A stretch of 64,000 nucleotides of DNA from Amphirosellinia nigrospora (Eukaryota > Ascomycota > Sordariomycetes > Xylariales > Xylariaceae). Numbering within the stretch: the first letter of the stretch is position 1; the number at the start of each line of letters is the position of its first letter. A program made the translations under genes and the position numbers. Below the pieces are notes generated by a model. That model did not search any database and was not told the DNA's origin. It saw only the letters and a program-made list of their open reading frames with translations. The stretch spans positions 11,257,569-11,321,568 of the forward strand of contig SCHM01000002.1 of the NCBI GenBank assembly GCA_004123355.1. Reading direction: 5' to 3'. Below are positions 1 to 64,000 of this stretch, piece by piece.

Positions 1-2762
1 AGATGCATATGTTTGTTATCACTGGGTACCTGGTTCCTGATGTGATACCTACATACAGGTGCACCACGATGCGGTACCTATGTAGCAAAGTGAGTCCCGA
101 ACATACAAGATCCATTAGCCGCATGGTAGTGCGTCGTAGCGTAGATAAGATCTTAAACTGAGTCCCTGTACAAAATAGTGTGTATCTCCATCAACTTCTA
201 GATAGTTTGCAATCACATTGATATAAAGAATTCATCAAGTTGTCAAAAAAGGGAAAATCGGTTACCTTCCAAACAGAGAAAAAAGCTGGCAGGCCTTTGG
301 CTCGACGACATCTCGGAGAATCACATGGCATCTCAATTCGAAATGACCATTACCTCGTTTATATGTCCACATATTACGTAGCAGGTACTGCAGCTGCGGT
401 CAACTCCACCCCAGACAACCAACCCCGACAACGTAGTGATTCCGCAGTAGAAGTTCGCATTCTGTCATAGGCATCTCCTCTTAAGTAACTCTAGATCAAA
501 GTGAGGCACGCTCGCTCCCTCCCTTGCCAGTAAAACTCACGTCTCACAACATCTCCAACACCGTTCTCAGACATGATTTAGAGATAGTGCTACATTAGCT
601 ATGAAACAGGCTTTGCTAGTGCGTAACCCGTTTAAAGACAGCTAAGCCGAATGTGATATGATAGATACTACGACAAACAATCACAGACAGTCACGATGTT
701 TCGGGAAGACTGGGCATCGAATGGCAACGCACTTGTACTCGCAGATTGAGAAATACTGGAGAGCGCGCCCGTTGCTGGTGTGAATACATAGTAGACAACG
801 CTCCCTTCCCGGCAAGACACATGCAAATGCACTATGCCGAAACGAAAGCACGTGAATCCTTCGCGTCTGGTCCGTTGGGTGTCTTATAACAGCATTGGAC
901 TGACGGTCGCATACGCTACCTTAGCGCGACGTGTAGGCAATCTCCGAGTTTTTACAATGTGCTAAACGTTAGAAAAGGGGAGATACGATGAAAGGTATTG
1001 TTGATTTCTCCCCTTTTTTTAAGAAAATAATAATAATCTTAGCTTCAGGATGTCATTTAGATCGAGTGGTGTAGGTTGCAACATCATGTTGCAATGTGAG
1101 AGGGAGAGCGTCTGGTTGCAGCGAATAGACGACGTTGATGGCGCCGTATAAATAGATCTCACTTGCACTGTGCGCTCACAAGCATCAATAGGCTTGGACC
1201 TCGGTAGTTAGATCTGAGCTAAGCTTCTAAGATCTCCAATAGAAAATCTGAGCATCTTGGCGATTTGCCCTTTTCATCCATTCATACATGCCGGCTGCAA
1301 TACTGTACACCATCTAACAAAGTCTGCAAGCCTCTTCGTCAAGTGCCGTGGCGCAATGCATAAAGAGAAAGTAGTATGTAGTATGGTATGCAGGCAACAT
1401 TGAACTATTCTCCGTCGTTTATTGCAACCGCTTAACGACAACCACAAAGAAAAGCCCTGTCCATGTACATCAGCGAGATCCGATCAAGTCCCACCCAAGC
1501 GCCAGAGTAGATTTCGATCTGGCGTACAGTAGGTATAGGACTAGGATATGACGCATACTGTACAGATATATTCCCCTTCCTAACTACATATAGGAGTCTC
1601 GGTCCTTGGTCTGGGTCTGGGGCCCCAGACTCTTCGTCTCCTAGCCACTCAATCCGCCAAGAGACTAAGCGGTATGATGGTTGCTGCCCGGAGTGAAGGT
1701 AGTATCTTGTTTTGTCTAGATTGTCACCAACTACCTAGTAGGTTAGGAAGAAGTATCGACACCTCCATCGTGGTTAGGTCAGCCGGCCATTGGTTTAATG
1801 CAAGGTACGTCTGATACTACTCTCCTCCTCTACTGTACATACTGTAGTAGTCGAAGTGATGTAACAACATGCGTCCGTGCTGTACATATATATGTACATA
1901 CTTAGCATGTGGCTCAGCTCATTTCGTGACCAGATCTCCTTTGGGCTTTAGAGTTCTCCGATTCGCCGCGCTTGTATATACCATCTTACACCGATGGCAC
2001 GAATGAGTGAACCCGGCCAGGCTCCCGGCTACACTAGCATTGGCTGACCGCTAGCTAAATTGCTCAAAGAGATCCATAGGCGGCACTATTCAAGATACGC
2101 GATGATATAACTTCAGGGCATCTCGATCTCTTGCGTAATGATGATAAAGACGGGGTAAGACGATCAAGTAGAAGACAAGTCAACTACACTACACCATGGA
2201 GTTGTCCTGTTATAAGAATCGTTGTCGATGTTGTCATCAGTCTCAATGTAAAACAAGGACTAGGCGAATCAGAGGGCGGCCCTACCAACTTTTTGCGCGC
2301 AACTAGTCGCATGCCAATTTCGCCCCTGGTTCTTTGTACGTAAGAAGGCTACCCAAGTAAGCCGGCGCCCCTGGTTGCAAGTCGGGGCTATGACCTGCAT
2401 GGGAAGGATTCGTTCGGGTGGCGGGCCTGTTCCGGACTCCTCGACCAAGACGTCCGTCGCAGCAAGCGTCGTGGTGGTGGCCTCCAGTTCACCCAGACCA
2501 GACCCTTCCAGTCAGCCATTAGCCTCCGCCACCGTCGATCGAGGTTGCGTTAGGACTGCGTTAGGACGAGGGACTTGCAGACACGAGAAGAAAGAAGCCG
2601 GAGGATGGAATGGCGTCGGACAGAACATAAAAGAGTCGGAGAGGCCCACGTTCCTCTCCAGCCCGCTCTTCCATCTGTTCAAGTTGTCTACAACCACATT
2701 CGCTTCTTCAACCGAAAATCAAACAACAAGTACTTCCGTACACTCGTTCCGGGTAGTCAGTC
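1..2762. other. Intergenic, no gene recognised
   Basis: No open frame here looks like a protein and no splice-linked exons were found. The only structure of note is a perfect 11-bp inverted repeat (973-983 and 1007-1017, 23-nt loop). The right end is the upstream region of the CFEM gene. Confidence 0.6.
973..1017. repeat. Perfect 11-bp inverted repeat
   Basis: AAAAGGGGAGA at 973-983 is matched exactly by TCTCCCCTTTT at 1007-1017, with a 23-base spacer. It could fold as a hairpin in RNA or mark a small element end. No flanking gene explains it, and it is not claimed as a terminator because this is a eukaryote. Confidence 0.6.
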
Positions 2763-2763
2763 T

Positions 2764-2772
2764 GTATAAATA
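2764..2772 (+). promoter_or_regulatory. TATA-like box of the CFEM gene
   Basis: GTATAAATAA lies about 50 bases before the ATG at 2821. The stretch between them is A/C-rich (AAAACCAACAAACCGCCAAC), as in leaders of strongly expressed fungal genes. Assignment rests on position and sequence only. Confidence 0.45.
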
Positions 2773-2820
2773 ACGCCAGCTTATTTTCGAGTTCTATCAA
2801 AAAACCAACAAACCGCCAAC

Positions 2821-3467
2821 ATGAAGTACTCCGTCGCTATCCTGGCCCTCGTCGCCGCCGCCTCGGCTCAGTCCATCAACGACATCCCAAGTGTGCCCAG
2901 CCTTGCATCGACGCTTCGCGTACCAAGGACACTTCTTGCAGCGCTACCGACTTCAAGTGCATTTGTAAGTCAACATGACGCATCATGATTATGATGGCTA
3001 AGCCGTACACATTAACTCGATGACTAACACATTCGACAGGCGACAACATCGACAAGCTCACTGCTGACGGCACCAGCTGCGTCCTGAGCGCTTGCGGTGC
3101 TGACACTGCCCTCAACGAGGTCCTCCCCGGCGTCAAGAAGTTCTGCGCCGCCGTCTCGGCCGCGCCCGCCTCGTCGACCCCGGCTTCCACCCCCGTCGCT
3201 TCTTCCTCTGCGGCCTCCACCCCCGCCGCCTCTTCCTCGGCGGCCGGTTACCCTACCGAGGGCACGACCTCCAAGCCCACCGTCACCCCTACCCAGAGCT
3301 CGCACCCCGTCAGCACCACCTCGGCTCCCACCTACCCCGCCGGCGGCAACTCCACCAGCACTCCCACCCACTCGTCCTCGACCCTGATCCCCACCGCCGG
3401 TGCCGCTGTCGCCGGTTCCGTCGGTGGCCTCGCCATGCTCGCCCTCGGTGCCCTCGCCGCCTTCTAA
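2821..3467 (+). CDS. CFEM-domain GPI-anchored cell-surface protein
   Basis: Two exons, 2821-2964 and 3040-3467, flank an intron with GTAAGT donor, TGACTAAC branch site and GACAG acceptor. The protein (about 190 residues) starts with a signal peptide (MKYSVAILALVAAASAQS). A CFEM domain follows with eight cysteines in the usual order, including CAQPC, DFKCIC and CVLSACG. Next come a Ser/Thr/Pro/Ala-rich stalk and a hydrophobic C-terminus typical of GPI attachment. CFEM proteins sit in the wall or plasma membrane and several bind heme; the Asp before FKCIC matches the heme-ligand position known for the family. One base appears to be missing near 2889: as given, the frame breaks just before the first CFEM cysteine, and adding one base makes the coding length divisible by three. 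Exact role (heme uptake, wall structure, effector) cannot be told. Confidence 0.85.
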
Positions 3468-6053
3468 GCGCGCCCTGTCTGATGACCGAGTAATCGCGGT
3501 AACGACATGGGTGACGAAGAAACGAAACGCAAGGTCTGGGGCTATGTTGGCTATTGTATTAAAATCCGCCGTGTACTCTAAGGCGTAGTCCGTACTCTTA
3601 ATTAATGTAATACGACGTTTTCCCGATCTTGACATGCTTGCATGAAGTCTTACTACTAAATAATGAACCTCTACCTAATTATAAGATCATCTTGAACGGG
3701 GTATCAAGTCAGGAGTAATCTTCCTCTTAGAGATGCTAGAATTATGTGATACTGTTCTGTTGAAATTAGCAGTTTCTAGAGATGAATAGTTAACCCCCCT
3801 TTCACTTCCTCATGCAAAGTGAATACATGATATCCAAATACAGCGAGGGCAGACTACCAAAAGGGAAATCAGAACAAATCAAGACCGCATTAGATTCCCG
3901 GAACATTTTTACTTTTTCGGTCAAACAACCATCAGATATTTGTTCGCGGCGACTACGCCTCATGCCGTGCTCGCTGAATATTGAGACAAAGGATAATAAA
4001 TATATTAATTTTAGACTGCAACGAACCCGTCACACCGCAGGTGGAACCGATATTCATCTATCCGGATCACTGGACGCGTTAAACCAACACGCAAGGTGAA
4101 CAAGAGAGGGAGGGCCGTCTTATTATTTAAAACATCTTAGGTCGTAGTTCTCCAGGTTTGTAACACCAATCCACAGCTCTTGAGTGAATACCTATCAGAC
4201 GCTTTTCTTCTGTTTATGTCCGTGTGATATGATGGTACCACTACCTAAGATGCGCGGCGTGAGACTTTGCAAGAATACTATGGACGATACAGCCTAGACT
4301 CCCCATGTCTTCTTCACAGCTTAAGTTGGCCATTATGAGCGTATTCAGGTATAGCAAGCGATATATTCATCTCCATTGCTGTGCCTCTTCAGCCGTCGAA
4401 CGAGTCTCAATGCCGACTGATAATAAACTCGAATCGCGTGATGGGTCTCTCTCTCATATGATATTCAAACCCCGTAGGCGGGAAACTCATCAGAAACTTT
4501 TTGCCTGCCGGGATCTCACCTCTTTACCAAGACAGATCTCCCTTATTCTCCACCTACGAGTCACAGAGTCACAACTGTAGCACGAAGAAGTCGCCAGCGA
4601 GCCAAACATACAACGGGACAAAACGGTGTCCTCTTAAAAGCAAACCCCGAACGGAGCTCCATTGGATAAGAGCTGAATGAACTATCCCTAAGGTGTCCCA
4701 TAGGTACTATAGATCGAGGCGAGACGGCGAGGTAACACGATCTCGACGGATTCGGGTTGATTCACATTTAGCCCGACATCACACATACACGCTGACGCTC
4801 GACTCGCACAGAGCACCGTACGCACGAGAGAAAATTTCCGCTGACGGCTAGTTGTGGGTCATCCCATCGTTCACGGCGCGGCTCCTCCCAGAAGAACAAG
4901 CACACGAGCCTAGCCTAGCCTCGCATCGCCAAACTCGCGAGAGAGAGAGAGAGAAACCGCGCAAATCAGGTGATATGTAGTCAATTCCCTCGGCCACGCC
5001 GCAAGCATGCGGAACTCTGCTCCGGCTCGGGTTGAATAAGTTGAGGGAGTTACTATGCCATCGAAAGGAAAACCATTCGATATCTCGATTTCCTGTCTTA
5101 GAAACGGGCCCCCTTCCTAAACGGCTAAGCGCCACACTTCATCTGACACAAACACAGCTTTCTATTCGTGAGTAACGTAAAGAACTTAGGAAACGATGAC
5201 TTGAGCGAAACCCGTTAGACAGTAGCGTTGCAAGTATCTTGAACATCATCAAGCACTCCTTCAGCTGGAGGAAAGGAGGTATGTAGGTAGTCAGTAGATA
5301 CGGCGCCAAAGAAATAGAACATGGCCACGGTAAGACCACTTCCATCTTCTCTCCCTATTAATTTCTCACCTTGGGCGGCGTATGTCTGACCATGAACGGG
5401 TCGTCTGGTGCATCCATCCCGAAGACCAGACCGACCCGAGCGTGCTGCTGCACGAGGGCAGCTCGCGTCTCGACCAATCGCTCTCATCTCCAAAATCGCC
5501 AATGGTACGAGTGAAGAGAGATTAGCCCACGCCGAGTCGAGGCAGCGTTTTGATATAAATTCGCAGACCAGCATCATCGATTCTACTGTGTCTAGTCAAC
5601 GATGGACACCATGGCTAGGCTTGAGCGTCCCACGCAGTTGACTCCGACACCTTGAAGGGAGGATCATCATCGACTAGTCAAGGACTGTTTGGTACACTAC
5701 AGACGCGAAGAGTTGGACACCTCAGCTCCTCGGCCTCCCAGAACCGCTCGAGCCAGGTATATTCTTTCCTGAAATATTGAATCTAGAGACGAGGACAAGC
5801 CCCTTGCATTAACATTGACTCCTTACTGGCGCCCATCTACCGACGGCCATCCAACACGTCAGTATAATATTCTCTCATCATCTCTCAAAAAGCCCAGTAT
5901 TCCCTACGGAAACACTCTCCATATCCACTGCGACATAATCGACGAAAAGAGCATCATCCAGATACAAAACCATTCCTTAGCACGCAGTCAGTCAGTCAAC
6001 GTACGAGGATCAAGAAGGGTTAAAAACAACAAGCAAAGCCGGCAGACCAGACA
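3468..6053. other. Intergenic, no gene recognised
   Basis: Short unconnected frames only. A (GA)8 microsatellite lies at 4939-4954. The last 200 bases are presumably the promoter and leader of the first cysteine-rich gene. Confidence 0.55.
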
Positions 6054-6474
6054 ATGTGCGTATACCACCACCTCCACTTCCACCACATGGAGCCGTGCCC
6101 AAGGGCCTCGACTTCGAGGTGTGCTACATATACTGCGCCAACTCGACGCTGGCGCCTCGGGCCTCGTCGCCGTTGGGACAACAACAGGAGCTGGTGCGGC
6201 TGCCGTGCAAGGACCAGACGCCCGCGCCCGAGAGCGACCCCGCCGCGTCCGGGTTCGACTTCGACGACCCCTGCGCGACGGGTGGCTGCCTGCGGTCGCA
6301 GCACTGCGCGTCCGGGGGATGTCGGCTGGACGAGCTGGGGGGCGGTGGGTCTGCTGCCGCTGCGAGGGCGGTGGGAACAGGTTCAAGTGGTGCGTCCACC
6401 CCGTCAGGAGCGTGCCCGATTCCCTGTGCTATCATGTCGTCTGCCGCGGATGCCGGGCGGATGCGCAGGTCTAG
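6054..6474 (+). CDS. Small cysteine-rich putative zinc-binding protein, copy 1
   Basis: First of three tandem related genes. The start is set at 6054 because the protein then begins Met-Cys, as do copies 2 and 3. The frame must move twice, near 6095-6110 and near 6340-6350 (a G run); both moves fit a missing base, and with both added the length is 141 codons including the stop. Recognisable parts are CYIYC near the N-terminus, a Cys-rich middle with GGCLRSQHC, then GRWVCCRCEGG and the ending LCYHVVCRGC. The last two match WNCCWCG and FRCDHICCDTC in copy 2 and WTCCVCG and VPCGHGCCSQC in copy 3. The C-x-H-x2-C-x2-C ending resembles the central part of a RING finger, but no complete RING is present. 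Function is unknown; metal binding is inferred. Confidence 0.55.
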
Positions 6475-7312
6475 GTTCTAGGGGGAGAGAGGAAGGTGAG
6501 ATGAGGGTGGAGGGGGCGTCCCAACCTCGCTCGGCTTGGTTGTCTCATCGATAGGCGTCGTTGGCCCGTCAAGGGTTTTGGGGAGATGGTAAACTCTGGG
6601 GTCATCTCACTATGGTTGTACAAATTTTGAGAAGCTATTGACAATGGGATGCTGGATATATAGACGATATTAGATTAAGTTCAATCACTATTAAAATATG
6701 CGGGCAATTAGAGGCACAAGTTCCTGCGCGTGGATGCTTGGGTAGAATCTTGTCGTAGACAGACATTGTAATATCCAGGCCAGAGGGAATGAGGCTTGAG
6801 ATCTCCGTATCCATTTCTACTGGTAGGGATCATGACAGACGGGTACGTGCCGAATAATCCATGTGTGGATCATCCAGAATCTCACCAACGCAAGCCCATG
6901 AATCATAGGACCTCACTTAGAGAGTTGCATCCTCGTATTAAAATCAATAGGGACATGCATCCCCAGCTTAAAGAGTGAGGTGTTACTTGAAGATCTCCCT
7001 GGCTGTGGCTGTCAGGCTTGAGCATGGCTCAAACTATTGACCCCAAACAGCAGCGCGCATTGGCCGACGGGAGCCAAAGAGTTGTGAGCAGAGTGAGCTA
7101 GAGAAACGCCAGTTAGGCACGGTTGGAAATAAAAGAAGCTTTTGAGGCTCTGGTTTCCGTGGCAAGCTCATGGCTGAGGTGAAGCAATGTTAGCAATCGA
7201 CCTAGGTCCGAGGCAAAACTACTATCCAGCTTTCCTATAGCATGTCCGAATACAAGTCATAAGTATATGACACCCACTTCCATACCACTGAAGACAACAT
7301 CTTGAGGCCATT
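6475..7312. other. Spacer between cysteine-rich copies 1 and 2
   Basis: No supported gene; only short chance frames. It presumably holds the 3' end of copy 1 and the promoter of copy 2. Confidence 0.5.
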
Positions 7313-7728
7313 ATGTGCACCGAGACGTCGTATACACTCAGGTGCGAACACGTTGTCACTCGAACGCTCTACTGTCCGGATGCTCCCCCGTTGAACCCGC
7401 GGTCCCGAAAAGAGCGAAAGGCTTGTAAGAGGTGCATACGTAACTCGGTACCCTGGCCGCCGCCGCCGGACTTTGGTGCGCCTATCCAGTGTCCCTTGGC
7501 CAGGTGCCCGTTCGAGGAACGTGGGGGGTACTGGAACTGCTGCTGGTGTGGCAAGGAATGGAACGAAAAAGGTTCGCCAGGTAGAACAGAGTACGCGTAG
7601 CGCGTGTGGCCAGGCTGGATAGCTGATTCGTCTCAGGTCGCTGCAGTTGTATCATGATCATCGACAGGCAGGAATTTCGGTGCGATCACATCTGCTGTGA
7701 CACATGCGAGGCTGCCACAGAGCGTTAA
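7313..7728 (+). CDS. Small cysteine-rich putative zinc-binding protein, copy 2
   Basis: Exon 1 is 7313-7590 and exon 2 is 7668-7728, giving 112 residues with no frame break. The intron has a weak GTACGC donor and a TCGACAG acceptor; it was inferred because exon 2 supplies FRCDHICCDTC, the same ending as in copies 1 and 3. The N-terminus MCTETSYTLRCEH leads to LYCPDA, matching CSH...LYCPQA in copy 3. The core QCPLARCPFEERGGYWNCCWCG aligns with copy 3 over its whole length. Fourteen cysteines and two CxH pairs suggest one or more bound zinc ions. Without splicing the frame ends at 7600, which would lose the C-terminal motif. No named family is recognised; protein interaction or regulation is only a guess. 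Confidence 0.6.
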
Positions 7729-9047
7729 CGGTACACCGAGTCGACCCGCGCGGCGTTCACAGTCACTCGAGACGAATGGAACGAAAGGGACGCCTGAACC
7801 AGGTCGTCAGATGAACTCCAAGTCACATTGCCTGACTACCCAGTGGGCCGGGGCCGGGACCGGGGCCAGGGCTGGATACATTTGTAGCCGGTGAGTTCCA
7901 GAACCACCAGGATTAAGTTCGCAGTTCGAGTCTCTAATAAGCCCAATCGGAGACTAGGTTGTCAAGAAGCTATGACATTTTGATGTCGGACAAATTATTG
8001 CCACACAGCCCAAGACTGCATGGCGAGGCGTCGAGGCTTTTGTTCAGTAATCGTGTAAACAGTTGGTTGGCTGCGGCGTAGAGCGCCGCCATCACACAGA
8101 AGCGCAACACAATACGGGAGACTCGGGCCAAGGAGCCCATCGAGGAGAGACAGTTGATTCGAACCGGGTATGTGATGCTATCGGCCGTCGAACAAGCTAA
8201 GCAGGCAGAAGGTGAGGGCGTCCATTCATTGTGCGCATCATGAAGGTGGTCAACCGCATACAGGGATTCAAGGTAGGGATCTTCAGGAAAATGTAGGAGA
8301 GGAAAAAGAAAGACCATGCACTATGAACAAACTATTTATGATAAGACCAGGTCTCGGGTTACGCGAGAGGCTGAGGCGTGTCCAGGGTTGCTCACCTAGA
8401 CGACGAAGCCCAACAACCAGGTTTACGGGTCGATCCTCCCGATATATAGTATCTGCTTTAGAGATCTAGATCGGGCATGGGAAGTTGCATGTCGGCTAGA
8501 TGACACTGATGCGCCACTAGATGGGAGACAAAGTGCGACAGGCAGAAAGAAAAAGAAAGTCTAAGAGAGATTACGATTGGGCCGCGCGAGGACTGGGGAT
8601 ACCTTCGTCACCAAAGTCACTCTTCTTCTTTCGAGTCCTATTGGGAGGCCAGGATCTTACAACCGGAATCACCAGCGGTCATGTTGTTGGTGCCTGCTTC
8701 GTTGTCTTTGAATAAAAAGCAACTGGTTGATACCAAAACGGTCATGGCGCAGAGAATGCATAGTGCTTTTTTGTATCAGCTTGTTCCGTGATTCATGCTT
8801 TTGTGCCCAGCCATGCTTATGAATCATCGAGAAGTTGGATTCCGCATAAACAGAACATGTGCGAATTCCATCAAGGACGCGTGAAGCTGGAGGGACATGT
8901 GTGTTCATGGTCCAACATATAAGAGCCAGCGGCCTTGGGGGGGAAATGGCTTTCGGTATTGCCCAACAGCTCATAGTTGGCTATTGACGAACTCTTTTTT
9001 GCATCTTTCGAAGCCACCAGTCTCGAGAGAGAGTTGAATCGTCCACC
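7729..9047. other. Spacer between cysteine-rich copies 2 and 3
   Basis: No gene is supported. A short tRNA-like B-box match on the minus strand near 8150-8165 has no A-box partner at the right distance. The final part is the upstream region of copy 3, with a possible TATAAG near 8918. Confidence 0.5.
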
Positions 9048-9752
9048 ATGTGCCACGGACATCCTCACTACCACCCTTGTTCTCATACCTCAGTGAAGTG
9101 GTTGTATTGTCCCCAAGCCATGTTCGACTTGACGACGGGCTATGAGGCACCATGTGCCAATCCCATATACATGACCGCTCAGCCTGTCAATTCAGATTGC
9201 CCTCTCCAGAATTGCAACTTCAAAGCGCTCAAGGGAAGTTGGACATGCTGCGTCTGTGGGCAAGGCCCGAATGCGCAAGGATGGTGTACCGCTTTGAGGC
9301 AGGACATGAACTGGAATCCAGTAACGAAAGTGATGGAGAACATGGACGTCCCTTGCGGGCATGGATGCTGCAGCCAGTGTAGCCGTTATGGTAAGTTGTG
9401 CTGGCGTTTATAGAGCACATACAAAGTATCATGCTAACCCAATAACTAAGCGTCCTCGAGAGGATCGAGCCCAGAGATGTCGTTCGCCGACGTCCGCAAG
9501 ACAAGGACTGCTCGCAAGGGGCATAGCAAAAGTTCTGGACTTAAAAGATCCTCGGCGTACGACTTCAGCGGGGGCTTCTCGACCATCGTTGAGGAGGACG
9601 ATCCAGCACCTACCGCTTCTTCAGCAGCAGCACATGGCTCACGAGGCTCACGCAAGTCCACATACGATACCAGTGCCGACTATTCAACCAAGAAGGCGAA
9701 GACGCCAAGCAGCAGTAAGAAGAAAGGTTACAAGCAGCGAAGCCAGTTTTGA
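9048..9752 (+). CDS. Small cysteine-rich putative zinc-binding protein with basic tail, copy 3
   Basis: Exon 1 is 9048-9390 and exon 2 is 9451-9752. The intron is textbook: GTAAGT donor, TGCTAAC branch site, CTAAG acceptor. The frame is uninterrupted and gives 214 residues. Residues 1-115 carry the family core: MCHGHPHYHPCSH, LYCPQA, DCPLQNC, GSWTCCVCG and the ending PCGHGCCSQC. Exon 2 adds a 100-residue tail that copies 1 and 2 lack: Ser-, Lys- and Arg-rich, low complexity, with KKAK and SKKKGYK clusters that could direct it to the nucleus or to nucleic acid. Its intron is placed just after the last cysteine motif, unlike copy 2, where the intron precedes it. Role unknown; family membership is clear from the three-way alignment. 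Confidence 0.7.
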
Positions 9753-12700
9753 TCTGAGAATACCATTCCGGGTATTTGTGCCGAGCAAAGCTAGGAACTC
9801 CCAACAAAGAGTATAACCCAAAAGGCGGCCCCGAAGTAGGTCATGACTTGTAGCAATTTACTTGCTTTTGGGGCCATATGAAGCACTGTATACCTACTAG
9901 TTGAAAAATAAGTAGCAATGTCAAGATATGTTGCTCACATGACAATATGACTGTATTTTATTACTGCATGTTGGTCCGCTTGGCGGTGCCGGTCTCTGCG
10001 ATTAGCACCCTGAACCTAGTACTAGTCGTATCGCTTATGGGCATCTCGAAGTAGGCTTTTTCATCGCTAGTATTAAGAAAGACATGGCTCGATTGAGAAG
10101 ATAGTTTGTCGTATGGACGTTTCGAGGCTAAGGGCGTCTGTAAGCACCCCAGCCGAACAGATAAAGATCTCACTGCGAGTGTAAGGGCGGAACTACGCTT
10201 GAGATATGATTAGTCCCAAAAATGGCAGTGAAGCAGTCGATAAAGGACTTACCTAGCTCGAGCAGAATAAGATGGTCTGTTTTACTTCTGGCTTCGAAGG
10301 CCTTGAGAAGACCAGAGCTGTGGTGAGATAGCTTTTTCACAGTTGCGAATACCGAGCCGACGATTGTTACGCACTGCAGCTGTCGCTCGATGGCCGGCAC
10401 CGTCTAAAGTTGTGCTGGACAAGTTGAACAGCTACGCGTAGGTCAAGGCCACGTTTGACAACCCGAGGCAATATGGCAATCCCACCCGGCAGAGCAGCCG
10501 TTGCAAATAGCAAAGGGAACAAGAGGCTTTGTGCGCCTGTGCTACCCAATCTCACCAGAGCAGGATCCGAGGAGGGGGCAGCTCGCTTTCGATGGCGCGA
10601 TGGGATGCATCCTACCCGATGGACGTGATTGGTGACATTGGAGATGCCCTGTTGCCCTTGCTGCCACGTGCTGGGCTTGTAGTGTAGGTGAGATATCGGG
10701 ACAGGCTCAGCATCGATTATGGCATGAAGTAGGCGAGCCGACATGAACGAAACGACAAGGATCCTATACACTAATCATCAGCTGACCCCCAACTCCCAAC
10801 TCATCGTCGGTCACCGTCCACATTCCAAGAATGTCAAGTCAAGCGAGAATCGCCAGACTTTACACTATTTCCACAAGCGCGGGGCCGGAGTTGTTAGCTT
10901 TGCCAAGAAGGACTCGCAAGCTTGATAGGTTTTATCAGTACCTCCTCACTTGGGAACGGTAGGATCGGCCCCCTGATGATCTACGCGTGCACGACGATGC
11001 CACGTGCTGAGGGGATCGATATGTGGGAAAGCCTCCGCAGTGTTTCACCATCAGCGTCACAAAGCTACTATAAGGAAAGATGGCTCGGGCCGACCGCAAA
11101 TCGAAACCTCGTGAAGGAGAGGAAGGCTTCAGATGATGATCAATTGACCCCGCAGACACTTGTTTGTCTGTCCATGTATCGATAGTCTGCATTTTCCCCT
11201 CGGCGGAATGCAGATTTACATGCCGCATTGGGGAGAGGGTTCCCGGTCGACTACCAGTACCTATCAGCCGTTGTTGGCGCCGACAAAGCAGGATGATGAC
11301 CGCATACTGTACACATGTGTAGTGTAGTAGTAGAAGCGTGAAAATACTCTGCCGCGTGTGCTGATGCTGAAAGGATTCCGCGCCTCGAATCCCGTTGGGT
11401 CGCGACCAACCTGGTGAAGTCTTACTTATTCTCGACCCCTCATCTATTGCATTGCAGCCCACCAACCGCATCAATAACATATACTACCATAGTAGTCTAC
11501 CATTTGATCACTTCGTGCGGTCTGCTCCACCGAGGCTTTTACCCCAAGTTCAGATAGTGGCACTATACAGAAAAGCCACATGGTAGCGTAGCACAGTGGT
11601 GGTAAATCCCAAGGTACTATGTAGGGACTATTCCGTTGCGGCGGCCTTCTAGTGCTGAGCTGATTTGGAGACATTGGAACGTATATGTAGTCACATAGGT
11701 ACCTAACCTTAGGTATTCTCCAGGATGCCGGACAACGTCTGTATTGATTAACCAGGACGCGGGAAAAGCCTGACAAGTACTGTATTAAATGATGGGTTGG
11801 GCGTGATGTTGACGTCGTAGAGCGGATGAAGTAAGTATATGTAAGTAATCACAGGAGCTAGTTCCTCCGGCAAGAGGGCATCCTTCACAGCTCCAAAGGG
11901 CCTTATTCTAAGACATGCAGGCCACCTAGGCATACATGGGTTCATTATAGTGTACTTGGTAGGTAAGCTGTCATAATTTCTTTGGTTGAGCGGTTCGTTC
12001 AGACTCGATTCATCTACATGCCAGCAACATTTTTATACTTCATTAAGAAAAAAACTTACACGTTACAGTAGTGTAGTAAACCTATATGAAATCCAGCCTA
12101 AATCATCGACGTGCTACTTAGTAGCAGCCGAGTTATCAAGCACCTTTCCGCAGCGTAAATGTAATGTAGTGTAGAATAGGCATCTCCTCGTTGATTGAAC
12201 TACGCCAGGCTACCTAGTCTGGCATATGAAAGGACATCGGCCAGTCTCGACTCATTCACCATGATCTGCAGAGACCCCTGACCAGCACATGGCATGGTCG
12301 TGGACAGCTAGGGCGGTTAGTGCAGTTAGTGCGCGCTACCGGTGCACTTGGCCTGCTTGCCCTTTCAGCGGCCCTTTGGGCTCCAGTCTGCTCCAGCGCG
12401 GCCTTTGGGTGCAACGCTGCCGCATACAGTAGGTACCACCTCACCACGCCTTCGTCGCTTGTGTTGTGTTCGCTTACACGCAAGAGGTATTTAGCATGCT
12501 CCGTTTCAGCCCTTTACGGTACAAAGGGGTATGGCATTGTCAGATTGTGCCCTTTGATTCAATGTTCCCTGTTGCCCTCGTCATTCAAAAATTAAAATTA
12601 AAATCGACCATGATTAGAATCAAACCACCAAAGTTGGGAGGCCTAGATAGATAAGGACTTGTTCACTCGGTCATGTAAAAGTACGCTACAGATAGATATG

Positions 12701-13397
12701 GTGTGTACCAATGTATTTAACACCGATAATAAGTAGCGGCTGTATGTCAGGCCGTTTCAAAAGTCGATCTAGCGTCCCCATCCTGAGGTTAGCCTTATAT
12801 CATCCATCCTGGACCAGATCAGACTATCCCATCCCCAAGTCAAATCCTGTCTAGCCTCCTATTCTCGACTCGCCAACATACATCGAGTTGCTTGGGTACA
12901 CTCTTGTATATTGTCACATCGCCCACGCTGCTTGTGTACGGTAGAGGTATTGTTTTGAGACCATCCCTTGGGTCGCTTAAGTACATACATAATACCCATA
13001 ATACCTACCTACCTACCCTACATATAGGTACTCACTTACTGTATGTACTTGGTCCCCCGGATTCTATTGTCGTGGCTACTTTTGATCCGTCTACCGTTGC
13101 AGTCAGTCCGTCAACCTTACCCTGCCCTATCCACCCCTTCTCTCTCTCTCTGTCTCGCCTCTCCTCTCCGCCATCCTTCCAATACCGCCTTCCTTCTATC
13201 TGATCATCCATCCATCCATATCCATATATCGGTTTCTGACTCTGACTCTGCAGCTCAGATAGACAACCCTGTACGACCCGGGCTCAAAGAAACAAATACC
13301 GAACTCACACTACGTTTCATCCCTTGTCTAACCTTCAGGTCACGCGGCCGCTCGACCAACAACGTGATTCACCCATTGTACAAATATCCTTTTAAAG
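9753..13397. other. Gene-poor stretch
   Basis: No confident gene. A weak minus-strand candidate (9961-10400) is listed separately. Tandem CCTA units occur near 13005-13030, and a pyrimidine-rich promoter-like tract (CT-rich, about 13120-13200) precedes the next gene. Confidence 0.5.
9961..10400 (-). pseudogene. Possible gene fragment, unidentified
   Basis: Two minus-strand open frames (10400-10170 and 10173-9961) look protein-like: one includes TIVGSVFATVKKLSHHSSGL, the other SLSVRLGCLQTPLASKRPYD. A GTAAGT donor at 10252 and an AAG acceptor at 10198 could join them, but the splice phases do not agree unless a base is missing. No ATG start was found. The first part faintly recalls N-terminal helical regions of fungal signalling proteins; that is only an impression. 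It could equally be chance. Confidence 0.22.
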
Positions 13398-13971
13398 ATG
13401 CCTACCTCTTTGGACTCGTCCCGTCCGATCATGGCACCCTCGGTATGTTTCGTCGTTTATCATTCTCTCTTCTGATTCGGGAAAAAATACACAATCGCAT
13501 TCGCTATCATACGTATACATACATACGTACGCATTCATTACCCCTCGTACTATTATAGCCATTCTATTCACCCAGCCTGTAACCTTCACTACACCCGTAA
13601 AAACAACCGTCGTGGCCGATTGGGCATTTACTCCGTGACATGCGTCCTAACCCTCCCTCCCAGCTCGTCTCGCCGCGCGCCTCTCTCCGCTTCAGCACCT
13701 ACAGCACGGCGCCGTCGCTCGCCGCGACCATGCACACGACCGACTCGGCGCACGCCGAGATCCGGGACATCGAGTCGGGGCTCGCGCGCATGGAGAACAA
13801 GGCCCTCTCGAAGCAGCGCGTCGTCCTGTCCGAGGAGAAGACGGCCAACCTGAGCAAGCTGGCCCTGGGCGCCAAGCTGGACCGCGCCCTCGATCGCCGC
13901 ATGACCAGCCAGGACGCCGTCATGCGCCCCGGACCAAGACGCTGAGCGAGAAGGAGAAGGAGGAGCAATAG
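13398..13971 (+). CDS. Small conserved fungal protein, function unknown
   Basis: Exon 1 (13398-13442) encodes a 15-residue start ending at a GTATGT donor. Exon 2 (13664-13971) follows a TCCTAAC branch site, a C/T-rich tract and a CAG acceptor, with matching phase. The core of exon 2 is charged and probably helical: HAEIRDIESGLARMENKALS, then QRVVLSEEKTANLSKLALGA and a basic DRRMTSQDAV. The C-terminus is clean only if one base is added near 13928, after which the frame ends TKTLSEKEKEEQ at 13971; the total is then 118 codons including the stop. As written the frame would end at 13945. I recall similar short proteins in other Pezizomycotina but cannot name a family. The N-terminus looks mildly basic and Ser-rich, possibly a mitochondrial presequence. 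Confidence 0.5.
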
Positions 13972-15066
13972 AGCGGCGCCGAGACACCATCATGAACGGA
14001 GATGCTATAGAACGGACGAAGGCGACCAACGTTGCGGCTGCGGCTGGCTGTACAGATTATGTAAGGCGGGGAGGATAGGGCGTCGTGGAAGAGGCGGAGA
14101 TGCGTATCACGCGCCTCGTTGTTCGATTAGTAAAGGTATAATTCAAGGTAGACCGGAGCGCAAACCGGGGAGGGAAGGGGACCGGACCAAGTATTTGGGT
14201 TCTTGTTCCCGTCATGGCATCTCGGATGTTCGCCGCCAATCCGAATCGGAATAGGCCAGCGATGCACCCGTTGCTATTTAATGGCATGCTGTCTTCCGCA
14301 TACCGGCCCTCGCCATCCCAGGAATGATGGGGCACGGCTATACCACTCCCACTCTATACATACCCAGGTTCAAGAGAAGACGTTGGCCATTGTCTATCCA
14401 GGAAAGCTCACGGACTGCTCTTGATACCACTTTACCTACCTACTATGGCACGTTTAGGCCATACTCCGAGTGCTCTCTTTTACTATATGATGTAATACAA
14501 ACGAAGAGGGGGAATAAGTAGCCGTTGTTTGAAGCTACCGATATTTGTATACAGGCAGACGGGGAAATCCATATAGTTTAAAACACTACACATAAGCTTC
14601 CCTGATGCCCTCTTGAAGGACGAATCTGCTATGACGTAACATACGGGCCCTCTGGCACGGGGATCTTGTTCCTGTGCTGATAACGTGGTACAGTGTAACG
14701 GTTGTCATCATACACACAACACCTATCATGATCATGCATGTATAGACTCTGCCCATACTCGTATACTCGAGCATATTCCTCTTCCCCAACCAGACAATGC
14801 TTCCAAATCAAACATACCAATTCCCGTCCATCCATCCATCACAAACTAGACAGGGCGTCCCCATCAGACCATCGGCCAACGCCCAACGCCCTCCCGTCTC
14901 GCTCGAGAAGAGCACGGCAACGTATAAGCCTCCCAAGCAAAAGTCGGCTGGGTTGGCGGCAAGCATCCATCCATCCATTCATTCAACTGTAAATCTTCCG
15001 GATCCTGAACCGACTACTCGTCCTCAACTTCATATCGGCCATCCGCCAGAGCCTCTCCTCGTCCTC
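13972..15066. other. Intergenic
   Basis: No supported gene. CATC tetranucleotide runs occur near 14827-14842 and 14965-14985. The 3' ends of the flanking genes converge here. Confidence 0.5.
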
Positions 15067-15685
15067 CTACGACGAAGGGTCTCTCCTAGAGCTGAGCTTC
15101 GCCTCGATGTCCTTGCACAGCGCGACCAGCTCGGGCCTCGTCGCCGCCTCGAGCTCGAGGCCCTTCCTGACCCACTCCCTCGCCTCGTCGAGGCGTCCCA
15201 TCTCGGCCAGCGCCTTGCCGCGGCGCCACCAGGCCTTGGCGTTGCCGGCGCGCTTGGCCTCGACGCTGGCCTCGGCGTCGGCGGCGGCCGCGGCCAGTCG
15301 AGCAGGCCCATGTGCGCCTGGGCGCGGTTGGCGTAGAGGGCGGCGACCTCCTCGCGCACGAGGCCCTGCGGCTCCCACAGGGGGCGGCCGAGCGCCATCT
15401 GCAGGCCGAGCGTGTACAGCTTGAGGGCCTCGGCGTGCCGGCCCTTGCGCTGCTCGGCGTTGCCGCTGTCCCGCAGCTTGGTGATCTGCGCCGACCGCTT
15501 CGGGTTCACGGCACGGGCGGCGGCGGCACCGTGAGGGGCGCCTCGAGCGACAGCAGCGCGCGGTGCAGCGAGTTCAGCGCCGCGAGCTCGGCCTGCAGCG
15601 TCCGGGACCCCGAGGGCGTGCTGACGGCCTTGGTCTGCGGGTCGATCTGGAGCGGCAGCAGCGTGAATGTCTCGAGGTCTGACAT
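15067..15685 (-). CDS. sec72: Sec72-like subunit of the ER protein-translocation complex
   Basis: Single-exon gene with the start at 15685 (MSDLETFTLLPLQIDPQTKA) and the stop at 15067. Sec72 is the cytosolic TPR partner of Sec62/Sec63/Sec71 in post-translational import into the endoplasmic reticulum. The N-terminus has the Sec72 opening, followed by the Pro-rich linker. A TPR region then starts at PKRSAQITKLRDSGNAEQ, continues through HAEALKLYTLGLQMAL and YANRAQAHMGLLDWP, and ends at AKAWWRRGKALAEMGRLDEA. The frame must move twice, near 15508 (a C run) and near 15290. Each fits one missing base, and with both added the length is 207 codons including the stop, normal for the family. An essential-type housekeeping gene is unlikely to be truly broken, so missed bases in the consensus are the likelier cause. 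Confidence 0.88.
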
Positions 15686-16664
15686 GGTGGCGGTTTGGGG
15701 TCTTCGGACGGGGCTGGTGGAGGTAGAGGTGGAGGGAGAGGAGGCTGGGTGATCGGGTCGGGAAGGCAGGCTATCGAGAATGAGGTCGCCGGACTGATGA
15801 CACTCTTATCGTATATATAGAGAGATAGACAAATGGGACTCGGTGGTAGTATAGACGCAGCAGAAGAAATGTGTGGTCTGGTCTATCCGTTGCTCAAAAT
15901 GAAAAAAAAAAAGTGAAGTTTGTCCAAAAAGGCGTGGTCGTAACCTTGCAGAATTAGGGGTGTTGTAGAGAGATGTGTTACCTCTCTGACACGTGCATGA
16001 ATTACATATGGATGCTTAGGTTTGCCAATGAAGCAATCTGGCGACTTTGGACTTTGGTGGTACCTGACAGGCCACTAAACGTTGGGGTGGTGGGTAGGAC
16101 GGGTCCAATAAAAACACAGGCCTCATAGCTCTTGCATAAGGCTTGCGGCTTGCTAGAACCCTCCCACTAAGAGGTCAATACTCCCCCGCAGTACACAGGC
16201 GCCAGTGTTAGGCCGCAGCCTTGGGAAGCCATAACTCTGGGCTAAATCAATTCACGTTGTTTTACAAGCCACGACATTCTCCTTCAACACGCACAGATAG
16301 ACAAGACAATCCATGTATATATCTATAGGTATCCACGACACGTCCTATCAACCTAACCTAGAATCTAAACTACCTATATCAACAATATCTCGCAAACCTA
16401 TCAGCCCATACATACAGACTAGGTACCTATGTCATATCATCAAGTACAAGTAGAAGTGTAGCAAAAGTAGACATCGCTCTCGTAATCCGCTCACCGAAAA
16501 CAACACACGTATTGTTGTATACTGATTGTCAGTGCTTGTGTATTCAACCCAGATTCGGAGACTGAAACATGCATGTTCACGTTAAAAAGGGGCACATAGA
16601 TATACCAACCTTGCCCGTGCCAATACCCATACCGTATATAGCCATCGTACATCGAGGTCCTATC
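15686..16664. other. Intergenic
   Basis: Promoter side of sec72 on the left and the 3' end of the minus-strand regulator on the right. An A-run lies at about 15901-15911. No gene seen. Confidence 0.5.
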
Positions 16665-19397
16665 CTATGGCCAGTAGCTCTGCGCCGGGCGCCAATCGCG
16701 CTCGAACATCTGCGAGACGAGGTAAAGCGGGTTCTCCCAATCCATCTCGTCGCGCGGTTTCTTTTCTGTGCGTGATACTCGCCGTCAGTCGGGGGTATGA
16801 TCAACAAATCGCCCATCCGAAACACGGGCTTTGTTTATAAAAGAATTAAAACAAAAAGGCAAAAAAAAAAAGACCTACTCATTTGTTCATACTTCTGACG
16901 CGTCGCTATCAGAGTCTGGATCTCCTCGATCGAGTCGGCCCCGAACTGCCGAGCCATGGTCGTCTCGCTGTTGTTGAGCGGGTCGAGGTCGCCTTTATAG
17001 TAGTGCCAATGGCCCAATATGACATCGGCGCCATGCTTAAGCTTAGCCGTGACATCTTCGAGATCGTAGTACGTCTATCGCGGCACACACCATCAAGTTA
17101 GTCACCACCACAGCAATGAGGGATCCGATATCCCCAGTTCATCAGCCGACGAGGCCATCACCTACCTTGAGGTTCTGCTCCTTGGCCCGTCTCCGCCGGT
17201 CCTGGCACGCCACCGAGATCTCGTGCAGCATCATGAAGACGACCAGGTACACCGTGAAGAAGGTGGCGTCCGTACGCTTCTGCATCAGCAGCCAGAGCTC
17301 GTCGAGGACTTCCCTCTTGAGCTTCAGCAGGACGTGGTTGTACCCGATGGAATCGAACTGGGCCGTGATCATCCTCGACACGAACTTCCTCTCGCAGGGC
17401 GGCGAAGACGCCTCGAGGTTCTCGTGGCCGGCGGCGACGTAGGCGGAGCCGAGCGTGAACCCTCGAGGCACGTCAGTCGTCAAACATGATACGGGATAGG
17501 CCGGATGGGGCAAACTTACGCGATGCGAGCCACAGCCGAAAGTAGTTCCGGAACAACGTTGCGGGGTTTCCCTTGGTCTTCCCAAAATCTCGGTTCGCCG
17601 CCTTGGCGCTGTGACATATACTAGGCCGAGAACGCCCGCGTTAGTTCGATCCGATCTGTACTCCTGCAGCTTGCAGATGGTGGTAGGTAGTATTCCGTGT
17701 CACGGGGCCCTCGGGGTTTGAGAAAGGGATGCAAGTACTTACGCAACAGAAAACGTCCGTCTCACAATGTCATTGACTGATGTGTCTTGTACAAATCGAC
17801 GGATGGCTTCCTCGGCATTTTGTTTGACATACATCGATACTCTTCCGAGGTAGCATTGACATCGGCAGCGCATAAGCAGGTATAGTGACGCGAAGAGGCG
17901 GCTCCGTCTCCTTGTTTTCCAGTAGCGAGTCTGGATATCCATACGGTTGGGTTTGAATCTCCGCACCTTGAGCGGCAGGGGTCACAGAAAAGCTGGGTGA
18001 CACCCATGCCGATGGTGACGACCCGTTCGTCCACCCAGTCGCTAGTTGGGATGTTCTCGACGCAAACTCCTACCCATCTCTGCGTGAAGCCCAAGCCGCC
18101 CACCCGGAAAAGGACGACCTCGTTCAGGTTCCATCGAAGACAAGGGATCCGATGGATGACTTTCTTCGTATCGAGCCCAGTACCTTGTTGCAACACAGGC
18201 AGTATGCCGTTTCGGGTTTGCCGGGGTCGGGTATGCACTATTTTCGGGTATCAGTTCGTGTGACATGCTCAGCGTTGTCCATCGTGTTAGGCAACCTACC
18301 CGGATTTTTTGCATCCGGCAACGAATACAAGCCCTTCGTTTACGAGTCTTGCTCGTTTCCTCGCGATCCTTCGGCCGTAGTTGTCCTCTAGGACGACGAG
18401 GTCCGGTGGGGTTTCTAGCACCTGATAGCTTGTGAGAGTGAGAGATAGGACTTTTAAGAGTAACCGTAGGCATCTGAGTGCCGTCCTCGAACCCAGGCTC
18501 GCTAACAAGTGACAAACGATGATATGAGTGGTGGTTATAGGAGGGGGATCGACCAAGGACCCCGGTGTCTGTCCCTCATACCACGACTCATTACTGCTAA
18601 GAAATCGAAACCCATATTCGCCGAGATACCGATCTGGATTAGGTGTATGCCCAAAATGATAATGTGTAGCCGGGAATTTAATGGTGGACTCCAATGTGTC
18701 CTCGGAACATAAGGTTTCCCATAAGGAAAAGGAGTTGTTCTGGGGGCGTCGACAACTGGGGATTCGAAGGAAGTACTAGGTATCCCGAAGCCTACCTTGG
18801 TAAACCCTGCATTATAGTTGGCCACGTCGCGGTCCGGGAGAAAGACTCTGTCAAGGCGGCTGATGATTGGTTATGGCGAGGGCGTTCGCGTGGGTATCCG
18901 TGTAAGACACTGGATGACTAACGAAACTCATATAGGAAGGGGGAGACAGAGGAGGGTGTCGTGAGCAGAAGCCTGCCAATTTTCGAAAGTCTTGTCAGGG
19001 GGAGGAGGGCCGCTCCAATCACCATCTCCGTGGGCAGCGAAGACGCCAGCCCGTTCCGTCATTGTCGGAACCATTAATTCTGCATTATGAACAGACACAG
19101 CAAATTGATCCCCATCTCGTGTTGCAAGGTCCGAGCTCATTGTTCTCACTACCGCATCATGTTGAGTCCAATTGTCAGTTGGTGGTCTCCAACTATCCGG
19201 ATCTCCCCAGGCCGGGCACGTATTGTTGGTAGCCGCGGTGATATAGTGCGAGTAGGGGGATGGCGGAGGAGGTGGCGGCACCGTCTGGGACTGGAGCGCC
19301 TCGTCCCTCCCCGGCCTCCAAGTAGGACTCGTGTAATGGTGACGGTGACTTTGCTTGCAGTCTCATTTTTACCTGTGAACATGTGAGGGTCAGCCAT
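16665..19397 (-). CDS. Fungal transcription regulator with an internal Zn-cluster
   Basis: Minus-strand multi-exon gene; C-terminus certain, start tentative (MADPHMF at 19397). Two protein-like stretches come first: a Pro/Asp-rich part (about 19330-18945) and one with NYNAGFTK and SPVVDAPRTTPFPYGKPYVP (about 18860-18700). The zinc cluster follows at 18340-18180: KRRACIRCRMQKIR, then an intron (GTAGGT to AATAG) exactly before CIPDPGKPETAYCLCC. A long C-terminal region contains VLLKLKREVLDELWLLMQKR, HWHYYKGDLDPLNN and a final exon (16765-16665) ending ENPLYLVSQMFERDWRPAQ. These blocks match a family of fungal C6-type proteins I recognise, where the cluster is not N-terminal. Where the family usually has the last zinc cysteine, this copy seems to read His (VIHRIPCLR). 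Several frame changes between 18180 and 17760 are unexplained by introns and fit missed bases. Confidence 0.6.
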
Positions 19398-21106
19398 CTC
19401 AACTCTCTATCTCAGTATCAGCTCATCCATTTCCAACATGCCGGTACCGAGGACTTGGCAGGATAGGGAGGGCTTGAGAGGACAGGAGTATCTTGGAGCC
19501 CCCAAAAGAATCAGTTGCGGGAGTCGGATCCAGCCCTACGTGCAAAGCATCCGGCCAAAAGGCGTGTCTTGAAACCGGGCAACACATACCGAGCCCACTT
19601 CACAGGTGGTGAATGTACTGCCTGTCTTTGCGGCGCATCCGACGTGACCAGCCAAAGGTCCAGGTAATTAGAAAGAAATCGTCAACTGATTTGACTCGCT
19701 CACCTTCAACCGGTGAACGGATGGAGGTCTTGAGTAGCACGACAATCGGATCTCTCCTCTCAGTTGTGTACGAGCTCGTCCTGATCAGAAAGACGCGACA
19801 AGAACCACGTAAGCTCGACAGCCAGCTTGGCGATCTTCGCATGCACATGAAAGCCTCGCACAGAATGGAACGAAGAATTGCACTGCAATCGCTGAAGAGG
19901 AAGATTGACGATGAAAAGCTGTTGTGTCAGGAGACTTGAGCTCGGGTATGGGTTGGGTCGGGGTTGTGTGATGACAAACAAACAACGTAGAGATAGATAA
20001 CCGATGCCGAGAGGGTACCGACGAATACCACCAGTTCCCGTTTCGCTTCGTGTGTGGTTTTGTCTCACCCACCTAGAATGAGGACAAGAGTTGGTTTGCA
20101 TCCGTCTGCTCGTCCTGTTCACTTTCTTCCCATCGTGTCTTCTGCCGTTTATCACCCCTCTACTTGGGTTCCATCTCATCTCGCATCCAACAAAGCAATT
20201 GAGCCGCCACCTCCAGCATCAGCTAATCATGAGGTACCGATTGGGATTACGTCGGCTTATAATTCCCGCTCCCAGCCAACAGTAACAACCGCCTTGACCC
20301 CGGACTGTGTAGCCTGGGGCCTCCTCTTCTCCTCTTTCCCCCGAGAAATCGATCTCTGCACGGCGTGTTACTCTGTGCCCTTAGCCGCCCTTTGCATCCC
20401 ACCATTACTAAGGATTGTGTCTGCCCTCCTTGCAGATGACGTCTGCATGTTAGTCGTTTGGAAAGGAAGTAGTAGTTTGCGAGGCTGCGGTCGCATTTGT
20501 GAAACCGTGGCTGTCCACTATGCGCTCTGCCTTTAGGACCCGGGTAGGCCTAAGAAGATTTAATGAAAATTATATCGCGAATAATATCATCTAGCCACCC
20601 TGATTTCGAAGATGGCTACTAATTTGCAGTACGAAAAGAAATAAATAAAGATTGAAGTCGTTTGAGCTGCATCTTTTGCTGCTAACGCTTAGCGACTGGA
20701 CTCATGCGAGCTGCCATATTACAGAGGTACCGAGCACTTGGGTAACGAATGCACCATGTCCAGAGGTTGCCTCTGTCTGTACACGGGTTGTCGAGATCGG
20801 AGTAACGCCTCCACGGGAGTCACCTTGAACGACGACGACGCCAACAGGTAGTTCTATCACGAAAATTACCATCCAAGCCAATAATTTCTCTGTATGGCTT
20901 TCCTGCGGCCTGTTGGTACCATCTCCAGTACAATCCTCTGGTTACGGTGCGCCATGGGACAACCCAAGATGCCGTACGTCGAGAATCGGCACAGATGGGC
21001 GATGGTTATAAAGGAGAGACCATTCGACAATTGCCAAAGCTAGGTCCTCTCAGTCAACAGCTTTTCACTGTCGCATTCTTTACTTATCACGACCTCGAAG
21101 AACAAA
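19398..21106. other. Intergenic
   Basis: Two open frames (19613-19939 and 20054-20536, plus strand) have no recognisable motifs or splice context and were not called. The last 100 bases lead into the dioxygenase gene. Confidence 0.45.
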
Positions 21107-22593
21107 ATGACCGCCCAAATCCTTCCCATGGCCACTTGTGGGCTCATTGGCCCTCAGGGTTGGGCCAACCATGACGAGACGGACTCCTCGGTGGTTTCGC
21201 CTCAACAGGATGAAACTTCCGCCCAACCGCCCCTTGGATTCCCTGCCTCCATTGAGGTGCCAAGCTGGTCGGGAGAGAACAGCAACTCATTTGAATCGCA
21301 AACTCTTGAGCTGGGTCCAACGGATGTGGCTGAAGTAGAACAAGCTCTCAAGCACTTCCTCGGTATGTACAAGACTCGAAACACCGTCCTTATCATTGAA
21401 ATGATAGGAGGCGAAGAAGGCCCGTACTGACTCGATAGGCCTCGGCCTCGACGGAAGCGAGGTAACTCGGGAGAATTTCCCACTCCCTAACTTGGAGGCT
21501 CGACTCCAGGACCACGCAGCCGATATTCATCGAGGGAGCGGCTTGTGCATTGTCCGAGGCCTCAAGTCTGGAACGTACTCGGCAGAAGACAATACTATCA
21601 TCTTCCTCGGCATCGCCAGCTACATTGGTAGCCAGAGGGGTGTCCAAACTTCGAAAGGCGCCATGTTGAGTGAGTAGACTCGACGTATACCATGTCTTGA
21701 AATGATACTGAATTGCTTTAGCTCATGTACACGAGTCCGGATCCTGGACGGTTCCTCGCGAAAAGCGCCATGGGATTCATACGAACGGTAGCCTGGTGCG
21801 GATAGCCCTTGCACATCAACAATAATGCATCATTTTTGCTAATGTCAATCAATAGCCCTTCCATAACGATATGGGATGTGAGATTTTGGCTATTCATATC
21901 CGGAGCGCGGCCGCTCGGGGTGGTGGAACATACGTGGCGTCGGCAGCGGCCGTATATAACGCCATGATGAAGACTAACCCCTGGGCCGTGCATACCTTGG
22001 CGAAACATAACTGGCCCGTGCAAGTGTAAGTGTCCAATGTACTTGATATAGACCTCTGTCACCACAACTCAAATATTCATTCAACCTCTTACTAGTTCGC
22101 GAGGCACTTCGCCCTTCGTTCTCGCGCCACTCCTAGGATATCAGTCGGGCAATCTTGTCATATCAGCAGACCCCGGCCGCCTCGGCCCTCATCCAGCGGC
22201 GATGAACCATCGAATTCCTGATCTGCTACCGGCACAAGAGGAAGCCTTGGCACTCCTACAACAGACGGCGGCGGCGCGCAGCAAATGCAGCTGCCCGGCG
22301 GCCATGGAGATATGGTATTCATCAACAACTGGAGCATGCTACATGCACGTGATTCGTATCAGGACGATGGCACAGCGACCCGACATCTTGTCCGTCTCTG
22401 GCTGCGGAATGAAGAATTCAGCTGGGACATTCCCCAGTCGATGAAGACACCTTGGGAGGCATCATTCGGGAAGAAAGCGAAGAAAATAGTGAACAGGCAG
22501 TATCCTGTGGCACCCATGCCTGAGTACATGGAACCCAAGTTCAGCAATGGCTCGGCTGCCTTCGTCATGGAAGAGAGCGACGAAGACGAGTAA
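21107..22593 (+). CDS. TauD/TfdA-like 2-oxoglutarate/Fe(II) dioxygenase
   Basis: Five exons: 21107-21362, 21439-21669, 21722-21795, 21856-22025 and 22096-22593. All introns have GT-AG ends and compatible phases. With one base added near 22270-22285 the protein is 409 residues. The iron-binding His-x-Asp is seen as PFHNDMGCEIL (His190, Asp192). The distal block is FINNWSMLHARDSY followed by TRHLVRLWLR, which holds the second His and the Arg that grips 2-oxoglutarate. An upstream motif GLCIVRGL is typical of fungal TauD-type proteins. Such enzymes hydroxylate small molecules; in fungi they occur in specialised metabolism and in degradation of taurine-like or other substrates. The substrate is unknown, and no obvious partner gene lies within several kilobases. 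The acidic C-terminus (EESDEDE) is unusual for an enzyme of this type. Confidence 0.8.
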
Positions 22594-25000
22594 TGTTGAC
22601 ATGTTGTTCTTCTCGTCACATCATTGTCTTCTTCTTTTTACGTTAGCTACCCTAGCGAGGAGCGGATGTGTCTCCGGCTCTCTGCTGTCGCATGGTGTGA
22701 GTGTTAGGCTACGGGGCTTTGTCCTTTCTTTTCCTTTTTTCCTTTCTGAACCTTCACGCTCTCTAAGTTGGACACTGTAAGGGTAAATACCATACCTGAC
22801 ACGCTCGTTTGATCAAACAGCGTCATTACATGGTCATAGCTCTCAAGAAACGATCGTCACGTTTCGATTTCCATGAATTAGGCAGTGCTTCCCTGTCAGA
22901 ATGAATAGTGAACAATGTCATGCACGGCCGTAAATGTAGGTTGGTGTTGTGATTGATTGGATCTGTGCAACCTTGTAATATCAGAATGATGAATATGAAG
23001 TAAGCGTCCGGAACAGTGAGGAATTATTTCACTGCACGTAGCCATTAAAACCCCCCGTAGCGTGTGACAAACTGTATGTAGGGTCTCCTCTAATCCGCTC
23101 TATTGCAGCGGTGTTGTTTGCTTGCCTGATGCGGTACTATATCAACAACTCGGCTGATAGGATGCACGCCGAGACCTATTCGCCAGTTCGTATATCATCA
23201 TTCCCGAACTCCACGGGTTGCAGAACAGGGCACGGCAGACGTTGGGAACAACGGACCGGTTCTGGATACTTGGCCAGGCCTCGGCGGTGGCTATGCAGCA
23301 TCAGGACAGATCAGGACAGCAACTAAACGGCGGTGGGCCAAGATCTACCGAGATCTGCTGTGCCGGACCATATTTCATATAAGGAATCGATCGATCCCCT
23401 TTCATATGCATACCTCCTCATGTCCGGGTTGTTGGAATGCTGTCACCTCGATCAAACAACCTTGGGTGGAAGGGCTGTAGAGGGCCGGTTTTTTGCATTT
23501 TTTTATTTCATTTTTTATTAAACGTGGTAGGTAAGGTAGCATACGTAAAAATATACCTAGGTAGTGGTCGAAAAATACCTACTCAGGGCTGTTGATTATT
23601 GGGAATAGGCAAATGTCAGGCAGCTTCAGCATTCGTGGTGGCGATGGTAGGAGTTAAGCACCTGCACTTCCTCGTTTCTAGTACAGTAAATACTGTAGGA
23701 AATACTGTACCCTACGAGGAATGTCGGACCCGCACCAACAACTCGATTATATTTTTTGTGTACCTGCGTCCACTATATAAAGAACCTAGTGTAGTTTAGT
23801 GGCTCGGCAGCGTCAAGCCCCTGAAAATCATAGCAATCACTTCTTGGTTGAGCCAATCTTGGCGTTGAAATGAAAAAACGCCGCCTCTAGTGTAACCACC
23901 AGCTATCGACTGTATCAAGATTGCACTAGATTACCTTCGATATTAGAACTGAAAGGCATAAAATGTGATAACAGCTCAACAGTCCATTGCATGCAAGCCA
24001 TGTCTAAATGTTAAATAAGTATTGCCAAGAAGACAAATATGTGAGAAATCAGCAAGGAGCTTTACCTTTTATCTCAATGCCTAGGTACCTTAAGTACCTA
24101 GGTAGGTACTGTAGATGCAGATTAGGCCCATCCATCTTTGAGCGTTCCTGCATTGGCGAAAAAAGAGGCCCGGCGAATCCACTCTGCCGAGAAATCTTGG
24201 AGGCTGAACCTGACCAATACAAGGACGTGTTCTGTGTTCCGGATCCATCAGGGGCAACAGCGCGTCCCCACTTCGCTCGGGACGGTGGGTCTGCGATATT
24301 CTATGTTACCTCTTTAGGCAATATGAATCGCATAGCAGCGCGCGAGGCAGGAGCACACCGACACCATTGCAGCCATAGGAACTGCCAAGATCAGGCCAAG
24401 ATGGCTATAAACAGGCATCATGAGCGGTACACTACTGGTTGCTACTGCTTTGCCAAGTGTACCTAACTGCACAGTATTGCATTGTGCCCTCCGCCCAGGC
24501 TCGGTTGAGATGACCTCGTATTTCTTTCACCCTTTCCCTCCCTAACACGTCCAGGTCAAAACCGAATAACCAAACTCCTCCGTCGCTTCCTTTCCCAGCT
24601 CCTGCCCTTTTCCCTCCCAACCCTCAGACTGCGTCACAGGTTGGACATGCTCACCGGCAGGAAGGAATAAGCACACGACACTCATTTAGCCATAACGGTT
24701 CCAACTACATCCACGCTCCTTAGGTTTTTCTTCCCAGCTCGGCATCTTCAGTAACAACTGTTGCCGTCACTTGCCGTGGTTCTCTACCATTATACAGTTT
24801 AATCCCTGACAACGCCCTCATTTTTGTGTTTTGTGTGAGAAACGGAACTGAGACAAGCGAGGCCCGAAAGAATTCCAACGACATTCGGCCCATTGCTGAT
24901 ATACGCCACCGTTCACTTCGGCTCTACTTCGCATCAGGCGCACAAGATTTCACCATCATCCGACTCAATTCGACGAACGCAACCATCCTAATCCGCCACC
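22594..25000. other. Intergenic, with a palindromic CCTAGG repeat
   Basis: No supported gene. An open frame at 24008-24466 was rejected. ACCTAGGTA-type motifs occur near 23556 and at 24080-24102. The segment just before 25001 is the leader of the GH72 gene. Confidence 0.5.
24080..24102. repeat. Interrupted palindrome CCTAGGTAC...GTACCTAGG
   Basis: Nine-base arms CCTAGGTAC and GTACCTAGG are separated by CTTAA and followed by GTAGGTACT. Related ACCTAGGTA or CCTACCTA motifs occur near 13005, 23556, 29340, 29700, 32193, 41645, 56535, 60270 and 61075, always outside coding sequence. Confidence 0.6.
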
Positions 25001-26946
25001 ATGGGTTTCCTACGCGCGGCTCTGGCCTCGACTTTGTTGCTGGCGGCTGCTGATGCTGCCTTAGAGCCCATCGTCATGAAGGTGAGTGCTCATACTCGTA
25101 CTCGCAAGTACTAAGTAGATGCTAAGTGGCGGATTCGGTCCGCTGTTAATCAAACTCTACACCTTAGACCCGGGATCGATTGGTGCGGACAGCTGACACA
25201 TTTATTATATGGATAGGGATCTAAGTTCTTCACAAAGAGCGGCGACCAGTTCTTTTTGAAGGGTATCGCTTACCAGCAGGAGGCAGGTACTGGCCCTGGG
25301 GTGACACCTCGGGTAGCAGCAACAAGTACATCGATCCACTATCGAATGAGAAGACCTGCAAGCGAGATATTCCCGTCCTGGAGAAGCTGGGTGTTAATGC
25401 AATCCGAACCTACGCTATCGATCCTGAGGCCGATCACTCGGCCTGTATGAAGATGCTCGAAAGCGCTGGAATCTACGTCATTGCCGACTTGGGCGAGCCT
25501 GCCTTGTCTATCAACCGTGACGATCCTTCTTGGAATGTCGACTTGTTCGACCGATACAAGAGCGTTATTGACAATCTCGGTCAATACGATAACGTCATCG
25601 GTTTCTTCTCGGGCAATGAGGTTACCAACAATGCCACTAACAGTAAGTCGAATACGTCCTATGCTACCAGATGGCCATTGTAGTGAGAGCCGAGTTACCA
25701 GCTCGATCTATTTCTAAGATTGTCTAAAACGGATTATTAACTGCTCTATCTTTTTAGCTGGTGCTTCGGCGTACGTCAAGGCAGCCACCCGTGATACCAA
25801 GAAGTACATCGCCGACAAAATGGCGAAGGGTGGACGCTGGATGGGTGTTGGGTACGCCGCCAATGATGACTCCGAAATCCGCGTTCACATGGCTCAGTAC
25901 TTCAACTGTGGGGACCCAGATGAGGCCATTGACTACTGGGGCTACAACATCTACTCATGGTGTGGCAAGAGCACGTTCGAGAAGTCGGGTTACGATGTTC
26001 AGGTCGAGTTCTTCTCTAACTACTCAGTTCCTGTCTTTTTCGCTGAATACGGCTGCAACACCGTCGGTGGTGCCGAAGGCCGACTTTGGGACGATACTAC
26101 CGCCCTCTACTCGGACAAGATGTCCGGTGTCTTCAGTGGTGGTATTGTATACATGTTCCATGAGGAAGAGAATGACTATGGCGTTGCCAAGGTCAACGGC
26201 GATAGCGTTTCGACCCTAAAGAACTACGACGTTCTCAAGACCAAGCTCGCTGCCGTGAAGCCTTCCTCTACGAAGATGAGCGCTTACCAGCCCACGAACT
26301 CCCCCGCAGCTTGCCCTGCTGTTCAAGATACCTGGAAGGTGGCTAAGGCCCTGCCTCCCACCCCTGACAGCGCTCTTTGTGATTGCATGTTCAAGTCGCT
26401 TTCATGCGCACCCTCCAGCGATCTGAAGGATAAGGATTTCGGCGACATTTTCGGTTACATCTGTGACAAGGACGCGAAGGCCTGCGCCGGCATTAAGCAT
26501 GACACCGAGGCCGGCGTCTATGGCCCCTACAGCATGTGCAGCCCGAAGCAGCAGCTCGGTCACGTTCTCGACGCTTATTACAACAACCAGAACAAGGGCA
26601 GCTACGCCTGCGATTTCGACGGCGCAGCCAAGGTCCAAAACAGCCCCAAGGTCGAGACTTCGTAAGTTTGAAACAGCATAATCTGGCTTGAATACAACGT
26701 GCTAATCTTAAAACAATCAGATGTGAGGCTCCCCTCCAGAAGGCTAGCTCTGCCGTGGCTGTGGCTGCCACAGCTACTGCTAACACCGGTGGCACTGGTT
26801 CCACTTCTGGATCGGGTTCCGATACAACTGGCAATGCCGCTCCCGGTACCATGCCTTCCGGCCCCGCCTTGACCCTCGGTAACATGGTCGTTGGTCTCTA
26901 CGTCCTGGTGGCTATGGGCGCTGGTGCTGCCATGGTTGCCCTATAA
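25001..26946 (+). CDS. GPI-anchored beta-1,3-glucanosyltransferase, GH72 with CBM43
   Basis: Four exons: 25001-25081, 25217-25642, 25758-26661 and 26721-26946. The protein (about 545 residues) elongates and branches beta-1,3-glucan at the outer face of the plasma membrane (Gas/Gel family). Parts in order: signal peptide [21 protein letters not shown]72 catalytic domain with the acid/base Glu in FFSGNEV and the nucleophile Glu in FFAEYGCN; a Cys-rich CBM43 (X8) module from ACPAVQDTW through DCMFKSLSC and [10 protein letters not shown] to YACDF; a Ser/Gly/Thr linker; and a hydrophobic GPI-signal tail. The CBM43 module puts it in the GH72-plus subgroup. One base seems to be missing near 25301 (in a G/T run before the codons for [10 protein letters not shown]); adding it makes the length 546 codons including the stop. 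Exon 1 ends right after the signal peptide region, as is common in fungal orthologues. Confidence 0.92.
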
Positions 26947-27524
26947 TCTGCATGCATCGTGTGGATAAGGCCTCATTTCAGCTGTGGCAATTTTCCAGTT
27001 CTCTTTCGGATTATTTTGCGGTTCCATGGATAGACACGGTTATGAGACGGTCAGATGGCGGGGCATGTATTCGGTTTCGTGTTCTTCCTGGTGTAGCCTC
27101 TTGATATTCGTAGGATAAATATGTTCTTGTAGCTACTCGTACGGCTAGCATTGAAATTTAGAACATGATGCCCCACCCACTGGTCTTCTATCGCTTCGTA
27201 TACATAAATGGCTTGGGCCAGTCCGCTAGAGGAAACTATTTCAAATGCTACTAGCATCTAATCTTGGTTAAATTTTGTTTTATGCGCCTCCAAGATGAAG
27301 AAGTTGATAGCTCTACCGAGCATATTCCTCTGGTAAAGATAAAACATTAATACCCTTCTTGATTTCATATCTCATCTAATACTCTCCTTTTAAGTTGAGG
27401 TATATAGTAAGTGTTCAGATCTAAGGTTGAATCAAAGCAGGCTGAGGCTACTTGGGCTTTTTGTAGTCTGGTGTTAATGTAGTCTGGTGCTGTGTATATT
27501 GAATTTCCGGGTAGGCAATAACAA
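26947..27524. other. Convergent 3' flanks
   Basis: Space between the 3' ends of the GH72 gene and the minus-strand hydrolase. A/T-rich; no gene seen. Confidence 0.5.
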
Positions 27525-28814
27525 TCAAGTACATTGGCTGGCGCCGAACATCTCCATGATCCAGACGTGGACCTTTTCTGCGACGGGCTGACTGTGTTCT
27601 ACGTAGATGTATGCACGGTTAGTCCTTCTCTCTCTCACACACACACTCTCTCTCTTGGTTTGGCTTTGTTTTCTTTGCGAAGCAGGCTCAAAAATGGCAG
27701 CCAGTAAAGGATCGGGGACCCACCTATACAGAAGGCATGAGGGAGCTTGGTCTCGTCCACGATGAGGCGCGTGCGCTCGTTTTGGCTCGACCGCTTCCGG
27801 ATGAAGTCGTCGCGGTAGTGGTCCGCGACCCAGTGGTCCTGCTGGCCGAAGAAGAAGTAGAACTTGGGCGGGACCGGGGCGTCGGATGTTGCGTCGGGAG
27901 AGCCCGCGGTGATCTCCCAGAGCTCCTCGTCCCATTTGTCTTCGCCTATCACGCGCATCTCGTCTTTGGGACAGAGAGGGTACTTAGTTTGCTGCTTAAT
28001 GTCCATAGGCTTGTTTTGGGCGGGTAAATATTTGTGCGTGTAGATGTGTGTAGGGTTGAGATGGACAAGTCATAAGGCAGATGAGAACATTCAAAGAAAA
28101 AAAAACCATACCCATTCCAAGATGAAGCGATTGCCAGACGCCATCGCGGCTCTTCAGCCACCTCGTCGTGACCTCGGCCGCGTGTTGCGGGAAGCCGAGC
28201 GTCTTGTTCACGAACCAGTAGAGCGTGTCATAAGGCCAGAGACGGAGGAATCCCTGAGCGATCCTGTACGCATTATCGCCGAGCAGCGGGGTCTGACGCA
28301 GCATATTGAGCTTCCAGCCACTGGGGGAATTGGCGATATGGTCGATGGTCGGGAACAACAGGATGCCGGACGCGAGCTTCAGCTCCGGGGCCAGAGACGG
28401 GTCCCGGAGGACGCGGTGACATGTCTCGAGGGCGACATATGCGCCTACCGAGTGCCCAACCAGAAGCACGTGATCGTACGGTTGGCCCTGTCTCGTCCCG
28501 GACTCGATGCGTAGGCCACTTACGGTCTTGAGGATATGTTGAATTTGGTATTCCAGGTCGTATGGCTTGCGCCGCGAGGTAAAGGGCTCGTGGTCCTCAT
28601 CTATGAAGCCGGCGAGATTCTGGCCGTGGATGTGGAAATTGATGGCTTTAAGCGAATCGGTAGCATCAAGCAGGTCCCGTAATGCTGAGAGGAATGGGCC
28701 ATAGTAGCCGATGAGCCCTGGATTCCCGGGTACGAAGAAGATTAAGACGTTTTGAGAGTTATTGTCGCTGGTACCACTCGACGACGATGCGTAGGATAAG
28801 TGGTCGGCGCTCAT
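27525..28814 (-). CDS. Lipid-droplet-associated hydrolase family protein (alpha/beta hydrolase)
   Basis: Three exons: 28814-28112, 27963-27724 and 27598-27525. The introns are GTATGG...AAAG and GTGGGT...GTAG, with matching phases. The reading is clean and gives 338 residues. The N-terminal half has the oxyanion-type motif FFVPGNPGLIGYYGPF and the nucleophile elbow VGHSVGAYVAL (Ser in GHSVG). Later come FFFGQQDHWV, which carries the acid Asp, and LPHAFCIEHS with the catalytic His. These match the LDAH/DUF2305 family, associated with lipid droplets in animals and fungi; the natural substrate is debated (sterol esters, glycerolipids). The upstream neighbour, 1.6 kb away and divergent, is a membrane acyltransferase, so the two lipid genes share one intergenic region. 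CT/CA repeats lie inside the second intron (27627-27655). Confidence 0.87.
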
Positions 28815-30447
28815 GGCGAATTAAAGCTAGACGGGATGTCGGGATGTCGGGGTGGTGTGCCCTATCACCTCACACCTATCATGCGGAATGCCAAAGGCTA
28901 AACAAGGCTATCCGGTACCCGTCTCACCCTCGGTACCTAGAATCGGGCTCACATCAGCCCCTTGCAGAACTCATACCAGACGCACATGATAAACGAGGTT
29001 AAATAAGGGCCTCGGTACATGCCTACGTAGGCAGGTATTCACAGTAATAAAGAGCAACACGTACAAGACATCTGCTACAAAGGGCTTTTTAAAATGACAT
29101 GCGATGAGTCTATATGAGATTGTCTAGGGGGATGTTATTTCATTCGTGAGCCCGGCACTTTGGTAACAGGTAGTACTGAAAAGACAGATGAGATGAGGTG
29201 AGATGAATTGTGCTAGTGTGGAGCTTGTAGACAGCCAATAAAGAATAAAGCAGTATATTTCGGTGTGTTGGGGTGTCCCGCTCCCGGTGATAACGGACGG
29301 AGGCTTCGGAATGAGCTGGATCGGCCGGTACTACCTCACCTTACCTACCTAGGTACAGATAGAGTGAAGGTGCGGGGCAATCTGCTTGTGATAGTACCTA
29401 TCTTTTGGCATAGGTATTATGACGACGTCAGGTAGGTATACTTATCCCTCTCTATCGTCGTTTCCCCATTGCGACTCAACCTTGGAAGACTCAGACAGAA
29501 GGCACATTGCTGCTGGCACGCGGCATCTTTAGATTAGAAGCCCCAGGTAGGTTGAAGGTTAGGTCGGTACTTTTATCACCATTGCCTCTTAGGTAACCGT
29601 TGTTGCCCCTCTCACTAGCGTCATCCTCATCTTCACCCTCACCACAACTCAAAAGTATATTTATTCCTGCTTTGACTCCTACTTGCATACCTAGTTCTTC
29701 TACCTAGGTATTCTTCGGCATTATCCCAAATCGCAATATCACACACGCATTCTAGTTTCCAACCAATCAAACTGCATCTCCATCACCTTTGGCCAACGAA
29801 TCTAGCTCTCCTCCAAGCGACGTCAACAAGCCTGAACCTGTGCCGTGATTGTTTGCGCTTAGCCTCCGTCGGACCTGCCCACGTGCCTATATGTTCCGTG
29901 TATTCACCCATCCCATCCAGCTCTTCCGATACGACGTCAGGCAACATGATTCGCATTTGCGTATAAGGTACCTAGTGTAGGTTTGGATTTGTCCGTTTGA
30001 CCATCAATGATTGCACCATTAACCCACATGGAACACCCCGCTCTATTTACATATACGATGCGCGAATCCCACCCTGGTCCGGTCTAACGCCAGGCAGCCT
30101 TATTATACGTGTTGCTATTATTTACTTACCTCGTGGCTCTAGTTCGAGTGACGTGGGCTATTCCTCCCCCAGTCTTGGCTCGTCATTGTCGTAACAGGCT
30201 TGTTCCTTGCTAATCCATGCGCCGATAGCCCTGATAGCATTTCTGCCTATTCTCCCCGACGACTACACCTCGAGCCATCTACCTCGCCCAGTGCTCCTAC
30301 ACGCTCAGACGTCGTCGACACCTCGTCGCTATCCTCTTCTATCGTTGCATACGCCTCCGCGCCAATATTGCCGAACTACCCGGCCATCTCTAGACTCTGC
30401 TCGATCCCGCGCCTCTCTACTACCATCTGCTTAACTCTACCAACAAC
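28815..30447. other. Divergent promoter region between two lipid genes
   Basis: Shared upstream region of the hydrolase (minus) and the acyltransferase (plus). It contains ACCTAGGTA motifs near 29344 and 29700. The right part is pyrimidine-rich and probably the leader of the acyltransferase. No separate gene seen. Confidence 0.5.
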
Positions 30448-31906
30448 ATGATCAAGTCGGAGCTGCGGCAGCGCCCGCGCCCGCACCCGGACACTGAGGT
30501 CCACAGGCCATATGTCCCTGCCGACACCGCAAATCCCGCCCTTGATCCTAAGATCGGACATCCTTCCGGCGAGGCTAAGTACGGTCGCTTCAGGTCGCTT
30601 CTCCGGGCCTTCACCTTTTCCTTGTACTTCGGCACAGGTATTCTCACGTATGCCTCCTCTTCCACGCTTTTGCTACCCGGATTCGAAAACCCCATGTCTG
30701 ACCCTCGTACACAGTGTACACATCTCACAAATCCTCGGCGCTCCGCTCTACCTGATCAACCGTGAGCTCTATTATGCCTACATGTCACTGACCAAGGCTT
30801 ATTTTGGCCTATTAATAACCACCATGACCCAGTGGTGGGCTCCGACCGTCATTAGGATCAGTGGGGATGCTTCAGTTGCCGACCAGTTAAGTTTGACGCT
30901 AGATGGCAGAGTTCAATGTAACTTTCCAGAGCGCATGGTATTGATCGCAAACCATCAAGTGAGTCGGGACCAGCCCTTCAACTAAACCAGTACCCTGACC
31001 TTGCCGTGGATCACCGACTGTGTCTTGCTAACTATAACGTGGTAGATCTACACAGACTGGTTGTATCTCTGGTGGGTGGGGTATACGGGCAACCCTCAAA
31101 TGCATGGGCACATCTACATCATTCTGAAAGAGTCGTTGAAGTGGATCCCCATTGTCGGCCCGGGATGTATGTTTATTGGATTCATCTTCATGTCGCGCAA
31201 AATGGCTGTCGACCGCCCGCGTCTCGCACATCGCCTCGAGAAGCTCAAGAAGCGCCATACCGATCCCGATGGCAACAGCTTCCTCGATCCCATGTGGCTT
31301 TTGCTTTTCCCCGAAGGCACGAACCTATCGGGTAACGGGAGGAAGAAATCTGCGAGCTGGGCTGAGAAGAATGGTCTCAAAGACGGCCAGCACGTGATGT
31401 TGCCGAGGAGCACCGGCATGTACTTCTGTCTCACGGAGCTCGAGGATACTGTAGACTATGTCTATGACTGTACCGTAGCGTACGAAGGCATTCCGTAAGT
31501 AGCATCATCCAAGGACAGGCGTGGTTATGGTAGTAACTAATGTTCCACAGTCGGGGCCATTACGGTGAAGACTACTTCACCCTGTCCAGCACGTATTTCC
31601 AAGGTCGCCCCCTAAGTCGGTCAACTTTTACTGGCGTCGCTTCGCGATAGCCGATATACCCTAGAAAATCAAGAGGACTTCGACAAGTGGCTCCACGAGC
31701 GATGGCACGAGAAAGACGCCCTCCTGGAGCAGTATGTCTCCACGGGCAGATTCCCCGCTAATGGTGCCGGGACGAAGGGATTCATCGAGACCGAGGTCAA
31801 GACGCAATATTGGTGGGAATTCATCAAGATATACATGATGGTGGGGACTTTTGGCCTCCTGTTCAACATTGTGCTCAAAGCAGTCCGTTTTCTGGTTGTG
31901 AGATAA
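30448..31906 (+). CDS. Membrane lysophospholipid acyltransferase, Cst26/LCLAT1 type
   Basis: Four exons: 30448-30647, 30715-30958, 31046-31494 and 31551-31906. The total is 416 residues once two bases are added in C runs of exon 4 (near 31608 and 31663). The LPLAT signature is present: ANHQIYTDWLYLWW (His-x4-Asp box) and LLFPEGTNLSGNG (FPEG box). The ER-type membrane segments are FGLLITTMTQWW, IPIVGPGCMFIGFIFMS and a C-terminal YMMVGTFGLLFNIVLKAV. Enzymes of this type move an acyl chain from acyl-CoA to a lysophospholipid at the ER; yeast Cst26/Psi1 puts stearate into phosphatidylinositol. Which lysolipid is used here cannot be read from sequence. The His-box is split across an intron (exon 2 ends in NHQ), which supports the gene model. 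Confidence 0.87.
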
Positions 31907-32550
31907 GTAGGATCGTCACACGTAGGCTGTCTTTTCCTTCTAAAAAGTGGGTTAAGCCGCCCGGATTTCTTTTTTTCGAACGGCGTTTTCAATCGGATCA
32001 TACCTTGGGACGGGTTTTAATCACAACTCGAGCGGGTCGGAATGGATGGATGAAATGGATGAGCATGAGGGATCCCAGCTCCTTGATAGATTACATGCCC
32101 GGATGATACCACCTGCATTGAACAGGAGTCTTGATTACATGTCTCTAAACCTACAGGTTTGCGACGGAGTTTTGGGGTTGTTGCATTTACATACCTAGGT
32201 AGTTACCAGGTAGTTATTAATTCGAGATGCGAAGTTTTGCTTCGCTCTCTCTTAGCCTAGTTATCTCATCTAAATATAAGTCCAGAGTTCGTTCGGACTT
32301 TTGGATTTATGCTGAGCAGTCTTTAAAACGAAACATTGGTTGGGGAGGAAGGTGAAGGTCCAAAGGGACGACTAAGAATGAAGTAGCAATAACATAGAAT
32401 AATATCGAACTTCAGCAGTTATTGTTCTTAACAGTCAAGCGAAGCGGCCCTGCAATTTGTTTGAACTGCTCGTATTAAAATATCTGGCGAATATGCTGTC
32501 CCTCGTGACGAGACATAATTACATATTGCATTTATTATGGTACAACTATT
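31907..32550. other. Convergent 3' flanks
   Basis: Between the acyltransferase and nucleotidase 3' ends. It has a CCTAGGTAGTTACCAGGTAG motif near 32194-32213. No gene seen. Confidence 0.5.
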
Positions 32551-34513
32551 TTACATAACAACAACAGCCAACAAGGCAGTCCAAACAAGAAGCACGACAC
32601 CCGAGACGATGCCCACGCTAGTGGCGCCGTTCGGCATCGAGGTTGGTGTCCGGGCAGCATTAGTGGCAGTAGTCGAGCTATTCCCCTGAACAACAGCAAT
32701 GCGTCCATCGAGCGCAAAGTCGATGGGCGTGTTCTTCCCGATATACTGGACGAGGACCTCGTCTAGGGTATCCAGGACGACGAGGTTCTCGATCGGGCCG
32801 AAGAAGTTATCGCCGCCACCGGCGACGAAATCGATCGTGACGACGGTGTACTTGGCGGCCCTATCGACCTCCTGGCCAGCGATCTGGAGGCTCACGAGAC
32901 GTTTCCCGGCGTCGTTGGTGGGGTTGTAGGTGACCTTGATGCCCTTGGATACCTGCGCGAAGCTGGTGACTGCCTTGTTGTTGACCTGGTTTACCCCGCT
33001 GACGATGCCCTCGAAGATGGTCCACAGCTCGGCGCCGGTGAACTCGACCTCGACTACGGCGTTGCTGAAGGGGAAGGAGGTGAGCACCTCGCCCCGCGTG
33101 ATGGGACCTTCGTCGATGGTGGCGCGGATCCCGCCCGCGTTCACGAGGGCGAAGACGGCCTTGCTGCCGCCGTCGAGCCGGTACTGGAGGATGGCGCTAT
33201 TTCGCGCGTTAGTCAGATTACCTTCAAACATTACCAGTTGAGAGATAATGGGGGGGTAACATACTCCGAGATGAGATCGCCCAGCGCGCACTCCTTCTTC
33301 TGGCACGTGGTCTGGTCGAGCACGATCTTGCTCTCGCCGACCTCCTCGGCGGCGAACGCCTCAAAGGGGACGCGCCACGCGTCGACCTGGGCCTGCAGGT
33401 CCTCGTCCTGCTTCGTGGCGTTGGTCAGGTGGACGGGGCGCCGTGGTACGCGAGGATCTTGCCGTCGGCGTCGTACGTGACGTCGATGTAGCCCAGGTAC
33501 TCGCCCCAGCGGTACGCCGTGACGATGAAGACCTCGTCGCCGTCCCGGTTGGTCTCGAGCGTCGGGTACGGGCCCTCGGCGCCCGCGAAGTCGCCCAGCG
33601 GCGTGTGCGAGTGCCCGCCCATGATCAGCTGCAGGCCCGTCGTGGCCCTGGCCAGCTTCTTGTCCTCCTCGTACCCGATGTGCGTGATGGCCGCGATCCG
33701 CGTGATGTTCGTTCGTGCGCTTGATCTCGTCGATCGAGCCCTGCACGGCCGTCGCGACGTCCGTGAACTTGGTGCCTTTGCCTGGACTGCTGATGCTGGG
33801 TACCGTCTCCGTGGTCACGCCGATGATGGCGAGGCCATACTCCTCGAAGATGTGGTACGGCTTAATCGTGGCTACGCTTTGGTGGTTAGCGCTGTCTCTA
33901 TCCTATCCTTGCCCACTTAAGAGACAGAGAGAAATAGGTGCGCGTGAGGTTTTGCTCACAGTTTAATTTCTCGTTATCAGAGACGATGTTCGCCGACACG
34001 ATGGGGAATGTCAGATTCTTGAGAAAATCGCCCAGTTTGTCGTCGCCGCCGTCAAATTCGTGGTTGCCGAGCGTCATGGCGTCAAAACCAATCTATTCTC
34101 CCGTGAGTCCTCACATTCAAACTACTCGCAGTAGCCTATTGTCTAGCGACGCACCTGATTAAGCGTATCTGCGATCTTCTCACCGCCATAAAAGGTATAA
34201 AACAGCGTGCCTTGGAACTCATCACCGACGTTGAGGAGAAGGCTGTCGGGTGGCTCGGGCGCGTCTCGTTCAGCACCGTCTTCACGCGCGCGTAGCCTCC
34301 GTAGCAGCCCTTCTCGGGACTTGTGCAGTCTGTCCCGGAGGCCGAGAACTGGTCCAGGTGGGCGTGGACGTCGTTGATGTGGTAGAACGAGATATTGTAG
34401 TTGCCTGCGTCGTCGATGAAGCGCTTGTGCGCCCGCTTGCTGTACAGCGAGTCCTCGGCCAAGCTGACGCCAGCTGCGGCCGCCGCGAGGGATAAGAACG
34501 CTGCGCGGACCAT
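32551..34513 (-). CDS. Secreted, GPI-type 5'-nucleotidase / metallophosphoesterase
   Basis: Multi-exon minus-strand gene starting at 34513 with a signal peptide (MVRAAFLSLAAAAAGVSLAE). The N-terminal metallophosphoesterase domain carries the metal ligands in YHINDVHAHLDQF, NVGDEFQGTLFY, TLGNHEFDGGDDK and MGGHSHTPLGDF. The C-terminal 5'-nucleotidase domain contains AVFALVNAGGIRATID, TSFPFSNAVVEVEFTG and VDFVAGGGDNF-like spacing (FVAGGGDNFFGP), which binds the nucleotide base. The end is hydrophobic after a Ser/Thr/Asn-rich linker, as for GPI attachment. Such enzymes release phosphate and nucleosides from extracellular nucleotides. One intron is GTGCGT (34154) to AATAG (34093); others lie near 33960-33870 and 33255-33200. 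Three frame changes remain (near 34250, 33710 and 33440); at least one is a base missing from a C run. Confidence 0.85.
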
Positions 34514-37500
34514 GGTGACTACTGCTGTCGACCTTGCGTTGGGTCTACCTCTTCAAATTGATGATGAGCCGGAAGGTTCAGTCCTGACCCAGGTCGATCC
34601 CAAGCGTACGTATGAGTTTCCCAAACTCTTTCGCAAAGGCACGCCAAAACCCAAAAGCCCAAAAACCCAAAAACTCCCAAGCAAGCTCGCGAGCGCGATA
34701 GACAATGTTTAAATAGGTACCAAAGCCTACGCCGCGCTCTTGGCGCATGCTCCAACTGATTAGATAGGCATTCCTCTGCTTCCAGAAAACGGGCCAGGTG
34801 TATTGTTAGCTCGAAAACCCGGTAGCTGACAGAACAGTTGAACCTATCATGATGTTCGCGCGCATCACGCCTTGCCTGAAAAGCCAGGAGCATCGGAAAT
34901 GCCCAGCCTTGGCTAAGCCTTGGCGAGGTTCAGCATCATTTGCAGCTCCCAGGCGACGTGGGCGCACGTGGGGATCTAGAGAGCGATAGACAGTAAGCAG
35001 GCATTATCGTCTAAGGCCATGTTGTGAGCATTGGGATGAAATCTTTCGAATTTCTGTCAGCCTGCTTGTTCTGGCGGTTGTCTTGATTGACCGCTCGGTT
35101 ATCTTTTTTCTCCTGGGTGAAAAGCACCAAGATAGATGGTTAGGATCCACTGATAAAAGATGCTGGAGAGCCCCAAATTGATTTTCAGCAATCCGGCCCA
35201 GAGAATGGGCACCAGATACCGTCATACTTAGGCCTCTGCGCCATCTGGGCAAGCAACGGGACAAACTTGTTGCGGCACGAAGGGCAAATCGGCAACCGAC
35301 AAAAGGCGAATAACGACTATAGGTCTAGTTTCACAGGGTCTCTCTGGCTAAGGTTTTGATCAGCAGCAACAGATAACTAATCCCGATGATCATCTCAAGG
35401 ATGTTGGTTTCTAGTAGGTCAAAGTGAAGATGTACAGCAACAGGAGTTAGGTGCTGTAGGTCGTGCGAGGTATGCTGTTGTTGTTGTCGCGTGCTCGAAA
35501 CACGATATATGTCATGTTCAAACCGACTATAGCTTATTACCGGCTGCCATATGTAGCGTGATGTTGCGCGCCAGCGACGAGAGTGGTTTGACGGATGATT
35601 GGAAAAGAGCAAAGGATGCTGAAACGATCCAAAGCCGCAGACTTGGGATACATACTACAAGGTGGCGGCGACGAGCGGCTCTGCCCCCTCACGTCCCTTT
35701 TCTTAGCCGGCGCGTAAGAGGCTGCGTTGTCCCGACCCGGCGTTACGCCGTGGCTGCGGTAGGCTGGGTTGACTGGAATTTATAGGGAAATGGATCTGAC
35801 ATGCATCCGTCGCGAATAATGCTAAGTAATCCGGTGTTCCAACATAGATAGTATTCGACACAGACAGTGCAATGACAACAGTGCAGAGTAAAAGGGTACA
35901 TTGCCAATTCTGGGCGTGCTTCATAATTGAGGCACGAGCGTCGGTTATGCACCAGGGAAAGATATCACGGGAAAACTGAAAAAGAGGCGAAAATAAAACA
36001 AGGCATGTCCCATATATGCCGGTGGCCACAAAGTGATAAGTATACGGGCGAATACAATGAATGTATAAGGTAGATGGGTGATGTGATGCTATTCAAAACT
36101 GTACCCCTTCCCTACCTACAGCGTCTAGGGAGAGGTACGCTAATAGACCCTGCATGATCAAATCGATCCGAGGCCGGTTGAACGAGACGAAACATGCCCA
36201 TTGAGGCGCAGTTCGACTTCCATGTTCGCGCAACACGAACTTCTGACACGCTCAAGGCTCAACAAAATTTAATTGGGTCATGGTCATGCTGCCGCGCTTG
36301 CTGAGAGAAAGAGAGAGAGAGCTCTTGGCCATGAGAAAGACTAAGTACCTACCTAACATGGACTCGGAAAGTTCCGTTCTATTGGGGATGCCTAAAACCA
36401 GGTCGATTTTGAGCCATTGCCCTCGCCATCATATCCACAACTTGTAAGTAGTCTTGACTCCTCCTATCTTGACTAGCTATAATAAAATAAATTAGAGGAT
36501 TCCGGGTGTTTTATTTAAGAAGACTTGAATACTATAGGTGAACTTGCTGCGAAATTGAGTGGTTGTACTGTGTTGCTCTTGTTTCTACTACGTACGTCTT
36601 GCCTTCTTCGTACTCGGTTTTGCTAGAAGCCAATCAGATCCCAGGAATTAGCTGTATCAAGCCTAATAAGGTAAAAGAGAATAAATACAGTACTTACGTG
36701 CTAGGTATAAACGGGCCGCTAACCTACTCCCTAAGCATTTTAGCCGCTCCCCTCCTTATTAACCCACTTACAGAGCGTTACAGCATGCGTGTCCCTTATG
36801 CACTTGCTTCATGCTGTGCGTAGATTTTATGATACCATAGTTAGGTAGGTACATTGGGGAGATAAGAGAGTGAAGAAAGACAGAAATAACCTTGTTGACT
36901 GTGTCGGATCAATCCAGCCATTATTACATATTACATCACCAGTAACCAATTCATTCCTCACACCACACTATCTCGGCCGATCTTCTTCGCCTCCTGTATT
37001 TCCCAGCACACTACTACGCGTCCATACTTTCCACCACACCTCTCGCTTCTTCTCCGTTGGACTATCGCATGATTCATCTCCACCCGATCGGCCTGTCTTG
37101 TTGCTGCTCCTGGATTCCAGTCCCCGTCATTCTTGCTGCTACTTTACGTGTCCCATATCAGCAATACGATATATACCCCTTGTTATCACTTTCCACACAA
37201 AGCATTCTTGCGCTCTGCTGGTCTTTGACCTTTCATCATTCACTCTGCTCAGTTCACTTTCGCTACCTTTCGCTCTTTTCATCCCTCCTCTATTTCGTGC
37301 CCCTGGGAGCATCAACCTACTTGCTCCCCGCCACCCAGGACACTAAGGTATAATAAATGCTCGTAGAAGAGGCTGGTCGAGAACATCCCCTGACTGAATC
37401 GAACTGAATCCTCTGGTCCCCACCGTCTACGAGCCCTTGGGTCCAGAATCCCTGCACTCCGGCCTGGGTCCAGATTCTGATAGGTATTTATACTACTGCT

Positions 37501-37770
37501 GGTCTAGCTTATGCTGGAAGTACGATAGGCTAAGCATCGCTCAAGAAACAGGGGTCGACACCTCCCTCCACTCCACGCCAAGCCGCGTCGATATTTCCAA
37601 GGTTGGGGTAGCTCTCGTGGTAATTGTACCACCAGCTTTGGGGATTAATATCGAGTCCCCTCCCTTTCCAATTCGACCCATTTCCTTGTCCAAGCCAAGT
37701 GCATTGTGCCCAATTCTCTCCTCCTAATTGATGCCATAACAAATTAAACAACAACACAACATCCGTCACC
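34514..37770. other. Gene-poor stretch; right end is the BAR-gene leader
   Basis: No gene recognised. A GA-rich repeat lies at about 36302-36320. From about 36940 to 37330 the plus strand is strongly C/T-rich, which fits a long 5' leader or promoter of the BAR-domain gene. Confidence 0.5.
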
Positions 37771-39298
37771 ATGGTCTTCACGAGGAAGATCGATCGCGCC
37801 TTTCAATGGGCTGGCGAGAAGATGGGCCATGAGGCAAGATCACACATTCCGATGACTTCAAAGTGCTCGAGACGGAGATGGCTTTACGATACGATGGTGT
37901 GTTCCTCTCTCTCTCCTTCCTCTGCCCTACTACGAGCTCTCAGGCTATTCATTGCTAACATCTACCTCTCTGGACAGGCATGGACCGTCTCCAGAAGTCG
38001 ATGAACGTCTATATGAAATCCCTCTCACGCCGCGGAGGAGACCTTCGAGGACAAAGAGAAGGGACTACCCGTCAGCTATCTAGGCCGAACCATGATTTCC
38101 CACGGTGAAGACTTCGAGCCAGACTCCGAGTTCGGCAACTGCTTGATTGGTATGTTTTCCTAGCCATCAGGGCCGCATTGTCGTCAAAAAGCGAGCATTA
38201 GCTAATGGCGAATCGCTGTGTGCAGCTATGGGTAGAGCAAACGAGCGCATTGCCGGGATACAGGAGAGCTATGTTGCCCATGCCACATCGTACTGGCTAG
38301 ATGGTTAGAGCGGTCGCTGGCAATGATGAGGGAGTACCAAGTTTGTCTCCCCCCTATCTCGCAAACCTCCTGTAAATGAGGATGAGTATAAACTAACGTT
38401 CATCGCGTGTAGTCTGCCCGCAAGAAGCTCGAGAGCCGTCGCCTAACATACGAAGCGAGTGTCGGCAAGATGCAAAAGCGAAGCGTGAAGATTTCCGGCT
38501 CGAAGACGAGCTTCGAGCATCCAAAGCGAAATACGAAGAGTCATCCGAGGACGTCTATCGCCGCATGATGGATATCAAGGAAGCCGAAGCCGACTCGGTT
38601 CGGGACCTGGGTAGCTTCCTAGATAGTGAGCTAGACCACTATGAACGATGTGCTGAAGAACTTCGGAGAGTCAAGAAGGAGTGGTGGCCACCCAGGCACA
38701 AGCAACATCAGGCTCCAGGACGTCTGATTTTGGTGGCGTCAGGCGTCCGACGAACCGGTCCTACTCCGAGAATGAGCGCACCGACAGGTGGGCTGGTCGG
38801 CAGGACGCCTCGGATCGCGAGACGACTCCCGAGCCAGTGCGGATGCCCATTCGATCCAACTACTCCCTGGGAGAAGTACAACGGCCCCGGATTGCCTCCT
38901 CGTCCCGGCATGAGTCGCGCCTCCACGTACCGCGATCCTCCCCAACCCCTGTGCCGGAAATATCTGTTCGCCAGACGAGTACCTGCCTACCAATGTTGGC
39001 AGCCTGCGCAACAATTTGCGTCCATCGGCAGGATCCAGACTAATCAGAATCTGAGCCCCGATTGTTTTGGTGACGACTATGACACGGCGACAGCAGTGGC
39101 AGTCCGGATACGATCGCAGTGAGAGCCCTGCCACCAGCTACGGAAGTCTAAGCCGAACTACGAGCAACAACGCACTTCGGCCTACCATCCAGCGACATCG
39201 ACGACGGGTGGCGTCAAAAAGGCGCCTCGCCGCCGCCTCCGAGCCGATCGAAGAAGCCGCCGCCGCCCATCCCGGCAAAGCGAGACGTCGCGTATTAG
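37771..39298 (+). CDS. BAR-domain membrane-bending protein with proline-rich C-terminus
   Basis: The start MVFTRKIDRAFQWAGEKMG is typical of fungal BAR adaptor proteins related to endophilin B and fission-yeast Mug137. The BAR domain continues through DDFKVLETEMALRYDG, MDRLQKSMNVYMKSLS, YLGRTMISHGEDFEPDSEFG, AMGRANERIAGIQESYV, RKKLESRRLTYEASVGKM and EAEADSVRDLGSFLDSELD. A Ser/Arg-rich linker and a proline-rich tail (PPPPSRSKKPPPPIPAKRD) follow; the tail is a likely SH3 target. Introns seen: 37896-37978 (GTGTGT...GACAG), one starting at 38151 (GTATGT to GCAG) and one about 38340-38412 (GTTTGT to GTAG). The frame must be restored at seven or so places, mostly single missing bases. That is the highest density in the window, so either the consensus is especially poor here or the gene is a recent pseudogene. 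BAR dimers curve membranes in endocytosis and in mitochondrial or autophagic trafficking. Confidence 0.75.
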
Positions 39299-39927
39299 CC
39301 GTGGGAATGTGTTGTAGGTAGTAGGCGGCGTGTGCAAATAGTACATTATTGCTTAGCCTGGTAATTGGTATTGATAGCAGTGTGGCGGTCAACAGCGGGT
39401 AAAATTGGTGATGCATTGTCATTTTGGGGTGATGGGTTGGTCCGAATGTCGCTTATCAGTGTACACATGAACCCTGGGGGGTCTTTTGCCGGCGTTTGCG
39501 CGTTAGACGGGATACGGGCTCGCTAGAGCTTCGGGTGCACTATAGCAAAGGATGACGCGGACTGGTTCCTCTCGTCCTAGGTTACCAATATATTTCTTCG
39601 AACTGATCCTGATGTCTATATACGTGGTATTGTATCCCTATCCGCCTACGTGGAAGCGAATCGTCAGACCATGATAAGAGTTACAGCCGAAGGAGGTTAT
39701 ATGGCAAATGTCGCGCTTTGTTGATTGATTATCTTTTGATGAATTGATATGGATGGGTTTCATATCAGGTAACCCCCCTTCGCTAAAAATGTCTAGATTA
39801 TATATACCAGTTGGGCAATGTGTGCTAGGCTCCATCTGTGAAGCCTTGTCTCAACTGAACATGTCCTAAGCCTCCTGTTTCTTTACACGCCGTGTCTCAT
39901 TCCATTCCGTCCGCTCTTCAAGATAGA
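39299..39927. other. Convergent 3' flanks
   Basis: Between the BAR-gene and oxygenase 3' ends. No gene seen. Confidence 0.45.
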
Positions 39928-41345
39928 TTACGCCATCAGGGCGATATGTTTCAGTTCCCTGGAGCGTAATTCAATTCAGCACCAAGTCCACCTCAGGGGA
40001 GAAGACAAATACAGACGACCAGAAAGAAGGGAGAAGCCAAGAAAAAGGGAAGGAGGGTGAGGGGGAAACGTACTGCTGCACCTGTTCTCCGACCTTCATC
40101 GCCGGATACGTCACGACGCGGCCCTCGTCGCGACCGAGGTTCATCTGCTCGGCGCGCACGGCGCGCGCCCTCTCCTCGAGGGCCGGGATGGGCGCCAGGT
40201 CGAAGTCGCTCGCGAGGGTCCAGAAGAAGGTGCTGCTGATGCGGATGCGGGGACGGTCCGGGGCCTCGGCGCGGCGGCGGGCGACGGCGGCCAGCGTGCC
40301 GTCGTTGACGACGACCTCGTGGAACCCGGCCTTGACGAGCCCGCCCGTGACGTGCTCGAGCTGCTTGCCCGCCTGCACGAGCAGGTGGTTCCCGCCGCCG
40401 GGCGGGATGGCCACGGCCATCTTGCGCCCCGTGTTCCGCGCCCAGATGTGCAGGCCGGGTACCGGCTGCGCCCGTGGATGGTGAGGAAGTTGAGGTCCGT
40501 GTGGAACCCGGCTAGGATCGTGTCCTTTTCGCCGTATTTTTCTAGGTCTGAGGCTGTTGGGGCTAGGAGGTGCGGGCTGTAATGGGTGAGTAGGCGTATT
40601 GATGGAATTGGGTGTATTATATGTGCAAGGTAAGGGGGAATGGGGAGTGATGGCCGTTGCTTACCCGTATCGTCCCGCGTCACTGAATGTTTCGGCAGGC
40701 AAACCCATGCCGACGGCGGCCATCTCAGCGAGGCCGGTAACACTAGAAACAGCAAAGTGAGCCAGGCCGTCTCCTATCGTACATCATTTCTACTGAAGGA
40801 CAGGACACTCACGCGCTCTTCATACTGCGACCCCACTTCTCCATGACGGGGGTCCAGCGCTCGCGGATGCCGTCGGCGGCCGGGACGACGTTGTCGGCGT
40901 TGAGGCCGGGGAAGCGCGTCTCGTAAGGGGGGACCTCGCCCATGCGCCAGAAGAAGCGGCACTTGGGGTCGGGGGCGTGGGCGCCGACGTCGAGGGGCCG
41001 CTCGGCCGGCAGCAGGCGGCGGATGACGTCGAGGCACGGCTCGTCGACGGCGCACTTGGGCCGCTCCGTGTTCTCGAGCGTCACGCCCACCTGGAAGCTC
41101 ACCTCGGGCCGCAGGTCCGCGCGCAGCGCCGCGGCGGGCTGCGCGAAGTAGTCCTCCATCAGGTCGAGGAAGCGCGCGTTGTCGGCCTCGTCCACCCGGC
41201 TGTCGCGCAGCACCAGCGCCCCGTAGGCGATGAGGGCCTCGGCGGCTCGCGCGCACTCGGCTTGCGCCGCGGCCGAGTCGCGCGAGTGGAGGAATATGTC
41301 GAGGTCGATGATGGGGAGGTCCATTGCTGGTTCTGGGAGTGTCAT
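39928..41345 (-). CDS. 2-oxoglutarate/Fe(II) oxygenase, isopenicillin-N-synthase-like
   Basis: Four exons: 41345-40813, 40742-40665, 40576-40074 and 39958-39928, with GT-AG introns and matching phases. The protein is 381 residues once one base is added near 40460 (C run). The N-terminal domain begins LPIIDLDIFLHSRDSA (DIOX_N type) and contains YFAQPAAALRADLRPEVSFQ. The catalytic core has AGFHTDLNFLTIHG with the iron-binding His-x-Asp (around residue 229), followed by GLHIWAR and KMAVAIPPGGGNHLLVQAGK. The distal His is in KAGFHEVVV (around residue 291). The end VGEQVQQELKHIALMA is like other members and confirms the tiny last exon. Such enzymes oxidise small molecules, often in specialised metabolism. 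The Zn2Cys6 regulator starts about 1 kb away in the opposite direction, so the two could share a promoter region. Confidence 0.85.
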
Positions 41346-42372
41346 TTTGTCTGTCTGTCTGGTTTAACCTGTTACTTTCGTTGTTGTCGCGGTTGTCGTC
41401 GTCGTCGTCGTCGTCGTTTAAGTGAGGTGGGGTCGAAGGATGGGGATGTGCGAATAACCCCTCCTAGTGCGGTGGAAGATGCGCGCGGAGGATTCCGAAT
41501 TCAAGTTGGCTTTCTCGGTTTCCTTGATCTAATCGCCTGCATATGAGATGGAGAATCTACAATGTTTGTGTAAGGAATGGGCACATGTTCGCCTCCCTTA
41601 TATAGACAGTACGGCGCATTACCTTGGGTGGGTAAGGTAGGTTAGGTACCTAGTGAATGTTAGAAACGACCTCGGGAGGGTCCTACGGCTTTCTTGGCGG
41701 GTAATCTAGATTCACTTGTCGATTCCAACTGTTCATGGCAAGTGGTATTGTACAGGACTCGTTCTTTTGTTTTTGTTTCCCCCCCTCTATTGCGCCTGGG
41801 ACAACAATATCCGCCGGCTACAGCCGCTTTCCGAGGGGCAGCGTTCGAGGCGTCTTACCACAGTTCTCATGCGCCCAACAAATCGGGCATAGCTCGTCCG
41901 AAGGTGGCTACTACCTTCAGATTCTAGAGCGCTAGATATGGCGCGCGAAAGATTAAGTTGCACTCGTCTAGGCTTGTATGTAGTAATTGGCAATCTGACC
42001 TGAAATTCTGAAATTCCGAATTCGATCCTCTCGTTTTACGGTTTTTTTTTTTTTTTTTTTTGAAAAGGTAAATAAAAGGTTAATCTGTAGCGTGGAACAA
42101 CATACTCGCAATAGACGGGCTACCCCGCATTGGTAGCATCGATATCAATATCCACTAACTATCCCATCTCTAATGTATGCTTCTTTTCCAGACTGCATAC
42201 TGTGCTATGCAAAATATCATCAAACCTCACCTTGGCGGTATCCCCAAGACGAAATGGTATTATCGCCAAAATATATTGCTTACGTTAGAAAGGTAGTACC
42301 TCTACGTTAGATCCTACTAAAGGCTGACAATGTCTCTCGCTCGAATGGTACCCGAGTCGCGGAGTCTTCTCA
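41346..42372. other. Divergent promoter region with microsatellites
   Basis: Upstream of the oxygenase (minus) and the regulator (plus). It holds a (GTC)7 run at 41395-41415, a GGTAGGTTAGGTACCTAG motif near 41636-41653 and a run of 20 T at 42042-42061. No gene seen. Confidence 0.55.
42042..42061 (+). repeat. Run of 20 T
   Basis: Uninterrupted poly-T in the divergent intergenic region. Long A/T runs in fungal promoters keep nucleosomes away, so a promoter role is possible; its exact length is uncertain because homopolymers are error-prone. Confidence 0.7.
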
Positions 42373-43703
42373 ATGACATTCAGGCGAACGAGAACAGGCT
42401 GCTTGACGTGTAGGGAGGATGGGTATAAATGCGATGAAAAGAAGCCTTTCTGCGGCCGATGCGTCCGATTGGGGAAAGACTGTAAGGGTTACGGCCTCAG
42501 GCTCAAGTGGCAGAGCCCCATGAAAGCGGATAGGAGCCCCGAGGAACAACGCAGACGAAAGGCCTCAACTACCGCCTTGGCAAGACGACCGACCCAGCAC
42601 TCGGTAGCATCAGCTTCACCACGGGTTATGAGCAGTGGGCTTTCGCCACAACACGCGTACTTGCTCGACCACTGGTCAACCACGCTGGCCTCGTTGATTA
42701 CCATGGCACCGTCAACACAAGGCCAATTCCATACTCACATTACGCCCATGATGGCCCATTCGCCGTCTCTTCGCTCGGCTGTATGCTTCATGGCGGCACA
42801 TCACCTTAGCGTCTTGAGAGCCGAGCCCTCACTGAGGAACGCCGCGACTCAGCACCAAATTGACGCCGTTTCCTCGTTACGGAAAACCATAAACACCGAG
42901 AGTCCCCTGGTTTCTCTCGCCATCATCATGATTCTGCAGACCACCGACCGGCTTTTCACGACCAATTCCGGCGTGAACCATCTCGAGGGGGCCAAGGCGA
43001 TTATCCAACAAGCCGGTCCTAGGGCATGGGACTGCGACATCGGCGAATTCCTGCTGAATCTCTGCTACTACCACGACGCTGGCGTCTCAGTCTCTAGGAG
43101 GACCCCTCCTATCCTAGGTCGCGCGGGCGACACCTCCTACCTCGAAGGGATAGATCCCGCGCGCGCTCTAAAGCTCTTATGGGCGACCGTCGGCCAGATC
43201 AGTAGCATGGGTAGCCAAGGTCGGGGCTTCTCGACGCCCAGGGAGAAGCCATCGAAGCCGTCCTCCGGGCCCTTGATTCTTACACAAGCCGTACAGATGA
43301 CACAGTCCAGACAGTCCACGCCTATAGAGAGGCTGCATACATCTACTTGCACCGAGTCTGGCACAATGTCGGCTCTCCGCACCCAGGGACCCTCAAGCAC
43401 GTGAGGGAGTGTCTCAACCACCTATTCCAGGTCTCCGTCTCTTCACCGCTCGTCTCGACTCATGCGTGGCCCCTCTGGACGGCGGGCTGCGAGGCCATAG
43501 ACGGGGAACTGCGCGATCGCGTCAGGGAGAGAGTCAGGGCCATGTACGAGCTGCGGCGTCTGCCGTCGCTGTCGAGGCTGGGGCAAGACATCGAGGACAT
43601 CTGGAAGATCAAGGACGAGGAGCGAAGCGCGACTGGCGTCGACAAGGTCGACTGCGTCCTGGCTATCCTTGCCATACGGAAGAGGGGTGCCGATCTCGTA
43701 TGA
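42373..43703 (+). CDS. Zn2Cys6 transcription factor with fungal-specific domain
   Basis: The start at 42373 gives MTFRRTRTGCLTCREDGYKC, and the zinc binuclear cluster is complete: CLTCREDGYKC, then CGRCVRLGKDC. A basic linker (EEQRRRKA) follows. The rest resembles the fungal-specific regulatory domain of the Fungal_trans_2 type: LLDHWSTTLASLITM, SLRSAVCFMAAHHLSVLRAE, TPLVSL-like SPLVSLAIIMILQTTDRLF, FLLNLCYYHDAGVSVS and HAWPLWTAGCEAID. No intron is needed. One base is missing near 43205-43225, after which the frame runs through AQGEAIEAVLRALDSYTSR to the stop at 43701-43703. The corrected length is 443 residues. The neighbours suggest it could control the adjacent oxygenase; that is inference from position only. 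Confidence 0.85.
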
Positions 43704-44532
43704 GCTGGGGACACGTCGTGAAAGACGGGGTGCTCTTTCGTGTTGCATCTAGAGCTGTCCTTGCTTCCTGCATGACTGAACACACGCTACCCAGAGTACT
43801 AAACAATTCTCTGTTCCGTAGGCTTTATAGAACCACGCCCTGTGCCTTCCCTATACACCCGATTGGGTTTCAATAAAGTGACCTCAAAATGCTTCATTCG
43901 GTTTCTTGGTTTACAAGTATAGTGCAGGGTGGATTCTGGGTTCCAATAAAGGAGATGACAGCGAGGCGGCCAACACGTGATGCTAAGATGTTTTTCTATG
44001 TCACGGGACCATGGGACTGGTGATCTCTTTAGGGACATTTGTGGCTTCGGTCAAGCTGTATGTCTTGCTGATAGATAAGTTTGGTGTGGGTCGTGTCTTG
44101 CATTCTTAAGTCACGCTGTCAACTTTGTACATTTAGATTTCTTAATCCCTTGATACCATTAATCCTCCCGATTCGGACCGACCCTAGCCCATGATACCCC
44201 TTGCCTTCCTAAATACGAATAATATTTACCAACCGATGCCCAGTAAGACCAAAATCCATGTGGCTCTCTTTGACCTCAGAACTTCTAAGGACTAGAGAAC
44301 TTCTGTATCCCTCATTATTCAATAACAATCACATCTTGAAAGTACTTTGGACGCTATCTATTGTTCCAAGATGCTTTGTGATTTTTGGGTCATTATTATA
44401 CGCCGACTAGCGATAGGCTTATACAAAAAGCTTCCTCTTATCCAGTTAGATACATTACCTCATGCAATATGGCGGCAGAAAGTTGAAAAGTCAGGTGAGA
44501 GTGGAAGGGCCTAGGTTTGGGGGGGTAACGTT
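43704..44532. other. Convergent 3' flanks
   Basis: Between the regulator and the NLR 3' ends. A/T-rich in the right half. No gene seen. Confidence 0.5.
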
Positions 44533-47500
44533 TCAGCGACGCTTCTTTCGGGAGAAATGTTTCTTTTTGAAAAGAGCCATTATCCAACCCCAAATTTTCC
44601 CGCCACAGTACGTAAAGAAGACACTCAAGATACTACCAAGAGCAAAAGTGAATAATGGGTTTCGCAGCACTGATCGTACCCGGGTAATTACCTGCTCTGC
44701 TGTAACTTTCCCTCTGTCCAGGCCAGTGTCTTCCGATTCACCGACTACGTCTTCGACTCTTATTGAATCTCTTGGTGGTGTTTCTTCTCCATCCGGGGTA
44801 GACTCGAGTAACTCCGCACTCGAGGCTGTTACCTCCTGCTGGGTGAGGGGGGTTTGATCCAATAGAGCTAGTAAACTCTCTTTGTTCGGTACCTCAGAAT
44901 TAGATATGTAACTTCTCAGCGTGACCGGGCTGTCGTCAAACTGCTTTAACGCGTGCTCAAACCTTCGCGAACATGTAGGCGCCGTCGCCCTGTATCTGCG
45001 TCATCTTGTATTAGGCGGGATGACCTTAACTTCCAGATACCCCTTGCCAGAGTATGACAGCGAAACATCTCTATGTGCGCCAGATTCGAGGAATATCTGA
45101 ACACCCTCGGCTACGTAGGGGTCGCGGAGAAGGTTGTCGTGCTCGAGATAGCTCGTTAAGAAAATAGTCCAGAGGCTTACGTCCCCGTGTATCTGGTTTG
45201 GGGAGCACCCTTGCTGGAAAATCCACCTGAGAATTCTATTCTGTTCATAGTGGCTCGGGCCACTTTCCCTATCCCGAAAAGAGTGACCAGGACAAGACTG
45301 GCATATTCGACTTCGTCAACTGCAAAGGAGGATGGTCGACTTGTACTGGTAAAGTATTGGCGAAGGCCCATTCTTGCCGCGTAATGCGAAACTGACAAAA
45401 ATTCCACCATGATGGACTGCCCGCCGACGTCAATCGCCCACCGCCCTGTGTGAACATCGTGATGATCGAACCCAGGTTTGAATCGTCGAATGTACATTAT
45501 TTGGAGGTTCCATAGGGCCGGCATGAACTTCTCGGAGTCCGGGCCCAGGCGGGCAAGGTGCGAGATTGTATGTTCTAACTCTGCGGGGAAGTGAGGGTGG
45601 GAATGCGCTGGCTCTCTTGAGTATAGCAGAGCCGTCTCAGCGACCAGAGTTTGATAGATGGCGTTAAATACGTCGAAGCTCTGGAGTCGAGCGGATCGTT
45701 CGTCCTCCATCTTGCTTCTAAGCAAGAATTCGTGGACCGAGCGGTGAGTGAGTCTGACCTCTCCCCCTAGTGGCCGATTATCAGAATTCACGATTTCCAG
45801 GAGGCCCTTGCACCGTTTGTACAATTGCCGCCGGGCTTTTTCGAGCCGTGGCACAAAATCTTGGTGAGAGAAAATCTGGTCTTCGAAGTCGAGCTTCGAT
45901 GCAAATTCAGGGTCGTGATTGTATTCGTCCAGCAGCGAATACCTGAACAGAGACAAGTGTGGATCTGTTTCACTCTCCAACAAGCTCAAAATGATGGCAA
46001 ATGTCTGTGCAGATTGATCCCTATCTGATATGTGAATGGAATCGAACAGTTGCTGCAATAGGTCTTCTATTTCTGGAGGGGTGAATTCGAGTTTACGTTG
46101 CAGTTCTTCAAACGTGTCTTGATGATCGCAGGCATCATCTAACATCTGAACTACCAGAGCTACCCACAGGAAGACGCCACTAGCGCGTTCCTCGACTTGA
46201 GTAATCAGGATATCCTCTTCCCCCTCGGGCTTTTCTAGGGCAAGATAGTGATGGTTTCTCTCCAGCTTCTTGCGGACAAAAGTAAGGATATCGCCACATG
46301 TCAAGTCTTGTAACTTGAGGCCATGGGACCCCTGAAAGCTGTCTTGGAAAACAATATATTCCCTGCTAGACACGCCGACCTTGATATTGACAGGGGATTT
46401 CTTTGTCCAATCTGAAAGTAGGCTGTTTAACGTTTTGTATCCTTCGTCGCGGCTCTCGCGGAACTCGTCGAGACCGTCGATGAATAGGCAGAAGCAGTGT
46501 TTCCCGCCCTGGTTACTATGTTCCAAAAGCCGGTTAAACGCATCACGTATCTCGTCTCCATCAAAATTAAGCTGGACAGCTGCCTGCCACGGTAGCCCCC
46601 TGACTAGGGACCATTGTTGGGGGAAAGTCCTTTGTATCAGCTCGGGGCACTGCTCAAACACCTCGAAAAGAAGCGTCCGAACCATCGCAGTGATAGAGTT
46701 CTCCATCTCTGACCCAGTGCGCCAGAAGAAGAATTTGCTGACCACCAGTTTCCTGTCCTCTGCCCAGGACTCCAGATATTGCTTTGTTCGTTGATGCTTG
46801 TGTAGGAACTTCATTAGAGTTGACTTTCCTGCTCCAGGCTTGCCAGCGATATGGAATATCCCGTTGCCAGACTCCAGCCATTCTGTGAAAATGCATCTGC
46901 CTCTGAGCGCTCTGTCGTCTTTTTGTGGGTTTCTCGAATATCCACTCGAACGTGTCGGAAAAGGCTTTTCCTACTTGCCTATATCGCCGATGCATCTCCG
47001 GGAAAAAAGGCAATTCAAAATACGATGATTGGCAATTGAGTCTAACGCGGTATCAGAAAGCTTTAGTAGACTTGCTAGTTCAGCCTCCGCCTCGGTGCCC
47101 AAGTGGCTGAGGGTTACTCCTTTTGTAGGGCACCGACATGTTTCTGTAGACTCGCCAACTGAGTCTCGTTCGCGAGTCCCGTCTGGGCGAGGTGTCGGAG
47201 GGTTCTGACCGTGTCGGAACCCATCGTGATGGTCAATTGTATCTGTAGCAATTTACGACACTCCTCTACCTGCGCCTTGAGCTGCTTTTTCTCCTTTTCG
47301 TTCCCACCAGCTCGCAGTGCCGCCGCGGCGCTGCTGCGGCGCGAATGCGGTTCCTTCGCCTTGATGCGCCCCAGCACGACGAGCAGCTGCTTCGCGAGAG
47401 CGTCGCACTTGGTGGCGATGCGATCGAGCGCCTTATCGGCATTACTCTGCTCGGAGCCCGGCTTCGTGCAAACCATCGCGTCCGAGAGCCGGGAGAGCTC

Positions 47501-47645
47501 GCTCATGATGAAGCCGAGCTGCTCATCCTCGGGGGCAGGCCGGAGACGGAACTGTAGGCGTCGTAGGCTTTCGTGACGAGTCCGACGCTCAACTCCACGA
47601 ATTGGGCGATGGCGGCTGCGGTGCCAGAGCCGCAAAAGGATCCAT
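44533..47645 (-). CDS. NLR-type NACHT NTPase with HeLo-like N-terminus and C-terminal membrane segment
   Basis: The start MDPFAALGTAAAIAQFVELS (47645) is the opening of the fungal STAND N-terminal domain (HeLo-like). A charged helical part follows (LSRLSDAM, ECRKLLQIQLTI), then FPEMHRRYRQVGKAFSDTFE, WLESGNGIFHIAGKPGAGKS with the Walker A loop (about 46817-46843), and CLFIDGLDEF with Walker B (about 46490-46461). The winged-helix block ends with RLTHRSVHEFLLRS. Beyond it is a region of about 350 residues without visible ankyrin, WD or TPR repeats. The end is a charged linker and one hydrophobic segment, LFTFALGSILSVFF and GKIWGWIMALF, followed by a Lys/Arg tail. Fungal NLRs sense non-self or stress and can trigger incompatibility or cell death; ligand and output here are unknown. 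Several frame changes occur, mostly near the 5' third. They resemble the single missing bases seen in neighbouring housekeeping genes, so decay is not proven. Confidence 0.8.
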
Positions 47646-49238
47646 GTCGGTGGAAGGATGACCCCTTGGCGCGAGTCGGAACGGGAGATGAGTGACGAGT
47701 AATATTAAGTGAAACCGTCAGGCGGTGACTTGTTGCCTTACTCTCCTTTCTAGTTTGGCTGGGCTGTGCCTTTTAACGAATATCATTCTTTGGGCACATG
47801 CGCAGTCAACGACGCAATGATTAGAGGGAGACTCTAAAACAGATTGTCCCTGACAAGTTCGGCACCGTAGCTGAAAGATTTGAGAAAACGGAATGCCCAC
47901 AATTAGATACGCCCGGAATGGTAAGCATTTACGGATATACATGCTTCCTACCGCCTTCATTGGTTGCCTGTACAGTGAGCTCTACCCCAACAGCCAGAGA
48001 CACAGCTCGCGATGAGATACCCTGATTCGACAACGAGAACATAGATTTTCCTTAGGCGTATTACGATATTTGGTCGGTAGGTTTTCTACATGAAGCATTA
48101 GATCATGCTAGAATGTTATATATGACATGTCTGCTTTGCACCGGTGGTTGCTATTTCCACATGATTTGCGTGAGAACACCATGATATGAAAAGTGAGTGA
48201 TGGTAATAAAATAGAAAAGCCAGCGTTGAAAGTGGATAAGCACCGTTAGGTCTAGAGATGGGAGCAAACGCCATTGACGTGTTGACAAGACAGAGTGATT
48301 GTCTTAACCGTCTCCGTGACGCGTTGTCGTATATACACTGTGTCTTACTCCCTACAATACATCATACATCCAAGCAAGCTTAACTCGTAAGTTCTAGCCC
48401 TTTAGCCTTGCTTAGTTGAGCCTCATGGCGGTTTTAAGGTCAACATTCTGTCAGTCTGGCCTCCCAAAATTAATGACAGTCCCAATCAGAATTGTCTAAG
48501 TCAAACGCGGTGCTGAAACTGGCTAAATAATTAATAACTAGACCTCCTAAGTTGTAAGTCATATATAAGAACCTAAAGGGCATGTTTATCAATCAAAGAT
48601 TAAGAGAGGTTAGATATTAAAGATCTCCATCTAGATAAAGGCTTGCCTCCGGTATACTCTCGGAGATAATCGGATCATTAAGCAAGGGGTGAGGCGGTGC
48701 GGGGAGAAAGGAACACACTATCTCCAATCCAGACTTGTCAAACACCATTTCGACTCAGTTAACCTAGTCGATCCACTTCGCGCCAAGCGGGTTTACAAGA
48801 CGAGCCCATACGAATAAGAACGGCCTGTACTCGTGTCCGGGACTAGGTGCGCCTGGCCAGGCCGGTCTTGGGGGAAATAATGAACTAGTTGTGCAAAGCG
48901 GCCGGGCATCCTCATCGCATTCCGATTCGTCGTATTCGGGATCCCGCTCCGGCTGGTTGTACATTTTTTGTTCGATCGACCCGAACTGCGACTCATGGTC
49001 CTACCTACTTTGGCTAAACGCTGTTGCAGCGTACGACGCGGGTGCCGGTTGGTCCATTGCATCAGGGGTTCGTTACCAAAGTGGGTAGGTAGGTTACTTG
49101 AATATAAATACTTTTATGAACTACATTCTTTGCAAAGTAAGATTCTATATTCACAAGCCTCTGTACTGCAATAGACACAGATAAACGACAAGTGCGTCTC
49201 CTCGTATTCCTTTCTAACGACATCAACACAAAATCAAA
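47646..49238. other. Divergent promoter region, NLR and SDR
   Basis: No gene recognised. A TATAAATA box at 49103-49110 lies 129 bases before the SDR start. The middle is A/T-rich. Confidence 0.5.
49103..49110 (+). promoter_or_regulatory. TATA box of the SDR gene
   Basis: TATAAATA, 129 bases before the ATG at 49239. A good match to the eukaryotic TATA consensus at a plausible distance; no experimental support can be seen. Confidence 0.5.
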
Positions 49239-50029
49239 ATGGCCACCTCATCAGCAGCGGGGAAGACGATCGTGATCTCAGGCGGGGCCGGAGGTCTCGG
49301 CAAAGCAGTCGCCTCCGCATTTCTCTCAGCAGGCGCCAACGTCGCCATCTTCGACGTGAACGAGGAGCGCCTGAAGGAGACGGCGACAGCATGGGAGAAG
49401 CACGGCGCCGACAAGTTCCTCGTGTCTCAGACCAACATCACCGATGAGGGCGCCGTGAATGCCTTCTTTGACGCCGCTGTGGCCAAGTTCGGGCGCATCG
49501 ACATGCTGATCAACAACGCCGGCATCATGGACAAGTTCGACGCGGCGGGCACGACGACGTTCGACATGTGGAACCGCGTCATTGGCATCAACCTGACGGG
49601 TGCGTACCTGTGCACCAAGGCCGCCGTGAACGCTTTCCAGGCCCAGTCGCCCGCCGCGGCACCATCATCAGCATCTGCTCGGTGGCGTCGATCCGCGGGC
49701 TCAACGCGGGCGCGGCGTACACGGCCAGCAAGCACGGTCTCCTCGGCCTCATGAGGAACACGGCCAGCTTCTACGGCCCCAAGAAGATCTACAGCGTCGC
49801 GTTCCTCATGGGCGGCATGGAGACCAACATTACGGATTTCATGGCGACGGGATATAACGAGGAGGGCATGGGCGCCATGGCTCAAGCCAACCCGGGCTTC
49901 GTCGTAGGAGAGACCAACGTTCAGCTCGCCGATGTCGCCAAGTACTGCCTTTTCTACTCTGACTCTGCCATTGCGGAAACATCCAATGGAACGACTGTCA
50001 CAATAAGCAAGAATTGGCCTTCTGTCTAG
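49239..50029 (+). CDS. Short-chain dehydrogenase/reductase
   Basis: Single-exon gene, 263 residues when one base is added near 49655 (C/G run). The NAD(P)-binding loop is IVISGGAGGLGKAV (residues about 12-25), a classical TGxxxGxG variant in which Ser replaces the first Thr. FDVNEERL follows the second strand; the Asp after the strand suggests NAD(H) preference. INNAGIM (residue about 92) and the catalytic AAYTASKHGLL (Tyr and Lys about residues 160 and 164, with ISICSVAS before it) are intact. Such enzymes oxidise or reduce alcohol/ketone groups. The gene converges on the UbiA-type prenyltransferase, whose stop is only 196 bases from this one, and a cupin gene lies 6.4 kb further on. A role in the same small-molecule pathway is possible. 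Confidence 0.87.
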
Positions 50030-50225
50030 ATTAGGCAATAGGTTAAAATGAGATGTAGGAGAAAAAGAAACACAGCACCATACAGCCACGAATAGTGGGC
50101 GCCCAAGTTCAATAATAGAAAATAATTTTGATAGACGCTGTTATAAAGATTTTCCTCCCAGAAACTCCAGCTATTGAACCTCGTATATCCAAACACTATG
50201 AGATCTATGCAATTATATGAGCGCA

Positions 50226-51323
50226 CTAGGAGTACGACGATCGAATGCCCAGAAGTAAATATTCGGACAAGAGGCCGCCGGCAATAGAGCTGCCAGCCAG
50301 CCAGAAGCCGTATCTGAACCACCACCAACAGCTCGCCGAATCCTTGAGCTCGACGTTGGCAATCATAGCCCCTAGAGAGACGGCCGAGCCTCCAGCCGCG
50401 ATGACGTAGTACTGCCATCCCATCTGCTCGAGCAGGGCCGGCCACAGAAAGGAGGACGACCATGCAGCCGAGAACCACCCACAGGAGGACCTTGGTCATG
50501 TCTCTAAACAAGACAGCAATGCTCTTCACGCCGAGCTTCAGATCATCCTTGAGATCCTGATGAGCGTAGATAGTGTCGTAGACGACGGTCCAAAGGATAC
50601 TTGCGACAAAGACGCAGGCGATAGACGGCTGCACCCAAATCGTCTCCCGGCGGAGCTCTTCGTTTCCAAAGGGGCCGCCCGTGAAAGGCTTAAGGCCCAT
50701 GGCACATGATCCCATGATGATGCCCCAGGCCAAGCACCAGCCGAGCACAAGCTGGGCAAAGTTGGTGTGCCGCTTAGCCCAAGGGTAATAGATGGTCCCG
50801 ATGATGTTCGGCACGGCGTAGATGGCGCTCCCACTCGGCATGAGGAGCAGGAACAGGGCCGCGCCGACGCCTTGTGTTAGGGTGAAGATGAGGGCGGCAC
50901 GCGGCGTGATGGCCCCTCTGGGAATCGGGCGCTTGCTTGTGCGCGAAATGGCTTGGTCGATGGGGGCGTCGACGAGGTCATTCCAGCCGTGGGCGGCATT
51001 GGAGAAGAAGAAGCTCCCGCCGAACATGACAAGGCCGGCTCGCAGGACATCGGAGGCCGAGGAGCGCTGTATCAGCGCGGCCAGGATGATTCCGAAGAAG
51101 TGTGGAAGTAGATGAGAAATAACGCCGCCGGCGGACTGAGGCGGGCGAGTTGGACGTATGGAACCCAGGAGGCCGGTAGGCGGCCGACCCAGCCACCGGC
51201 ATGGTTACCGCCATACTGTTGACCAAGGGCGGCGTCTTCCACTTCTGCCCGAGCTATGCTTGTCTCAGCAGCTAGTTTATCGACGACCGGCTTATTATAC
51301 GTTGGGATGCCGTTTCCTTTCAT
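50226..51323 (-). CDS. UbiA-family polyprenyl/aromatic prenyltransferase (membrane)
   Basis: The start is taken at 51323 (MKGNGIPTYNKP); an in-frame ATG at 51350 would add nine residues. UbiA enzymes join an isoprenoid diphosphate to an aromatic or similar acceptor within the membrane. The two Asp-rich metal-binding loops are seen: GWNDLVDAPIDQAI (about residue 114) and DTIYAHQDLKDD (about residue 249). Several hydrophobic helices are visible, for example LIFTLTQGVGAALFLLL, LVLGWCLAWGIIMGSCAMGL and IACVFVASILWTVVY. The C-terminus includes GWQYYVIAAGGSAVSLGAMI. The frame moves twice, near 51110 and near 50440. The overall length (about 366 residues) and sequence style are closer to fungal meroterpenoid prenyltransferases than to the mitochondrial ubiquinone enzyme Coq2: no clear mitochondrial presequence is visible. 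No polyketide synthase or terpene cyclase was found in the window. Confidence 0.84.
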
Positions 51324-53797
51324 GATGACGATGACGATAATAATAGACACTTAGATCTGTATAAGTGGTTAAAGGAAGTTAAACAACTCAGTCTGGTGAT
51401 GGAATTCATTGTGAAAGTGAGCTCTCGGTTACCAATACTTATATAGATACCCTTCTCCAAGTTCGAGGGCACTAGGTATATCGTTCCTCTACCCGGACGG
51501 AGCAGGCCGACCAAGAGTCACAGTTTGTGCTTGTACATCGCAACCAGACGTAGCCGTCACTCATCTTGTTTGATCTAAGCCCCACGTGATAAGCAGGCCC
51601 ATCGTCTCGAGAAGTAATCTGCCTACCTATCTCCCACGAGCTGGCTAATAGCAGTCTCCGCCACGTCTGCCTAAGGGATGTCCATTTTTAGTTCCGTTAC
51701 AGTTCAGCTTCTCAGTGGCCGTGATAGCAGACCGGCCGTCGCCCGGTTCTTGTCGAGGAAAGCTTACACCATTTACCGATAGTTTCGGGAAGCAAGGGTG
51801 CTTTAGGACTTGCTTTTATCGCTAGACTGCTTTTCCATGGCCTGGGTATGCGGGTGGCCCAACAAGCATATGACATGATGGACAATCATGCTTCGGGGAT
51901 TGGGTGCGTGTAGCTGTGTGTCTGCTTCTCTCTCTCTTTCTCTGTGTATGTGTGTGTGCGTGTGTGTGTATGCCCCCTCGGGCAATTAGACGTGGCCTGC
52001 TGTAGCTGGCGTTTCTGGCTACAGGACATTTTGACAACACCAATTTCAAACGGGCATCTTGGTGTCAGCGAATCCGTCCGACATGAGGTTGACTTGTTAC
52101 TCAACAGGACAGCTCGGTGTAATACTGGGAGGGAGGGAGCCCGCACCATCCTTGATGAATTATGACGGGCACCAATAATCTAGGCCCCCATTGCTTTTGG
52201 GACCCCATCTAGCAACCATCAAGTACGTCTATAATTACCTTCTTCAGTTCGCGATGCGCGTGGGGAGGGAGCTAGTGTAGGCACTGCCCAGACTGGCACG
52301 GTGAGTGGCTCACCACCTCTAGCTCCCTGTGCATCAGCTGCAATCCCCCTGTCCGTCAACGCCGACTACCGGATTGTACCGTTTTGGCAGGGCAGATGTA
52401 GTTTTTGGGAGACTTCTCCATGTAACTGGTAACTAGTAGGCTAACGCTAGTCGCGGCTCGGCTTGGAGTTGGAGATGCAACCTGCATGGTTGGCCTCGTT
52501 CCCTGACGTTTCTCGTTAAGGAAAGCTCACAATCGTATACGAGATAGATCATGCTACTATGTAGGTACCCGAGGCATACAGTATGTATCACGTGGATCTT
52601 CATCGCTGAGCGTCGATGTAACCGTAGAACTAAGCATTGCCTTGGCAACTCTGCACAACACAAAGTCCTCACCGTGGCATAGTTGTGTTATAAGAAAACA
52701 AGCAAAACATCACCATCGCCAGTTACTATTGTCCTAAGTAAGACGCAGGGAGAGACCTTGGGACAGAAACTCGGGTGCGGGATTGGCGTTAGATGTTAAT
52801 TCTTTTCCGATCATCCCTACCCAGGTTCATGACGTACACTTAACTACCCGTATAAGGGCTAGCGACTTAAAGGTACCTGTTCCGCTTTATTGGCTCCGAA
52901 AATGGAATATTCCATCCTCTCGTCAAGTTACCACCACACGGTTCCGGGCAGTGCCTGCAGGTCAATGGGATGAATGTGCTTCACACCCTCGTGACCAAGG
53001 TGACAACTTACTGTAGTAGTGTATGTATGTACGGCGTGGGCGATTAGCGAGCGAGTGACGCTGCCTTTGCTACATCCCTGATGTATCGAGTCACCCCCTT
53101 ATTTAGTTCCTTGCTTACTTACTTATTTAGTACATATCCATCAACGCTACACCCTACCGTCAACGTATTTTGCCTTTGCCATCTGCGGCTCTCGATGAAC
53201 AAATTTGGAGATCCTAATGCGATCAATCTCAATAGTCTCGATGCCTTCCGCGTAAGGTGTTTGGAGGATGTGGCTCTTACGCTTACCATCAGCGCTCTTT
53301 GTATAATTAGTGTAGATCGCCCCAACACAATGCATAGATATTCGGCATGGTGGTCAGGCCTGGCCAGCGAGCTCGACAATTCGTAACATCCTGAATTATA
53401 CCACTACCATCCAACATGACTCGTATTGTGTGGTTACTGTAGAGGCGTTTTTAACCCTTGCAGCCCTACTGTGCCTCTCCTCGCCCTCTTACAGCGTTTT
53501 AAACAAGGTCCGGCCCTTACTGCGTGGTCCTATTTAGAGAGAGCTCTGGGATCAGGGGTTGACCTCTACTCTGAGGACCATTCTTAGTCCACACCGGAAA
53601 TGAATTGGAACATGTCCAGAGCATGCATAATCAATAATGATTATAGTGGCTGAATGACAGCAGGATGAAATGAAGACAGCGTAAACATCATTCACTACTG
53701 AGCAAGTTTCATAGGTAGCTAGTCACCATGCCCATATCGGTTGCAATTTTCATGTGGTCACTCGCCGCCGCATCCCTAGGCGGAAAAATAAACGATT
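51324..53797. other. Intergenic
   Basis: No supported gene. Mixed CT and TG/CA microsatellite at about 51921-51970. No recognisable protein fragments until 53798. Confidence 0.5.
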
Positions 53798-54497
53798 GAG
53801 TCCTGTTTGACGTGTCCCGTTTCAAAAATATCGAATCTCATGCCCAACAGGGTGCTGCCGTTGTCGGTACCGGTATGGGATGGGGTGATTTATATCATTA
53901 TCTAGACCAATAAAATGTGACAGTTAGCTGGTGACGGAATCCTCCAAGTGGGCGTTGGCGGTCTCACACTCGACAAATAGGCGTATTATCACCCCGATAA
54001 TGGGCACGAATTTATGGCATCCCCACCGTTGCCGATAACGTGCACGTTCGACCCGTGACGGACTTCCTTGTAAGCCAGGTTACCCTTCCCTGCCGCGGCT
54101 CAACTGGTATGCGACTAACTTCAAGATAGGCGCCACACTTCTCAAAACGGTGGAGCAGATCGTCACCACACCAACCGAGCTTGCCACCATCAAGAGTTTG
54201 ACGGTGAACAGTCTCGTCGTGAGCTGGCAGTCCATCTCAACGAGCGCCATCGTGGCCGGGCAGGCCCGTGGGGGACAACGCATTCGGTCTAGCAAACGCC
54301 AGTCAGACACGGTTGGCCACCAATGCCGACTGGTGGGACGCTCAAGATGACGCCCTAGCCAACGAGGCCACGGCGAGTTTAATTGCCAAAGTTGAAGACG
54401 TCGTGAAGAGCAGTGACGGTATGATCCCTGAGAGATCTTTGAAGAGCTAGTCCCAGGTGGTTTCAAGTTACCGCCCGAGTTCCAGAAATGGCGATGA
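53798..54497 (+). pseudogene. Relic of a FAD-linked oxidoreductase (berberine-bridge type)
   Basis: Pieces of the FAD_binding_4 and berberine-bridge architecture appear in order but in different frames: VLFDVSRFKNIESH and AAVVGTGMGWGDLYHYLDQ (53800-53917), VGVGGLTLD (about 53950-53976), then a C-terminal part with LVVSWQSISTSA and NAFGLANASQTRLA (54210-54320) and DWWDAQDDALANEATASLIA up to PPEFQKWR before a stop at 54495-54497. A complete enzyme has about 450-500 residues; here the middle (substrate-domain core) and the N-terminus are missing and stops interrupt the rest. This goes beyond the single-base faults elsewhere, so it is a real relic. Enzymes of this family oxidise alkaloids, sugars or polyketides, usually in specialised metabolism, which fits the neighbouring prenyltransferase and SDR. 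Confidence 0.65.
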
Positions 54498-56439
54498 CGA
54501 GACTATAGTAACGGCAGTAATGGTGGTGACAATCAATTATGATGTGACATTTCTCGGCCTCAGACCAATAATGTCCCACGACAGAACCAATAGCTAGGTT
54601 AGATAGGATCTCGCTTCAATAAATGGGCGTCATTATCAATTCAAAAATCAGCCGTTGTGCATAGTGTACCTACTTTGAACGGGATATCCCATCGCAATGT
54701 ATGTCTCATCACGCGCCATGATGTTATCCAGACAGCATACTACGCATTCACCCAGTGCGGTACCGAAGATCGAGGAGGCTCGCAGAAAGCCCGAATGTAA
54801 CCCACGGGCTGCTTCTAATCCTAGCATCATGCAACCTCGCCGCGTGGGCAGCGCAGAGAAAATCATCCGGCTCGGACGCATAGTACTCGCAGGTTGCAGC
54901 TGATGGGATGGGGACCGGGGGAGTTGCTGAAGCTAATGCGGCTGCGATCAATGTGACGCGCAGGATCCAGTCAACCACTCGCTATTTTTGCCCGGGACTG
55001 TGGGGAGTTCATCAGAGAGATCTACTTGCTCCGACCGGTCGACTCTTACGGGCAAGGGCAGAGCCAAGCACCTCAGCCTCACCGCCGAAATTGTAACCTC
55101 ATGGAGGTTGCTCGGCACGTCTGGCCTGTCTGACCGTCCATCTAACTATTTACCTATCTCTAGACTCTATATGAGCATCTTTCGAGTTTGGAAGACCCAC
55201 GTGGCCATCTCATCCTTCTGACTTATACGATATGTAGGGTGTGAGCGCAGCACAACACACCCCAGGGGTGGCAGATCCCCTGGTACAAATAATATGTCTT
55301 GCGGGCAGGGTTAGTTAAGTTGTGTACAACCCAACAGACCCAAGGACATGGACATGGCTCATGGTACTTTCGAAATAAACCTCGACCCAATCGCATTCCA
55401 GGGTCCCCAAGACGTGGAAGATTTGTCTTTCTTGTTTTCGAAACGAGAGCTTTCATCGTCAATATAAGACGCGGGCTGATCTTCAGCGGGAGGCGCTGAG
55501 AGGTGGAGTAAGTAAGTAAGTACCGCTGGACTATCTACTACGGTTAGCTCTTTTGCTTTTGTAATAGACCAGGTCTTCCTTGTCCGTCAGCTTTCCTGCT
55601 CATATCAACAAACCAGCTTAAAACCGACGTCCCAAGGTTTCCAACCATTCGCATTACCAGTAACCCGATTTGTTTCGTATGCATTCTTGAAACTCTCTTC
55701 ATCGGCGTCATCGGCGTAGTTTCATGTTACTATACCTTACTTGACAATTCAGGCCCGATTGTCGTATTCTCGCGGAGCGAGGTTCTCCACTTCCAGCATG
55801 GCTTTGCGCGCAAGGGCCTGGTTGATGCCTACCTAATAGACCTAGAATAGGCTGCCGTCCGCAGCGAGGTCAGGCCGTGATCAGTGAGTCGCAACAACAA
55901 CGCTCGCCTAGATGATGAGCTCGCTACGACATGAAGTTGCTGTGACTAGGTATTCGCGTAGACAGGGTAAGTTTAGACACACGACTCCGCTCTCAGTAAA
56001 CCACGTGCACCACATACCGGGTTATCCTATCGTGAGTCGATATGACTGATGGCGAGAGGATAACAACTCATTCGTCGCCTAACATATTGGAGAAGGGACG
56101 AATATGCCTTGTGCTAAGCTCGCTCGGTGACATGGTGCGCTTCCCAAACAAGCGATCCTGTCCATGGTAGGCATTTGGCGGATGGAGACCATGCCAAACA
56201 TGGTGTCGACACCCTGCTAAGAGTGCTTGGGTAACATGGCCAGCCACAATAGACTCGATATCCAATGCTTACGAGTCATCTGAGCGGACGGCACAGGCCG
56301 CCCATCGAGTTGGCCCTGAACTCGATGGTGCGTTCTGAAGTTGTTGATAAGGCATGCATTTGCCTGCTGGCATTGTGAGATATGCCGTTGCGTATGCTTC
56401 CGTTTTACTTGCCTCTTGTATTTTTGGGAATTATTAAAG
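54498..56439. other. Intergenic
   Basis: No supported gene. A minus-strand frame at 54978-54748 starts with a signal-peptide-like stretch but has no support beyond that. A (GTAA)n run lies at about 55507-55520. Confidence 0.45.
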
Positions 56440-57527
56440 ATGTCTACCTTGAAGCCTTCGGATCCCTATTTAGGGAAAACCATCACTGCGTAAGTAGATG
56501 TGTCCATTGACTACCACAAACCTCCATCTTCCTACCTAGGTAGTTCTACTATTTATTATGCAAAGCGTCATATTAGACGGAGCCCCGAAATATGGCACCA
56601 GTGTGCTCGCCCCCTTTCTTAGCCAAGCAACCCAGCAAGTAATCAGAAAGGCTGTCCCTGGCTTGGATTGGGTTACTAATGCCTAACTACTTCCCCTTAT
56701 GAATACCATATGATAGCTTTATAAGGAATGACACACTAACAATTCATGGTAGCTTTGAAGGCGGCATCGTCACTCGTATCATTGACCATCCACACGATAG
56801 TGCTCGCGTGTTCGCCTACGAGGTGACCTTTCATCTTCGACATCCGCGTGTCGTGGCGGTAGCGGCGCAGAAGCCGCCTCTTCACTTTCATCCGTATCAA
56901 GAGGAATACATCGAGGTGCTAGAAGGCCGGTTAGCCGTGGAGATAGAAGGCGTGGAACACATTCTGAGTCCAAGTGATGGCGAATTCAAACTCCGGCCGT
57001 GGTGTGATCATCGCCTGTATTCGCCCGTGACGGAGCTCGGTGTGCAAGCCAAGAGCGCTGATGATGAATGGGATGGTGAGAGGACGGTCTTCTTGCTTTC
57101 AGGACAAGATACCGATGAGATGTTCCGCCTTGATACCGTCTTCTTTGAGAACTGGTATGCATATCAGGATCTCGTCGTTGTGAAGGGGGAGAAGATCAAC
57201 CTGGTGCAGGTCATGAGTGTAAGTCCCGTTATTTCCTTCTTCTCTTCCTAATGCGGGATTTTTCGCAGTGGTTAACAATATACTCGACAGATTTTTGATG
57301 CTGGTGGCTCGTATCTCTCGCTACCTCGATGGATACCTTTCAGCCACACACTAGCACGCGCCTTGGGTATCGTTGTCGGTCGCTGGGTTGGGGGTTTACT
57401 GGGCTATCAGCCCTTCTTCAAGAAGTGGACGACGGATTGGGACTTGGCATGCAGGAAGATGGAGATGTCGATATTTCACAGACGGTTTGTTGACCGTGAG
57501 GGTGTCCAAGGAACTAAAGAGATATGA
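56440..57527 (+). CDS. Cupin-fold protein
   Basis: Three exons: 56440-56489, 56753-57218 and 57291-57527. Donors are GTAAGT and acceptors TAG/CAG, with a CACTAAC branch site before exon 2. The frame is clean and gives 250 residues. The start MSTLKPSDPYLGKTITA is short and soluble. The cupin metal-binding motif is PPLHFHPYQEEYIEVLEG: His61, His63 and Glu67/68 followed by Gly75. The second motif is LRPWCDHRLYSP. The C-terminal third has a hydrophobic stretch, IPFSHTLARALGIVVGRWVG, and a YQPFFKKWTTDW region. Related fungal proteins often sit in polyketide or meroterpenoid clusters and in some cases act as cyclases, isomerases or dioxygenases; no activity can be assigned here. It is the last intact gene of the presumed metabolic group at 49-59 kb. 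Confidence 0.78.
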
Positions 57528-58419
57528 GTAGCTACATATAGGTATGCCACGATTCTCAGAGGGCACCAGGGGTCGGGCATGAATCCTTACTGTTTTTTAG
57601 GATATTCTAATTGTATAACAAGCGTAACGCCGGGCAGTTCATAATACGTGTTGATTTCCAGTGTAGATGGGGTAGAAAGGGGTAGAAAGGGGTAGTGAGG
57701 GATATAACATCTCCCTCTTACCTTCCTCCTAAACCTGTTGCTCCCTGGGTTTTCTAATTCTACCTCTAACCCAAACTACTGGTACTAAGTCTCTACAATT
57801 CTTCGACGAGTTCATCGGCATTTTAATTCAAAACAGTGGAAGTCGTTGCCATCGTAGGCAGCATAATAAATTAAGATAAAGCCAAGCAGCGCCCCTAATA
57901 ACAGAGACACCAAGCTTGTACTTCCATATCTCCAGAGGACGAGTATCACGACAACAATAACAACGCTACCTACACCTGAGTAGATATCAGCGTGCTAGTT
58001 TAGATCTATCCACAAGGAGGCGGTACAGTGACCGTCCTTCCTCGTTTTCTACATGCTCAATTTACACACCTTGAGATCGCTAATCCTACCCATCTGCTTC
58101 AGAGTAAATGTAGCAACTCTATAACCCAACCTCCAGCACTGTGCCACTCGGCTATCTTTACTCACAACCTCTCCTGCTACGTCTCGTCCAGGTTCTCCGC
58201 CAAGCTCGGCCCCGGCACCATATGTCTCACACAGCCGCAGTCAAACTCAGCACGAGCTCGGCGACGTCGATACCTACATTGGCGGATCGCCGCATGCCGA
58301 GAACCATCAGGCCGGGTTACAATAACTGCAGGAAGCATCTCTCCATGCATGCCAATATGACGGGCGCCAGGAAACCGGGATCTGGACACAAGGATCAAAC
58401 CGAGACAAAGAAACTCTCT
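57528..58419. other. Intergenic
   Basis: Contains a short tandem repeat of GGGGTAGAAA units at about 57668-57695. A plus frame at 58028-58360 and its minus complement have no recognisable motifs; the minus strand may continue the relic to the right (NVGIDVAELVLSLTAAV near 58280-58230). Confidence 0.4.
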
Positions 58420-59003
58420 TCATATAGTCAAGTAGTCACACAGAGCCCACGGAGATGACTTCACTGGTTCTCCGTACAACAATAGATGTCTACACCCTAC
58501 CCTTGCAAGGCCCATGACAACGAACGTGTTGATGCATAACGCCCGCGAGTCCATTATGCCTCCCGGGTTGCTGGCTACTGTTGAGATTTTGCGGAGAGAC
58601 TTATCCCAAGACGCGTTATCAGAGTTCAACATTTGCCACCGTATAATGAGATGGATAGGATAGATCCGCTTACCTTTTCCAGGTACCGCTGTAAGTGTGC
58701 GTCCACATCAAGATAACTAACTTCGGGCTGGCATAATGTTGGAGTTCTAAAACCCATGACCCTGCTTATATTTTTCAAGGCCTGCCTTGAAAAGCTTGTC
58801 CAGGCCCTCCGGCATACGTGGCGGATATCTGTCCAAGCCATTGTAGCCAGGGTAGTGATAGTCACTTCCTCTTGCGAGCTACCTACAGACCGAAGGACAT
58901 ACGCGGAGTAAGAGATATGATTGACCCCGGTGGCTTTCTCGAGTCCGTCGTCCGGTGGGCTCCGGGTCCCCCATCGTGGTCCGGTAGAATGCGTTACAGA
59001 CAA
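58420..59003 (-). pseudogene. Unidentified damaged gene or relic
   Basis: Minus-strand frames read in sequence look like real protein: HISYSAYVLRSVGSSQEE (58913-58860), DYHYPGYNGLDRYPPRMPEG then LDKLFKAGLEKYKQGHGF (58862-58749, another frame), TLCQPEVSYLDVDAHLQRYL (58740-58680), and RWQMLNSDNASWDKSLRKI and NPGGIMDSRALCINTFVVMG (58640-58500). The frames change at three or more points, with one possible intron (GTAAGC at 58672). I do not recognise the family. It may be a working gene with missed bases or a decayed member of the neighbouring metabolic group. Ends are uncertain. Confidence 0.4.
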
Positions 59004-61835
59004 TGGTCGTGAGAGGCATCAGTTTCTTCTGCTGAACTCCAGCGCTATTGCTACCTGCGAACGCATTCACAGCTTCAGACCTAGTGAAGTCGAGTTTCCG
59101 GATAATTTTGAATGGGAAGTTTTTTCGTCCTTCGTAACCTTGTGCTTATACTTCAGGCTCATTTATTGAGGGTAGTTAAGACCGATGTGTTTATTTGCTG
59201 TATGGTAGACAGCCATGAAGCTGTTAGCGCTAGTCACAATGATTGTACCAGCCATGTCGTAAATAAGTACCTCTTGAGTTAGTACCGAGGGGGTAACTAT
59301 ACGGATGAGGATGCTTGATTTACGATGCGCCGCAAGTTGGGCTGATCATGCTTTATCATTCAAGGTTTCCGTTTGCTCACCATCTCACTTCTGTTATTCT
59401 CCATCCCGATCCCGTCGAATCATTCAACCCCCTATTCATAGTTGAACCCAAATTCAATGGCTCTTATCATGACGAAAACCCGAGAGATGTCAGACAACGG
59501 TAGCATTTAGCGGCCCTTTCCATGATGCTGCCCATGTATGAGTAAATGAGCATAGAAATAGTCAGTCTCATTAAGAGACAACCGGGACCTGTAGCCCTTA
59601 GCTGACCATTTGCAACAGTCAACCCAGTCGGCAAGCCGCGTAAATTTTATAGTATCAATGTATGATTAGGATTTTCAGGTATCCGAGGAGGTTTTTACAA
59701 CCGAAGCCGCGTAGCCTGAAGGTTTCGGATGTATTAATATTTAGGTAGCTTTGTAGCACGAAGCCGTTATTTTGTTTGAGAGACGACACTGCTATGCTGT
59801 CTTACTACATATATAGATTGCCCTAATGCACCCCTGAGTTCCCGATGCTCCGCTAACCATGTGGCTCTCCAACGGTGTCAGACGCAAACGCAACGAGGCC
59901 CGCTGTCCGGAGCTGTCACACCACCAGCTAGAATGGCAAGGCATCTTAAAGCCAGCGAGTGAGAGAGGTTTCTCTTAGCTTTACAGTTTTAAATACGCTG
60001 TCAGGAGGACCTTACTGACTTCTTCCTCCTATCTCCAGTTCTCTTTACATACCTACTAAGGCTAGGTTAGCAAGTTGTAAGGATAGAATGTTGTTGTTCA
60101 TCGAAAAGAATAGCGTAAAGTGTGCCATGGTCAAATGGCCTAAACTCACGTGAGGACCTCAAGTGATGAAAGGACCAGGTTCGTAGCTTGTCGCCTGCGT
60201 TAATGAAATCAAGGCCTATTAACCTACACATGTGCCTATGTCCGGTATTTAAGTAAGTATCTAGTAAGTAGGTAGGTAGGTAGGGTACCTAGGGTAATAC
60301 GTATCACGAGAAAACCGTTTCTTTCCAACCATGTTTCATCTAATCCGGATCGCCAAGGCCGAGGCTCATCACGGTGATTTAGGATAAGAGCACCGTTCGC
60401 TCGCATACGCATGGACTTAGGGATAACAAGGTGACCTCGTAGCAAAACCTTATGTACATCGTCGAGCTTGGCAAGGATAAGAATTCGATGTCGTCATTAT
60501 GATATGTTGGCCATGATTGGGACAAATTGTGACCGAAAATAAGGATCATACCTTTCAAAGTTTATGAAGCCTGAAGTGTTTGCGGGATGTGTTATACTAC
60601 CTCAGGTACCTACTTACATACAGTATCATTTTACGAGTACCTAACCAGTAGGTGCCTTAGGTAGCCAGACCCGGTGACGTCAATGCTACAAGTTCCGATT
60701 GCCTACTATAGTCGCTTCGCGTATCTAGAAGCTTGAAGTTGGGGATAATAGGTACTTAAAGCACCTTATGGCGGGCTTTAATATGTCAGGCGTACGCGGG
60801 GCCAATTATAGGCGCTGTAGATATGTTTGCGCCGCGTCGCCATAAGGTACCTAAACATGTATGTTTTAGCTGTTTTATTACCAGGTCGCTAACACACACA
60901 TGACACTGCCCAGGTGGTAATAATATGATTTTATAAGCAGATTTAAGCAAAACCTTAGTCACAGCGCCAACCAAACAAACAAACAAGTCACCAGGCGCTT
61001 ACATGTGCCCGCTTCCTAGTACCTACGCTACAGTGGGTGCTGCCTCGTGTAGGTGTTGTCCAGGCGCTATACAGGTACCTACCTACCAACCGAACCAAGT
61101 ACCTAAACCCACCACCGCCTACTCTGGCTCAACATCTATCGTTCCTGCCCATTGGGTACCATCATCACCGCCGTCTTCCACCTGCCTGGGGAACACTGAA
61201 CTACAGTACTTAGAGACAGCCCACTCTCCAACCCAACTCACCCAATCCACATCCACATCCACCCACATCCGGCAATAGCAGAGACGCCTAGTATACTCGT
61301 GTTGTTGCGCTACAACTTGCGCTGCTCGGTGCATGAATCAAGTAGTCCGAATAGGGAGGCCATACTTTTTTTTCATCAAACTCGACTGATCTCTCATCTC
61401 GTCTTCCTTTGCATCGTTTAGGTTGTTGGTCTCGCCGTCGTCATCCTCCACAATCCACACTCCAGGTCCCCCGCCCAGCCTCGTCTCATCATTCCAGAGA
61501 CAAGGAACAAGGACAAATCAAGTCTAGATACAGACAGACAGACAGACGGAGACGAACATCTTCATCCACGCCCACCAGCCCGGGTTCAGGTCCAAGTCCA
61601 GGCCCGGTATCGCCCCGCTTGGTTCCGCTGCTCTCGCATCTGGTTTCGGGTTTGACTCATTCAACCTCAACTCATCTCGTAGCTTTGAACAGCGGCGACG
61701 ACGGCGGCAAGGGCATCGACAACGCCCTATGCCTAAGAATCCATCTCCATCTAACCTAGTATAGTTGTCGCTTTCGAGTCTCGGTTTAACATCATCTCTC
61801 TCATACCATTCGAGACGTCTCGTCCCTGCTCCAGG
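59004..61835. other. Gene-poor stretch; right end is the grrA promoter and leader
   Basis: No gene recognised. TAGGTAGGTAGGTAGG with GGTACCTAGGG lies at 60266-60294, and ACCTACCTACC occurs near 61076. From about 61380 the plus strand is C/T-rich and contains (CAGA)4 at 61531-61546. The CTCCAG just before the start at 61836 may be the end of a 5' leader intron. Confidence 0.5.
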
Positions 61836-64000
61836 ATGGCGCGCCCTCCGGCTCCTGCGCTCGATGTCATCGCAGCTCGCACTTCGACCAATACCACCGC
61901 TACTCCCGCGCCCGCAACTACTGCTACCACGGCCGCCGCCTCGAATCCCAATCAACTGTCCCTACCCCTGCCAGCTCCCGTTCCTGTTCCTGTCGCCGCC
62001 GAGGAATCAAGAGACTCGAGATCCTCATCATCTACCAACTCGCCCGCGCCCCCCGATAATGAAGAGTCGGACTTCTTTCTCGCCAACAACGATTCCCAGT
62101 CCTCGCTCGGCGTCGTCCCCAACCTCCAAGACATGCAGGTCGCCGATTCCGAGTGTCTGCCCACCGTCGCGGCCCTACCCAGCGAAATCCTCATCAGCAT
62201 CTTCTCGCGTATCAGCGACCCCAAGGAACTCCTTAACTGCATGTTGACCTGCAAACGATGGGCTAGGAACGTCGTGGAAATCCTGTGGCACCGGCCCTCG
62301 TGCACCACGTGGCACAAGCACTCGTCCATATGCACCACCCTCGGTCTCGAGCGGCCTTATTTCACCTACACCGACTTTATCAAGCGTCTGAATCTTGCCG
62401 CCCTCGCCGACCTCGTCAACGACGGCAGTGTCACGCCCCTCGCCGTATGCACCCGTGTCGAGCGCCTGACTCTGACCAACTGTCGCAATTTGACCGATGT
62501 CGGTTTGGTGCCCCTCGTTCGGAGCAGTCAGCACCTGTTGGCCTTGGATATATCGGGCGACGACAACATCACTGAGGCCTCTATAGTCGCCATTGCCGAG
62601 ACCTGTCGTAAACTGCAAGGCCTGAACGTATCTGGCTGCAGGCAGATCTCGAACGAGAGCCTCGTCCAATTAGCTGAGAATTGCCGGTTCATCAAGCGGG
62701 TATGCTGATAGATCCCACCTCCTACTTCTACTCCCCCTTTACTTAGCGCTACAGCTCACTGACTTGACGTCGATCGATATAGCTCAAACTCAATGACTGC
62801 AATCAATTGAACGATGCGGCTGTGCTCGCATTCGCGAATAACTGCCCCAATATCCTTGAAATCGATCTTCACGAATGCATCAACGTCGGCAATGAGCCCG
62901 TCGCGGCTCTTCTCAGCAAAGAACAGTCATTGCGTGAGCTACGACTAGCAAGTTGCGAAAATGTCGACGACGGCGCTTTCCTCGCCCTTCCGCCTTATAG
63001 GACCTATGAGAATCTGCGTATACTAGATCTCACTTCTTGCTCACGTCTGACTGACCGGGCTGTCGAGAAAATCATCGACATAGCCCCGCGACTGCGGAAT
63101 CTGGTTCTCGCCAAGTGTGCTAACATCACCGACGTCGCCGTTCACGCCATTGCCAAGTTGCAAAAAAATTTACATTATGTGCATCTCGGCCACTGTCGCA
63201 ACATTACAGACGATGCAGTGAAGCGCCTGGTCCGCAGCTGCAACCGCATCCGCTACATTGATTTGGGTTGTTGCACAAACCTGACCGACGAGTCTATCAC
63301 ACTCCTCGCTACCTTGCCCAAGCTTAAAAGAATAGGGCTTGTAAAATGCGCACACATCACTGACAGGAGCATGTACGCGCTGGCCACCGCCAATGATCAC
63401 CGCTCACAGCATCGAAACCCAGCGAACCACCCCGGTCACGACGTCCGTGCTCCCAGTTTAGAACGCGTCCATCTAAGCTACTGTACCAACCTAACGCTGC
63501 CGGTAAGGCTCTCTCCAGAAATCGATATAGACCTAAGAAAGCTAATCTATTGCTCCAGAGCATTATCAAACTGCTCAATTGCTGCCCCAAGTTAACCCAT
63601 TTGAGTTTAACCGGGGTGCCTGCATTTCTTCGCGATGATTTAGATAGGTTCTGTCGCGAAGCACCTGCAGGTATGAGCATTTAGTCCTTTACTCTCAACC
63701 CGTACTCACCATGTTACAGACTTTACCGAGCATCAGCGCGCAGTTTTCTGTGTATTTTCCGGCACGGGCGTCATGGGCCTACGACACCACCTCAACACTC
63801 GAGATGAGTTTGCTGAGTACCGCGAGGGACGGGGGCAGCGACGACGGCCTGGAGGCGCGGCAACAAATCAAGTCGACCAAACTCACCCACCAGATGCGGA
63901 AGCTTTCGAGGAGGGCGATGGTCTCGAGGACGATGATATGGGCGATGGTAGTGACCTCATCGATTTCAACGCCGACCTGACCAACCTAGCCCACAACCCT
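61836..64000 (+). CDS. grrA: F-box / leucine-rich-repeat protein of the SCF ubiquitin ligase (Grr1/GrrA), cut by window end
   Basis: Exons: 61836-62699, 62783-63502, 63559-63670 and 63720 to beyond the edge. The introns are GTATGC...ATAG, GTAAGG...CCAG and GTATGA...ACAG, and the frame is clean throughout. The first 100 residues are low complexity (Ala/Thr/Pro/Ser). The F-box follows (about residues 108-150: LPSEILISIFSRISDPKELL). From about residue 205 a long series of leucine-rich repeats of the cysteine-containing type runs to the end of exon 3, for example VERLTLTNCRNLTDVGLVPL, LKLNDCNQLNDAAVLAF and IRYIDLGCCTNLTDESITLL. Exon 4 contains FCVFSGTGVMGLRHHLNTRD and an acidic tail. Grr1 binds phosphorylated targets through its LRRs and hands them to Skp1-cullin for ubiquitination; yeast Grr1 controls cyclins and glucose sensing, and Aspergillus GrrA is needed for ascospore formation. 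The last residues lie outside the window. Confidence 0.93.

Follow-up and report, generated by a model that had tools for sequence, protein, structure and literature searches.

A diverged tandem family of three cysteine- and histidine-rich genes with putative zinc sites in Amphirosellinia nigrospora

RING fingers follow the pattern C-x2-C-x(9-39)-C-x(1-3)-H-x(2-3)-C-x2-C-x(4-48)-C-x2-C, RanBP2/NZF fingers follow W-x-C-x2-C-x3-N-x6-C-x2-C, and metallothioneins carry their cysteines in dense C-x-C arrays. The Pezizomycotina also have small unnamed proteins that begin with Met-Cys...C-x-H and contain W-x-C-C-x-C, a start and core similar to those described here. Three neighbouring plus-strand gene copies in a 64,000-nucleotide stretch of Amphirosellinia nigrospora DNA (the window) share elements with several of these proteins. 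Their C-terminal pieces have the RING spacing C-x2-C-x(9-39)-C-x-H-x2-C-x2-C, but all three copies lack the final C-x2-C and have no significant Pfam or PDB match. The eight-ligand RING pattern occurs in 0 of 5 segments, whereas its first six ligands fit in three of the five, namely the three C-terminal pieces. The description of the layout as three-quarters of a RING finger, given in the first-pass annotation, is thus right for the spacing of these pieces and does not extend to the full pattern. Similarly, the copies have the W-x-C-x2-C followed by Asn of the RanBP2/NZF pattern, but the Asn lies one residue further on and the second C-x2-C is at the wrong distance; this pattern is found in none of the five segments. 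The consensus ligand spacings of LIM, Zn2Cys6, GATA, MYND, PHD, ZZ and C2H2 domains are each found in 0 of 5 segments, and Pfam gives no match to these families. A zinc-ribbon-like C-x2-C...C-x2-C fits three of the five when its spacing is held loosely, in copy 2 through another pair.

All three copies begin with Met-Cys, at 6054, 7313 and 9048, as had been claimed, each with an A at position -3. Copy 2, as read from the sequence, has a first exon at 7313-7580 (MCTETSY... to ...GSP), a 56-nt phase 1 intron at 7581-7636 (GTAGAA...CTCAG), whose GTAGAA donor is weak as judged by eye, and a second exon at 7637-7728 that encodes C-x-H-x-C-C-x2-C and then a stop. The whole protein has 119 amino acids, rather than the 112 given before. 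Copy 3 has a first exon at 9048-9390, which encodes residues 1-114 and holds the entire conserved Cys/His region, an intron at 9391-9450 with canonical signals (GTAAGT...GCTAAC...CTAAG), again read from the sequence, and a second exon at 9451-9752 that encodes a 100-residue tail before the stop; its earlier length of 214 amino acids stands. The core module of copy 3 lies at 9198-9380 and reads C51-x4-C56-x10-C67-C68-x-C70 ... C103-x-H105-x2-C108-x2-C111. Codon preference, trained on 1,855 codons from Pfam-supported stretches of the window, scores the first exons of both copies best in their own frames. Their synonymous log-odds (-0.014 and -0.062) fall within the spread found at random positions (mean -0.12, 95% point 0.06), so that both copies look only weakly coding-like by codon preference. 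In the second exon of copy 3, it does not clearly separate the gene's own frame from a neighbouring one.

The three copies belong to one family and are paralogues, a kinship that follows from alignment scores against shuffled sequences together with an excess of identity in the Cys/His columns. Copies 2 and 3 align with a score of 110, which 0 of 5000 shuffles reach (best shuffle 80), and copy 3 aligns with the C-terminal piece of copy 1 at 72, again reached by 0 of 5000 (best shuffle 60). The alignment of copy 2 with this piece is weak (score 50, reached by 50 of 5000 shuffles), and 14 of 5000 shuffles reach the score of copies 2 and 3 when only their N-terminal halves are aligned. Between copies 2 and 3, 16 of 22 Cys/His columns are identical versus 16 of 79 other columns (Fisher P 8e-6); the corresponding figures are 8/10 versus 8/28 for copies 3 and 1 (P 0.008) and 8/10 versus 6/30 for copies 2 and 1 (P 0.001), all of these P values being too favourable because BLOSUM62 rewards aligned cysteines. 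That the tandem copies have diverged while their Cys/His residues stayed is thus supported. Copies 2 and 3 have C2-C11-H13-C21 (C-x8-C-x-H-x7-C) and C-x4-C-x10-C-C-x-C in common with identical spacing, and Trp, Gly and Asn are kept beside the Cys/His framework in all three copies. The sequence likewise contains the motifs first noticed, that is C-x-H followed by LYCP and CPL-x2-C-x-F in copies 2 and 3, and G-x-W-x-C-C-x-C and C-x-H-x2-C-x2-C in all three. At the DNA level, G-x-W-x-C-C-x-C matches 12 places in the 48-Mb genome versus 7 for a reversed-pattern control; three of the 12 are copies 1-3, on the same strand and within 2.9 kb, a clustering that is more than chance. DNA repeats between the copies amount to short matches such as chance would give. 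The picture of a trio therefore holds in its shared motifs and in the model of copy 3, and fails in the length of copy 2 and in the reading of copy 1 as an open gene.

Copy 1 (6054-6474) is Cys/His-rich, with its motifs spread over three frames. A frame 0 piece, MCVYHHLHFHHMEPCP, runs to about 6098, a frame 2 piece (...CYIYC...CASGGCRLDEL) covers about 6101-6335, and a frame 1 piece (GGRWVCCRC...CYHVVCRGC) covers 6337-6474. The frame 2 piece has C-x4-C-x-L (CASGGCRL) where copies 2 and 3 have C-x4-C-x-F, a match made less telling by a second C-x4-C in the same piece. Splice models with at most two GT/GC-AG introns at once, each no longer than 200 nt, do not restore a gene. None of 53,822 models with introns of 40-200 nt places C-x4-C and W-x-C-C-x-C...C-x-H-x2-C-x2-C in one stop-free frame, and neither do any of the 66,750 models with introns from 30 nt or the 81,774 with introns from 20 nt join both conserved parts. 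Among the models listed, some do combine the Met-Cys start with the last motifs; they were dropped because their middle falls in frames that are disfavoured by whole-piece codon preference. An open copy 1 gene of 140 residues is thus not recovered, and since the three pieces add up to 15 + 79 + 45 codons, about 140, the earlier reading probably crossed frames.

Motifs in three frames that no splice model joins indicate that copy 1, as far as its sequence can be read, is either a pseudogene, the relic of a former gene, or a gene into which the assembly introduced two errors. Codon preference broadly tracks the frame changes. For every whole piece, the full codon log-odds are positive in the frame that carries its motifs and negative in the other two; in windows of 20 codons, frame 1 beats frame 2 at 6114-6144 and the outcome is undecided at 6264-6324. 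The GC3 of the successive pieces is 0.93, 0.90 and 0.87. High log-odds and GC3 across successive frames resemble a gene that is still, or was recently, under selection, and the second frame change lies near a G run, both consistent with a copy 1 that is intact in the organism and was given two frame changes by assembly errors in GC-rich sequence. Two such changes would, however, have to fall within about 420 bases. We give this reading slightly less than even odds; it is an alternative to decay and is compatible with the main explanation given below. A separate feature of copy 1 is the distance of its GC3 (0.87-0.93) from that of copies 2 and 3 (about 0.60-0.67), which is unexpected between tandem paralogues.

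Known families do not account for these proteins in the libraries searched. Copies 2 and 3 have no Pfam match up to E 10, in a search where HMMER's filtering removes most matches weaker than about E 0.1, and the copies have no match in NCBIfam. Two weak Pfam matches to copy 1 were dropped, zf-RING_10 on its C-terminal piece (E 4.3, the only RING model matched up to E 10) and KCNQ2_u3 on its long frame 2 stretch (E 0.26). A profile search of PDB sequences up to E 10 returned carcinoembryonic antigen (0.04), a bud site selection protein (2.6) and rubredoxin (4.5), which we take as chance or as an effect of Cys spacing. None of the 35 stretches in viral contigs and 70 in GTDB contigs that match a pattern was confirmed. 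Placement in a known family by profile or library search had been set beforehand as the finding that would count against novelty, and Pfam, NCBIfam and the PDB all gave a negative answer; within these three collections, the statement that no named family has this layout is upheld. Titles and abstract openings retrieved with narrow search terms mention no such family. Two structure predictions that used four rows of sequence from the window yielded uninformative models with mean pLDDT of 31.0 and 38.8.

Protein searches of the 48-Mb genome with single copies gave no clear further copy, only the locus of the query itself and weak places that resemble chance matches. These searches are insensitive: copy 3 as the query missed copy 2, and copy 2 missed copy 3, indicating that the divergence is great and that equally diverged relatives would also be missed, as would relatives elsewhere whose module is split by introns. 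A composite query built from the copies finds all three by construction (copy 3 at E 1.9e-17, the exons of copy 2 at 2.8e-9 and 0.0045, and copy 1 at 3.3e-4). Its next match, at position 1825917 of contig C5 (E 0.23), has no module and no C-x-H-x2-C-x2-C in its frames. The letters at C1:11649847, which scores E 0.20 with a single protein and 0.0045 with a profile on selected loci, likewise lack the core module, and C1:7881464 (E 0.126) was dropped as weak after its frames were read. Scanning the window and the 20 kb upstream with a profile and the motifs revealed no fourth copy. The bare W-x-C-C-x-C, as DNA, matches 165 places in the genome (79 + 86) versus 65 + 45 for the control. Eight of these 165 places were read, plus 12 and 11 loci from other searches, with overlap between the sets. 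They contain 45 occurrences of W-x-C-C-x-C. With all frames considered over the 400 bases that come after each, C-x-H-x2-C-x2-C follows only at the window copies; 17 of the 45 are positive, all of them window copies that overlapping loci repeat.

The window occupies positions 11,257,569-11,321,568 of C4, an 11.77-Mb contig in a 48-Mb genome of 11 contigs, and a contig end lies about 0.45-0.5 Mb away. Neighbouring genes with Pfam matches encode a GH72 glucanosyltransferase with X8, a lipid-droplet hydrolase, a 5'-nucleotidase C-terminal domain, and BAR, Zn2Cys6/Fungal_trans_2, NACHT with DUF7791, UbiA and F-box/LRR proteins, a set that suggests a filamentous ascomycete. The NACHT gene, of the NPHP3_N/DUF7791 type, is a 597-codon open frame on the minus strand at 45177-46970; it looks like a fungal NLR-like protein and has no PDB match at E 0.001. 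The stretch at 40001-42000 has 61% GC and long open frames that overlap on both strands, and the one frame tested from it (40774-41463, minus strand) has no Pfam match. A tandem repeat at 3181-3245, with 2.2 copies of a 30-base unit, lies within a minus-strand open frame (3024-3674). The first 25 kb of the window contain 16 open frames of at least 160 amino acids. Nine of these were searched against Pfam and have no match at E 0.001, and the three that overlie copy 1 gave, in a separate Pfam search, the single weak match to KCNQ2_u3 (E 0.26). The tRNA search found none, and the Rfam search gave no family at gathering score.

The explanation that we prefer, at a probability of about 0.6, is that the trio descends from one small, probably non-secreted, zinc-binding protein of a filamentous ascomycete, and that its members are compact binding modules with putative zinc sites. 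An old local duplication of a single small zinc-binding gene would have given the three tandem paralogues, with copy 1 having since decayed or been misassembled. The framework C-x4-C-x10-C-C-x-C ... C-x-H-x2-C-x2-C fits best with a folded module that is predicted to bind two zinc ions. We infer zinc binding, the number of sites, a binding role and a cellular location. Two structural zinc ions, perhaps three, would most likely be bound by the conserved Cys/His residues, with one site in a tight C-x4-C-x10-C-x2-C cluster and another in a C...C-x-H-x2-C-x2-C cluster, and the Met-Cys/C-x-H/LYCP segment may form an additional metal-binding part. The proteins would then act as non-enzymes in protein-protein or nucleic-acid contacts. 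The tail of copy 3 has 31 Ser/Thr, 20 Lys/Arg and 9 Asp/Glu in 100 residues, and its richness in Ser/Thr and Lys/Arg suggests nuclear or nucleic-acid contact; this copy, with its basic Ser/Lys-rich tail, would most likely act in the nucleus or on nucleic acid.

The same residues could be arranged in other ways. In a degenerate or rearranged RING, the C-x4-C ahead of the C-x2-C would take the place of the missing end pair and so complete four ligand pairs in a permuted cross-brace; the function would be a recruitment like that of ubiquitin ligases. The fit of the first six ligands in the three C-terminal pieces, and the C-x4-C that in copies 2 and 3 comes ahead of them with a constant x10 spacing, are consistent with this notion. 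We nevertheless consider it unlikely, as the eight-ligand pattern is absent from all five segments, Pfam offers no RING model beyond zf-RING_10 on the copy 1 piece, and the three PDB matches include no RING chain. A metallothionein-like store or sensor, which would buffer zinc or copper through its cysteines and the His-rich start of copy 3, is suggested by the Cys content (16 of 119 residues in copy 2, and 14 of the first 114 in copy 3) and by the N-terminus of copy 3, M-C-H-x-H-x-H-x-H. Against this, the retained Trp, Gly and Asn, the fixed spacings and, in copies 2 and 3, the LYCP speak for a folded module, and the cysteines lack the dense C-x-C arrangement seen in metallothioneins, making such a role improbable.

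Small size and abundant cysteine would also suit secreted, disulfide-bonded proteins, and 9 of the 16 long open frames in the first 25 kb gave no Pfam match at E 0.001 when searched, indicating that this stretch is poorly conserved. Yet the N-termini of copies 2 and 3 are hydrophilic with a Cys at position 2, and His is kept along with Cys. On a Kyte-Doolittle scan, the values of all 19-residue stretches stay at or below 0.43 and the mean over the first 25 residues is hydrophilic, leaving no signal peptide or membrane span evident in either copy; an intracellular role is therefore likelier than secretion, which we regard as very improbable. The preferred reading of a duplicated zinc-binding module leaves room for a bolder one, in which the module forms a zinc-binding fold that has no name, perhaps a RING-related permuted cross-brace, in a family that expands in tandem and loses copies by frameshift; this appears doubtful, if somewhat less so than a degenerate RING as such.

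The proposal that the locus might hold an undescribed system is not borne out, as what is seen is a small diverged gene family with one member broken as assembled and with no partner or mechanism. The family itself is real, small, diverged and tandem, with probable zinc sites, and there is no evidence of a system. If the fold is not new, the locus represents a routine case of a small tandem family that has diverged and has one broken or misread copy, and it warns that a broken gene may seem intact when motifs are read across frames. If the fold is new, the trio would add a small zinc module that is absent from the family libraries searched, and would provide names for genes that fungal annotations would leave hypothetical.
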